DNA of 55,540 bases, from contig CAJJCQ010000016.1 in NCBI GenBank assembly GCA_905182725.1, forward strand, positions 1 to 55,540, written 5' to 3'. Below the pieces are notes generated by a model. The model searched no databases. It was not told the DNA's origin and saw nothing but the letters and a program-made list of their open reading frames with translations. A program made the position numbers and the translations under genes. This document shows positions 1 through 55,540 of this stretch, piece by piece (the first letter of the stretch is position 1; each line of letters opens with the position of its first letter). The stretch is from an uncultured Candidatus Poseidoniales archaeon (GTDB taxonomy: Archaea > Thermoplasmatota > Poseidoniia > Poseidoniales > Poseidoniaceae).

Positions 1-128
1 CATGCCTGTTCGATTTTTGGAAGTACTTCCTCATCGACCCATGCACGAACCATATCGCGAATCATGATTTCTTCTTCTGTAAGCAAGCTTTCAATATCGT
101 AGAAATCTAATCCTTCGTAAGGCTCCAT
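1..128 (-). CDS. Acyl-CoA dehydrogenase family protein (glutaryl-CoA dehydrogenase-like), N-terminal fragment, truncated by window edge
   Basis: Reverse-strand translation from ATG at 128: MEPYEGLDFYDIESLLTEEEIMIRDMVRAWVDEEVLPKIEQA; resembles the N-terminus of acyl-CoA/glutaryl-CoA dehydrogenases. Confidence 0.75.
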   Translation of the reverse strand, partial: MEPYEGLDFYDIESLLTEEEIMIRDMVRAWVDEEVLPKIEQA

Positions 129-245
129 ACTATCCTCTCAAGGTGCGGTCTTCACGGGGCTTCAAGAACCTAACCCTCTCTCCGCTAGATGAAAAGAACA
201 TTTGGCATGAAAGTATTCACGAGTCTTGTGAAAAAGAAGAGGTGA

Positions 246-1424
246 TTATTTCTTCTTCAATCCACGGAATTGCAAATATTTTCGTTGAAGATAGGGGCTG
301 TTCATGTAGATCAATCCTAAGACTACACCCGGGACAGAAATGGTGACTGCAGCCATGACCATAATGGACAGGAGGTCTAAATCTTCACCAGATACGCCTA
401 TTTTCTCAAACGACACAATGTTACCAAATGAAGTAATAATGAAGCCTTCTTGATGTGCATTCTCCCAAACGACCTCAAGTGAACGGCCAGCGACAACAGC
501 ATCCCATGCCATTGCATCCTCGGATACAATTTGGGCAAATGCTTCAGAGACCAACGGTTGTTGGCGAATTGTTGCAAATGGTGCCATGTGAATCAAAGTG
601 GTTCCGTCGTGCCCACGAGAGACTCCGGTGAAATCACCTTCCAGCGAGGAGAGTTGCATGATTGCTCGAGTAGTTGATTCACTGGCATCCACCATATCCA
701 GTCGAATCGCTTGAGTCCTCAATCCGCTGGCAAATCCGACACACTCATTCAACGTCGGGTCTGCACAATCTACACCGACCCAAGTGTCGCCACCGGTGCC
801 TGAAAGAAACGTAAGTTGATCATTCGTTGAAAGAACGGCAAGACCGTCATTCAGTGTTGCAACCACGCAAATGTTTTGGCTACGGTGGCAGGCGATATCG
901 CTTATCGAAGAACTACGTGTGTCGGCTATAGCAGTCATACCTGAGCCTTCATTAAACTTCCAAAGGCTTCCATCCGAGGCACCAAAGTAAGCATAATCAC
1001 CTGCAGGTCGCCATTCAACTGCAGTCATATTGAGCCCAATGATCGAACCTGAACCATTGACGGTCGTAATCGCATGGTTCTCAGTCGAATAACGCAGAGC
1101 AACCCCCATATCACCGGTAATCAAGGCTGTTTCGCCCCGTGGATGCCAAGAGACATCATGCAACGCAGCATTTCGTGCCGTACTCAGCTCCACATCTTGA
1201 CTTCGGTCTTCAGCATGAAGTGCAGAGACGCGATGTGCATAGCCGTTTTCTCCAACCAACAAGACTGACAAGCCATCCGGTGACATCTTCCCAGCATGGA
1301 TGCCAAGATCAGAATCTTCGAGAGAGCCAACCAATTTCAATTCAATCAGCGACTCAGGTTGCGCAGGTACTGCTGGCAAGAGTAAGATAAGCAGGCATAC
1401 GCCCAAGAAAAAGTGCCCTCGCAT
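246..1424 (-). CDS. Secreted/membrane-anchored beta-propeller-like protein with C-terminal TM
   Basis: ORF 246..1466; likely start at M15 (MRGHFFLGVCLLILLLPAVPAQ, signal-peptide-like); WD/YCF48-like repeats and hydrophobic C-terminus before RKYLQFRGLKKK. Confidence 0.6.
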   Translation of the reverse strand: MRGHFFLGVCLLILLLPAVPAQPESLIELKLVGSLEDSDLGIHAGKMSPDGLSVLLVGENGYAHRVSALHAEDRSQDVELSTARNAALHDVSWHPRGETALITGDMGVALRYSTENHAITTVNGSGSIIGLNMTAVEWRPAGDYAYFGASDGSLWKFNEGSGMTAIADTRSSSISDIACHRSQNICVVATLNDGLAVLSTNDQLTFLSGTGGDTWVGVDCADPTLNECVGFASGLRTQAIRLDMVDASESTTRAIMQLSSLEGDFTGVSRGHDGTTLIHMAPFATIRQQPLVSEAFAQIVSEDAMAWDAVVAGRSLEVVWENAHQEGFIITSFGNIVSFEKIGVSGEDLDLLSIMVMAAVTISVPGVVLGLIYMNSPYLQRKYLQFRGLKKK

Positions 1425-1531
1425 GATTTGCCCAATGCCAACTACAAAAAAACCCCTCCTACGCATTCGAACGAGTTTTTCTCATTCACCTCGACGGTGA
1501 GCCTTATGGCAAAGAGGCTCTTCGCAGATGT

Positions 1532-2056
1532 ATGGAGCGATTCGCAGTCAAGCGTGGTTTAGAAAAAGAAATTGGTGGGAATGCAGGGCTTGCACGTATT
1601 GCAACGACCTATTTCGACAACATCCAAGTTGATGCTGAAGGCATGTTTACTGGCACATTTGCCATTCTCACACGAATCAATGGCCACTTCGGCTCAGATG
1701 GAAAACTCGTGATGGATGTTGAACAAATGAAAGGTGGAGACCTCACAAGTTTCTTATCTGCTGATGGTGGACGTGAAAATGCAATGCTCTCCCGACATAA
1801 ATGGTCATCATTCCTTGATGAAGTAACAGGATACTCCCCAAAACAACGTGGCGATAAGGCAAAAGAAGATGCAAAGAAATTTTCCAAAGCAAAATCGGCT
1901 ATCAAGATGGCCTACAAAATGATGGAGATGAGTAAGACTGTCGACCAAGCCACCATTGATACAGCAAATACTATGATTGCTGAATTACAAGCAATGATCG
2001 ATTCTGGAATTCCTCCGTCGGAAGGAAAGGTAAAGAAACTCAACGACTTAATTTGA
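1532..2056 (+). CDS. Conserved hypothetical protein
   Basis: 174 aa ORF immediately upstream of and co-directional with tyrS. Confidence 0.55.
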   Translation: MERFAVKRGLEKEIGGNAGLARIATTYFDNIQVDAEGMFTGTFAILTRINGHFGSDGKLVMDVEQMKGGDLTSFLSADGGRENAMLSRHKWSSFLDEVTGYSPKQRGDKAKEDAKKFSKAKSAIKMAYKMMEMSKTVDQATIDTANTMIAELQAMIDSGIPPSEGKVKKLNDLI

Positions 2057-2069
2057 AAGAAGTGGTAAC

Positions 2070-3215
2070 ATGGGCATCGATTCAGTTCTCGAATCCTTTG
2101 TCGAAGAGAATCCACGTATCCTTGAATTAAATGAGCAACAACAACACCGACTGGCCTTGATGGTTGGCCAAGTTGACGAAACCGTTGGTATTGGCCATCT
2201 GGTGAATTGCTTGGCGGATAACACCAGCATGGCTGGTGATGGTGTGATACGCTGTTATGTCGGATTCGAACCGTCCGGAAAAGCCCACATTGGTTGGAAA
2301 GTTCTCTCCTTACAACTTCGAAGAATGTTAGAAGCCGATGCCAATGTACTCATCTTTTTGGCTGATTGGCACGCTTGGGTCAATGACAAATTTAACGGCG
2401 TCATGGAAGATATTCAAACGACTGCAACCTATATGGAAGAAACATTCCGTGCTTTACTCGGTCATCCTGAAGAAGGCGATGGACCTGGACAACTTCGTTT
2501 CATTTGGGCATCTGAAATAATGAGTTCTGGCGATTATTGGGCACGAGTTCTTCGCTGCTCCAAGGGCGCAACACTCGCAAAAGTTCGCAAAACATTCACC
2601 ATCATGGGCCGGGATGAGGCATCCTCTGATCACGACCTCTCCAAATTCTATTATCCAGCAATGCAAGCCAGTGATATCTTTGAAATGAAAATTGATGTTG
2701 CTCTTGGTGGCATGGATCAACGTAAAGCTCACATGTTCATGCGAGATGTTGCGACTCGATGGAATTGGGAAAAGCCAACCTGTTTACACACACCGATTCT
2801 TTCATCACTCAAAGCGGCTGGAGTCCGAATGGAGAGTTTTGACCACAAGATGAGTAAATCTGACCCTTCAGGCGCCATATTATTGCATGATGAAGCGAAA
2901 GCCCTTCGAAAGAAAATGCAAAAGCATGCTTACTTGAATCCCGAAGACCCGAATTCACCTGTCTATGAATTGGCTGAGCATGTCGTTCTACCAGAATGGG
3001 GGGAAATCATTGTCACTCCGAATCCAAAATTCGGCGAACCCTCGACTTGGAATGATCTTGAAGCATTCAAAGCAGCCGTAGTTGATGGCACACTTCACCC
3101 TCTTGACGCCAAACTCGGCGTAGCTGATGGTATTATCCGTGGCTTACAGGGTGTATCTGAACATTTCGAAAAGCACCCAGAAACGCTTGATGCTGTTTCA
3201 TCACTACGAAAGTGA
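2070..3215 (+). CDS. tyrS: Tyrosyl-tRNA synthetase, archaeal type
   Basis: Class I signatures CYVGFEPSGKAHIGW and KMSKSDPSGAILLHD. Confidence 0.9.
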   Translation: MGIDSVLESFVEENPRILELNEQQQHRLALMVGQVDETVGIGHLVNCLADNTSMAGDGVIRCYVGFEPSGKAHIGWKVLSLQLRRMLEADANVLIFLADWHAWVNDKFNGVMEDIQTTATYMEETFRALLGHPEEGDGPGQLRFIWASEIMSSGDYWARVLRCSKGATLAKVRKTFTIMGRDEASSDHDLSKFYYPAMQASDIFEMKIDVALGGMDQRKAHMFMRDVATRWNWEKPTCLHTPILSSLKAAGVRMESFDHKMSKSDPSGAILLHDEAKALRKKMQKHAYLNPEDPNSPVYELAEHVVLPEWGEIIVTPNPKFGEPSTWNDLEAFKAAVVDGTLHPLDAKLGVADGIIRGLQGVSEHFEKHPETLDAVSSLRK

Positions 3216-4082
3216 TTCTTCTTCAGATGAATCGACTTCGATATAATTTGAAAAGCCTTCTTCGACACTGTGGGCTCGTAAGTAAATCATTCGTCGAGTA
3301 TCTCGAATGAAATCGCGGTTAATCAACGGGTCAACAGCAACAACAGCATTGATGGTTAAGCAATCACTCTTGGCGAATTGTCCAACATTTTCATCGAACA
3401 CAACAACTTGGAAACTTTCCCCATTCTCTGCCATGCCGTTTTCCAACATAGTAGGAGATACAATTTCGAGGTATTGAACGTCTTCATAGTAGTTTTCTTC
3501 CGTCACCATCGAGATATCTGTTGGATCTTTATGGTACGACTTCGGTTTCTTTGTATCCATATTTGAAAGAATGATGTCGAGACAGGTTCGACAATATTTC
3601 ACTTTTTCACGTGGACGAGCTAAACGCTCTTCAATCGTCCACTTCGAATCGCAATCATTACATTTGTGAACACTGGTTTTGAGCCAACCAATAATCGGAC
3701 TTGTTGAAACAACAACTCCGTCGAAAGTGAGTAATCGAGTACGGTCTCGCATTCTTAGTTCACTTACTTCATAGGATCGATTACTAGGGAGGTTGATCAC
3801 ACGTATTACCGGGCGCGTTGACATGTTTCGGTCCGTATATTGCTCTTTAAGCACTTGATTCCCACAAAACAGGGTGGGGCCCATGTTTTCAGAAAATTTC
3901 ACTTGAAGACCATCATACTTCGCTAAATCATTCCATTCGACTTCAAAACCAAAAACAGGTTCGCCAATACCAGGGAGTGCATCGAGGTCGTTTTTGTAGA
4001 CCTCACTTTCAAACAAAAGTCTCCATGATTCAAGGGTACTTTGGGAATCTTCATCGGGTTCGGTTGGAGTTTTTTGCTTCAT
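3204..4082 (-). CDS. MCM N-terminal-domain-like protein (zinc-binding + OB fold), no AAA+ helicase domain
   Basis: RTRLLTFDGVVVSTSPIIGWLKTSVHKCNDCDS...CRTC...QYLEIVSP...NVGQFAKSDCLTINAVVAV resembles the MCM N-terminal zinc/OB region; protein ends at 292 aa with no Walker motifs. Confidence 0.65.
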   Translation of the reverse strand: MKQKTPTEPDEDSQSTLESWRLLFESEVYKNDLDALPGIGEPVFGFEVEWNDLAKYDGLQVKFSENMGPTLFCGNQVLKEQYTDRNMSTRPVIRVINLPSNRSYEVSELRMRDRTRLLTFDGVVVSTSPIIGWLKTSVHKCNDCDSKWTIEERLARPREKVKYCRTCLDIILSNMDTKKPKSYHKDPTDISMVTEENYYEDVQYLEIVSPTMLENGMAENGESFQVVVFDENVGQFAKSDCLTINAVVAVDPLINRDFIRDTRRMIYLRAHSVEEGFSNYIEVDSSEEESLS

Positions 4083-4268
4083 GGATTCTATCGGGCAGTT
4101 GAGACGGTTAAGAAACGTTTTGATTAGTCGTCATTTACTTACTTTATTCCATGCTGCCGGTGATCTGCAATTGAACGGGTCACTGCGAGTGAAGACCAAT
4201 GAATTGGTGTGCAAACGTTCAAGAATCCCTTTGAGGTGGTCAAGATATCCCTTGGGAGCGTCTCTGCT

Positions 4269-5006
4269 ATGGCCAACATTATCGTCCTCGTTAAACAAGT
4301 ACCTGATACCAATGCTCGCATCGTCCTTTCTGGCGACCGAGTCGACCTTTCTGCTGTCAAGAAAGTGATGAGTCCTTACGATGAATTCGCTGTAGAAACG
4401 GCACTTCAACATCGCGAATCAAGCGGTGGTGAAGTAACGGCAATTACCGTTGGCGGCGCAGGGGCAGACAAAGTATTGAAAGATGCAAAAGCCATTGGTG
4501 TTGACAATATTGTCCGTATTGATTGTGAGACTCCACTCGATTCCAATTCACTCCAATCAATTCTTGCATCCGTCATCTCAAGCCTTAGCGCTGAAGTCGT
4601 CTATTGCGGAAAATCTGCTGCAGATACAGGCGCAGGCTCAACTGGACCTGGACTCGCTGAACGACTCGGCTGGGCTTCTGTTTCAAACACAACAAGTGTT
4701 GAGTTTGGGGAACAACTCTCCGTAGTCACTCCATCTGCTGGAGGAAATGCACGAATCAATGTGCCTCTACCAGCAGTCGTCTCCTGTGATAAGGGTAACA
4801 TCAAGGTTCGAAAGCCAAATGTCAAAGGAATTATGCAAGCAAAGAAGGCCCAAGTCGATGTTCGTAGCGTTGATGTTCCTGCTTCGACCGTTTCGGTCGT
4901 AGCACACAGTATGCCCCCTGCAAAACCTGCAGGCAAATCTTACCAAGGTGGCGCAGCAGCAGCTGAAGTCGCTCAACTCCTCCGGGATGAGGCAAACGTA
5001 ATTTGA
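4269..5006 (+). CDS. etfB: Electron transfer flavoprotein beta subunit
   Basis: MANIIVLVKQVPDTNARI...; start chosen at ATG 4269 inside ORF 4209..5006; adjacent to etfA. Confidence 0.9.
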   Translation: MANIIVLVKQVPDTNARIVLSGDRVDLSAVKKVMSPYDEFAVETALQHRESSGGEVTAITVGGAGADKVLKDAKAIGVDNIVRIDCETPLDSNSLQSILASVISSLSAEVVYCGKSAADTGAGSTGPGLAERLGWASVSNTTSVEFGEQLSVVTPSAGGNARINVPLPAVVSCDKGNIKVRKPNVKGIMQAKKAQVDVRSVDVPASTVSVVAHSMPPAKPAGKSYQGGAAAAEVAQLLRDEANVI

Positions 5007-5007
5007 G

Positions 5008-5949
5008 GTGAAAGAAATGACAGATACTATAGTAATCGCTGAAATCGTCAAGGGTGCAGTCCACCCTACAACTGCTGAACTCATCACTGCGGCTCTCGCA
5101 CTTGGATCTCAACCTGTTGTTGTTGTCCCTTGCACAGACGCAAGTGTTGCTGATGGCGCCTCCCAATTTTCAGGCGCAGCTCGTATTCTTGCTGCAAAAT
5201 CTGATGTGTTCTCAAACTATGATGCTGCAGGATGGGCATCGGCCCTTGATGCAGTGACACCAGCAGGTATCATCATCACCTCGGCCTCTCCACAATCAAA
5301 AGACCTCGCTGCCCGTTTGGCTGCTCGAAGAGGGATTTCGGTCGTACAAGATGTCGTACAAATCGAAGGTGGAAACTTGACTTCACCAATTTATTCTGGT
5401 AAGGCAATGCAAACTGTATCTCTCAGTGGAAATGCAGTCGTCACTGTTCGCCCGAATGTCTTTGCAGCAGCAGCCAGTGATGGTTCAACCGATGTATCGG
5501 TTGTCGACACGACTGGAAACGTCGCTACTGCGGTTCAAGAGTTCATGGCTCGTGCTTCAACACGTCTCGATGTGGCCGAAGCAAACATCATCATCTCCGG
5601 TGGAAGAGGAATGGGCTCTCCAGCAAATTTCTCTCACTTAGAAGCAATTGCTGATACTTTGGGTGCTGCAGTTGGTGCATCTCGTGCAGCAGTTGACACA
5701 TGGGATGACATCCCTCACTCGATGCAAGTTGGTCAAACTGGAAAGACTGTCAATCCGAATCTCTACATCGCTGTCGGAATCTCTGGCGCCATACAACACT
5801 TGGCTGGAATGCGTTCATCGAAGTATATCGTCGCCATTAACAAAGATGCTGACGCACCTATATTCCAACATGCAGATTATGGAATTGTAGCGACTTGGGA
5901 AGAGGCATTGCCTATTCTTCAATCGACACTTTCGACCATGATGGCGTGA
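5008..5949 (+). CDS. etfA: Electron transfer flavoprotein alpha subunit
   Basis: C-terminal FAD-binding region [12 protein letters not shown]...[45 protein letters not shown]. Confidence 0.92.
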
Positions 5950-6732
5950 TTAGGCATATCGCCCACGGCTGTAAACACCAGCACCAGCATCATCTCCAAC
6001 AAAGGGATTCGTTTGTTTTTCATGACCAATTGTCGTCAATGGACCATGGCCAGGGTACACGATGGTATCAGGTGCTAACGGCCAAAGTTGAGTATGAATC
6101 GATTGTGCGAGAACAGTAAAGTCTCCACCGGTGTCTGGCAAATCAGTTCGACCTACAGAACCCGCAAACAATGTATCTCCGACGAACAAATGATCTGGGC
6201 CATCATCAACGATGAGTCGAAGACAACATCCACCGAGCGTATGACCGGGAGTATGAAGAATTTCAAAAGTAAGTGCTCCAATCTCGAGAATTTCACCAGC
6301 AACTAAATCCACATCAGCTATTGCAGGTTCCGGGACTTCGAAACCGTACTTTTGGGCCGAAGAAGGAGCTAATGTTTGCAAATACGTATCATCGGGATGG
6401 AGATACCATTGAACATCATAGCGTTCCAAGAGGTCAGGGATGTGTCCACTGTGGTCAAAATGGGCATGGGTATTGACTAAGGCAACTACCTTTCGAGATG
6501 GAATCTTTTGTTGTATTCTTTCATTGTCTGATCGAGGGCCATTTGACCAATCCGGGCCATTACCGGCAAATCCATCAACCCAATCGATAAGACGTTCAGG
6601 TTCACCACCACCATCAATGATGATTGTATCACCTGTTGCCCGGTCAGTAACGATAGAACAGCGCATCTGTAAAACACCTACAAAGAAGTATTCGACCCAC
6701 GGTTTACTCACGCCCATGTCCATGCTAAACAT
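5950..6732 (-). CDS. MBL-fold metallohydrolase (glyoxalase II-like)
   Basis: THAHFDHSG, HTPGHTLGG, VGDTLFAGSVGRTDLP, YPGHGP motifs. Confidence 0.88.
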   Translation of the reverse strand: MFSMDMGVSKPWVEYFFVGVLQMRCSIVTDRATGDTIIIDGGGEPERLIDWVDGFAGNGPDWSNGPRSDNERIQQKIPSRKVVALVNTHAHFDHSGHIPDLLERYDVQWYLHPDDTYLQTLAPSSAQKYGFEVPEPAIADVDLVAGEILEIGALTFEILHTPGHTLGGCCLRLIVDDGPDHLFVGDTLFAGSVGRTDLPDTGGDFTVLAQSIHTQLWPLAPDTIVYPGHGPLTTIGHEKQTNPFVGDDAGAGVYSRGRYA

Positions 6733-6754
6733 CTCCCCTTCAAGAGGCTAGGCC

Positions 6755-8389
6755 CTATTCAATCAAGATATGCAATGAATCACTCGACCATTGTCCATCA
6801 CGGTCACAAATGCGTAATTCAAAACGATGGCTTCCACGTGGAATCCGAACACGAACCTTAGCGGAAGAAGCAATTTCCTTACCACTACTCTCAATCCAAG
6901 ACCAAGTTTGAATACGATCTTGGGGGTCAAAGGAAGTTGAACCATCAAGGGTAACAATTGCGGAACCATCGGCGTCAGCTTTGAGATGCTGATCTTCACC
7001 AGAAACAGCACGTGGGACAAGTATTTCTCCGATTTCAGTGTTCAATTGCTCGAGGAGATCTTCTGAAGGTAAAAGTGCCATTTTAGTAATTGCATCATCA
7101 AGTTGAGTAAGTAGGTCCTCTGTGTCAATGTCAAGTGCTCCATCTTCAGTCACTTTCGGAGGTTCGCCAAAGTCGCCTTCGAGTGCACTGTGTAATGCTT
7201 CCAAGCCGACGTCGGCTGGTTGTGAGGTTTGCATTGATTTTAATTCTTCTTCTGTGAAAAATTCATTCATTGAATCATCTACTCTATAGAGTTCTTCCGC
7301 TGATAATTGTACCGTTTCCTCAGTCTTTTCAAACCACAAATTAAGTTCTGATGCATCGATTTCAAGAAGTTCCTCATTGAATGAAAACAATCCTATCGGC
7401 TCTATTTCGGTCCAATCATTCTGATCTTCACCCGCAAACAAACATACTGAGCCATCAAGTGAAGCTTCAATAAAATGAGGCATTCCTTGATGTTCAATTT
7501 TCCATTCACGCCCATCTGCGTTCAATCCATAAATGTAAAACCACGATGTTGCGGCAATACATCCATTTCGGAAAAGAAGTGTTTGAATCGGATAAGTGCA
7601 TGAAATTCGTGGTTCGGAGGTATAGGAGGATTGACCAGTAAGGTATTCAGTTACGTGGCCATCAGCAAATCCACAGTAGAGACCTTCGTTTGATGGAATC
7701 GCATGCAATAACTGACTCTTTACATCATCTCGGTGGACCAAGACTTGTTGTTTCAGATCCCAAATTTCGATTTCTAAAACCTCTTCATCTCCTGAAACAA
7801 GTGCATAACCTTCTCTCCCAATGACCAGATGATGATTGACATCTGAACCAAGACACGTGATTGATTCACCTGTTTCTCCACGAATTGGTCTTGACCAGAC
7901 CGTTTGTCCGTTTTGAAGGGCTTGAACTTGACCACTTTCGTGTGCTAAAATTAAGTATTCACCAATGGCTGTAAAGCGTAGGATATCAGAATATGTTGTT
8001 GGTAAATCGAAAGGAGTACCATCATAGCCAAACAGATGTAAACGTCCGAGTCCATCAATGACTGCGAGTTGTGAAGGTAATTGCTGTAATGCAAAACCGC
8101 CCGCTCCAATTTCAACTTGCCATAGGACTTTACCTTCGAGGTCTAAACAGGTAAGGCCATATTCATCATCTAAAACAAATATTTGATTACCACGCAATAT
8201 GGCTTTTCGAATCAATGCTGGTGCTTGCCATGAAGTCGAAGGGGCGAGAACTCCTTCTGAACTTTGAGCGATGAAGAGTTTACCATCACCTTCTGCCCAA
8301 ACAGCGACATCACCACCTATTGACATTGCCAAAGCACTCACCTTTGCTTCAGGTTGGAATGCGATATGCACCGAATGGGTACTGAGCAT
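6755..8389 (-). CDS. PQQ/WD-like beta-propeller protein with C-terminal PKD-like domain
   Basis: Repeated propeller-like blades; C-terminus DADGSAIVTLDGSTSFDPQDRIQTWSWIESSGKE... is PKD-like; no obvious signal peptide. Confidence 0.6.
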   Translation of the reverse strand: MLSTHSVHIAFQPEAKVSALAMSIGGDVAVWAEGDGKLFIAQSSEGVLAPSTSWQAPALIRKAILRGNQIFVLDDEYGLTCLDLEGKVLWQVEIGAGGFALQQLPSQLAVIDGLGRLHLFGYDGTPFDLPTTYSDILRFTAIGEYLILAHESGQVQALQNGQTVWSRPIRGETGESITCLGSDVNHHLVIGREGYALVSGDEEVLEIEIWDLKQQVLVHRDDVKSQLLHAIPSNEGLYCGFADGHVTEYLTGQSSYTSEPRISCTYPIQTLLFRNGCIAATSWFYIYGLNADGREWKIEHQGMPHFIEASLDGSVCLFAGEDQNDWTEIEPIGLFSFNEELLEIDASELNLWFEKTEETVQLSAEELYRVDDSMNEFFTEEELKSMQTSQPADVGLEALHSALEGDFGEPPKVTEDGALDIDTEDLLTQLDDAITKMALLPSEDLLEQLNTEIGEILVPRAVSGEDQHLKADADGSAIVTLDGSTSFDPQDRIQTWSWIESSGKEIASSAKVRVRIPRGSHRFELRICDRDGQWSSDSLHILIE

Positions 8390-8444
8390 GCATCGTAGAG
8401 GTGACTACCTCAATTAACCTCATCCCTTGCTTGCGTGGGACTGT

Positions 8445-9373
8445 TCATTCAATCCAAGAAGTTGTATCGGGATGAGGGCGGAACTTACTTGGCGCATTGA
8501 TATGTTGCCACAAAGATGCTTTTTCAGCCACCGTCCACCCACAGAGAGGTTCAAGCGTTGACAAAGGTGTCGTTTTAATTGCGGTTTCTCGTCGTTGAAT
8601 GTGTGGTTTAGCTTGTTCAAGTGTGAGACCAACCACCCCCCAGGCTGGTCGTTGAAACATTTGACCAGATTCATATTTAGTCCGACTACGAACTCCGAGG
8701 AAGGGGTCCCATTTCGAGAGTAAACTCACGAACTCAGGTTTTGAGTCAAGTATTGGAATAATTCGTGAACCACGGCGCATGATGAGAAACGAACTCATCG
8801 CATCTTCCTCGGTTTTCAGCTGAACTAAGACATCGCCTTGAACACCTGTAGGCAATCCACCTGGACCGGTATTCGTATTTCAATCGAAGAAACACTGGCA
8901 GATTCAAGAATAATCTTCACCCACCATTCTGGATTTGATAAGTCGACTGAAAGTGAAGGGTCTCGTTCAATTAATGCTGCACTGAGTGCTCTTGCATAGG
9001 ATTGTGAATCCCACTCACCTTTGGCCCCAAGCCGTTTGATTCGCACCCCAAAGGTTCTTTTTCCACCTACACGGTCATGTCGTTCAAGTAAAAGTTCGGA
9101 GATCAGGCCGGGGTCAAGATTTTCAGATAATTCCACGATACGATCCATCGCCACAATTCCCAATCCATGGCACATTAAATCCTCAACCATTTCTGTTGGA
9201 GCACTGGAATAGATGACATCAAATTCTCTCAATCGGTCTCGAATGAGAGGGACTGAGGAATCTTCAGCAAGCTGTATCAAGTTTTTTCGTAATGAACGTT
9301 GAAACGAACGTCGAACAACTTTGGATTTGAGACCGAACTCCCCAAAACGAAGAATCCAAGATTGTTGTGGCAT
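8445..9373 (-). pseudogene. ThiI-like (NFLD-THUMP + degenerate PP-loop) gene split into two frames
   Basis: ORF 8825..9373 (LRFGEFGLKSKVVRRSFQRSLRKNL + THUMP-like) continues in a -1 frame (ORF 8445..8855) with TGPGGLPTGVQGDVLVQLKTEEDAMSSFLIMRRG, the region after THUMP in ThiI; SGGxDS motif absent. Confidence 0.65.
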
Positions 9374-9382
9374 TGAAAAGCC

Positions 9383-10924
9383 TTAATCAGCTGTATCGTT
9401 GTGCATATCTACGATTTCATCATCTTCACTGGATTCTTCTTTCGCCAAATCATTGCGAGAGTTGAACAGTTTTTCGAGATAGGCATCGTCAATATCACCA
9501 GTGATGTATTCGCCATTGAAACAACTTGTATCAAATCGAGTAGGAGGGTTTTCACCAATTGATGTTGCTTCAATCAAATCTTCAAGCGTTTGGTAAAAGA
9601 GTCGGTCACTGCCAATGATGGTATTGATCTCATCAATGGTTTTTCCATTTGCAATAAATTCAGTGATTGCTGGCATATCGATCCCATAGACATTCGGATG
9701 GCGAACAGGAGGGGCTGCAGATGCAAAGTAGACTTTCTTAGCACCGACATCACGCGCCATCTCAATGATCTGCGCACTGGTTGTACCACGAACGATGGAA
9801 TCGTCAACCAGAAGAATATTTTTACCCGAAAACTCGTGTTCAATAGCATTGAGTTTACGTCGAACGGATTTTTCTCTCAACGCTTGACCTGGCATGATAA
9901 ACGTTCGACCGACGTACCGGTTCTTGACAAAACCTTCACGGTAAGGCACATCGAGTGCATCAGCCATTTGAAGAGCAGCAATTCGTCCTGAATCAGGTAC
10001 TGGAATGACTGCATCTATGTCATGGTCTGGCCATTGTTCAAGAATACGTTTAGCCAATATGTCGCCTTGATTCAAACGGGCATGGTAAACGGAAATTCCA
10101 TCAATCACTGAATCGGGTCGAGCGAAGTAAACATGTTCAAATATACAGGGTGAGGCTTCAACTTCCTCAGAGCATTGGCGATGGAATAAATGGCCTGAAG
10201 TCGAAATGAAAATTGCTTCACCAGGTTGAACATCACGAACAATTTCAAAGCCAAGTGCAGTGATAGCTACCGATTCACTGGCAACCATCCATTCTGTTTC
10301 ATCGCCAATTTCCCGCTTTCCGAAAATGAGAGGGCGGATTCCATGAGGGTCACGGAATGCCAACAGACCGTAGCCAGAAATGATGGAGACGCAGGCATAA
10401 CTTCCCTTCACTCGCTTATGGAGATTCGAAACGGCACCAAAGACGGATTCGATATCCAGATGAGGTGCACCTTCGATTGAAAGGTTGGATGAGTGGGAAG
10501 TCAGTTCAACTGCAAGCATATTGAGTAAGAGTTCTGAATCGCTTGAGGTGTTCATGTGGCGATGGTGATTATCGGTAAGTTGAATTTGAAGTTCTGAGGC
10601 ATTGGTCAAGTTTCCATTGTGCGCAAGTCCAAGACCGTAGGGGGAATTCACGTAGAACGGCTGTGCTTCTGAACGAGAAGAAGAGCCTGCGGTGGGATAT
10701 CGGACATGGCCGATTCCAATATGGCCCTGTAGTCTACGCATGTGCCGGGTGTAAAAAATATCTGAAACGAGGCCTTTGGACTTCCGCAATCGGAATTGAC
10801 CGTCAAAATCAGTCATGATACCGGCAGCATCTTGACCACGATGCTGAAGAACAGTGAGTCCGTCATAGATCAATTGATTGACATGGACATTGTTACGCCC
10901 GACGATTCCAATGATTCCACACAT
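9383..10924 (-). CDS. purF: Amidophosphoribosyltransferase
   Basis: N-terminal [22 protein letters not shown] site [14 protein letters not shown]. Confidence 0.95.
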
Positions 10925-10994
10925 TGCTTTGCCTCAACTCCATCGAATACTCGACGCTTTGTAGCCATTGCGGCTTAGAAACATATCCTGAGCC

Positions 10995-11174
10995 TCAAGC
11001 CTTAGGACGGTGGGACTTCTTTGCCCAGTTGAATTTACGAATACGGGCTGTTTCGCCGTAACCGCATGATGCACAAACTGACTTTTGCTTGTGATATGCA
11101 CTACGACCACAGCGGCGGCAACGAATGTGGGTTGTCTTCTGACGTTTACCCATGGATGGCGTACCTTTCGACAT
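10995..11174 (-). CDS. rpl37e: 50S ribosomal protein L37e
   Basis: Hand translation [59 protein letters not shown] (59 aa, too short for the ORF track); CxxC...CxxC kept. Confidence 0.93.
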
Positions 11175-11252
11175 AGAAACACCTGTATAACCGCCCCACC
11201 AACATCCCCCTTATCAAACCGACGGCGGAGGTATTCGCTACAGAGCCGAAGA

Positions 11253-11729
11253 TTATTCATCTTCTAATTCAAAACTACTTCGCTGTTTTTGCGATGTAAT
11301 AGCCGAAAACGTCACTCCTAGAGCAACACATAATGACAGAAGAATAGCCCCCGACGACACAAACATGTGAACAATGTTGTAGATTGCCTGAGCTCGGACT
11401 GAACCATTGTATTCCAACAGCATAGGACCTTGCCCAATGAAGAAGACTGTTGCTAACACTCCGAGCCCAGTGGCCATGATCATTCCAACCAATGGTGCTA
11501 ATGGACGATTTCTCGATTCACCATAAAAGAAAAGATTACCAAGCAAAAACAACGAGCACAATGTAAAAGCAGTCAAGGTGGCATTGGCAAACCGAGTGAA
11601 TGAAACTCCAGAGTCAAGACCCTTGAACTCTCCAAAGAAAGTCACCTCGAAGGCGAGGATGAGCAAAGGTGGAAGGAAAAAGGCAAGAAGCATCATTCTC
11701 CAAGTAAGGACAAGATTGGATTCTTTCAT
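11253..11729 (-). CDS. Hypothetical membrane protein
   Basis: 158 aa, four hydrophobic segments, acidic C-terminus FELEDE. Confidence 0.55.
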   Translation of the reverse strand: MKESNLVLTWRMMLLAFFLPPLLILAFEVTFFGEFKGLDSGVSFTRFANATLTAFTLCSLFLLGNLFFYGESRNRPLAPLVGMIMATGLGVLATVFFIGQGPMLLEYNGSVRAQAIYNIVHMFVSSGAILLSLCVALGVTFSAITSQKQRSSFELEDE

Positions 11730-12535
11730 TCCTCTTCACCTCCAAGGTGTGTTGCTATGAGCGTAGAAACTTGCTTGAGTTCTGAATCGGTGGGAGGAGT
11801 GATTGATTCTGGCCCAGGTAAGTTTCTCTCATAGGTATAGATGACTAAAGCAAATACGAGAATTGACAGTGCGCTTCCAACTGCAATCCCTGACATATCG
11901 GCGACAGCAAGCCAAAGGTGTTGACGGAAGTCGCCGGAAGTCACTAAAGGGCCATCGACATTTAATCCCAAAAGAAGAAGCGTAAAAGAAAATGCAGAAA
12001 CAAGGAACATGATATTTGATTCGGCTTTGCGTCGCTCACCGATCATTAACAAAGTTACTGCCGAACAAGAGGCAAGACAAGAGGTCAGGAGAAGAAATGT
12101 GGGCCAAAAGACATACCAGTAGGCGTTCACTTCATTTTGCACGATTTGTGGTGTGAGAATCCACCAATGCATACCTGCTAACCAAGCAAATCCTACAGTC
12201 GTCATTAAAAATCCGATTTTACGATCGCTCCTGGGTAATTTACCAACTGGAACATTTCCAGAAAACGAGATGAGATAAATCCCGAGCACAATTAACATGC
12301 ACGGCCCAATTACGGCGCCGAGTAAATGACCGGCTGCCGATGAAGGTGATGACGGAACAGTCCATGGGCTCAGACAAATCAACACAATGCCTGTAAACGC
12401 TAAGAATCGACCACGCAAAGGAGATGATGTAAGAGAATACCAAAGCCCCAATGGCACCATGGACACGGGTATCCAAAACAGTAAGAACGCTTGGAGCATC
12501 TCGTCCATGACCCTGCTAAAGTCCCGAATGTTCAT
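11726..12535 (-). CDS. Hypothetical multi-pass membrane protein
   Basis: Internal start MNIRDFSRVMDEMLQAFLLFW at 12535 fits better than the ORF start 12877, which overlaps L44e; multiple TM segments; overlaps the next gene by 4 nt. Confidence 0.55.
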   Translation of the reverse strand: MNIRDFSRVMDEMLQAFLLFWIPVSMVPLGLWYSLTSSPLRGRFLAFTGIVLICLSPWTVPSSPSSAAGHLLGAVIGPCMLIVLGIYLISFSGNVPVGKLPRSDRKIGFLMTTVGFAWLAGMHWWILTPQIVQNEVNAYWYVFWPTFLLLTSCLASCSAVTLLMIGERRKAESNIMFLVSAFSFTLLLLGLNVDGPLVTSGDFRQHLWLAVADMSGIAVGSALSILVFALVIYTYERNLPGPESITPPTDSELKQVSTLIATHLGGEEE

Positions 12536-12640
12536 TATATCTCCCCTTGTTTCACACGCAGTGTAGCGAAATTTGCTGGCGATTGAATGCGGCACTCCTA
12601 AATACCCGTCTCTTGTGGGCCGAATGCTCAAGGTGCTATC

Positions 12641-12925
12641 ATGGTCAAAATGCCACGTCAAGTCAAGCGTTACAGTCCATCGGCTGGTAAGCATACAATG
12701 CATACAATTGAGCGAGTGAAGAAGAAGCGTGCTTCTGAACTTCGCTGGGGTCAACGACGTTTCCGCCGTGTTATGGCTGGATACCGTGGTTTCCCTCGTC
12801 CAAAACCTGAAGGCCGTGAGAAGCCTACCAAGCGAGTGAACATTCTCTACCGTTGCACAGAAACCGGCAAAGCGCATTACGCACCTTGCCAGCGTGCTAA
12901 GAAATTCGAATTAATCGACAAGTGA
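12641..12925 (+). CDS. rpl44e: 50S ribosomal protein L44e (zinc site degenerate)
   Basis: KMPRQVKRYSPSAGKHT...GQRRFRRVMAGYRGFPRPKP...KPTKRVNILYRCTETGKAHYAPCQRAKKFEL. Confidence 0.93.
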   Translation: MVKMPRQVKRYSPSAGKHTMHTIERVKKKRASELRWGQRRFRRVMAGYRGFPRPKPEGREKPTKRVNILYRCTETGKAHYAPCQRAKKFELIDK

Positions 12926-12935
12926 GTTGACAACT

Positions 12936-13106
12936 ATGGCAAAAAATTTCCTAAATGTATCCTGCAAAGATTGCAGCAACGAAACTACAATTTTCTCTCG
13001 AGCAACCTCCGTAATTTCTTGCGGTGTTTGCGGAGCAACCCTTACCAGCCCATCCGGCGGAAAGGCCGACTTGATCGGATGCACTGTTGTTGAAGCACTT
13101 GAATGA
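12936..13106 (+). CDS. rps27e: 30S ribosomal protein S27e
   Basis: Hand translation MAKNFLNVSCKDCSNETTIFSRATSVISCGVCGATLTSPSGGKADLIGCTVVEALE (56 aa, missing from ORF track). Confidence 0.93.
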   Translation: MAKNFLNVSCKDCSNETTIFSRATSVISCGVCGATLTSPSGGKADLIGCTVVEALE

Positions 13107-13121
13107 GGAGGCAGAGCCTCC

Positions 13122-13907
13122 ATGTCTGAGAAAATAAATACGCCAAATGAAGGCGAACTTGTTGTTGTCAGCGTTACCACCGTTAAGCAAAACGGTTGTT
13201 ATGTAAAACTCGATGAGTTTGAAGGCGTTGAAGGCTTTATTTTCATTGGCGAAATCGCCAGTGGATGGGTAAAGAACATTCGAGTCTTTGTCCGTGAAGG
13301 ACAACGCCTCATTTGTAAAGTCATGCGAACCCGTAAAGACGGGACATCGCTTGAGCTTTCACTCAAATCAGTTTCAGAAGAACGACGACGAGAACGTCTT
13401 CAAGAATGGAAGAACGAACAACGTGCACACCAATTGCTCAAAGTGTTGGGTGAAAAGGTCGGTTGGACAAAGGATGACATCAAAACCTCCGGTGAAGAGT
13501 TAATTGAGGCATATGGAGGACTCTATACTGCATTTGAAGAAGCTGCAATGAATGAAGGTTCTTTGGCTGATGCTGGATTCGAAGGTGAGTGGCTCAAGAC
13601 GTTCATCGAAATTGCAGTTGAAAACGTGATTCCTGCATTTGTAGAAATTCGAGGCATATTCACATTGAGCATTGACGGCACGAATGGAGTTGAAGTGATT
13701 CAAAAAGCACTCCTTGCCGCTGAAGCCCTGTCTTCGGTTGAAGAAGAAATTGAAGTGACTTGCCACTACAATGGCGCACCACAATACCGAATCGAATTGA
13801 AAGCACCAGACTTCAAAACTGCAGAATCAATTTGGGAAAATGCCACAAAGGCAACTTTAGACCATGTTCTCGAAGCTGGCGGAGAAGCCACTTCATACCG
13901 CCAATGA
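13122..13907 (+). CDS. eif2a: Translation initiation factor aIF2 alpha subunit
   Basis: S1-like domain LVVVSVTTVKQNGCYVKLDEFEGVEGFIFIGEIASGWVKNIRVFVREGQ; operon L44e-S27e-aIF2alpha-Nop10. Confidence 0.93.
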   Translation: MSEKINTPNEGELVVVSVTTVKQNGCYVKLDEFEGVEGFIFIGEIASGWVKNIRVFVREGQRLICKVMRTRKDGTSLELSLKSVSEERRRERLQEWKNEQRAHQLLKVLGEKVGWTKDDIKTSGEELIEAYGGLYTAFEEAAMNEGSLADAGFEGEWLKTFIEIAVENVIPAFVEIRGIFTLSIDGTNGVEVIQKALLAAEALSSVEEEIEVTCHYNGAPQYRIELKAPDFKTAESIWENATKATLDHVLEAGGEATSYRQ

Positions 13908-13945
13908 GGCGTTGAATCATAAACGTGAATCTTACAGGTGATATT

Positions 13946-14191
13946 ATGGCACGACAACTTTTACAGCAATGTCTCGAATGTGAGGCATGGACTTTAGCTA
14001 CGACTTGCCCTTCTTGCGGAGCAAAGGCTCAGGCTGCCGCTCCACTCAAATGGTCTCCAGAAGACCATCGAGCAGATATCCGAAGAAAGATGTACAATGT
14101 TGAAGATCCTGCATGGGCAAAAGCACTCGCCACCTTACCTTCACTTGAAGAGATGAAAGCAACACAACTCTCTATCGAAGAAGAAGAGTGA
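13946..14191 (+). CDS. nop10: H/ACA RNP / rRNA biogenesis protein Nop10
   Basis: LLQQCLECEAWTLATTCPSCGAKAQAAAPLKWSPEDHRADIRRKMY with C-terminal extension; position in conserved operon. Confidence 0.85.
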   Translation: MARQLLQQCLECEAWTLATTCPSCGAKAQAAAPLKWSPEDHRADIRRKMYNVEDPAWAKALATLPSLEEMKATQLSIEEEE

Positions 14192-14225
14192 TGCGTTTCA
14201 CTCAACCCCTCGCAATTCAACTTTT

Positions 14226-15035
14226 TTGCTTGATTTCAATGTCAAACATTATAGCGCGGCGGAAGACGATATCCCCTATATGGGATTACATATTGAATGG
14301 AGAGGCACTCATTCTGAACTTGGTGAACACGCCATTATGTTGTTTGCACTTCCTGGCGTGGGAAACGTCGGTAAAGTCGCTCTTGAAGGAATCAACACCT
14401 CACATATCTGCCATGAAGTCGCTCGCCTCCATCACACTGCACTTCCACCATTAGCAACACTCGACGAGCAGGGTTTACTTTCACCCCCCCATCTTTCCCT
14501 TTCCTCTATAGAATCAGTCACAGGGAAAAGAGTACTTACGCTCACAGGAACATCCCAACCGCTTGAGCCTGAACATCAAGGCATGATGGCTCGAGAGGTT
14601 CTTCAGTGGCTTGAACAACAAGGTGTCCAATCACTCTACGTATTGGCTGGACTCATGGATGCTCCAACACGAAAAGAAACGTTCATGGTAGCCTCAAACG
14701 CTTCACATAGGATTGATTTGGAAGCACTTGGAGTAGATGTCCGTCGAGATGAGCCGAAATCAGGCGCCATTGGCTTAGCCGCACTCATCGCTTCCAATGG
14801 ACCATTGTTCAACATCAATTCTGCTTGTGCGATTGCAACAACCGTGGGCTCAAGTGGAGATGTCTTTGCTTCACAGCGCCTCCTTGAATCACTCGATGGG
14901 TGGTTCGACCTTGGAATCGCTTTACCAAGCGACATTCATTCGAAACTTACGGAAAAACTGTCTGTACTTGCACCCGGGAAACCATCCGATTACGTCGGAG
15001 AATTAACCGAATCTCCTGATGCATTCTACATGTGA
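14226..15035 (+). CDS. PAC2 family protein (proteasome assembly chaperone-like)
   Basis: LFALPGVGNVGKVALEGI...LYVLAGLMDAPTRKETFMVASN...SGAIGLAALIAS; follows Nop10 as in many archaea. Confidence 0.85.
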   Translation: MLDFNVKHYSAAEDDIPYMGLHIEWRGTHSELGEHAIMLFALPGVGNVGKVALEGINTSHICHEVARLHHTALPPLATLDEQGLLSPPHLSLSSIESVTGKRVLTLTGTSQPLEPEHQGMMAREVLQWLEQQGVQSLYVLAGLMDAPTRKETFMVASNASHRIDLEALGVDVRRDEPKSGAIGLAALIASNGPLFNINSACAIATTVGSSGDVFASQRLLESLDGWFDLGIALPSDIHSKLTEKLSVLAPGKPSDYVGELTESPDAFYM

Positions 15036-15054
15036 GAGAAACTCTCAGTTTTGA

Positions 15055-15477
15055 TCATCTCATGTTTTGGCGTCGAACCAAATCGGGAATCAAGAATAAA
15101 TCGAGTAACCAACCAAATCCAAATAAACCAAAGGTAAAAAGATAGACCACTCCAATGACTATATCGTTCAAATAAAACCGGTGGGCTCCGAAAAAGCCAA
15201 GGAAAAGCCACAACAAGTAAGCCACTAAGGTGTCTTTTTGTGCACCGTAATAGATGGTTTGACCGCCATGTTGCTGGTAGTAATTTGGATAAGGTTGTTG
15301 CTGAACAACTTGAACCGGTTGTTGGTAAACCGGCTGCTGTGCCACCACCTGCTGAACTGGAGCTTGTGGAGCTGCGTGATAGTGATTATGAACAACCGTC
15401 CCCGTGTGAATATCTCCTGAAACAACGCTGTCTTTGATGTTTGGAGATGAGCCTGGCGCTGGTTCCATGTGGCTCAC
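15055..15477 (-). CDS. TM2 domain protein with Gln/Pro/Tyr-rich N-terminal region
   Basis: LVAYLLWLFLGFFGAHRFYLNDIVIGVVYLFTFGLFGFGWLLDLFLIP is a TM2 domain; Q-rich low-complexity segment upstream. Confidence 0.88.
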   Translation of the reverse strand: MSHMEPAPGSSPNIKDSVVSGDIHTGTVVHNHYHAAPQAPVQQVVAQQPVYQQPVQVVQQQPYPNYYQQHGGQTIYYGAQKDTLVAYLLWLFLGFFGAHRFYLNDIVIGVVYLFTFGLFGFGWLLDLFLIPDLVRRQNMR

Positions 15478-15528
15478 TCAGACTTACGTAGAAGTATTAC
15501 CTAAAAAGTTCCTTGGATAACGAAAAGG

Positions 15529-15611
15529 CGCCGAGAGAGAGATTTGAACTCCCGCGTCCAAGGGACAGTGGATTTCGAATCCACCGCAATACCGGGCTAT
15601 GCGATCTCGGC
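15529..15611 (-). tRNA. tRNA-Ser(CGA), type II with long variable arm
   Basis: GCCGAGA acceptor pairs TCTCGGC (discriminator G); anticodon arm GTGGA-TTCGAAA-TCCAC; variable arm GTCC-CTT-GGAC; T arm GGGAG-TTCAAAT-CTCTC. Confidence 0.93.
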
Positions 15612-15666
15612 CGCAGATGTCGGGTTTAGCGCCACCGTCATAAGCATGGCGTTGACTCGTAGTTGT

Positions 15667-15867
15667 ATGGAGATACACCTCAAGGGGCGTGACTATGATG
15701 TCAAAGTAGAACTCGATGGTGAACAAACTGTCCGACAGGCGCTACTTGAGGCTGGAATCCACCCCTCAACAGTCATTGTCAGTTACGATGGGACAATCTT
15801 GCCGCACGCCACTGTATTGTCCCAATCGGTACAACTGTTGGTCATCACCATTTCATCCGGCGGTTAA
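15667..15867 (+). CDS. Small archaeal modifier protein (ubiquitin-like / ThiS-MoaD fold), C-terminal GG
   Basis: MEIHLKGRDYDVKVELDGEQTVRQALLEAGIHPSTVIVSYDGTILPHATVLSQSVQLLVITISSGG; ORF start 15544 overlaps the tRNA, so ATG 15667 preferred. Confidence 0.83.
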   Translation: MEIHLKGRDYDVKVELDGEQTVRQALLEAGIHPSTVIVSYDGTILPHATVLSQSVQLLVITISSGG

Positions 15868-17705
15868 TCTCGTTGTACACGTTCGATGATCTGGAACTTG
15901 GTATTCTGTGAAATATTGCCACGAACTTCTACAGCCCAAGCGTCTAATCCGAGATTAGCGACAACAATTGTATCGCCGATTTGCGCCAAATCATACTGAG
16001 TACCCCAATCATTAGCCCAACCTTCAACTTTCATAGCACCAGTTGCATCCAAAATCATGGCCCCCTTTCGATGCCATTCCTTCCCATTACGTCCAACACC
16101 ACGTTTTTCAAAGCGGTAAATAAGGCGTCCAGCAACGTTCCAACGTGCACGGAATTCCAGCAAGTCCGAGCCGACTTCATCTTCTGAAGCATGTACTACA
16201 CATGCATGTGGATCGACTTTGAGTTCAATCTCGCCCTTCCAATTGGCAGTTGGAATCACTTGGTCGAGTTTCACTCGGTCACCTTTTGCAATGTTTTGAG
16301 GCCACGATGGTTCACCATCTTGGTGTTGATCAACCAAGAGAATCACCTTGGCGAAATGATCACCCTGAGAAATCGTAATTCGAGGGCGATGTCCTTCTTT
16401 GACTCCCATAACACTGAACACTTCGCCAACAAAGGTCATGCGAGGATCAAGGTCACCAAGTGGTGTGATCTCAATATCAGTAGGGGTGCCTGGCAATCGA
16501 ACTAAACCGCCGGATGGAAGGTCATCGTCACCTTGTCCACCCGGACATACAGAGGCCCAATCACAACGGTCACAACGGACTTCATCGGGTGCTTCTATAG
16601 CGATTCCACCATTCTTAAAACCACGCACTGGAGATGGGTTCGGTGGACAGTCCTCAAGCACCGGTGTTGTTTCTCTAATTTGATGCCACATTGATTCAAG
16701 TTCGGATTCCATTTCAGTCATTTCTGAAACGGTAGGACATGCAATCGTCTTAATTGAATTTGCACCGAGGTACCATATTTCAAGCACATCGACCTGTTCC
16801 TTCTTTTCGTGAGTAATCCACCACAACATCGCATACATGCGTAATTGTTCAACGTAATTACCGGAACGGTCACCGCGACCTACGCTGGCTTTCAAGTCAA
16901 CAATATTGATTCGACCATCCCATCGGTAAATTAAATCATATTCACCTTGAAACCAATGTTCGGGATGTATTGCATTCATTGCAAACTTTCCTGCATTTGG
17001 ATCAACAAACCAAGGGCGGGTTATTTCCCAAGCTTCAATCAAACTGACCTCACCGTCTTGTGAAAGAGGATGATTATTGGAAAGTGTGTATCGGCGAGCA
17101 TCAGGTGCTGGCCATTCAGGTCGGTGTCCTCTACGCCATTCTTTCAGACCTGGCCCACCGTTTTGGTCAAGGCAACGCTGAACTTCATTCAAATGAAATT
17201 CAAGGCCATTGATGCACATTTTGAGACAATAATCAGGATTTACTGATTTCCAATCGCCAGCTCTCCGTTCATCTTTTTTCCATTCTTCTTTCATTGAATT
17301 GAGTGCGAGGTGGAGATGGACCTTCAACCGCCCAATTGCCCATTGTCGAAGACTGTCGAGGCTCTGTGGCTGCATGTTCTCAGGTAAAGCCAACAGACGT
17401 TCTGCTGGCCAAGGGTCGAGGCTTGAACGGCTTGGAACTCCATCCTCATCCAGTGGGATGGCTGAAAGAGTGTCCGATGATGCCTTCGAAACCAAAAGCG
17501 CTGGAGATTCCATCAACATACGGCAAATCGCTTCTTCAACGGCTCTACCAACAAATAATACCGGTATTTGCGGCATCTTGAAACGCCGAACTTTCTCGTA
17601 AAACCATAGCCGTGGACACGCGCGATAAGCGTTCACTTGGCTTGCTGAAAGTCGGTTATATGGGCCAACAGAATCTTCAGAGGATGTGACAAGACTTACC
17701 GGCAT
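15864..17705 (-). CDS. PD-(D/E)XK (RecB/Cas4-like) nuclease with Fe-S cysteines and C-terminal OB-like regions
   Basis: YRACPRLWFYEKV; GEYDLIYRWDGRINIVDLKAS; QLRMY; CDRCDWASVC. Confidence 0.78.
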   Translation of the reverse strand: MPVSLVTSSEDSVGPYNRLSASQVNAYRACPRLWFYEKVRRFKMPQIPVLFVGRAVEEAICRMLMESPALLVSKASSDTLSAIPLDEDGVPSRSSLDPWPAERLLALPENMQPQSLDSLRQWAIGRLKVHLHLALNSMKEEWKKDERRAGDWKSVNPDYCLKMCINGLEFHLNEVQRCLDQNGGPGLKEWRRGHRPEWPAPDARRYTLSNNHPLSQDGEVSLIEAWEITRPWFVDPNAGKFAMNAIHPEHWFQGEYDLIYRWDGRINIVDLKASVGRGDRSGNYVEQLRMYAMLWWITHEKKEQVDVLEIWYLGANSIKTIACPTVSEMTEMESELESMWHQIRETTPVLEDCPPNPSPVRGFKNGGIAIEAPDEVRCDRCDWASVCPGGQGDDDLPSGGLVRLPGTPTDIEITPLGDLDPRMTFVGEVFSVMGVKEGHRPRITISQGDHFAKVILLVDQHQDGEPSWPQNIAKGDRVKLDQVIPTANWKGEIELKVDPHACVVHASEDEVGSDLLEFRARWNVAGRLIYRFEKRGVGRNGKEWHRKGAMILDATGAMKVEGWANDWGTQYDLAQIGDTIVVANLGLDAWAVEVRGNISQNTKFQIIERVQRD

Positions 17706-17752
17706 ACCTGTGAGTGTTTTGTCGAATGTTCTTGAACCCTACTCTCTGGAAT

Positions 17753-19516
17753 TCAATCCTTTACTTGCAGACGCGTTTTTCTCGAGTCGATTCGAAGTTG
17801 AGGCAATCCTGCTCTCCAGCCCATTTCGGCAGCCAATAATTTGAGTGTTTGACCTGGCCGTAGTGCTTCCATTTGACCGGTTATACTCGAACCGAAGGAA
17901 GCAACTTCAACAATTGAATGCCCATCCCAAAGGTGGACGTTGAGCATAGTCCATGGTTTGGCATCCAATCGAATCCCAGAACGCTTGCGAACACTGAGAA
18001 CAACGCCTTCGACGTTCGCCCGTGTGCGAAGTAAACCGATGCGAGTTGTTCGTTCTGAAAGAGAAAGTGGTGTCTGTTCAAATTCTTTGGCTGCTTGCGC
18101 AACTGGCATTATTCTAGTTCGCGAATCGACATATAACCGAGGCGCACCACGCCAGACTCCGGGTAATGCGTCTAAAATCACGAGTTCTCCAGTCGGTTGG
18201 TCGTGAAGAAGAGGATATGTGCCTGGTTCGCTCTCTTCAACTGTAATTTGTGCACCTCCGGCAACAAGCATTGCACCCAAAACGGGTTCTCCGAAATGGT
18301 TGGGCAATGGACCCCATGCACCTGTAAACTTTCCTTGAACACTAACTCGAACTGGTATTTCCGACAAAGGTTCACTCGGGACTGTAAGGGGGATTTCTCG
18401 CAATGGAGTGATTTCTGAGAGTAATTCATCGCCAGACCAAGTTCCCTCTTCATCTCGGGCAAGACTGCACCAATGACAACCCGCCGCGCTACCATCACAG
18501 GCCTCACTTGGAAGAACTGGCATGCTTGCCGGCCCTGAACCCATGTTTTGCATTTCAGTGTTGATGCGTGAAAATTCAGAGGTCATTTCAGTGTACTCAG
18601 CAGCTTGTGGGACTTCATAGACAATACGATGAGGTCCATTGAGGTACCAGCCTTCCAAACCGTCGATGCATTGTCCATCGTGGGTTTCATGCCAAAGCCA
18701 GCCATAGAAACGAAGTTGGTGTTGAAGCGATTCTGCAAATTTAGAACTTGGATCGCCAGATTTGATATCGACCAGGCGTATTCGCCCATCCCATCGAAGG
18801 ACAAGATCAAGTTCACCTGCTGCCCAACGTTCTGGATGAAACAAACGTTGAGGTTGGTGGACGCGAGGGTCTTTGGTCCATGGACGAGCAATTTCGAGTG
18901 CTTCATTCCAAGTAACTGCAGAACCGGGAGATTGCCATTGCATGGCTTGTCCTTCAACGGCCCAGGAACGCAACTCATAATTTCGAACCTTATCTGGAAC
19001 AGGGAAAGAGGGTTCATCTCCCCAAGCAGGTGACGGGACCTCGAATGGTGATTCTCCTGCCCTGTAGAGTTCTAAATATGGCCCACCGTTTTCTTGGTAG
19101 CAGGATTCAATTTCTTCAAAGAGGAGCACCAGACCGTTTTCAAGTCGGGCAATAAAAGAATCAATTTCCACATCCTCCCACGAAGTTCCTGGTTCATACC
19201 AAATCCCTTCATCCCAAAGAATACGACCTGCATCGAGGGCTTCTTGTGCAGCCTTTGGAAGCAAAGTGTGCATCCAATCTTTCAATTCCGATAGTGTTTT
19301 AATTTGCATTGTAGGACGTTGCATCATGACTCCACAAAATGCATCTTCAAGGACAATCCCAATCACCTGAGATGGTCGAAGTGGGCCGGAGATTCCGACT
19401 TTTGAACCAAGAAACCACTGCCGTTTGCAGCGAAGGAAAGTCGTCAAACCACTTGCAGAGATTCGTGAGCGAGAACGTCCCAATGGGCCACCAAGTGGAG
19501 GAATTCCTACAGGCAT
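17753..19516 (-). CDS. Paralogous PD-(D/E)XK (RecB/Cas4-like) nuclease
   Basis: FLRCKRQWFLGSKV; GELDLVLRWDGRIRLVDIKSGDPS; QHQLRFY; CDGSAAGCHWC. Confidence 0.77.
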   Translation of the reverse strand: MPVGIPPLGGPLGRSRSRISASGLTTFLRCKRQWFLGSKVGISGPLRPSQVIGIVLEDAFCGVMMQRPTMQIKTLSELKDWMHTLLPKAAQEALDAGRILWDEGIWYEPGTSWEDVEIDSFIARLENGLVLLFEEIESCYQENGGPYLELYRAGESPFEVPSPAWGDEPSFPVPDKVRNYELRSWAVEGQAMQWQSPGSAVTWNEALEIARPWTKDPRVHQPQRLFHPERWAAGELDLVLRWDGRIRLVDIKSGDPSSKFAESLQHQLRFYGWLWHETHDGQCIDGLEGWYLNGPHRIVYEVPQAAEYTEMTSEFSRINTEMQNMGSGPASMPVLPSEACDGSAAGCHWCSLARDEEGTWSGDELLSEITPLREIPLTVPSEPLSEIPVRVSVQGKFTGAWGPLPNHFGEPVLGAMLVAGGAQITVEESEPGTYPLLHDQPTGELVILDALPGVWRGAPRLYVDSRTRIMPVAQAAKEFEQTPLSLSERTTRIGLLRTRANVEGVVLSVRKRSGIRLDAKPWTMLNVHLWDGHSIVEVASFGSSITGQMEALRPGQTLKLLAAEMGWRAGLPQLRIDSRKTRLQVKD

Positions 19517-19531
19517 TGTATCATAATCTCC

Positions 19532-21310
19532 TCAATGGTTAAACGAATAGAAATCCCCAACACTTCGCTGTTCTCTGTCTTTTCGACTTTCCAGTTTATT
19601 GATTCTTGGGCGCTTCGAATCATGGTCTCGACGGAAGGTGATATTGACCCCTTCAAGGAAACGATTCATTCCCTCGCGAAGTTTGAATGGGCCTTCTGCT
19701 TTACCATGGATTCCACCTTCGCCTTCAAAGACGAGAAGTGAATCGCTTACGATATCAATGAAGTAGACATCGTGGTCGATGACGAATGCAGATTTTTCAT
19801 TGGCTTCCATCGTTCTTCGAATTGCCTTTGCAGCTTCCATTCGAGCGTTTGCATCGAGGTGTGCGGATGGTTCATCCAGCAGGTAAAGATCGGCATCTCT
19901 TCCAAGGCAAATGGCGATTGCAACTGCCTGACGTTCTCCACCAGAGAGTTTCTTGACTCGCTTTGGAAGGAGTTCATCTACGCCTAAAGCACGAATCACG
20001 TTGACATTGTATTCACCTACTCGCCACTTTGGACCAATCTCGCTATCAAGCCATAATTGGACACTGCAATCCATGTCAACATCAATATGCTGAGGTTTGT
20101 ATGAAACCGTTGCGTTTTCAGTGACCCATCCATCATCATAGCCGTGTTCTCCTGCTAAGATTTTAATCATGGTTGATTTTCCTGTGCCGTTTGGACCTAC
20201 GACACCTACGACTTCGGAACGATGCACTGCACCTTCACCAGTGGTAAGTTGGAACTCACCAAGTTTCTTGGAAAGTCCACCCCAAGATACGACTTCAGCA
20301 CCAAGTTCGGATACTCGGTCACTGTGGTTAAGGAACTTGATTGGTTTGTCACGAATACGGACATTTTGTTCTGGTAAGAATCCATCGAGATAGGTGTTAA
20401 TGGCTTGACGAGTTGTTCGGGCAGGAGTGAAAATTCCAAAAGCACCCTTCTTGCCGTAGACGATATGGACCAAATCCGCAAGTACGTCGAGAACTGCAAG
20501 GTCGTGTTCAATTACAATTACTCGCTTTGTCTCTGCGAGTTTTTGTATAATTCTCACAATCCGCATACGTTCGTGAATATCCAGATAAGATGAGGGTTCG
20601 TCAAAGAAATAAACATCAACATCACGTAAAAGTGTAGCACAAATAGCCATACGTTGTAATTCACCACCAGAAAGTTGCTGGACAGTTCGGTCGAGTAGAT
20701 GGTCGATTGCAAGTTCTTTGGTCATCTCTTCAAACATACCTCTTTCGTCGACGCGTGAAAGTAAATCACGAACGGTACCTTTGATTTTATGCGGCAAACG
20801 ATCTACGTTTTGGGGTTTCAAAGCCACTTTGATATCGCCTTTCTCGACTGAAATGAAGAAGTCTCTTAATTCGCCGCGTGGAAGAGATTCAATGATGTCT
20901 TCCCAGTCAGCATCTTTGTTCAGCCAGTCACCAAGGTTCGGGATCATTCGACCTGAAAGCGCATTAATTGCAGTCGATTTCCCCATACCGTTCGGTCCAA
21001 GGATTCCAACGACACTTTCCTTTGAAGGAGTCGGCAAGCGGAACAGCCGGAAACCGTTCATCGAATAGCGATGAATCATATCGGTTTCGAGTTCACTTGG
21101 TAGTTGTTCGATAATCAAAGCATCATGTGGACATTTGTTAATGCAAATACCGCAACCAATACACAGGCTTTCTGAGATGTGAGGTTTACCGGTTTTATCA
21201 TCCATAATGATGCATTCTTGTCCATTCCGAACAGGTGGGCAGAATGCTTGACATTCGTCGTTACATTTCTTTGGTTGACAATGATCTTCTTTCAGAACTG
21301 CGACTCTCAT
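19532..21310 (-). CDS. abce1: ABCE1/RLI ribosome recycling ATPase
   Basis: N-terminal 4Fe-4S domains (CQPKKCNDECQAFCP, CIGCGICINKCPHDA), two ABC domains (GPNGMGKST, GPNGTGKST; LSGGELQR, LSGGERQ). Confidence 0.96.
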   Translation of the reverse strand: MRVAVLKEDHCQPKKCNDECQAFCPPVRNGQECIIMDDKTGKPHISESLCIGCGICINKCPHDALIIEQLPSELETDMIHRYSMNGFRLFRLPTPSKESVVGILGPNGMGKSTAINALSGRMIPNLGDWLNKDADWEDIIESLPRGELRDFFISVEKGDIKVALKPQNVDRLPHKIKGTVRDLLSRVDERGMFEEMTKELAIDHLLDRTVQQLSGGELQRMAICATLLRDVDVYFFDEPSSYLDIHERMRIVRIIQKLAETKRVIVIEHDLAVLDVLADLVHIVYGKKGAFGIFTPARTTRQAINTYLDGFLPEQNVRIRDKPIKFLNHSDRVSELGAEVVSWGGLSKKLGEFQLTTGEGAVHRSEVVGVVGPNGTGKSTMIKILAGEHGYDDGWVTENATVSYKPQHIDVDMDCSVQLWLDSEIGPKWRVGEYNVNVIRALGVDELLPKRVKKLSGGERQAVAIAICLGRDADLYLLDEPSAHLDANARMEAAKAIRRTMEANEKSAFVIDHDVYFIDIVSDSLLVFEGEGGIHGKAEGPFKLREGMNRFLEGVNITFRRDHDSKRPRINKLESRKDREQRSVGDFYSFNH

Positions 21311-21382
21311 TCATTCACCTCCTGTTTGCTTTAACGATTGCTTTTTGTTCGGACTTAAGGAACTCACGCCCAAAAAGCCTCA

Positions 21383-21421
21383 ACAAACAGAGGTTTGTCC
21401 GACATTGGGCTGAACCCAATG
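21383..21421 (-). terminator. Putative 3' region of L10e: two hairpins followed by a T run
   Basis: CATTGGG-CTGAA-CCCAATG (21403-21421) and ACAAAC-AGAG-GTTTGT (21383-21398), then T5 on the minus strand at 21372-21376, starting 4 nt past the rpl10e stop. Confidence 0.45.
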
Positions 21422-21425
21422 GATT

Positions 21426-21965
21426 TCAAATGAGACCCTTGAGGTGCTCGTGCCCTTGAATCAAGCGGACTGTGCATGGCGTTGGGAACTTCATAGTTGC
21501 CTTACGCAGTGCATCTCGAGCAACGAGGTAGTGTTCAGGGTTAACTTGCAAAGAGATGACACGTTGTCCTCGCTTAACACGGGCAGCTGTACCAACGTTC
21601 TTTCCGAAAGCGCAACGCATTCCTTGAGAAACACGGTCAGCACCTGCACCAGTTGCTTGCTTGTTTTCACGAAGAATGTGGTGAGGGAAGGTGTGGACGC
21701 GAAGAGCGTAGCCTTGAGTTCCTGCAATCTTACGGATTGTAGAGTTTGAAATAACACGGGCTGCTTCAAGTGCCGTATGACGGATTTGACAGTTGTTATC
21801 AGCACGAAGTTCTATAATGACTTTGAACTGTCCTGTCTCAGCAGCAACACGGTTTCCAGCGTGGAAAGACGTGATTCTGTTGTTCGGGACACCTCCGATG
21901 TACTTACGTCGAGTGAAGGCAGGACCCTTAAGGCGGCGATACATAGATGCTGGTTTACGTGCCAT
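21426..21965 (-). CDS. rpl10e: 50S ribosomal protein L10e (L16-like)
   Basis: MARKPASMYRRLKGPAFTRRKYIGGVPNNRITSFHAGN; start at 21965. Confidence 0.95.
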   Translation of the reverse strand: MARKPASMYRRLKGPAFTRRKYIGGVPNNRITSFHAGNRVAAETGQFKVIIELRADNNCQIRHTALEAARVISNSTIRKIAGTQGYALRVHTFPHHILRENKQATGAGADRVSQGMRCAFGKNVGTAARVKRGQRVISLQVNPEHYLVARDALRKATMKFPTPCTVRLIQGHEHLKGLI

Positions 21966-22113
21966 GATACTCTCTCCAAGCACTCCTGCGACTAATATTC
22001 CCTTTATCATCTCTCCGCTTCAAGCCTCGTCGGGAGAAACAGGCATTCGATAAATGAAACTCGGCTCTTTGTTCAATAAAAGGTTTCATGTGCTCGTTTA
22101 ACATCCTGCAAGT

Positions 22114-23364
22114 ATGGCGAAGGGTTGGCGTAGTCTTCTTGAAGAAGAATCGGAACACCAGTGGGTTGCTATTACCGGCTTTTTCGTGTTTATTATCCTA
22201 GGTGCACTCCTCATACAAGGCACCTCCACACTCCCAGGAGTCAACTATTCGAACAACGGCCTGGATGCAATTGATGGTCGAGTACTGGATATAGTGTATG
22301 GAGATTCGGATACCTACACCGCCTTGATCTTAGGCGAAGATGGTGGAATGATATTCCATTACGACGATGCTGGAATAATCAACGACATCGGGGCAGACTA
22401 TGACGATGTGCTCGGGATGGCATTCATGACCGAACTCCACGATGGTAGTGTTGTCGTCTCCCCTTCAAAGAATACGCTTGAAGTACTTCATGTCAATGAT
22501 GAAAGTTCACAGCGCACCATCATCCCGCTTACAAGCAACCAAGAGACGTTTGATGTGCTCGATGTTGCTGAACAACGAAGTGGCGATTCATATCGCTGGT
22601 TAATGGTCACCGATGAGGGCAACACAACCGGCCTTCGTGGTTTTGGATCGATTAACGCACCCCTTTCATCAACTCAAGAGGCTTTTGGAAGCGCAACATT
22701 GACTGCAGCAATGGTGAATTCTGGCAATATCGGCTGGAACATGGTTGAATCTCTCGATGATGGAACCTGGATTGCCATTGGTTCAATGACCAATTCCTTT
22801 AGTATCGATGATGAAAGTCCAGCTTTACCAACAAAGCATCCCGTTATTGGATTCATTTCTTGGTCAGAAGGACCAACCTCGCCAATGCTTACCTCAATTG
22901 AGGAACTGGATAAAGGAGAAATCCATTCATTGATACGTCTCGACAACGGATCTTTACTTGCTGCAGGGACAGATTCAGCGGTTCACATCTCTAAAGATAG
23001 AACAACGACCACTGTGGACTTTTCCAGTGTTTCAGCAACACTTGATGACAACGGAGTTGTTTGGATGTTTGGAAGTCAAGGAAGCACCTCAATCGTCCGT
23101 ATGGTTGACGGCGTTGCTGAGAAAATGCCTCTAGCACAACCCCTGCCTTTGACTGTTGAAACTTCTGATGTCTCCGATGGAGTCGTATATGCACATGGCC
23201 TCAATGCAAATGGGGAACCGGCAACCTATACTGTCGACTCCCTTGCAATCGGCTCTATAGAGAGCGGGAGAGGTTTCTTGAATTTTATGTTTTTCACAGT
23301 CGCGAGTATCGTCATGGGCGTAATGATCTGGACTGCATTCAAGAGAATGTGGCAGAATAAATAA
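22114..23364 (+). CDS. Membrane-anchored beta-propeller-like protein
   Basis: N-terminal TM (ITGFFVFIILGALLIQG), repeat-rich extracellular region, C-terminal TM. Confidence 0.6.
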   Translation: MAKGWRSLLEEESEHQWVAITGFFVFIILGALLIQGTSTLPGVNYSNNGLDAIDGRVLDIVYGDSDTYTALILGEDGGMIFHYDDAGIINDIGADYDDVLGMAFMTELHDGSVVVSPSKNTLEVLHVNDESSQRTIIPLTSNQETFDVLDVAEQRSGDSYRWLMVTDEGNTTGLRGFGSINAPLSSTQEAFGSATLTAAMVNSGNIGWNMVESLDDGTWIAIGSMTNSFSIDDESPALPTKHPVIGFISWSEGPTSPMLTSIEELDKGEIHSLIRLDNGSLLAAGTDSAVHISKDRTTTTVDFSSVSATLDDNGVVWMFGSQGSTSIVRMVDGVAEKMPLAQPLPLTVETSDVSDGVVYAHGLNANGEPATYTVDSLAIGSIESGRGFLNFMFFTVASIVMGVMIWTAFKRMWQNK

Positions 23365-23422
23365 ATCTCAATAAACGCTTGAAAACAACGGTTCTTTCCA
23401 ACCGGCGCGATAACCTTCATGT

Positions 23423-23456
23423 GCTCTCGGCAACGACAGTAAACTCCAGCGAGAGC
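23423..23456 (+). promoter_or_regulatory. Inverted repeat abutting the Shine-Dalgarno of mutS
   Basis: GCTCTCG (23423-23429) and CGAGAGC (23450-23456), perfect 7-bp stem, 20-nt loop, immediately before AAGGAG (23457-23462). Confidence 0.4.
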
Positions 23457-23472
23457 AAGGAGCGTATTGAGT

Positions 23473-26127
23473 ATGACAAAAAGGGGGATGATGGACCAAT
23501 TCATGGACATCAAAAAGGAACACCCCGATACGATTCTTTTTTTCCGAATGGGCGATTTCTACGAGTTGTTTCATGAAGATGCCGTTCTTGGTTCTGAAGT
23601 CCTCGGTTTGGCATTAACTTCACGTGATAAAAAAGCGGATAAACCCATTCAAATGGCCGGTTTCCCATGGCATGGGCTTGAAGATAATATTCGCGTTATG
23701 CTAAAAGCAGGACACAAAGTTACAGTTGCTGAGCAAGAACAAGAACTGAGAGAAGGAGCAAAATTACTCGAACGTATCGTTACTCGAGTCTACACACCAG
23801 GAAGTCTGTATGAAGAATCCTTACTTGGAACCGATGAACGTTCCCTTCTGGTGTCAGTTGCCCTTGGAAAATCTGCCCTCGGAATTGGAATCGTTGACGC
23901 TTCAACTGGACAAGCATGGGCATCAAACTTGAATGGTGAAGATCGATTTGCTCGAGCATTGGATGAAATCATGCGTTGGCGACCAACTGAAATCGTAGTT
24001 TCACCTCAAGATGCAGAAGATACTGCGTTGTGTGCCCTTTTCTCCCACCTCGATAACGTCCTAATCAGTCAGCATAGAGCAAGTGAAAACAAACGAAGAA
24101 AGAGACTTGAAAAAGTACTCAAAGTCGCAGACCTCGGACATTTAGATTTAGATGACTCCCCTCTTGCTTTAGCAGCTGCTGGTTTAGCTGCCGACTATCT
24201 TGCAACCATGCATATTGCAGACGAAGTTCCACTTCGCGATATCGAAGTCATCGATGAATCTGGACATCTTGTGCTTGACCAAACCACTTTGAGAAACTTG
24301 GAATTAACTTCGACACTTGCAGGAGAGTTTGAGGGAAGTCTGCTTTCTACAATGAATGCATGTCGCAGTTCAATGGGAAGAAGATTGCTCAAAACTTGGA
24401 TTTTAAGACCACTTTGCAATCTTGAAGCAATCGGTGCTCGTCACGAAGCAGTAGGGTCACTCTCTCGTTCAGCTCGCCGTCTTGAAGGATTACGAGAAGC
24501 ACTCCGTGGACTACGAGACATGGAACGTTTAGCCACACAACTGGCCTATAACCGTTCAAATGGTCGTGACTTAATTGCCGTATGTGATGCTCTCGAACGA
24601 ATGCCAGCCATCATCAATCTTTGTAATGAAACAGAAAATCCCCTCTTAGGTCACCTTTCACATCAATTGGATGCCTTAAATGAACTTGCAGAAGATATTC
24701 GGCGTACTTTAGTCGATGAACCACCCCTCAGTATTCGTGATGGGAAACTCATCCGACCTGGACTCCATTCAGCGATTGACGAACTCCATGAAACATCAGC
24801 ATCGGGACATTCATGGTTCAGCGATTTAGAATCTAAATTACGAATTGAATTAGAAATACCTTCTCTCAAAGTGCGAATGAACCGACAGATTGGATGGTTT
24901 ATTGAAGTCACCAAACTAAATGAAGCAAGAGTTCCTGAAGAATGGCGAAGAAAGCAACAAATGACGAATGGTTCACGTTACGTCACCGAGGAACTTGCGC
25001 AAAGAGATGACCTGCTACTCACTGCAGATACCAAAGTAAAGGAACTGGAATATCGAGAATTCACATCACTGCGTGAACGGTGTCGAATACATGCACAAGA
25101 ACTGGCAAATATCGCTGGGCGAGTGGCGGCAATCGACGTCTTGCAATGTTTCGCTTCTATCGCACGTTCCCGTTCATGGACCCGACCTGAATTAACCGAC
25201 GGCCATCACCTGAAGGCTGAAGGTGCACGACATCCGACCTTGGAAATGCAATCTGGGTTTGTACCAAATGATATACAATTGCAAAAGAAACGAAACTTCT
25301 TGTTGATCACCGGACCCAACATGGGTGGTAAATCGACCTACCTTCGGACGACTGCACTGCTCACCATTCTTGCTCAAACCGGTAGTTTTGTTCCTGCTAA
25401 AAAAGCAAGAATCGGACTTGTCGACCGAATATTCACACGTGTTGGAGCAAGTGATGACCTCCGTCGTGGGCGTTCTACATTTATGATGGAAATGATTGAA
25501 GTTGCCCACATCCTCCGCAGAGCAACCCCGCAATCCCTCGTTTTACTCGATGAAATTGGACGTGGAACTTCAACATTTGACGGTTTGTCAATCGCTTGGT
25601 CTGTAACGGAAGACATCTGTAAAAGAATTGGAGCACGGACTTTATTTGCAACGCATTACCATCAATTGATTGGCCTTGAAGGCGAAGTTGACGGATTGGT
25701 CAATGTCCATGTTCAAGTTGCTCAGGCTGACGGTGAACTTCGATTCCTTCACACGGTTGCTGATGGCCCATGTGATGACTCATACGGTGTGCAAGTCGCT
25801 GCTTTAGCAGGCTTACCACGCCCTGTTGTCGAACGAGCAAGTGATCTGCTTGCTTTCCTTGAACAACAAGCTCATGGTGCTAAGGCTGGTGAATCGGGAA
25901 CTCCTTCTGCTCGCGCAGAAGGTCAATCCAGTTTAATGGGATATTTTGCCGCTGCTGCAATGACACAAAATAATGGCACGGCACAACCTGTTCCAAGCAT
26001 CAGTTCAGAAGAGAAAGAAACACTTGATTACCTTTCGAATATCGATGCCGATGAACTTTCCCCTCGTCAAGCACATGATGCCCTCTATAGACTAAAGAAA
26101 ATTCTCGGAGGTGCTCCTAATGTCTGA
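23473..26127 (+). CDS. mutS: DNA mismatch repair protein MutS (bacterial type)
   Basis: MMDQFMDIKKEHPDTILFFRMGDFYELFHEDA; GPNMGGKSTYLR; LDEIGRGTSTFDGLSIAW; ATG 23473 has best SD spacing. Confidence 0.95.
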   Translation: MTKRGMMDQFMDIKKEHPDTILFFRMGDFYELFHEDAVLGSEVLGLALTSRDKKADKPIQMAGFPWHGLEDNIRVMLKAGHKVTVAEQEQELREGAKLLERIVTRVYTPGSLYEESLLGTDERSLLVSVALGKSALGIGIVDASTGQAWASNLNGEDRFARALDEIMRWRPTEIVVSPQDAEDTALCALFSHLDNVLISQHRASENKRRKRLEKVLKVADLGHLDLDDSPLALAAAGLAADYLATMHIADEVPLRDIEVIDESGHLVLDQTTLRNLELTSTLAGEFEGSLLSTMNACRSSMGRRLLKTWILRPLCNLEAIGARHEAVGSLSRSARRLEGLREALRGLRDMERLATQLAYNRSNGRDLIAVCDALERMPAIINLCNETENPLLGHLSHQLDALNELAEDIRRTLVDEPPLSIRDGKLIRPGLHSAIDELHETSASGHSWFSDLESKLRIELEIPSLKVRMNRQIGWFIEVTKLNEARVPEEWRRKQQMTNGSRYVTEELAQRDDLLLTADTKVKELEYREFTSLRERCRIHAQELANIAGRVAAIDVLQCFASIARSRSWTRPELTDGHHLKAEGARHPTLEMQSGFVPNDIQLQKKRNFLLITGPNMGGKSTYLRTTALLTILAQTGSFVPAKKARIGLVDRIFTRVGASDDLRRGRSTFMMEMIEVAHILRRATPQSLVLLDEIGRGTSTFDGLSIAWSVTEDICKRIGARTLFATHYHQLIGLEGEVDGLVNVHVQVAQADGELRFLHTVADGPCDDSYGVQVAALAGLPRPVVERASDLLAFLEQQAHGAKAGESGTPSARAEGQSSLMGYFAAAAMTQNNGTAQPVPSISSEEKETLDYLSNIDADELSPRQAHDALYRLKKILGGAPNV

Positions 26128-28129
26128 ACCGAACCGGATTCTACAACTCGATGAAACAACCATTGGCCATATCGCGGCTGGTGAAGTCGTTGAACGACCT
26201 GCGCAAGTGGTCAAGGAATTACTTGAAAACAGCCTTGATGCTGGAGCAACACGCCTTGTGATTACTGTTGAGCGTGGCGGTTTTGACTTGATTCGAGTTG
26301 AAGATGACGGGAGTGGAATCGATGAACAAGACCTCCGTTTAGCATTGGACAGACACGCAACTTCAAAGTTGCAAAAAGCAGAGGATTTGAATTCTATCCA
26401 TACCCTCGGGTTCCGAGGTGAGGCTTTAGCAAGTATCGGCATGGTTTCGCACCTTTCAATTTCAAGTCGTCCTGCCGGAAAAGAAGGAAAATCAATTGCA
26501 ATGAAGAATGGAGAAAAGGGACTCGTAGAGCCATTCGGCATGCAAACTGGCACCCGTGTTGATGTTGAACACTTATTCCGGAATACTCCCGCTCGTCTCG
26601 CCTTCCAACGGCGACCTGCTACTGAAAACGCTCGGGTTGTTGATGTGGTTGTTGCACATGCCATGGCCCACCAGTTGACTGGATTCCGATTGGTCATCGA
26701 TGAGCGAGTTATGCTTGATATCCCTCCAGCAGAATCCATGATGGACCGGCTATTCGACCTACTCGGTGGTCAAGTCGAATCAATGCTTGAGATCACACCT
26801 CCTGAAAATGACGCTGAAGCGCCTGGCCAAGAACAGTGGAGTGGATGGATCAGTACCCCTGATATTACTCGTGGAAAAGGCGACGACATACATATTCTCA
26901 TCAACGAGAGACCTGTTGCTGCAGGGCCATTTCTTCAAGCCATACGTCGAGGTTACCGCACCCGTTTGATGCAAGGAAGGCACCCTATTGCTGTTCTTTC
27001 GCTTACATTGCCACCAGAAGAAGTCGATGTTAACGTTCATCCAACCAAACGTGAAGTTCGTCTTCGCCATTCCTGGCGTGTTTTGGAACGTCTTGAACGC
27101 GCCATTGCCCACACCCTCGAATCTGTCCCGACCCAACCTGATGCTGCGGGAGGTATTCCTGGGCTACAAGGTCTCGGCATACAGAAAGTAACTCCAATTC
27201 AAGAACATCTTTCGACTGTGAAAGCGCCTACGGTCGACCCATTGGATGCTGCTGCGGGAGCCCCAACCCTCGTACTCCCTCGAGAAACAAAAACCGAAGC
27301 CCCTCCTGCATGGGCCATTGCTGCAGGTGCACAATTGAACCTTCATGGAGTAGAAGCATCTGAACCGGATTCCACCGAAAAGATGCGACCTCAATCAACG
27401 GCTCCTGAAGCCCAAGAAACATTACCTGGATTAGATGAGAAGCCAATGGCTCCAGCATTATCACCTGCAGAACGGACACTTCACCGTCATGCAGGTTGCG
27501 GACATAGAACTTCTCCGAATGAAGAACAACCCCTTGAAGGCATCATCAATGAGTTACCGGAAATGGAACCTCTCGCCCAATTTGCAGACTCGTACATCTT
27601 AGTACAAGCTGAAGGTGAATTGTTGTTAATCGACCAACATGCACTCCACGAACGTATACGGTACGAACGTTTGCGAAACGATGACTCTCTGTGGGAGAGT
27701 CAAGCGAAACTCGAACCGATTCAATTAAACCTTGATGCCCGACAATCTGTACGAATGTCAGCAGCAGTCGAGACATTGAGTGAAGTTGGATTTTCATTAC
27801 GTGAAAATGACAATGGATGGGTGATTGACGCTGCACCTCATCTACTCGAAGGTGAAGAACTGGTTCCATTCCTACTCGACTTACTGCAAGATACTGCAGA
27901 AGATGGCGCACCACTTGAAACAGTTGACCGACGTAAAGATCACCTTGCATTCCTCAATGCATGCCGAGGTGCAGTCAAAGCAAATGAAAAGTTGACATTA
28001 CCAGAAATGCGAAGATTAGTCGATGATATGCGACGAATCACAAATCCATGGGCTTGCGTTCATGGACGCCCAACCGCGTTACGGCTTCCGTTGAATTCTC
28101 TGGACCACCATTTCGGCCGTCATGGTTAA
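26120..28129 (+). CDS. mutL: DNA mismatch repair protein MutL, endonuclease-motif containing
   Basis: IGHIAAGEVVERPAQVVKELLENSLDAGA; C-terminal DQHALHERIRYE matches DQHA(X)2E(X)4E; overlaps mutS stop. Confidence 0.94.
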   Translation: MSEPNRILQLDETTIGHIAAGEVVERPAQVVKELLENSLDAGATRLVITVERGGFDLIRVEDDGSGIDEQDLRLALDRHATSKLQKAEDLNSIHTLGFRGEALASIGMVSHLSISSRPAGKEGKSIAMKNGEKGLVEPFGMQTGTRVDVEHLFRNTPARLAFQRRPATENARVVDVVVAHAMAHQLTGFRLVIDERVMLDIPPAESMMDRLFDLLGGQVESMLEITPPENDAEAPGQEQWSGWISTPDITRGKGDDIHILINERPVAAGPFLQAIRRGYRTRLMQGRHPIAVLSLTLPPEEVDVNVHPTKREVRLRHSWRVLERLERAIAHTLESVPTQPDAAGGIPGLQGLGIQKVTPIQEHLSTVKAPTVDPLDAAAGAPTLVLPRETKTEAPPAWAIAAGAQLNLHGVEASEPDSTEKMRPQSTAPEAQETLPGLDEKPMAPALSPAERTLHRHAGCGHRTSPNEEQPLEGIINELPEMEPLAQFADSYILVQAEGELLLIDQHALHERIRYERLRNDDSLWESQAKLEPIQLNLDARQSVRMSAAVETLSEVGFSLRENDNGWVIDAAPHLLEGEELVPFLLDLLQDTAEDGAPLETVDRRKDHLAFLNACRGAVKANEKLTLPEMRRLVDDMRRITNPWACVHGRPTALRLPLNSLDHHFGRHG

Positions 28130-29559
28130 TCTTCAAGCGATGGTGTTGTGGTCGCTTCAATTCCAACACCAGCATCTTGTAAGCGCTGTACAAAGGCTTC
28201 ATCGGCAACATGATGAAGAGTTTGACCAATCACTTCCCCGCCCGTTTTTGAGGCAAGGAGTACTGCTGTCATGAATAAGCGATGATCGTCGAAGGTCGGT
28301 ACAGGTTGTTGCGGCATGATTGGTCTTTGGTTACCTTTAACCTCAATCCCATCAGCGAGTAAAGTCGCTTGAATTCCAAAGTAACTGAGAACCTCAACAG
28401 TTCGAGATAAGCGGTTACTCTCTTTGTGAACAGCATGGGCTGCACCAGTAATTCTCCCTCCACATCCAAGTGAAAGCAATGCAGCAAGAGGGGGTAAGAT
28501 GTCGTTTGAATCCGTAACATCAAGCGTAACTGGGACCTTTGACCCCACACATGAAAGAATATCGCCGTCCCACTTTATGCCACATTCTATAGCAGATTCG
28601 GAGAGGATTTCATGGCCAATTGCTTGTTCAGCTCCAGGCCACCCATGCAATTCAATTTCGGCATCAAGGCAATGTGTGGCTAAGAAAGCAAACGAAGTCA
28701 TTGAAGCATCACCCGGCACAGCATAGGTTTCTTGAAGTGATGGCATCCAAGGTGAAAGCATACACTGAGAGCCATTTAATTCAACTTTTCCACCGGTCAG
28801 TTGAATCATTTCCGCAGTTAATTTCGAATGTCGATTTGAAACGCCTTTGCCGTGAAGTTTGAGTTCGACCTTCATTGGAAGTGATGCTGATGCCAACATC
28901 CATGACGAAAGTGGTTGACTTGAACGACTGATGTCAAGATCGATGCCGAGTTTAAGTTGCTCTTCTTTCCAAGGGCCGCTCAGGATTACGGGTAACCGTT
29001 CTTTTCCTTGACCAATCGAAACTTCTACTCCGGCCTGTTTGAGTGAATCCCATAGCGCTTCAGAGTCTCTTTGCCGTAATGAAAGGTCCCCATCCAACAT
29101 GATTGGCCCTTCCATGCGTGCTGCAATGCCTGCCAAGAACCGGAGAGCAGTCCCTGAATTGGCAGCATTGAGAACACTGGCTGGACGTTTGAAACCGAGT
29201 GGACCTACGCCGCTAAGCACCCACTGAACTGAATCTGGATGTGGCCCAAGGTCCATTGGGTTTGTTTGGTGAAGGAGTTGGCCTGACCGGTCATAATCTG
29301 CAAAATGAACACCCATTTGTGCCAAACTGCAACGCATTGCGCGCACATCATCCCCAGCAGAGGCAACGTTCTCTAAGGTGACTTGTTGTTGTGTTTGAGA
29401 AAACAAAGCAAGTGCCCGAATTAAGTGACTCTTTGAAGGAGGTAATTGCCATTGAACTCGGCTTGTTTCAGACCTCGGCGTGATTCGGAGAATACGGAGG
29501 TCATTACGGCGGTGATCTTTGCCAGATGAGGTCCAGCGCTTCACCCAGCCTCTCGCCAT
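28126..29559 (-). CDS. aroA: 3-phosphoshikimate 1-carboxyvinyltransferase (EPSP synthase)
   Basis: LPPSKSHLIRALALF; AANSGTALRFLAGI; GDASMTSFAFLA; DSNDILPPLAALLSL; start MARGWVK at 29559 preferred. Confidence 0.9.
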   Translation of the reverse strand: MARGWVKRWTSSGKDHRRNDLRILRITPRSETSRVQWQLPPSKSHLIRALALFSQTQQQVTLENVASAGDDVRAMRCSLAQMGVHFADYDRSGQLLHQTNPMDLGPHPDSVQWVLSGVGPLGFKRPASVLNAANSGTALRFLAGIAARMEGPIMLDGDLSLRQRDSEALWDSLKQAGVEVSIGQGKERLPVILSGPWKEEQLKLGIDLDISRSSQPLSSWMLASASLPMKVELKLHGKGVSNRHSKLTAEMIQLTGGKVELNGSQCMLSPWMPSLQETYAVPGDASMTSFAFLATHCLDAEIELHGWPGAEQAIGHEILSESAIECGIKWDGDILSCVGSKVPVTLDVTDSNDILPPLAALLSLGCGGRITGAAHAVHKESNRLSRTVEVLSYFGIQATLLADGIEVKGNQRPIMPQQPVPTFDDHRLFMTAVLLASKTGGEVIGQTLHHVADEAFVQRLQDAGVGIEATTTPSLED

Positions 29560-29633
29560 GGTCCTTCCAGACTCCGAGCACCCATCAACCCTTGCAACAC
29601 AGAATAAAAAGCCCAAGCCGCATAGCCTGCACG

Positions 29634-30638
29634 ATGCTGTTACAGGATTCACTCGGTCGCCCATTGAGGGACCTTCGAATCTCTATTACAGACCGATGTA
29701 ATTTCCGTTGCACATATTGTATGCCGAGGGAAAGTTTTGGCCCAGAGCATGTCTTTTTGGCAAAAGAGGAAATCTTGAGTTATGAAGAGATGGCAAGTGT
29801 AGTTGCTTCGTTACTCCCTTTAGGACTTACAAAAGTAAGAATCACTGGTGGAGAGCCGCTTATTCGAAGAGATTTACCAGTATTCATCGCCATGCTACGA
29901 GACCTGGATTCTGAACTTGACATTGCACTCACGACCAATGCTGTACTTCTCGAACGCCATGCTGAAGCACTGTTCAAGAGTGGACTTAACCGGGTCACGG
30001 TGAGTCTTGATGCAGTAAATACAGATTTATTTCAATCCATCACTGACAGCACAAATACGCCCGAAGAAATTTTCCGAGGGATTGAAACTGCACAACAAAT
30101 TGGACTCCCCGTCAAAGTCAATTGCGTCATTAAGAAAGGCGTGAATGATTCCCAAATTGTACCATTGACTCAAGCCTGTATCGAACGCAATATAACTGTC
30201 CGATTCATTGAATTCATGGATGTTGGAACCACTAATAATTGGAACTTAGATTCTGTAATGAGTGGAGATGAAATGAGAACAATTCTACGCGACCACTTCG
30301 GACCACTCGAACCAAAAACCTCAGCACATCCATCTGATGTAGCTCGATTATGGCGTTTTGCCAATGGTTCAACGGTTGGTTTTATTGAATCTGTTACCAA
30401 ACCATTCTGCGGAAATTGCTCACGTGCTCGGCTTTCTGCCCATGGATCCATCTATACATGCTTATTTTCCGAAAAGGGATTTGACTTACGTGGCATCCTT
30501 CGTTTTGGTGCAGATAAAGAAGAGACTGCCACAATCATTCGTGATATTTGGACGCATCGTGAAGACCGTTATTCTGAATTAAGAACCCAACTCAAAGAAA
30601 AAAGGCAGCCCGTAGAAATGTCTTTCATCGGTGGATAA
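29634..30638 (+). CDS. moaA: GTP 3',8-cyclase (radical SAM)
   Basis: RDLRISITDRCNFRCTYCMP; RITGGEPLIRRDLP; C-terminal FCGNCSRARLSAHGSIYTCLFSEKGFDLR. Confidence 0.94.
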   Translation: MLLQDSLGRPLRDLRISITDRCNFRCTYCMPRESFGPEHVFLAKEEILSYEEMASVVASLLPLGLTKVRITGGEPLIRRDLPVFIAMLRDLDSELDIALTTNAVLLERHAEALFKSGLNRVTVSLDAVNTDLFQSITDSTNTPEEIFRGIETAQQIGLPVKVNCVIKKGVNDSQIVPLTQACIERNITVRFIEFMDVGTTNNWNLDSVMSGDEMRTILRDHFGPLEPKTSAHPSDVARLWRFANGSTVGFIESVTKPFCGNCSRARLSAHGSIYTCLFSEKGFDLRGILRFGADKEETATIIRDIWTHREDRYSELRTQLKEKRQPVEMSFIGG

Positions 30639-31136
30639 CTACGCTTCTATCGGTGGTAAAATCACATCGACCATGACTGAGTTGGTCGATAAATCAACAA
30701 GTTTGAATCGCCAAGTGCCAGAATCTGAACCGACGGTTGTGGAATCAATGACAAAATAATCACCTTGACTCACTGAATATCCAGCATCACGATCATGGAA
30801 CGAAACATTGGCACCAATAAGCCCGTAGACTCCTGGGTCACTGACTTTACCACGTATTGGGTTGCCATCTTCAAAATTTTCTGGAGAGAGGTCATATTGA
30901 ATCTTAGCCGGGTCAATTGTTTGGTCGAGAGTCGTCATCCGAATCACGTGAAAACCGTTTGATAATCCACGAACGCTAACGGTCGCCTGTGCTGGTGGTT
31001 TGTCTGCAGTTGTAAGTGCTCCTTGCATCAACACAAAGACCATGCTGGAAAGCATAACGGTAATCGCAAGCAGCAATACGGTGGCGATAACGGGGCTGAC
31101 TGCCTCATTGTCAGACGACCTCCGCACGTTGCGCAT
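30639..31136 (-). CDS. Archaeal type IV pilin-like protein
   Basis: N-terminus DNEAVSPVIATVLLLAITVMLSSMVFVLMQG, archaeal pilin signature. Confidence 0.85.
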   Translation of the reverse strand: MRNVRRSSDNEAVSPVIATVLLLAITVMLSSMVFVLMQGALTTADKPPAQATVSVRGLSNGFHVIRMTTLDQTIDPAKIQYDLSPENFEDGNPIRGKVSDPGVYGLIGANVSFHDRDAGYSVSQGDYFVIDSTTVGSDSGTWRFKLVDLSTNSVMVDVILPPIEA

Positions 31137-31210
31137 GAAACCACTGAACTATCGATAGGACTTGAAACAACCGTTTCAAATGAAGGTGAGAAGACCTCTT
31201 CCGTATAGGT

Positions 31211-32356
31211 TCAGAAAAGCCACATCGGCTTATCGCACTCCATGGCCCTTTTGATTCCACCAATTGGGCCAAGAACTCTCAATAATGATTCAGTAACAAA
31301 GTCTCCTTTAAAGAACGCATAACCCATGTTCTTGGAACGAAGAGAATTCTTCAATGCTCTCCCCATCGACGAGCGAACTCGAGTTTCATACATGGTCAAA
31401 GGTGTTCCATCACGAAGGTGATCAAGAATAGTTTCTGCTGCAAAGCATCCAGAAATGATGGCTTGTGAAATGCCGCCACCGTTACTTGGCATAACTAGGC
31501 CAGCCGCATCACCAACTGCCAAAGTCGTGCCATCAACCATCGTTTTAACAGGGCCACCCATTGGAATCCAACCGCCACCCCAGGAAAGGATTTCAAAGCC
31601 TAAAGAAGCACAGAATTCAGTTAAATGGTCTTTCAAATTACCTTCCAAATAGCCTGCACGTACCCCAAGACCAACATTGGCTGTATCAGGGCCTTTTGGA
31701 ATAATCCAAGCATAGCCAGAAGGAGCGACTGAACCCAAAAATACATCAAACGTTTCAGGTACTTTCCCTTGAACCTGAGCATAAACAGTTGGAACTTGGT
31801 CTTGAGGTCTATAGCGCTCATCTGTACCGTGACGCAATCGTGCTACATGGGCAAGAGAGCCACTTGCATCAATCAAGAAGTCGAATGAATAACGACCATG
31901 GCTGGTAACCAAAAGGTCACGGTCCAGTTTCGTTTGATGTTGAATTCGAGTCATTGCTTCACCAGTGCGAACTTCAGCACCAGCATGAATCGCCTTATCA
32001 CAAAGGAATCCATCAAAGTGTAAACGATGACCTGCGAAGGCATCTAAATCAAAATGATAGGCTTTTCCAGATGGAAGGAAAACTCGCATATTATCGAGAT
32101 CATGAAGTTTCAAGCGTTCTGGGAATTCAAAATAATCTTTCAGCCATCGATGGTCATCAAGGTCTGAAAAAGTACCAACTACTTCACCCCAATTCGGGAT
32201 ACATTCGCCACACTGAGCGGGATTCCCGATAATTTCTCGTCGTTCAATAATCAAAACATCGATGCCGTCTTCGGCAAGTCGTTGAGCACATGCAGAACCT
32301 GCAGGTCCAGCACCAATGACAATCACTTGACGATGTTCGATTTCTTTACGGGCCAT
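31211..32356 (-). CDS. Geranylgeranyl reductase family FAD-dependent oxidoreductase
   Basis: VIVIGAGPAGSACAQRLAEDGIDVLIIERR; GDAAGLVMPSNGGGISQAIISG. Confidence 0.9.
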   Translation of the reverse strand: MARKEIEHRQVIVIGAGPAGSACAQRLAEDGIDVLIIERREIIGNPAQCGECIPNWGEVVGTFSDLDDHRWLKDYFEFPERLKLHDLDNMRVFLPSGKAYHFDLDAFAGHRLHFDGFLCDKAIHAGAEVRTGEAMTRIQHQTKLDRDLLVTSHGRYSFDFLIDASGSLAHVARLRHGTDERYRPQDQVPTVYAQVQGKVPETFDVFLGSVAPSGYAWIIPKGPDTANVGLGVRAGYLEGNLKDHLTEFCASLGFEILSWGGGWIPMGGPVKTMVDGTTLAVGDAAGLVMPSNGGGISQAIISGCFAAETILDHLRDGTPLTMYETRVRSSMGRALKNSLRSKNMGYAFFKGDFVTESLLRVLGPIGGIKRAMECDKPMWLF

Positions 32357-32364
32357 GGAATCCC

Positions 32365-33348
32365 TCACAGATGTCGACGCATGACATAATCAGTGACATG
32401 GAGCATCAATGCTTTCGCATCACTTTCTGGAAATATGTCAAGTTCAGCGATTGCTCGTTCTAAATGTGTACGAACTAAGATTTCGGCATAATGTAAGCTG
32501 TCTGAATGGTTGAGCAGTGTCATTAATTCATCGAAAGAATCATCGGTAAAGTTCTCGATGATGTGGGCTAAACGCTGACGTTCTTTACCGTGTGAAAGTG
32601 TCAATGCGTGGATTAAAGGGAGCGTCATTTTCCCTTCGATCACGTCTGCACCTCTTGGTTTCCCCATACGCTCATCACCTCGCAAGTCAAGTAAATCATC
32701 GACCAGTTGGAAAGCGATTCCAAGTTCCATTCCGAAACGCTTGAGCGAAGATGCTTGTTGTTCAGAGAGTCCTGCAACTAAGCCCGCAGCATGACATCCA
32801 GCAGCAAATGGCCCTGCGGTTTTACCTCGGACAATATTGAGATAGTCCTCGGGAGAAGTGGTAAGGTCGAGAACATGGTCGAGTTGTTCGAATTCGGCCA
32901 CTGCGAGTTCTGCACAATACTGGGCCAGAATACGAACAATAACCTCATCATACCGTCCTCCAAGGGCGAAACCTTGTGAAAACAACCAATCCCCGGCAAT
33001 AACAGCCTTCGGAAGTCCGACACGAGAATGGATGGTTTCTATTCCTCGTCGGTGTGATGCTTCATCATTGATGTCATCATGAACAAGGGTTGCAGTATGA
33101 ATCATTTCCGAGGCAAGAGCGAGCGGCATAATTTCCTCTATATCCGTGCCTCCAGCAATTTCGTGTGCCAGTAGAATCAACAGAGGCCGAAGGCGTTTAC
33201 CGCCTGCAAGGAGTACTGAGCCACAGAGTTCAGCAACTTGTCCTGAACCGTTTTTGATTTCATTTTCAATTAATGATTCAAGCTCAGCATCAACCAAAAG
33301 CCTCATCGATTCAAGGCGGTCACTTGCTTCCAACTCGACACTCGCCAC
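32365..33348 (-). CDS. Polyprenyl (geranylgeranyl/farnesyl) diphosphate synthase
   Basis: Asp-rich motifs HDDINDEASHRRG and QLVDDLLDLRGDE. Confidence 0.92.
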   Translation of the reverse strand: MASVELEASDRLESMRLLVDAELESLIENEIKNGSGQVAELCGSVLLAGGKRLRPLLILLAHEIAGGTDIEEIMPLALASEMIHTATLVHDDINDEASHRRGIETIHSRVGLPKAVIAGDWLFSQGFALGGRYDEVIVRILAQYCAELAVAEFEQLDHVLDLTTSPEDYLNIVRGKTAGPFAAGCHAAGLVAGLSEQQASSLKRFGMELGIAFQLVDDLLDLRGDERMGKPRGADVIEGKMTLPLIHALTLSHGKERQRLAHIIENFTDDSFDELMTLLNHSDSLHYAEILVRTHLERAIAELDIFPESDAKALMLHVTDYVMRRHL

Positions 33349-33363
33349 GAACCTCCTACAGGG

Positions 33364-34614
33364 GTGTCCTTCTTAACCCGTAGTCTCCGGCCTTGTAATG
33401 TGAGGATTCATCCTCGCCGAGGTGATGCGTTGTCAGAAAAGGTTCGACTAGAAGTCCTAACCACTGCATCACGCCGTGATGGTGTGCGTCTTCAAATAGA
33501 GCGGACTATCGAACAAAATCGTAAGATTTTTGATTTCAAATTGCAGGAACTACCCCATATTGAATCAGCAATAACCGCACTCCAAAATGGCACTGGCGAT
33601 CTTGTTGCAATGAGTGCATTGGACTGGCGAAACCTCGATGTTGAGGGATTATCAATTGTCGGAATCTTACCACGCCGAGAACCAACATGGGTTCTCGTTT
33701 CAAACGATAAACCAGAATATTTGTGTTCGAAGGCTGTCGTTGTGTGTGATAACGAACTGCTGCGACGTCAAATGCGCCGCCTCCGTAGCGACCTCATCAT
33801 ACTGACCAGTGAACAATTCGCCGAGCGTATTGGAAAACTCGATGCGTATCTCAATTTGGATGAAGAAGATCGCATTCATTGGATTGAAGAATGCCGTCAA
33901 GATAAGTTATTGGAAGGTTTCGTTGTCTCCCGTGGTGAACATTCAGCATTGAGATTCAAATCACGCCGTCATACCCTTGGTCTGCAACGTGAAAAACCTG
34001 AGCGAACACATTTCGTCCCTCCACCTTTGCATGGATTCACACTCCTTGTCAGCCGTACTGGATTCCCAAGTGCAACGGTTCTCCCTATGTTTGATCCAAG
34101 TGCATACCTTGCTCACAGAATTGAAGCAGCCTTGCTCGATTCACTACCGAAAGAAATACATTCACTTGTTGGGATATTTGTTGAACAACGAAAATTCAAG
34201 ACGATTCTCAAAGAAGCTCAGCGTTCAAATGATGACTTTACCAATGATTCATTCCTTGACTCGAATCATGCTCAAGGGAAAGTGAGTGGGAAAAATTTGA
34301 CTGGAAGTGCAAAATGGGAACGCTCAGTTCCAAAGAAAGGCATGTCAACAAGTCCTCGATTGGAGATTAAGGTTGAAACATTGAACTACGCTGGAACTGT
34401 TACTGCGAGTGCAGAACGTGTTTCCACACTTGAGGAAAGCCATATGAGCATGGTGAATGTCCTCAAGGAATTCATGAATTTACTCGAAACTATGCAACTT
34501 GACCATGAAGAAATGGTTCGTAAATTCCCAGGGCTCCCAGAGGAATACAGCCTTGCCCGACCCCCACTTATGGATCTCCATTCTGTTCAAGCGTCTTCAT
34601 CGGAAGAAGAGTGA
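33364..34614 (+). CDS. Hydroxymethylbilane synthase (PBG deaminase)-like protein, catalytic signatures absent
   Basis: HIESAITALQNGTGDLVAMSALDWRNLDVEGLSIVGILPRREPTWVLVS aligns by eye with ...DIAVHSLKDLPT...REDPRDVLVS; true start may be TTG 33430. Confidence 0.6.
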   Translation: MSFLTRSLRPCNVRIHPRRGDALSEKVRLEVLTTASRRDGVRLQIERTIEQNRKIFDFKLQELPHIESAITALQNGTGDLVAMSALDWRNLDVEGLSIVGILPRREPTWVLVSNDKPEYLCSKAVVVCDNELLRRQMRRLRSDLIILTSEQFAERIGKLDAYLNLDEEDRIHWIEECRQDKLLEGFVVSRGEHSALRFKSRRHTLGLQREKPERTHFVPPPLHGFTLLVSRTGFPSATVLPMFDPSAYLAHRIEAALLDSLPKEIHSLVGIFVEQRKFKTILKEAQRSNDDFTNDSFLDSNHAQGKVSGKNLTGSAKWERSVPKKGMSTSPRLEIKVETLNYAGTVTASAERVSTLEESHMSMVNVLKEFMNLLETMQLDHEEMVRKFPGLPEEYSLARPPLMDLHSVQASSSEEE

Positions 34615-35171
34615 GTTGGTATTTCCACCAATGCATCGTATCCTTGTTTGGAGATGAAGTGTTCAAGGTCACCGAGTTCAGCAGGTTCATGATCGTCACA
34701 TAACTCAAGTATCGATTCATCAATTTCACGACCATTGCGTTCCCATGTACCTGCAGAGCGTTGAAGGTCTGATGCAAATTTTTCTACAATTTCAATGGCA
34801 TTTAAATTCGGGCTGAGTACCGACTTGAGTGATTCGACAATAGTGTCGTTGGCTTCTCGAAGACGAAAGATTCGGCCAGACAAATCGACCAAGAATTCGC
34901 GTAATTCTTTCGCTTCATTCGAACGTGAGAATCGACGTTGAGCACGCTCGAGGTCCTTTCGCATCACTCCAATTCCTGCAATGATGGCTAACTTTCCTTT
35001 GGTAGCCTCTAGAATTGCTTCTTCAGCATCACTAATTCGTGACTGAAGCATTTCTTCAAATCCAGCATACTGGTTTTTCAAATCAATCCATACGAGTTCA
35101 CGAAGGGATTCGACAAGCGTATCGGCTTCCTTGAGGGCGGCTTTCGTAACTTTCACTGTTCTTGCCATCAT
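34587..35171 (-). CDS. Hypothetical helical protein, acidic C-terminal tail
   Basis: 194 aa, charged helical/coiled-coil-like composition, ends THSSSDEDA. Confidence 0.5.
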   Translation of the reverse strand: MMARTVKVTKAALKEADTLVESLRELVWIDLKNQYAGFEEMLQSRISDAEEAILEATKGKLAIIAGIGVMRKDLERAQRRFSRSNEAKELREFLVDLSGRIFRLREANDTIVESLKSVLSPNLNAIEIVEKFASDLQRSAGTWERNGREIDESILELCDDHEPAELGDLEHFISKQGYDALVEIPTHSSSDEDA

Positions 35172-35332
35172 CCCTCACCAGTGACTCATAGACTTCAAAC
35201 CATTGCCAGTAAATCGACATATCCAATGGAGATGGAGAGGTATGAACGGTCGAAGAACTGCCCTTTTTGTCATCTCTACACAGCGAAGACACATATACCC
35301 CTTTGAACCGAAAGTCAACGGTAGGTGAGACT

Positions 35333-37114
35333 GTGACTGCAAAAGGCGAACTCTTGAACGAACTCTATCAAGCGCGTTTTGATGGACTCAAAGAACTCGC
35401 GGTCACCTACAACTTACCAAAAAACGGTTCAGTGGAAGTCGTCAGAGGACGACTGATTCAACAACTCATCTTGGATGAATGGGACCTTTCTCCAACTGGA
35501 ATAAAGAATCTCATGAACGCTGAAATCGGCGAAATCCTAGGAATCTTTGGTATTAAGAAATCAGGCTCAGTTCGTGCACGTCGCCAACGCCTCTACCTCC
35601 ATCTCAATCATGACCCAAAACAATTCGTTCCTGAATCACTTGATGCAATGACTCGTGATGAATTACATGAGTTGTGTAAGACACTCGAATTACCCCTCTC
35701 TGGAAATAAGCAGGCTTTGCTTGTTCGTATTGCAGGTGTTCTCGCCTATCAGCAAGGAGGTTGGGGGAAGGTCAAGAAGAGCCTACGCCGTCCACGAAGT
35801 GGCGATTCTGTCGTCGAGATCCCTACCCCATCCCAGGATTCGAAAAATGAATCTCCTGCAGAATCTCAAATCGAAGAGCAAGATGTCATTCTCGAAACGG
35901 TTGAAACATTTGTATCTCAACATCCTAAAGGATGGACGTTTGAAGAAGAGACTGAAATGCGTACTGAACTCGCTCAAGAAGGAATCCCAATCTCTCGAGC
36001 ACCTCTTGCCGCCTCTATTGATGAGGCGCTACGAGCAGGACAAATGCAAATGGAAGAGAGTGATACACCGGCAATGGTCCAAAGTGCACATGTAGTTGAG
36101 GTTGTGGAACACAGTCTCGAGATAGAAGCAGTTTTACTTGAATTAACAGCCCGAGGTGCAGAAATTGAAGCAGCGGGTAGAGATTACTTAGCCGTCAGCA
36201 GTACGAGTGATGGCGAAGACCTGGAAGCATTCATTCGTAGCCTCTCTGGCCATGGTTTTGCAGTAGAAATTCCTGCTGTAAGTGACGGCATCCGTAATAC
36301 ATTGATGGAACTTGAATTCAGATCACAAACAGAAAAGGATGCTGTCTTAGCAATGCCAAACTCTTGGAGCGAACGAGAAGCACTACGGAATTTCGAAAAC
36401 GCTCGTGATGTTCTGCGAGACCAATTGAACAACACCCTGGCAAATTCGGATGGAGATTTAGTTCGAGCACGAATGTCTTTCGAACAAATTGGTCATGACA
36501 TGGGCCTCGACTTGCGAATTCCAAGTATCTCTGGAAGACTTCATGCTCTTTTCGACTTACATGTGGAAATTAATCAGGCTGAAGCACTTCAAGACCCATC
36601 GATTGCACGACGAAATCGTATCCTGCGTGTACTACAACATGGCGCAGTTCACCTTTCTGATGTTGAACGCATGACTGTCGACCGCCTTGAGCGAAATATT
36701 TCTGCATTTGAGGAATTAGTTGAAACGGTTCTTGAATCAAGTGAAGGAAGTTTCTCTGATGCACAACAAGCCTTAGTGATTCGATTCCTCGAATCCAGAG
36801 GCTATGAGGTGAACACAGTAGACCTAAGGCCACGTGTTCTTGCGTGTGCTGGAATAATCGGTGCTGAATTAGGATTTATATCTCCTTCCGAAATTCCTCG
36901 GATCGCACCAGGAATTATGGTATCTGATACTCAAGTCGATGCTATAGTGACAGAACTAAAGGCACTTGCAGAAGCATTCAAACCGAAGACTGATGAACAG
37001 CCAGATATCGAAATGGTCGTTGCTGAATCAGTCAGTGATGCCTCGGACCGAGTTACTTCTGCTCGAGGTAAAATCGATGCTATTGATGATTTACTCGCTC
37101 GACTACGTGGTTAA
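35333..37114 (+). CDS. Large hypothetical protein with N-terminal SAP-like repeats
   Basis: Three SAP-like helix-extended-helix segments (LKELAVTYNLPKNGSVEVVRGRLIQQL; ...GIKKSGSVRARRQRLYLHL; LHELCKTLELPLSGNKQALLVRIAG); GTG 35333 start preferred. Confidence 0.6.
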   Translation: MTAKGELLNELYQARFDGLKELAVTYNLPKNGSVEVVRGRLIQQLILDEWDLSPTGIKNLMNAEIGEILGIFGIKKSGSVRARRQRLYLHLNHDPKQFVPESLDAMTRDELHELCKTLELPLSGNKQALLVRIAGVLAYQQGGWGKVKKSLRRPRSGDSVVEIPTPSQDSKNESPAESQIEEQDVILETVETFVSQHPKGWTFEEETEMRTELAQEGIPISRAPLAASIDEALRAGQMQMEESDTPAMVQSAHVVEVVEHSLEIEAVLLELTARGAEIEAAGRDYLAVSSTSDGEDLEAFIRSLSGHGFAVEIPAVSDGIRNTLMELEFRSQTEKDAVLAMPNSWSEREALRNFENARDVLRDQLNNTLANSDGDLVRARMSFEQIGHDMGLDLRIPSISGRLHALFDLHVEINQAEALQDPSIARRNRILRVLQHGAVHLSDVERMTVDRLERNISAFEELVETVLESSEGSFSDAQQALVIRFLESRGYEVNTVDLRPRVLACAGIIGAELGFISPSEIPRIAPGIMVSDTQVDAIVTELKALAEAFKPKTDEQPDIEMVVAESVSDASDRVTSARGKIDAIDDLLARLRG

Positions 37115-37120
37115 CTCACT

Positions 37121-38374
37121 TCAACGGGATGCGTAGAAGTTTTGGATGACTTGTGTTACAGTTTGAATATCGTGAATATCACGCTGTGCTAAATCTCGGA
37201 TAATATTTTGGCGTTGTGACACGTGTTTTTCAAACACATCTGGAGAAATCCCAGCTGCTGTGCAAATGATTTCTCGAAGTTTGGAAGGAATACCAGTTTC
37301 TTCAATTTGGTCGGTAGCAGCATTGTATTTCCAAATAATGTTCAGACGTGGTTTATCGCCTTCCATACCTGCAACTTCAGCAACCTCAGTGATTTTACGA
37401 GCAGTTTTACCATTGACATGGAGTCGTGCTTGAATAATAATGAGGTCAAGTCCACCCAGCATAATAGGTGGAACATTCATTGGAGGATTGATCATACGAG
37501 TGACTGTTTCTTGTGCCGTGTTTGCGTGCAGCGAACCGAATGAACCGTCGTGGCCAGTGTTCATGGCTGTAAGCAAAGTTGCTGCTTCGGGTCCACGAAC
37601 TTCTCCAACAATGATTCGGTCAGGTCGCATACGGAGGCTTGACTGGAGGCAGTCATTCATATCAACCTCAGCAGTTCCATCTGGGCGTTGTCGGCGAGTT
37701 TCCATACGAAGCCAGTGGTCGTGGTAGACTTGCAATTCAGCGGTATCTTCGACTGTTAACAAACGTCGATCCCATGGAATAAACATTCCAAGGCAATTGA
37801 GTGTAGTGGTTTTACCAGATCCTGTTCCGCCTGCAATAACAAAGTTAGCAGGACGGCTATCGAGGCCTTCTATCCAAACCCACATCATTGCAGCTAAACG
37901 GGAATTAACAGTGCCGAACTTCACGAGATCAATCATGGTCAATGGATCTTCACGGAATTTACGGATGGTGAGTGTAGGGCCATCTGGTGTAACTGGAGGA
38001 ATCGTACCGTTGACACGGGAACCATCAGGCAGGCGTCCATCAAAGATGGGAACAAGACCTGGGCCATCCCCAAGTGGAACATTGGTAAACGCAGCGATAT
38101 TCTTGGCAATTTGGATTCCTGAATCATCATCAATCCAAATGTTCGTTCGGCACATACCATGGTCACGGTGTGCGACTTTCACACATTGTGTTCCACCATT
38201 GTACATCACTTCTTCAAGAGCATCATCTTCCAAAAGAATTGCAAGGTCGCCATATGGATTTGGTTCAACTTCACCATCGATGTGATAGATTGGTGAAGGG
38301 TGATTTGCTTCAGTATAAATTGTAACTCGACCGTATTGTGCTAAGACTAATTCACTCATATGTTTATCCTCCAA
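37121..38374 (-). CDS. Type II/IV secretion ATPase (TadA/CpaF/VirB11 family)
   Basis: VIAGGTGSGKTTTLN; RLLTVEDTAEL; RMRPDRIIVGEVRGPEAATLLTAMNTGHDGSFGSLHANT. Confidence 0.93.
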   Translation of the reverse strand: MEDKHMSELVLAQYGRVTIYTEANHPSPIYHIDGEVEPNPYGDLAILLEDDALEEVMYNGGTQCVKVAHRDHGMCRTNIWIDDDSGIQIAKNIAAFTNVPLGDGPGLVPIFDGRLPDGSRVNGTIPPVTPDGPTLTIRKFREDPLTMIDLVKFGTVNSRLAAMMWVWIEGLDSRPANFVIAGGTGSGKTTTLNCLGMFIPWDRRLLTVEDTAELQVYHDHWLRMETRRQRPDGTAEVDMNDCLQSSLRMRPDRIIVGEVRGPEAATLLTAMNTGHDGSFGSLHANTAQETVTRMINPPMNVPPIMLGGLDLIIIQARLHVNGKTARKITEVAEVAGMEGDKPRLNIIWKYNAATDQIEETGIPSKLREIICTAAGISPDVFEKHVSQRQNIIRDLAQRDIHDIQTVTQVIQNFYASR

Positions 38375-39095
38375 TCATTATAACTGCCCCTAAATAGAGA
38401 CTCATAGAAAGTGCAATCCACCCTGGCATCCACCAAAGTGCATCCTTGAATCGGCCGAGCATTCGGCCTGAAACACCAATCGCAATTGCGGATGCTGCTC
38501 CAAAGAAAAGTGAAAACGTTGTATTGAAGGATTCGATTTGGAAACCCTTACTTGCTGGAGCAAATAATCCAACAATGAAGGCAATAAGAATAGGTAAACC
38601 AATGCTGATGAAAAGAACGATCAGTATACCTTTACCCAACAATTCCTCTTCACGCTTATTCATCAAATCATTCAAGCGTTCATAATCCATTGCTAAATCA
38701 GAAAGTATTCCTTGAAGAGGAGAGTCTTGCTCAATTGCAGTTTCGATTAAGACCATGACTCGTTGAACTTGCGATGAACGAGTCTTTGCAGAAAAAGACG
38801 CAAGAGCTGCATCGAATGTTGAGGAGTGACTTTCTTCGAGTGTTTCTTTGAGCAGTTTTCCAAGCAGACCTGGAAGCGTTCTGGATTGTTCCATCATTGC
38901 TTCTTGAATACCACGACCTGCACCCACAGAGTCCGAGAGTGATTCGAGTAATGACGGTAATGTATTTTCTATAGAACGGCGCCTGTTGCGTTCTAGCATT
39001 GGTGGAATCCCACCAGCAGCACTGGCAATTCCAAAGACAACCAAGACCAACAAGAAAATATTCTCGTTAAATGTTTCAATGAGTCCGAAAATCAT
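38364..39095 (-). CDS. Type II secretion F-domain membrane protein (TadB-like)
   Basis: LLESLSDSVGAGRGIQEAMMEQSR...; TM segments; adjacent to ATPase. Confidence 0.78.
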   Translation of the reverse strand: MIFGLIETFNENIFLLVLVVFGIASAAGGIPPMLERNRRRSIENTLPSLLESLSDSVGAGRGIQEAMMEQSRTLPGLLGKLLKETLEESHSSTFDAALASFSAKTRSSQVQRVMVLIETAIEQDSPLQGILSDLAMDYERLNDLMNKREEELLGKGILIVLFISIGLPILIAFIVGLFAPASKGFQIESFNTTFSLFFGAASAIAIGVSGRMLGRFKDALWWMPGWIALSMSLYLGAVIMIGG

Positions 39096-39099
39096 GAAA

Positions 39100-39681
39100 T
39101 CACAACCCCGGGTCCTTTGTGTGGGCTTTTAAGCCAATCATAAACATTCCAAATAAGGTCAAAGCGAGTCCTGCGTTAACCACGAGATTGATGGTAGAAG
39201 CAGGTGGCAGTTGCATGAAAGCACCCAAGTCACCACTCATTAATTGTGGGACAAGCCCAGCGATTGCCAAGATGATCGGACCGATCATACCAATGGAAAG
39301 AAGTGTTTCAGGGACTGAACCGAGTTCTTCGATGTATTTTTTGACTGATTCTGTTCGTTCATTCTCCATACGTACGCCTTGCTTACGAATCGTTTCAATG
39401 ATGTCCGTGTTTTGTGTGACGTTGGTATACATTGTGTTGAGAAGACGGCGGTATCCTTCAGAATCTGCCTTACCCATCATGCTCTTGAGTTCAGGTCCAA
39501 GACCACGGCTGCTTCCTTTTTGCAAGCGTTTCATCATACCTGAGAAATCTTCTGAAATGATTCCGTAACCACCACTACCAATGGTGTGGATAGCAGCTTC
39601 AAGTCCAACACCAGAGGACATCAAAACATCAAGTGTTCGAATGACATAGAGAACTTCTCTCTGTTCATCCAATTTCCGCAT
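39100..39681 (-). CDS. Type II secretion F-domain membrane protein (TadC-like)
   Basis: LDVLMSSGVGLEAAIHTIGSGGYG...; C-terminal TM segments. Confidence 0.75.
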   Translation of the reverse strand: MRKLDEQREVLYVIRTLDVLMSSGVGLEAAIHTIGSGGYGIISEDFSGMMKRLQKGSSRGLGPELKSMMGKADSEGYRRLLNTMYTNVTQNTDIIETIRKQGVRMENERTESVKKYIEELGSVPETLLSIGMIGPIILAIAGLVPQLMSGDLGAFMQLPPASTINLVVNAGLALTLFGMFMIGLKAHTKDPGL

Positions 39682-39690
39682 AATTTCACC

Positions 39691-40044
39691 TCAAACAATA
39701 TCTTCAAGTAATTCAAATTTGAACATTTGATTTGAACCATCATATTCCATTGAAGCAAAGATAACTTTGACATCTCGTTCTTCAAATGGGTCGTGGATGT
39801 AAGGCTGCCCTGACCGGAACATGATTAGAACTCGCTTGTAATCATCAAGCGTGATCTCCCCCGATACGGTGTAAGCGGCCGACTCAGAGCCTTCATCATG
39901 CAAATCATCGCCTTCTTCACCACGAATAATTGTACGTGTAAGGCGGCGAGTGAGACGGACTTTCATGTCACAATTAGGAATACGGACCCAATCCGCACTC
40001 GTTGTTCCTGATGCGGGGCGAATAAAAAAATCGATACCAGCCAT
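39691..40044 (-). CDS. Uncharacterised small beta-rich protein, first gene of Tad-like operon
   Basis: 117 aa ORF 9 nt upstream of the TadC-like gene, same strand. Confidence 0.6.
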   Translation of the reverse strand: MAGIDFFIRPASGTTSADWVRIPNCDMKVRLTRRLTRTIIRGEEGDDLHDEGSESAAYTVSGEITLDDYKRVLIMFRSGQPYIHDPFEERDVKVIFASMEYDGSNQMFKFELLEDIV

Positions 40045-40104
40045 ATGTGAACCTCTAATTTACCCACGCAGTGGTAAGGACTTCAATGTTGGGGGCAGAA
40101 ATCA

Positions 40105-41043
40105 TCACGCTACGATTCTAAACCAACCAAATCTTGGCTCATGAAGTGTCCCTTCGTTTGAAAGTTCATCGAGTTTTTCTTCTGCAAGAGTTCGGTCAAA
40201 TCCACGTGCAACTGTATTGGTCAAAACGGTCTCGAAATCAACACCATCGCCTTGGTCAAGTTGTTCGATAATCGATACAATCGTGTCCTTTACTTCATTT
40301 TCGCCGCCTGCAGCAGCATCTCCACTCTCGCCATCTGCATCAGTACTTGGGGCGGGTGCAGCAACTGGTTGACTGGCAGCCTCCATTCGCCCTTCGGCAA
40401 TATCCAAAGCCTGCATGATGTTGAGTGTGTAATTTTCAATCTCAATATCCCCGTAATGGTTACGAGCAACAAGAAGTCCATCGATCATATGTTCTGGTAT
40501 TTCAGCAGCAACCATGCCTTCTCGAGTTGGCTCAGCGGATAAGGAATCCGTGAAATGCTTCATTCTCTGTAGCGTGTCCTCGCATGTTCGAGTGAGCCAA
40601 AGAGCATACTGTTGCGCATCAATTTCACAGGCTTCTTCAGGACGAAGTGAGGTGTAAATCGCCCCTTCATCGGTTTGATACCATTTTGATTTTGCAACCA
40701 TGAGAAGGAGAACAGGTTCACCTGCTTCGATTTTCTTCACCAATTCCAAGGTAAGTTCACGCATCGATTCACTTGCATAATCTCCAACAGAAAAGTAATG
40801 AACACCTGAAGGGTCACGCATCTGTCCTTGATAGAGCGATGAACCATTGGAAGTTTCTCGAACTTCAAGTCGTTCCAAAAGTCCTGCTACCACGACTCGG
40901 TTGACTTTTGCCCCAAGTTTCGTAATTACAAAGGAAGGGTCGTATTCGCCCGAGCCTTTCTCATTGAGTGTAGCCTCACTAAATTCAGAGGCCAGTATGT
41001 GCCAAGCCGGTTGACGCTTTGCCCGTGTAGTTCCAGCTTGCAT
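40105..41043 (-). CDS. RPA-associated OB-fold protein (COG3390-like)
   Basis: ATG overlaps RPA stop (ATGA); OB-like region NRVVVAGLLERLEVRETSNGSSLYQGQMRDPSGVHYFSVGDYASESM. Confidence 0.78.
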   Translation of the reverse strand: MQAGTTRAKRQPAWHILASEFSEATLNEKGSGEYDPSFVITKLGAKVNRVVVAGLLERLEVRETSNGSSLYQGQMRDPSGVHYFSVGDYASESMRELTLELVKKIEAGEPVLLLMVAKSKWYQTDEGAIYTSLRPEEACEIDAQQYALWLTRTCEDTLQRMKHFTDSLSAEPTREGMVAAEIPEHMIDGLLVARNHYGDIEIENYTLNIMQALDIAEGRMEAASQPVAAPAPSTDADGESGDAAAGGENEVKDTIVSIIEQLDQGDGVDFETVLTNTVARGFDRTLAEEKLDELSNEGTLHEPRFGWFRIVA

Positions 41044-42752
41044 CAAGAAACCCTCCATTGAGCACGTATTTCAGTCGCCCGTAAACCAGCATCTTCCTCA
41101 ATCATTGAAGCACCATCTGCAAGCAGCATAGCACCCTGTTCATCGACGATACTACGGCCTGAAGCGTTCATTTTACGTCCGAGCATCTTTCCACGCAAGG
41201 ACTGGACAAAAGCAACCTGCCCAACATCGTCAATAGCACCTTGAAGTTCCGATTCAGTCATTCCAAGAAGACTCAATGTTGCCTCTTTATTGGTCAACAC
41301 GGATACGCTGGAAAGACCATTATCAATTGCTAAACGCAATCTTACGTCACTGTTTCCATCATTTGGACCATGGTCGGCGCATACGCCTTCACGGAGCACT
41401 CGACGGCATTCTGTGCATCGTAGGATGAAACCTGAATCTTCACGAACACTGACGACAAGAGCACTGGTCGAGATTCCTACTCGACTTGCACCAGTCGAGA
41501 GTTCATGTAGAGCAACCTCAACGGTATGATTTTTCAAATCCAATTCGCTGTCCCAAGGTGGGGCATCGAGTATTTCGACTTGGTCTGCATCATCAACGGT
41601 AATATCTGGTATTCCTTGCCAAGCACGAACACGCACTCCCTTGAGACGAACTGTTAACGGCAATTGGTCTTCAGTAATAGGAAGTTCATTCCATGCACTC
41701 ATACGGCAACGACCGGTTGGGTCAGCGATTTGACCTGACCAGAGGAAGCGTTCTTCGCCATCCTTGGTGAACGTGCGTTTTGCCCATTCAGTGATCTGAA
41801 CGATTGCATCAACATCTTTTGCTCCATCTCGAAGTTCTGATAGCGTAACCATTGTTTGTTCAGAGAGTGCCTCGACATCGGCAAAATTCTTGTCGTGATA
41901 GACTTCAACTTTGGTCGTTCGTCCGAAATTGAGTTCAGGTGTATCCCTGAATGTTCGGACTTGAGCACCTTCAATCTTGAGAAGCGTTCCGACTTCGTGA
42001 GCGAGTGGTTCCCAAGAAAGGAAGCCAATCGTACCTGTTTCGTCAGCCAAACGACCTCGAATGACCTCAATCGAACCGGAACCATCCTTACGATGAATCT
42101 GGTCCGGGCGTGTGGCAAGAATTCGCCCAACAATGCAGACATAACCATCAGATGGCAAAGTCGAGATGTCTTGGGGTTCACCTGGTGCTACAATAGGCCG
42201 TGTACCTTCACGAATCACGGCAATACGAGTGGATTGGTTGATGTTCAGTGACATCTTACCTTGATATTCATTGACAGATGCACCTTCAATTCGGACAACA
42301 GATCCAGGAGTGATATTCGAATTAGGACCCCAGTCTTTGAATTCCCAACGGGTTTTCTCTCCGTTTTCTTCCCAAGGATTATCTTCGAGAAGTCCGAAGG
42401 CGATTTGCTTTTCTTCGCCTCGAATGGTTTGGTCACGAATGTTATGAGAAATAATTTCTACTTCGATTTCAATTTCGCGGTCATCGCCTTTCAATTCGCT
42501 TAATCGGCTTACCTTACGTGTAGGCTTAGGCGCAGATGAACCTCCAGAGGCTCCTGAACTACCTGAACTACCGGATGACGGCGTGGGTGTCGTTTCACCT
42601 TTGAAACGTCGCAGAATCGAACGCATAGCATCTTGGGGCGGAATGAAGAACTCAGTTTCGTATTTTGCAAAAGCTGCAGATACGGCTTCAGGATCAGCGT
42701 CAGGGCATTCGGCAAGTATCGACTTGACGTGGGTTTCGTATTTTTCAGACAT
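41043..42752 (-). CDS. Replication protein A (multi-OB single-stranded DNA-binding protein)
   Basis: Serial OB repeats (VSRLSELKGDDREIEIEVEIISHNIRDQTIRG...; YVCIVGRILATRPDQIHRKDGSG...; MVTLSELRDGAKDVDAIVQI...) plus zinc motif CTECRRVLREGVCADH; start 42752. Confidence 0.88.
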   Translation of the reverse strand: MSEKYETHVKSILAECPDADPEAVSAAFAKYETEFFIPPQDAMRSILRRFKGETTPTPSSGSSGSSGASGGSSAPKPTRKVSRLSELKGDDREIEIEVEIISHNIRDQTIRGEEKQIAFGLLEDNPWEENGEKTRWEFKDWGPNSNITPGSVVRIEGASVNEYQGKMSLNINQSTRIAVIREGTRPIVAPGEPQDISTLPSDGYVCIVGRILATRPDQIHRKDGSGSIEVIRGRLADETGTIGFLSWEPLAHEVGTLLKIEGAQVRTFRDTPELNFGRTTKVEVYHDKNFADVEALSEQTMVTLSELRDGAKDVDAIVQITEWAKRTFTKDGEERFLWSGQIADPTGRCRMSAWNELPITEDQLPLTVRLKGVRVRAWQGIPDITVDDADQVEILDAPPWDSELDLKNHTVEVALHELSTGASRVGISTSALVVSVREDSGFILRCTECRRVLREGVCADHGPNDGNSDVRLRLAIDNGLSSVSVLTNKEATLSLLGMTESELQGAIDDVGQVAFVQSLRGKMLGRKMNASGRSIVDEQGAMLLADGASMIEEDAGLRATEIRAQWRVS

Positions 42753-42784
42753 TGCAATGACCTCCGCCAGGCGTGTTCGTTCGG

Positions 42785-42805
42785 GGCCTGTACGGAGAAC
42801 AGGCT
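42785..42805 (-). promoter_or_regulatory. Hairpin in the leader of the RPA gene
   Basis: GGCCTGT-ACGGAGA-ACAGGCT on the + strand (6 WC pairs plus G-T), about 33 nt upstream of the RPA ATG. Confidence 0.3.
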
Positions 42806-42943
42806 GCGGGCTTTCGTGCGGGTTGGTTGAGACTGTACACTCCCTTGACCTCCATGGATAACTACAGGAGAGACGACAGGCCATAAAGAATGCCGTGAAG
42901 TTTGTTCCTTTCTGATGATTATCGAATCAAGTGACTGAGAGAC

Positions 42944-44353
42944 TTAGGCGGGGTTGATTCGCAGCCCTTGCATCAATAACACATCGGGAAGGTGCATGTT
43001 GCCGGAGGAATACGAACCTTGGATGCGAACATCATCTCCAAGGTACACATCCTGAGAAAGAGCCTTGGCAAGATTGCCAGATAAACCAGCCTGCTTGACC
43101 GGTCCGAGTATCTGCCCACCTTCAACGCGTAACAGTGTACTCGAGGTGACTGAAAAATCGCCACTGGTTGGGTTTGCAGTATGCGCACCCATGACACTGT
43201 GGACGATGTAACCGTCTTCCATTCGTTCGAGAAGAGCATCTTGCGATGAACTTTTCAACGAAGAAACCATTTGTAAATCAGCACAACCTGTACCTGGTGG
43301 GCTTTGATGGCTACCACGAACTGCACAGCCGTTGGTTTCTGCATGGTCAATACGACCTTCTGCAACTTGTTGCGCAGCATCTCTGGTCGACCACATAGAA
43401 CCAACCAAACGCCCGTTTTCGATTAAGGTTTGGCGACGAGTTGGAACACCTTCTCCATCGCGAGAAGAAGACGACCTACCGCCTTCCATTCTCCCATCGT
43501 CAATGAGTGAAAGATCACCAGCAAGCACAAGTTCTCCCTGCTTACCAGACCAGAAGGATTCATCTCGAGCCAATCGGTCACCTCGAATTGCAGTAGGTAC
43601 AACCATTGAAAATAATGGAGAAAAACCTTCACTGGTCATCAAAACAGGCGTATCATGTGCCTCTGAATTCACTTCGATTGGACCACGTGTTTTCTGTGCC
43701 CAATCAACAGCAACTGCAATACAATCAGGAACATTTGGCAGACGTTGACAACTCGAATCGCCTTCATAAGAACTGGTCAATTCATCATCAGCATCGATGG
43801 AGACTTGAATCCCCATCCCATGAGAAGTTGTCACACCACTTGATTCGATTCCTTCGCTCGAATAAATGGCGGTAGCACTTGCGCCAACACCTAATCCACC
43901 ACCGGTAACTACGGCTCGATCATCGAGTGAAGCAACTTCACTCAAGATTGCATCAGCTTGTTCAAGTAAATCTTCAGGACCGATGCTGAGAATGTTTTTG
44001 TCAAACAATCCACCAACTTTTTTGGCCGTTTGCTCGCTTGGAAGAACAAAACCTTTCACTGAAGGTGAGACTTTAGCGATATCACGGGCTTGTTTAAGAG
44101 CGTAATCGGCAGAACCTAAATCGACAAGGTAGGCATAACCAAATCGGCCATCTTCGACAACCCGAATACCATATCCACCTTCACCACCTCCGGCAGCAAG
44201 AGCAATTTTACCTGCTTCAATGTCGATACTGTGACCGTACGATTGTGTAGCTACAATTTCCCATTGCTGAATTCCTTGTGCTTGACAGATTTTTCCGATG
44301 GTTCGGCAACCTTCTGTAATACGGTCTAGTGCATCATCTGGTAACATGTTCAT
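42944..44353 (-). CDS. pmbA: TldE/PmbA family protein
   Basis: Paralog without HExxxH, overlaps tldD stop by 4 nt; PmbA-like C-terminus SGDFSVTSSTLLRVEGGQILGPVKQAGLSGNLAKAL. Confidence 0.88.
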   Translation of the reverse strand: MNMLPDDALDRITEGCRTIGKICQAQGIQQWEIVATQSYGHSIDIEAGKIALAAGGGEGGYGIRVVEDGRFGYAYLVDLGSADYALKQARDIAKVSPSVKGFVLPSEQTAKKVGGLFDKNILSIGPEDLLEQADAILSEVASLDDRAVVTGGGLGVGASATAIYSSEGIESSGVTTSHGMGIQVSIDADDELTSSYEGDSSCQRLPNVPDCIAVAVDWAQKTRGPIEVNSEAHDTPVLMTSEGFSPLFSMVVPTAIRGDRLARDESFWSGKQGELVLAGDLSLIDDGRMEGGRSSSSRDGEGVPTRRQTLIENGRLVGSMWSTRDAAQQVAEGRIDHAETNGCAVRGSHQSPPGTGCADLQMVSSLKSSSQDALLERMEDGYIVHSVMGAHTANPTSGDFSVTSSTLLRVEGGQILGPVKQAGLSGNLAKALSQDVYLGDDVRIQGSYSSGNMHLPDVLLMQGLRINPA

Positions 44354-45792
44354 CCCACCAATGCTTGAGAAATGCGCATAATTGGGCCGCCGTCACCAAC
44401 TGGAACGGTTTGTCCTTTACCACAGAAACCAGGAGCGGCAAGACGGGCATCCCGAGTCAATCCATCGACGTCCTTGAGAATCTGAAGCGTCAAACCACTC
44501 ACGCTTACATCTTTCAATGGACGGGTGATTTCTCCGTTTTCAATTAACCAGGCTTCTTGAGCTGCAAATTGGAATGAACCTCGGCCTGTATCGACTTGAC
44601 CGCCTCGTGAACCACAAGCAAAAACGCCGTACTGGATGTCTTCCATCAATTCATCAACGTCATTATGTGTTCCGCCTTTGATCAACGTGTTCGACATACG
44701 AACAAGTGGGTGATGGAGGCCATCTTGGGCTCGGGCACCAGCATTTGGTTCAATGCCAAAGTGATGGGCTGATTCACGATGATTGAGATATTCGGTAAGA
44801 ACGCCGTTCTGGATGAGGTTTTTCTCACGGGTATCGAGTCCTTCATCATCGATTGGATGGGCGCCGTAGCCACCACGAATCGTTGGGTCATCGACTACGG
44901 ATACAATGTCATTACCAATGGTTTGACCGAGTTTTCCGGCCAGACATGAGTCTCCTGCTGCCACAAGGTCAGCCTCACAAGGGTGACCGAGTGCTTCGTG
45001 AATGTAAACGCCCGTCAAGTCACGGTCGGCAATCAATGGTAACTTACCAGAAGGAGCTCGTTCTGCTTTGAGGAGGCGTAGGGTGGCGATTCGGGCCGAT
45101 TCGCCAAGTTCTCCAAGGTCACATGCTTCGATGACTTCAAGACCACCTTCTCCGCCATGCCTTGTTCTATAGGAGACGACTTCCCCGCCGTCTCGGCCGG
45201 TAACACTTGCATTGATGAGTGAACGCTGGAAGGACCAAACTCGATTCATTCCTTCACTGGTCATCAGTTCAGTATGGAGGTGCTCATCGCTCCAACCACA
45301 GGTCACTGAAATAATTCGGTCATCATCTGCAGCACTGTTATGAAGTGTGTTCAAATGGTCGATTTTAGTTTGTAAATCAGTATTTCGGACATCTTGCTTT
45401 GGCTTCCAATGAATCTCGTCCTCTAGGATTGGAACTTCTGCCAACTGAACCGGTCGATCTTTGGAAGAACGACGAGCAGCAACTGCTTTTGCCAGTCGAA
45501 CGGTTGATTCAATTTGGGATGGTAGGGAGACTAAATCTGTCGTCGAATGAACGCCCCATGCCCCGTCTGCCAATATTCTCAAGGTGACGCCGACTTCTTG
45601 GCCAGGAATTGCTCGCTCAAGTTTTGCATCTCGAAGAGCAACGCTCGAATCAGTAATCGCCATCAATCGAACTTCTGCATACGATGCACCAAGGTCCTGT
45701 GCTTGGTCAAGCGCAGCTTGTATTTTCGATTGGTCGAGGTATCGACCGGTACTCGGCCTATGCTCATCGGTTGGACTTGCGCTCATCACCAT
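44350..45792 (-). CDS. tldD: TldD metalloprotease
   Basis: HEALGHPCEADL (HExxxH) and paired PmbA. Confidence 0.93.
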   Translation of the reverse strand: MVMSASPTDEHRPSTGRYLDQSKIQAALDQAQDLGASYAEVRLMAITDSSVALRDAKLERAIPGQEVGVTLRILADGAWGVHSTTDLVSLPSQIESTVRLAKAVAARRSSKDRPVQLAEVPILEDEIHWKPKQDVRNTDLQTKIDHLNTLHNSAADDDRIISVTCGWSDEHLHTELMTSEGMNRVWSFQRSLINASVTGRDGGEVVSYRTRHGGEGGLEVIEACDLGELGESARIATLRLLKAERAPSGKLPLIADRDLTGVYIHEALGHPCEADLVAAGDSCLAGKLGQTIGNDIVSVVDDPTIRGGYGAHPIDDEGLDTREKNLIQNGVLTEYLNHRESAHHFGIEPNAGARAQDGLHHPLVRMSNTLIKGGTHNDVDELMEDIQYGVFACGSRGGQVDTGRGSFQFAAQEAWLIENGEITRPLKDVSVSGLTLQILKDVDGLTRDARLAAPGFCGKGQTVPVGDGGPIMRISQALVG

Positions 45793-45843
45793 ACAGGGAC
45801 CCTAGGTGCAATGGTGTTTGAACTCTGCTCTATTTCGTTTCGC

Positions 45844-46401
45844 TCACGAGGTGAATTCAGACGAGAGGATATGGCCTAAAAGGGCAGATTCGGTGAGGAC
45901 TTCGTGTTCAAATTCGAATTTCATTCCCAAACGAATTGCACCTGTTTTGGAAAGAACATACCCTTTGTCATCGGCTTCGAGTTCAAGTTGAGAAAACATG
46001 GAGGTGGCTTGAGATTGGACCTCCTCAAAGTCATACTTGACTGCTTGGCAATCGGTTTGAGTGTCATCTGTTGCTGTTGCTTCAGGCAAGAAAAGAACAA
46101 ACCCAGCAAGGTCAGCGTTTCGAACCCCCGCCCGTTTGAATGCTTCAGACACGTGGTGTGTTCCTGAAAGATAACGCAAAAACTCGGCGTCGAGTGAACG
46201 GGCCAAGGAACTCTTTCGAATCCATCTGCGAGATGCACACATCCATGCAGTCCATAATTGAAGATCGGATTGTATACATCCATCCCCGACCATCACCCAT
46301 TGAGAGTTTGGACGAAGTTCAAGAAATGTGCCGAGGAGGCTTTTGGCATCGACAGGATCCCCTGAACGCCAAGCAAAGCATGGGAACGGAGGTTGTGCCA
46401 T
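45844..46401 (-). CDS. cgi121: KEOPS complex subunit Cgi121
   Basis: SLARSLDAEFLRYLSGTHHVSEAFKRAGVRNADLAGFVLFLPEA; start MAQPPFPCFAW at 46401. Confidence 0.8.
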   Translation of the reverse strand: MAQPPFPCFAWRSGDPVDAKSLLGTFLELRPNSQWVMVGDGCIQSDLQLWTAWMCASRRWIRKSSLARSLDAEFLRYLSGTHHVSEAFKRAGVRNADLAGFVLFLPEATATDDTQTDCQAVKYDFEEVQSQATSMFSQLELEADDKGYVLSKTGAIRLGMKFEFEHEVLTESALLGHILSSEFTS

Positions 46402-46426
46402 GGTGAATCCAGAGGGGGATTCTCTT

Positions 46427-49018
46427 TCAATTATCCGATGAAGATTCATCCGAAAGAGGAACATCATCATCACGGTGGGTGACCCGTTTGTTTGATGAGT
46501 CAGGCGATTCAGGGCGCCGAAGAACTTTTTCAACTTCTTTGTGGATCTTTTCGAGCAGTAATGGCCCCCAGCCACGTTTTGCTAAGAGTTGATTTCGAGT
46601 TGGCCGGTCCATGGCCATGACATCTTTCGGTGTTCGAATGCCCATACCTGCCAATTCACGTGCACGAGCACGCCCAATATTTTTGATATTGACCAATTGC
46701 AACAAGTCTGGTTTACAACCGTGACGGATACGTTGCCGTAACATGTCCAGCATCGTAGCAATTTCACCAATAGTTGAGAGATGTTCTTCCGCAAAGACAT
46801 CATCCGTCAAAAGAACCTGTTGACCAGCAGCCAGAAGCCAACCCATGAGGTCAACTCGATAATTGACATCCCCAGGACTTACATCAAGATCGCTTTCGAT
46901 GGTGCGTAAGGTTTCTTCTTCCATCCACTTTTCGAGCATCCATGCTGATTTGACTTTACCAAGTAATCGCTCTTCGAGTGTATCATCTGCAAGTAATTCA
47001 TCTTCGACTGCATTGGTTTTGAGCCAAAGAGAAGAACTCCGCTCCATTTCCGAATTCTTTGCCCAGAGTGGTAAGAAATCCGGTGTTGAAGTTGCTAAAT
47101 GCATCAGGCCAAATTCAGTCACTGAACCGCTTTGACGAACCTTGCGTCGAACTGCTCTTCGTAGGCCAGTTCGTAAGATCGATGCGGAAAGCGGGTCGAG
47201 GTAGAGTTGAGTGATTCGTTCCCCCATCAGGGTTGCTTCATACTCCATTGATGAATGGTCATTGCCGGAAGGAGCCGACCAACCTCCTACCTGAGATAAA
47301 TCAGAAGCAGAAGTGAAGCCCAAAGATGCCTGTGTAAAGGCAGAGGATGATTTTTGTGGTGGATTCTGTTGTGCTCGGCTTGAACGCAATTCAACGCCAC
47401 CGGTCGATTGGGCAATGGATGCCCAAATTGGCATTTCATCGTCCCAGTTCTCTTCTTTGCCGTCACCAACTTGGGCATCAGCACGGCGTTGGGCATAGGC
47501 TTCATCAATTCCTTTTTTGCGAATAAAGCGTTCATCAACTAACCAATTGAGCATCTCATCAAGACGTTCATTGAGCAGTGTTTTAGAAATTGTAGCTCCA
47601 AGGAAAGTGGCTGCAAAGAAATCACCAATCTCACCACGATGACGAAACCCTCCTGTTGCAATGGAGGCCAAAAGATGGACACGTAATGCTGGTTCACTTG
47701 CTAATTTAGACGAAATTGATTCCACGGGTCCAAAGAAATACCGTTCGCTGACATCATCAGCGATGCCCCAGCCATCTGTTCCTTTACACAAGACCCATGC
47801 TTCTCCAAAACTATCGTACTTTGGACGGCCAGCTCTGCCAAGCATCTGTCGTACCTCCATTACAGGAAGTGGACGACTCATTCCATCATCCCAACGCTTG
47901 AGGTCACGAACCAAAACTCTTCGAGCAGGTAAATTCACACCTGCTGCAAGTGTTGGAGTCGCTGTTAATCCAATGAGTAAACCTTCTTTAAAAGCGCCTT
48001 CAATGGCTTTTCGTTGCCCATGGGTCAAGCCTGCATGATGGAATGCAATACCGCCTCGAATTGATTCTGCCAATCGTTCTGCCATTGCTGTTTGACTACG
48101 ACCTTCAAGCGTTGAAGCGAAGTGCTCTAAGCGCTTTAATCGATCTGGGTCTTCCTTTTTAAGTCGCTTTTCAACTCGTTTTGCAAGTTTCAAAGCCTCA
48201 GATTGTGCACTTCGTCGAGTTCCGACAAAAATCAACACTTGTCCATCTTGGTCAATTGTATCATTGACTACAACCCAACTCGGATGGGATTTTGGTCCTT
48301 CAAGGTCACGCGGTGGTTGAAGAACATCTGCTTCGGTCGACATACCTGCCGATTGAACAAGTCGTGGTTCAAGATGAAGGTCATGGAATGTACTGTATTC
48401 TAAAGCAACGGGTCGCCATGAAGAAAGTACAAGATTTGCATCTAACCAAGCGGCGAGTTCTTCACAATTGCCAACCGTAGCAGAAAGAGCGATGATTTGT
48501 GCTTTCGGGCGAAGATACCGTAATCGAGTGAGATTTATTTCGAGGGTCGGGCCACGAGTTGAATCATTCATAAGATGAAATTCATCAGCGACAACAATCG
48601 AGACATTGGCCATCAATTCAGATCGGTTTCGCATCAAGGAATCGAGTTTCTCGGAAGTGCAGACCAGAATATCACAATCGTCAATTTTTTTGGCTTCTCC
48701 TGATGCATCGCCAATGCCAAGACCAACGGTTAATCCGACCGAGCCACCTAAAGCAACCAAATCTTCATGTTTTTCACTTGCCAAGGCTTTGAGAGGAACA
48801 ATATACACTGCTTTTGAACCGGGGTCATCGATCAGTAGACGGCGAATTATTCCAATGTAAGCAACTAACGACTTACCGCTTGCAGTTGGAATTGCAAGTA
48901 ATGTATTGGCACCAGACATCACACTCGGCATTGCCTCCTGTTGAGGAGGGTGGAGTTGTTTGATCCCCCATGTATTGGTTAAGAAATCAAGTGCCTTTGG
49001 AGGCAAATCTAAGGCCAT
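46427..49018 (-). CDS. hel308: Hel308 superfamily 2 DNA helicase
   Basis: AIPTASGKSL; ADEFHLM; TATPTLAAGVNLPARRVLVRDLKRWD; MLGRAGRPKYDSFGEA; C-terminal HhH. Confidence 0.94.
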   Translation of the reverse strand: MALDLPPKALDFLTNTWGIKQLHPPQQEAMPSVMSGANTLLAIPTASGKSLVAYIGIIRRLLIDDPGSKAVYIVPLKALASEKHEDLVALGGSVGLTVGLGIGDASGEAKKIDDCDILVCTSEKLDSLMRNRSELMANVSIVVADEFHLMNDSTRGPTLEINLTRLRYLRPKAQIIALSATVGNCEELAAWLDANLVLSSWRPVALEYSTFHDLHLEPRLVQSAGMSTEADVLQPPRDLEGPKSHPSWVVVNDTIDQDGQVLIFVGTRRSAQSEALKLAKRVEKRLKKEDPDRLKRLEHFASTLEGRSQTAMAERLAESIRGGIAFHHAGLTHGQRKAIEGAFKEGLLIGLTATPTLAAGVNLPARRVLVRDLKRWDDGMSRPLPVMEVRQMLGRAGRPKYDSFGEAWVLCKGTDGWGIADDVSERYFFGPVESISSKLASEPALRVHLLASIATGGFRHRGEIGDFFAATFLGATISKTLLNERLDEMLNWLVDERFIRKKGIDEAYAQRRADAQVGDGKEENWDDEMPIWASIAQSTGGVELRSSRAQQNPPQKSSSAFTQASLGFTSASDLSQVGGWSAPSGNDHSSMEYEATLMGERITQLYLDPLSASILRTGLRRAVRRKVRQSGSVTEFGLMHLATSTPDFLPLWAKNSEMERSSSLWLKTNAVEDELLADDTLEERLLGKVKSAWMLEKWMEEETLRTIESDLDVSPGDVNYRVDLMGWLLAAGQQVLLTDDVFAEEHLSTIGEIATMLDMLRQRIRHGCKPDLLQLVNIKNIGRARARELAGMGIRTPKDVMAMDRPTRNQLLAKRGWGPLLLEKIHKEVEKVLRRPESPDSSNKRVTHRDDDVPLSDESSSDN

Positions 49019-49121
49019 CACAGCCCCCTCGGTCTCCTCCATGGGTTGACAACCGCGCCAACAGTCCAAAAGGACAACGCTTGGAAAGTTTCAATCCGAC
49101 ACCCATAAGACCCCTCTTCCC

Positions 49122-49748
49122 ATGTCCTCACACATGGGCGATGATGTTGAAACAATGGTTGATGAACGACTTTCGGTATTCCAAGACGAACCAGATATGA
49201 ATGACTGGGTGGAAGTTATGTGCGGAGCAGCAATGGCTGTCCTCGGTATTTTTCACCTTGTTCAACCTTGGGAATTCGTCAATCCGGACGTTATGCGTTG
49301 GTTTGCTGCTGCTGTCATCGCAGCCGGTGCAGTTTGGGCTGGACACGGCCTCAAAGACATGGCCGTGAAGGAAATGCGTCGTTCGATTGCCATCCTTGAA
49401 ATGTCACAAAGTGATGATGGTCCAAATCATGGCCTCATTCGAGATGTGCTTCTCAACCCAGATGCATACCGTTCCTTCCTTTTGGAATCCTATGAATCTG
49501 CATGGGAAGATGGAATCATTACAGAAGAAGAATTGGCAGAATTAAAATCCTTCCAAGAGGCTTTGGGCATCACTGATGAAGAGGCTGCAAAGATGAACAT
49601 CGATGCAGTGGTCAAGTCTGCTTCAAAAGATGGAGAAATCTCAGAACGAGAAGAAAAGGATATCAAAGAAGCTGCTGAAATGGCAGGCGTCGATTCTGAT
49701 GAAGTCATTAAAGATGCTAAATCAAAAGCAAAGAAAGGAAAGAAGTGA
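49122..49748 (+). CDS. TM protein with C-terminal TerB-like/acidic helical domain
   Basis: Two TM segments then EDGIITEEELAELKSFQEALGITDEEAAK...SASKDGEISEREEKDIKEAAEMAGV. Confidence 0.55.
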   Translation: MSSHMGDDVETMVDERLSVFQDEPDMNDWVEVMCGAAMAVLGIFHLVQPWEFVNPDVMRWFAAAVIAAGAVWAGHGLKDMAVKEMRRSIAILEMSQSDDGPNHGLIRDVLLNPDAYRSFLLESYESAWEDGIITEEELAELKSFQEALGITDEEAAKMNIDAVVKSASKDGEISEREEKDIKEAAEMAGVDSDEVIKDAKSKAKKGKK

Positions 49749-49751
49749 ACT

Positions 49752-51806
49752 TTAATCCCACTTTGAACTTTCATTGAAGTACCGAGCAGCGAGTGTTCTT
49801 GCTTTTTTCCGTCGTTGGTATTCAGTTCTGCTTGCAAATGCACAGAGAATCATTCCAAGAAGAGTCACAGGTGTAGAATAACCGATGAGACCAGATGCAT
49901 TCTCGATGTTGATCTGTGAAGGGATATCTTTGATATCAAATCCAGGTGAGTCAGTGAAACGGATATCTAAGAGGTCGAAATCACAGTCGCAAAGGCTCAC
50001 GGATATTTGCTTGGGGAAGAGGTTTGCTTGAAGCAGAACCCAATCGTTAGCACTGACTGATGTTGGCCGAGTCGCCCATGCTGGAACACTAATTGAACCT
50101 GATGCTGGAGCTGTAACCATGTCGAAATCAACATGGAAAATTGAAGACTTTGGAGGCTCATCAACGACCATCATTGCTTCGAGCATCAACAAATCCAGCA
50201 GAAGAGTGCGCCCTGCAAACAGAATGAAGCGAACCGTCTGTTGTTCAAGCATGCCTTCATCGGTCGTTTGAACTCCACCACGCGCTACTTGGGAAAAGAT
50301 GGCTTGGTCCATACGCAGTTCTTGTAGTTCTGGAAGAATCAATTGCCAACGACCATCGGGGAGTGGCTGCGCCTCTTCGACGACAAGACGGAGTTGCAAA
50401 TTATCACCGTCTAACATACCCCAAGTCGCACCAAGATGAGTAGCAAGGACCTGTTCTGGAACCCCTGGATAAGAGACGTCCCACAACTGTTGAAGTCGCA
50501 TTTCAATTAAATCATCAACCTGTATTTCAGAATCAGTTTGAACTTCTTCAGCCAAAACCCACATTGGATGGAAGATACCACCCACGAGTAACAAAATCAC
50601 ACCGGGTGAAAAGAGACCAAAACGAAGTACATTTGAGGTCGAATTACGGAGGCTATCAACCACAAATCCAATCAAGACGATAAAGGAAATAAAAAGAAGA
50701 CCAAAGCCAGATTGTGTGAGTGATATTGCTTTATCTTCATCACCTAAAATGGCGGTACCAGCGGGGTAGAATGCATCGCTATCAAATTCGTATGGACTCA
50801 AAGGGCCGATTCCTTCAAATGCGAGTTGTCCTGTCCAAATGTAGGGTTGAAATTTGCCTGCAGTTCCACCAATACAGAAGATATATTCTCCAACGGGTAG
50901 AGCGCGCCAACGATAGGTCATTCGAGTTGAGTCATCATCTTCTTTGATAATCACTTCTGGCGCCTTCGAGAGACGTCCGGAAGGTTGAATCAAATCAGGA
51001 AGACCGTGGCTTTGTTGTATCTCGATTGGAACACTTTCCCATTCTAAGTAGATGTTTAACAATTCATGTTCTCCAATTTCAAAGGTCCAGCAATCTCGAT
51101 CGTTTTCGAGTAAGGCACCATAGTGAATTGTTTCAAAATCGGTCAATCTTGGTTCAAGGTCACTGGATGGCTCATCTGTGTTACGTGAATCCACATCTTC
51201 GGACCATGGGATTTCTAAATTCAAGAAAGATGCTCCACGTAGGTGTAATTCCCATGTCCCTGGCCGATCGAGAATAAATGTCACTCGTAATCGCACGGGG
51301 TCTTCCGGCCATAGTAATCGATCTCCATTCAGATTGAGTTCTGCATTTTCCAAGGTGTAGGGGTTTGAGGTGCCCCCCACCGGTATGATTTCTGCCTCAA
51401 AGTCCCATGTGGTAACGGTTGAACCAAGAATCAAGGAAATTTCAAGTTCAGGCTTATTGGCACCTGAAAGTTCACCGGTAAAACGTAAATCGAGTTCCAT
51501 TGAAGCTAGAATACTCGGGAGTAAGGCCACTTCTTTTTGCCGCGGTTCCATTTCAAATTCAAGCGTAATTGTATCAGGTTGTGCAGGTGATGCAAAGATG
51601 GTATCGGAAATGATTCCTTCACCACTGGCAACTGAAGTCAAGAAGCATTCATCATCTTGTATACAGGATAAAAAAAGTTCTCCGCCATCAACAGACTGGT
51701 TCAAGTTGGCTTGTACTGCAGGCATGAGAAGAGACAACAGCAGTACACTCAGAAGAAGAATCAATGGACGTAACGGTCGTTGTTCACCAACATGATGACA
51801 GCCCAT
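49752..51806 (-). CDS. Large hypothetical membrane/secreted protein
   Basis: 684 aa; signal peptide-like LLLSVLLLSLLMPAVQA, beta-rich ectodomain, internal and C-terminal TMs. Confidence 0.6.
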   Translation of the reverse strand: MGCHHVGEQRPLRPLILLLSVLLLSLLMPAVQANLNQSVDGGELFLSCIQDDECFLTSVASGEGIISDTIFASPAQPDTITLEFEMEPRQKEVALLPSILASMELDLRFTGELSGANKPELEISLILGSTVTTWDFEAEIIPVGGTSNPYTLENAELNLNGDRLLWPEDPVRLRVTFILDRPGTWELHLRGASFLNLEIPWSEDVDSRNTDEPSSDLEPRLTDFETIHYGALLENDRDCWTFEIGEHELLNIYLEWESVPIEIQQSHGLPDLIQPSGRLSKAPEVIIKEDDDSTRMTYRWRALPVGEYIFCIGGTAGKFQPYIWTGQLAFEGIGPLSPYEFDSDAFYPAGTAILGDEDKAISLTQSGFGLLFISFIVLIGFVVDSLRNSTSNVLRFGLFSPGVILLLVGGIFHPMWVLAEEVQTDSEIQVDDLIEMRLQQLWDVSYPGVPEQVLATHLGATWGMLDGDNLQLRLVVEEAQPLPDGRWQLILPELQELRMDQAIFSQVARGGVQTTDEGMLEQQTVRFILFAGRTLLLDLLMLEAMMVVDEPPKSSIFHVDFDMVTAPASGSISVPAWATRPTSVSANDWVLLQANLFPKQISVSLCDCDFDLLDIRFTDSPGFDIKDIPSQINIENASGLIGYSTPVTLLGMILCAFASRTEYQRRKKARTLAARYFNESSKWD

Positions 51807-51850
51807 GAGTTGTCGTATTCACCATCTTCCTTCAATTCAATGGTTTAATG

Positions 51851-52393
51851 CTAAACCAATGCGGGATTTTTCTTATCGACGAGAATCGTATTGCATTTCC
51901 GACATCGGTATCGTTTGCGTGAAGGTTTTTGACGTGGGAATTCTTGTTGGCAATCAGGACAGCACCACAGCCAAATCGCTTTTTCCAAACGTAGATGTTC
52001 TGTAAATTGAATACCTTGCTCTCCGGCTGTCCGACCCGGCCAAGCCGCCTCAAGTTGTCGGAAAAGTGCATTGTGAGCTCGTAATCCGAGTGCATGAATA
52101 TACTCATGGTGTAAGACAAAAGCAGAATATGCCTTCCACCGTTGATTCAACATTTTTGGATGAATATCAATCACTTCGACATCTTCGGGTTGGAGTGAAT
52201 GAAGGTTTACACCTCGTTTCCAACGAGTGACGCCATGACGCTGTGTCGCATTTCTTCGGAGAACACCAAGAGGGATTGAGCGCAAACGCTCAACCTTTGC
52301 ATCAACCCATTCCGGCATATCCCGCATGACTTCTATGACGAAGTCTCGCAACTCATCTAAGAGAAGAATCTGTTCTTTACTTGGTTTCGCCAT
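51851..52393 (-). CDS. SprT-like zinc metalloprotease with C-terminal zinc ribbon
   Basis: VLHHEYIHALGLRAHNALFRQLEAAWPG (HExxH) and CCPDCQQEF...YRCRKCNTIL. Confidence 0.83.
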   Translation of the reverse strand: MAKPSKEQILLLDELRDFVIEVMRDMPEWVDAKVERLRSIPLGVLRRNATQRHGVTRWKRGVNLHSLQPEDVEVIDIHPKMLNQRWKAYSAFVLHHEYIHALGLRAHNALFRQLEAAWPGRTAGEQGIQFTEHLRLEKAIWLWCCPDCQQEFPRQKPSRKRYRCRKCNTILVDKKNPALV

Positions 52394-52401
52394 TGGCAGA
52401 T

Positions 52402-52893
52402 TCAACTCCATCGGTGATAAGCAGGATGACCCTCTTTCACCGCAACAAACAGGCCACTGCCTGTTGCACAGACTTTGCCGTTGGCTTCCAAGAGTAATTC
52501 GACTTCAACTCGGTCATCACTCAATTCTTTGACTTGGCTGGTCACTTTGAGAGAGACGTCTGTTGGTGTAGGACGGCGTAATTTAACCGTATAAGAGGCA
52601 GTGACAGTACAAGGTGGTTCTTCGAGTCCTTGTGCATCCATGAGTGCGACTGCAGCAGTCCAATTCCCATGGCAATCAAGAAGAGTTCCAATTATTCCAC
52701 CGTTAATCATACCGGGAAAGGCTTGATGATGTGGTTCAGGAAGGTATTCCATTGAAAGTCCGTTTTCAATGCGTATGCTGTTGATTTGCAAACCTTGTTG
52801 ATTCGCTGGACCGCAACCAAAACAGATCGAACTTGGAGCGTATTGACGTTGTACACCGACTTCTTCCATGCCCTTGGGCTCACCTCTAAGCAC
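52402..52893 (-). CDS. PaaI-family hotdog thioesterase
   Basis: CFGCGPANQQGLQI; HHQAFPGMINGGIIGTLLDCHGNWTA. Confidence 0.83.
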   Translation of the reverse strand: MLRGEPKGMEEVGVQRQYAPSSICFGCGPANQQGLQINSIRIENGLSMEYLPEPHHQAFPGMINGGIIGTLLDCHGNWTAAVALMDAQGLEEPPCTVTASYTVKLRRPTPTDVSLKVTSQVKELSDDRVEVELLLEANGKVCATGSGLFVAVKEGHPAYHRWS

Positions 52894-52960
52894 TTGTTTT
52901 CTTTGCTTGTTTGTATGAGAATATACGCATTCTTATTGAGTGGTGTTCACTGCCGTCACC

Positions 52961-54292
52961 ATGGCAGCAAAGAAACCGCGGACGAAGTCCAAAACTCGTG
53001 TTGCTCATGAATTGCCAAAACGTAGAAGAAATGCCATTCAAGAAGCAATGGCTGCCCATAAATTAGAAGACCGACCCGAATGGGACCGAAGTGCAGAATG
53101 GACGAACACTCGCTTCTATCGTAAAATCATCAAACCAGGAACAATGCGTACGGTTCATCTCCCACTTTTAGAAACCGACCTCGGGGACTCTTGGCCCATC
53201 CCGGTTACAATTCTTCATGGCATTCGACCAGGCCCAACCATTACGATTCTTGGCGGTGTACATGGTGATGAATTGACTGGACCTTCAACATGCACGCATC
53301 TTCTTTCAAACACATTTACTGATGCAGGAAAACCTCTCGACCCAATGCAGTTGGCGGGAACAATTCGGATTGTACCAATTGTGAATTTACCGGGATACCG
53401 TTCAAAATCAAGATATTTCCCTGATGGTCGTGACTTGAACCGCAATTTCCCTGGTGACATGAAAGGTTCCACTACACGGCGAGTTGCAGCCCAAACCTGG
53501 AAGTATTTGTTTTCAGATGTTGACGCTATTGTCGATTTACACAGTGCCGGAATCGGTCGCTCAAATATGCCACAACTTCGTGCTAATTTAGCACATGCTG
53601 GTTCAAACATTCTCGCAAAAGCCTTTGGAATTGAAATCATACTCGACTCGAAACCGCCTTCTGGCTCGTTGCGTAGAGCAGCCATTGAACAGGATATTCC
53701 AGTCATTACCTACGAAGGTGGAGGGGCAAACTTGCTCGACCATGGGGCGGTCAAAGTGGCTATGCATGGCGTGTTGAATGTACTTCGTTCACTGCGTATG
53801 ATCGATGGCAATCCTCATCGCCCAAGGTTCCGAATGCTTGCAAGTGGCTCACACTGGCTACGTGCAGGAGAAAGTGGATTGTTGGATATGTTTGTCTCGG
53901 CTGGCTCCGTAATGCGAGAAGGGGAAGTCATCGCCACCATCTCAGACCCTGGAACTCCAGGAATTACTGTGGATATTGTCGCACCTGAAGATGGATTATT
54001 GATTGGAGCAGCAACCAATCCTTTCACTGCAGCCGGAATGCCTGTTGGTCATTTCTTACCAATCTCAAAGCATCTCCATTTGTTGAATGACCAAATCGAT
54101 GATAACGGTCGGTTCATCGTATGTGGCTCACAAAACGAACCTGTTTGGCGAGAAGAGAATGATGTTGATGAAGTCGCTGTTGATGGCGAATGGAGTGGCG
54201 GAGTTGTTGACCAAGAATGGACAGTTACAAAGGAAGTCAATATGGAAAAGGGCGATACGTTCACCGATAACGAAGAAGAGGCTGAGGCCTAA
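52961..54292 (+). CDS. Succinylglutamate desuccinylase/aspartoacylase family metallohydrolase
   Basis: ILGGVHGDELTGP; GRDLNRNFPG; IVDLHSAG; ATG at 52961. Confidence 0.88.
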   Translation: MAAKKPRTKSKTRVAHELPKRRRNAIQEAMAAHKLEDRPEWDRSAEWTNTRFYRKIIKPGTMRTVHLPLLETDLGDSWPIPVTILHGIRPGPTITILGGVHGDELTGPSTCTHLLSNTFTDAGKPLDPMQLAGTIRIVPIVNLPGYRSKSRYFPDGRDLNRNFPGDMKGSTTRRVAAQTWKYLFSDVDAIVDLHSAGIGRSNMPQLRANLAHAGSNILAKAFGIEIILDSKPPSGSLRRAAIEQDIPVITYEGGGANLLDHGAVKVAMHGVLNVLRSLRMIDGNPHRPRFRMLASGSHWLRAGESGLLDMFVSAGSVMREGEVIATISDPGTPGITVDIVAPEDGLLIGAATNPFTAAGMPVGHFLPISKHLHLLNDQIDDNGRFIVCGSQNEPVWREENDVDEVAVDGEWSGGVVDQEWTVTKEVNMEKGDTFTDNEEEAEA

Positions 54293-55534
54293 TCAAGCGT
54301 TAAGAAAAGTATCGACTACGTTCTTCACTTCTTGGTCTTCCATATTCCGTCGTTGGCTTTTTGCCACTTCAAAAACATGAGCTACAAGGTCATCTGAATG
54401 TTCATAGCCGTTTTGTTCAAGCCACCAGATGATGTTTGAACGTCCCGCCATATGCCCAATTCGAATGACTTGCTTCAGACCAAAATCTCCAGCAGGAACG
54501 CCGGAGTAGACGCGGTCTGCTAACCAATTGTCACCTTTTCGCATGGCTTTGATCACGGCAGAAGCATGAACACCTGTTCCAGTTTCAAAAGCATCCATTC
54601 CAAAGACAGGATAGTTACGAGGAAGAGGTACTTCGATGTATTCGTTGGCCTTTTTCATGTAGGCATCCAATTGAGTAAGGTCGTTATCAATCACACCGAG
54701 GAGTTTGAGATTGACCAAGGTTTGGTCGAGTGGAGCATTACCTGCCCGTTCTCCAACACCTAACGCAGTTCCGTGAATCACATCGGCTCCGGCTTCAACG
54801 GCGGCGATATTGTTGGCAACACCCAAACCACGGTCTTGGTGACCGTGCCAGTTGACTTCGATTTCTGAACGCTTGTAGCCTGCATCTTTGATGACTTCTT
54901 CATCGATGAATTGCAACAATTTTTTGACGCCGTTTGGAGTGACGTGACCGCAGGTATCACAAATACAGAGGCGACGAACACCCATTTCCATTGCCCGTTG
55001 ATAGATGGCTTTGATATCTTCAGGTTTGGAACGGGTTGTGTCTTCGGTAACGAACATGACTTGAACATCGTTATCAACAGCAAAAGAAACTGCTTTTTCC
55101 ATGGTTGAAAGAAGTTTTTCGATGGTCCATCCTTCCGTGTATTGGCGAATTGGGCTGGTCCCCAAGAAAGCGCTTGCTTGGATTGGAGTACCGTGTTTGG
55201 CTTGTAAATCAACCAAGGGTTCAATATCATTCATGAGTGTTCGAACTGCAGCACCAGGCCGTATTTTGAAATCATTTTCAGTGATGTGAGACATCATTGC
55301 ATCAATGTGTTCCAAATGGTAGGGGCCGGCACCAGGAAGTCCAAGATCGACTTTCTGAATTCCAAGGTTTTCCATGAAGGTGAGTAATTCTATTTTTTCA
55401 TCAATGGTTGGATTACGAGCGCTTGGGCTTTGCAATCCATCCCGAAGTGTTTCATCATCAAACCAAACTCCATGCGGGTGGTTTGCGGGATTTCGGTTGA
55501 GTTCATACTCGACAGTATTCCAATCATAAATCAA
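54293..55534 (-). CDS. DRE-TIM metallolyase, 2-isopropylmalate synthase/HMG-CoA lyase-like
   Basis: DDETLRDGLQSPSARNPTIDEKIELL; VNWHGHQDRGLGVANNIAAVEAGADVIHGTALGVGERAGNAPLDQ. Confidence 0.85.
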   Translation of the reverse strand: MIYDWNTVEYELNRNPANHPHGVWFDDETLRDGLQSPSARNPTIDEKIELLTFMENLGIQKVDLGLPGAGPYHLEHIDAMMSHITENDFKIRPGAAVRTLMNDIEPLVDLQAKHGTPIQASAFLGTSPIRQYTEGWTIEKLLSTMEKAVSFAVDNDVQVMFVTEDTTRSKPEDIKAIYQRAMEMGVRRLCICDTCGHVTPNGVKKLLQFIDEEVIKDAGYKRSEIEVNWHGHQDRGLGVANNIAAVEAGADVIHGTALGVGERAGNAPLDQTLVNLKLLGVIDNDLTQLDAYMKKANEYIEVPLPRNYPVFGMDAFETGTGVHASAVIKAMRKGDNWLADRVYSGVPAGDFGLKQVIRIGHMAGRSNIIWWLEQNGYEHSDDLVAHVFEVAKSQRRNMEDQEVKNVVDTFLNA

Positions 55535-55540
55535 TGAGCG

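Follow-up and report, generated by a model that had tools for sequence, protein, structure and literature searches.

A single-base deletion divides a ThiI-like gene between two frames

The question raised by this locus is whether a ThiI-like gene (8445-9373) that is divided between two reading frames and carries an eroded PP-loop is a decaying gene, a misassembled gene, or one encoding a protein with a role of its own. The gene lies in the window, the whole 55.5-kb stretch of DNA analysed, which is contig C16 of the Poseidoniales-type MAG G000 (completeness 80.6%). Elsewhere in the window, two adjoining genes of about 600 aa each (15864-19516, minus strand) resemble, on a reading of the sequence, paralogous PD-(D/E)XK/Cas4-type proteins. 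The upstream ORF of the divided gene (Table 1) comprises 182 codons and ends in SSIEIRIPVQVDCLQVFKAMS at a TAG stop (8827-8825), being out of frame past about 8869. In the alternative frame, one base away, the sequence reads NTGPGGLPTGVQGDVLVQLKTEEDAMSSFLIMRRG and continues to 8445; a TGA lies at 8882-8880 in that frame. In a profile search the upstream half matched the ThiI family TIGR00342, and the ThiI_fer and THUMP profiles matched it below threshold. The downstream fragment alone gave no family match in a Pfam/NCBIfam search.

Homologues in same-genus genomes occupy a single frame of some 309-323 codons; they share the linker seen here and have likewise lost SGGxDS. These single-frame carriers include G028 (92% identity over the first part, 90% over the second, the latter measured against the counterpart stretch in an intact 312-codon ORF), G026, G006, G031 and others. 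Alignment of the DNA with these single-ORF relatives demonstrated that the window genome is exactly 1 nt short. The initial annotation had proposed a ThiI-like gene split by a frame change within 8827-8882; the TIGR00342 match and the single-ORF relatives bear this out, and the switch can now be placed at 8868/8869. The relatives have one intact ORF at this locus, and not two independent ORFs.

The annotation had also raised the possibility of a repurposed THUMP protein expressed by frameshifting. The two frames do overlap by ~50 nt with conserved sequence on either side, which speaks for programmed -1 frameshifting to a full protein. However, inspection of the sequence found no X XXY YYZ heptamer in 8827-8882, no interruption of the frame was seen in the close relatives examined, and the shift amounts to one nucleotide deleted in this genome alone. 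We rejected programmed frameshifting, which is very unlikely for this genome; the repurposed THUMP protein stands as a description of the gene, but frameshifting as its means of expression does not.

Table 1. Features of the ThiI-like locus, its neighbours and the partner gene. Positions are those of the window unless a contig is named.
Feature	Position	Strand	Basis or remark
Upstream ORF, NFLD and THUMP of the putative tRNA-binding subunit	8825-9373	-	TIGR00342 2-150, E 8e-14; relatives in frame
Downstream frame, linker and degenerate, shortened PP-loop (AANH) domain of the same putative subunit	8445-8873	-	90% identity to G028
1-nt deletion relative to G028, G026, G006 and G031	8868-8869	-	DNA alignment
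Conserved linker GGLPTGVQG	8835-8861	-	Invariant columns G173-G180 of alignment A1; in TmThiI it touches the PPase domain of the opposite subunit (PMC4041423)
Eroded PP-loop, KTEEDAMS for SGGIDSPV	8793-8816	-	Alignment with relatives
purF-like gene, upstream neighbour	9383-10924	-	Synteny anchor for loss analysis and tree
PQQ_2/BamB-like gene, downstream neighbour	6755-8389	-	Second synteny anchor
Partner gene in G000	C35:5532-6134		C-terminal frameshift; Gly127Val

The eroded PP-loop is conserved in intact homologues

The replacement of SGGxDS and the shortening of the domain, both noted at first reading, are seen here and recur in the in-frame homologues of the relatives. SGGxDS is absent from every member of the THUMP gene family that was aligned, and the region of the catalytic Cys is likewise gone, while the linker GLPxGVQGxV is invariant save for its variable positions. 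The named records matched by profile were mostly MAGs of Poseidoniaceae and Thalassarchaeaceae, and included the MG-II chromosome CM001443. The missing PP-loop and catalytic-Cys region, together with deletion or pseudogenisation of the gene in many relatives, might suggest that the entire protein is a functionless, decaying remnant of ThiI. Against this, the erosion is common to two families of the order and to the phylum, the protein retains many invariant residues, dN/dS between G000 and G028 (pairwise counts) is ~0.07 and equal to that of intact pairs, and losses of the gene are tied to an intact catalytic partner. A functionless remnant is thus very improbable. The eroded PP-loop is, on these alignments, not a sign of decay, and it is kept under strong purifying selection in relatives.

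The intact protein aligns to positions 2-200 of TIGR00342, and its NFLD and THUMP regions are homologous to those of ThiI; throughout the order it falls below the curated cut-off of that family (264.5 bits). An AlphaFold monomer of the G028 protein (pLDDT 87.5) was used in a Foldseek search. The best match, over the whole length, was Pyrococcus horikoshii PH1313 (1VBK), followed by the ThiI proteins of T. maritima and B. anthracis. Profile ranking against structures gave the same leader, with E 1.9e-29 for 1VBK and E 7e-23 for both 2C5S and 4KR6.

A stand-alone catalytic domain accompanies the THUMP gene

When 146 genomes of the order were searched, carriers of the THUMP gene were found to have a second, unlinked gene whose product matches TIGR00342 only over ~171-365, the catalytic domain; the check for this partner covered all but a few of the same-genus THUMP-gene carriers. 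These stand-alone AANH proteins of about 222 aa have an intact SGGIDSP loop, TGENLGQVSSQT, one invariant Cys, and an intact GENLGQVSSQT motif (consensus tested, GENxGQVxSQT). They match the PPase domain of 4KR6/2C5S at E 1e-37, including the PP-loop and the Cys. The CXXC + C motif that defines the [4Fe-4S] subclass of TtuI (PMC5372739), known from archaeal TtuI, is absent from the partner, in which C179 is the sole invariant Cys in alignment A2. Neither the THUMP-gene protein (~310 aa) nor the partner (222 aa) has a C-terminal rhodanese domain or any extra Pfam domain.

The partner locus is flanked by a divergent 4HBT thioesterase gene and by a gene for a large secreted-looking protein. In G000 the latter (L118, about C35:6231-11690) follows the partner gene and encodes 1800 or more residues; it is poorly conserved and remains in place where the partner gene is lost.

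Shared occurrence and joint loss of the two genes

Within the order, 37 of 146 genomes have both genes, two have only the THUMP gene, two only the catalytic gene, and 105 have neither. Thus 37 of the 41 genomes with either gene have both (Fisher P 9e-30, a value that ignores phylogeny). No genome among the 146 encodes a full-length ThiI above the TIGR00342 cut-off. Genome incompleteness is a plausible explanation for the genomes with one gene only, which number four in the order and 15 across the phylum.

In 13 genomes that lack the pair, both neighbourhoods were recovered and both were emptied, as verified by synteny. Where the THUMP gene is lost, the purF-like and PQQ_2/BamB-like genes lie 34-174 nt apart (351 nt in G003) instead of about 990 nt, and the gap at the partner locus shrinks from 768 to 98-299 nt. 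In G003 both loci still contain remnants with stops or frameshifts; in G004, G017 and G020 one locus does. Close to the start of the THUMP gene of G020 (L137) a Trp codon has become TGA, and the loss of ~500 nt inside the gene fuses its N-terminal third in frame to its C-terminal end. On a purF tree the 13 pair-less genomes represent six changes, with five to six independent pairs concordant and none discordant; in a larger genome set, the tree shows at least 13 changes in the presence of the THUMP gene, six of these forced by well-supported branches. The two genes have been lost together at least five to six independent times from conserved neighbourhoods.

Origin of the frameshift in the window genome

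Indels were compared over 67 kb of G000 that is colinear with G028. The window is colinear end to end with contig C30 of G028 at 88% identity, and the ThiI-like gene is the only real gene broken in it when all G028 ORFs of at least 90 codons are compared. The partner gene on C35 is also frameshifted, near its C-terminus, where one base is missing from an A run, and carries Gly127Val in GENLGQ, a near-invariant motif; it is the only broken gene in the 11.7-kb overlap of C35 with G028. For the partner gene, dN/dS between G000 and G028 is 0.06. Taken with the ~0.07 of the THUMP gene, this value indicates that both genes were functional until recently.

These selection measures still fit a working gene, and for that reason we considered an assembly or sequencing error in a gene that is intact in the organism. 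The THUMP gene has a dN/dS as low as that of intact copies and no additional stops, the partner's indel sits in an A homopolymer, and close relatives have the intact gene. Yet the frameshift is the sole one among the genes compared over 55.5 kb, the functionally coupled partner is also frameshifted and carries Gly127Val, and both genes have been cleanly lost from G137, which is closest to the window genome by purF (99%). Two independent assembly errors on precisely these two genes would be a notable coincidence, and we regard an error as possible but doubtful. The frameshift is private to the window genome and probably reflects a recent, coupled inactivation of both halves, leaving the enzyme at the onset of loss, since both genes were frameshifted recently and the closest relative is already without both. 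Decay, as first suggested for this gene, is therefore the most likely account of the frameshift, where the partner is frameshifted and sister lineages have lost both genes, but it does not account for the eroded PP-loop, which is conserved under purifying selection.

A putative two-gene 4-thiouridine synthetase

The gene product is probably the subunit that binds tRNA, without catalytic function, in a two-gene (split) tRNA 4-thiouridine synthetase of the ThiI/TtuI type, and loss of this enzyme is most likely under way in the window genome. We favour this assignment because the erosion is conserved, an intact partner co-occurs with the gene, and both are lost together. In T. maritima ThiI, the NFLD and THUMP domains of one subunit hold the tRNA and U8 is received by the PPase site of the second subunit; the two subunits meet mainly through their PPase domains, and the linker adds a contact between Gly168 and Asp319' (PMC4041423). 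In our alignments Gly168 falls on the conserved GGLP Gly of the THUMP subunit, and Asp319 on the invariant Asp156 of the catalytic subunit. Since the ThiI homodimer acts in trans, the split would divide two roles that were already performed in trans.

The steps that the sequences themselves supply are the motifs, the co-occurrence, the coupled loss and the fold. Beyond them, the THUMP subunit and the partner would form a heterodimer through their AANH folds, the NFLD-THUMP region would grip the acceptor stem and CCA end and place U8 in the active site of the partner, and the partner would adenylate U8 and then transfer sulfur. The s4U8 product and the sulfur donor are predicted in the same way; another thiolation or position, for example s4U9, is possible.

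Alternatively, the THUMP protein could be an adaptor for another tRNA-modifying enzyme, in the way that Tan1/THUMPD1 serves the NAT10 acetyltransferase, and be linked only indirectly to the AANH protein. Stand-alone NFLD-THUMP adaptors exist, as in Tan1-Kre33 (PMC9957541), and the protein lacks catalytic residues. However, it keeps the ThiI-specific linker and an AANH remnant that are both missing from Tan1; its C-terminal half is AANH-like and its fold matches ThiI-type structures, its best structural matches, over the full length, so it is not confined to NFLD and THUMP as the Tan1/THUMPD1 adaptors are. The gene also disappears along with the ThiI catalytic domain and stands head to head with the catalytic gene in the genome G261. 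An adaptor role is unlikely on this evidence, and a subunit of a split ThiI remains the preferred assignment.

Distribution across Thermoplasmatota

The split pair occurs in 100 of 194 Thermoplasmatota genomes and a full-length ThiI in 33; a further 11 have only the THUMP gene, four only the catalytic gene, and 46 neither. The THUMP-subunit PP-loop is eroded in each split-carrying genome that was read. The split-carrying families f17 and f38 encode MCR and are therefore Methanomassiliicoccales-like. Pairs are usually unlinked, and a single adjacent pair was found, in the complete genome G261, where the genes lie head to head (L293 3663-4412, minus strand, and 4479-5360, plus strand) with a 66-bp gap between the frames and adjoin a gene for a PLP enzyme of Cys/Met metabolism.

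G261, which is Methanomassiliicoccales-like, has two THUMP/AANH pairs (L293 3663-5360 and L294/L295). The head-to-head pair also lies beside genes for carbonic anhydrase and another PP-loop-like (SGGFDS) protein, which suggests a second, sulfur-related use. In methanogen genomes (L297 1415-2608 and L299 464-1635) the catalytic AANH gene follows RNA-methylase-like and exosome Csl4-like genes, an RNA-processing neighbourhood. A single origin of the split was supported in the tree when the linker and PP-loop columns were included and was unresolved after their removal, and for this reason is not claimed.

Comparison with known systems

The pair resembles ThiI/TtuI (T. maritima 4KR6, B. anthracis 2C5S) in its NFLD, THUMP, GGLP linker and AANH homology, with the catalytic motifs in the partner; the known homodimer, too, relies on action across its subunits (PMC4041423). 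It differs in having two genes, the window subunit being without PP-loop and catalytic Cys and the partner without NFLD or THUMP. Rhodanese-type ThiI proteins (E. coli, Thermoplasma) have a C-terminal rhodanese domain that is absent from both proteins here.

PH1313 has the same size (307 aa) and the same PP-loop replacement (alignment GILHDELSALAIFLMMKRG). It comes from the Thermococcales, a lineage with several ThiI homologues (PMC9957541), and has no known partner; the THUMP review describes it as ThiI-like, without the conserved residues and of unconfirmed activity (PMC9957541). Descent of PH1313 with the split clade found no support in a quick tree, which placed it nearer full-length ThiI. 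The best NCBIfam match of the partner was NF006222/PRK08349, a 'hypothetical protein' family of stand-alone ThiI-type AANH proteins of about 198 aa; Thermoplasmatota members score under its cut-off. The family carries no assigned function, and a literature search for it returned no paper.

Two-protein tRNA-modifying enzymes offer further parallels. The ADAT2/ADAT3 tRNA deaminase likewise joins a catalytic subunit to a pseudo-enzyme with an NFLD-like tRNA-binding domain (PMC8216470). It is eukaryotic, however, and its catalytic fold and reaction are unrelated. In the Ncs6/Ncs2 pair, Ncs2 is the degenerate member. Ncs6/Ncs2 (Ctu1/Ctu2) also performs PP-loop tRNA 2-thiolation as a two-protein complex (PMC5372739, PMC10067955), but belongs to the TtuA/Ncs6 family, acts at U34 and is Fe-S dependent.

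Implications

We found no published two-gene ThiI, and no report of separate THUMP and PP-loop genes, in the open-access literature (subscription papers were outside the scope of the search). The route to s4U in archaea without an Fe-S-type ThiI is unknown according to a recent review (PMC9957541). We lean towards the view that across most Thermoplasmatota, including Methanomassiliicoccales-like methanogens, s4U in tRNA would be made by an obligate ThiI heterodimer of a tRNA-binding pseudo-enzyme and a bare catalytic domain, a so far unnoticed counterpart of ADAT2/ADAT3, and that marine Poseidoniales repeatedly lose it as a unit, possibly because s4U8 sensitises cells to near-UV light. If true, the two-gene ThiI would close the archaeal s4U gap in a large part of the phylum and suggest a likely function both for the orphan crystal structure PH1313 and for the 'hypothetical' family PRK08349; it would also be a naturally occurring test of the trans-subunit model of ThiI. 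Since marine archaea have lost the pair repeatedly, related species could be compared to test what s4U8 contributes to fitness.
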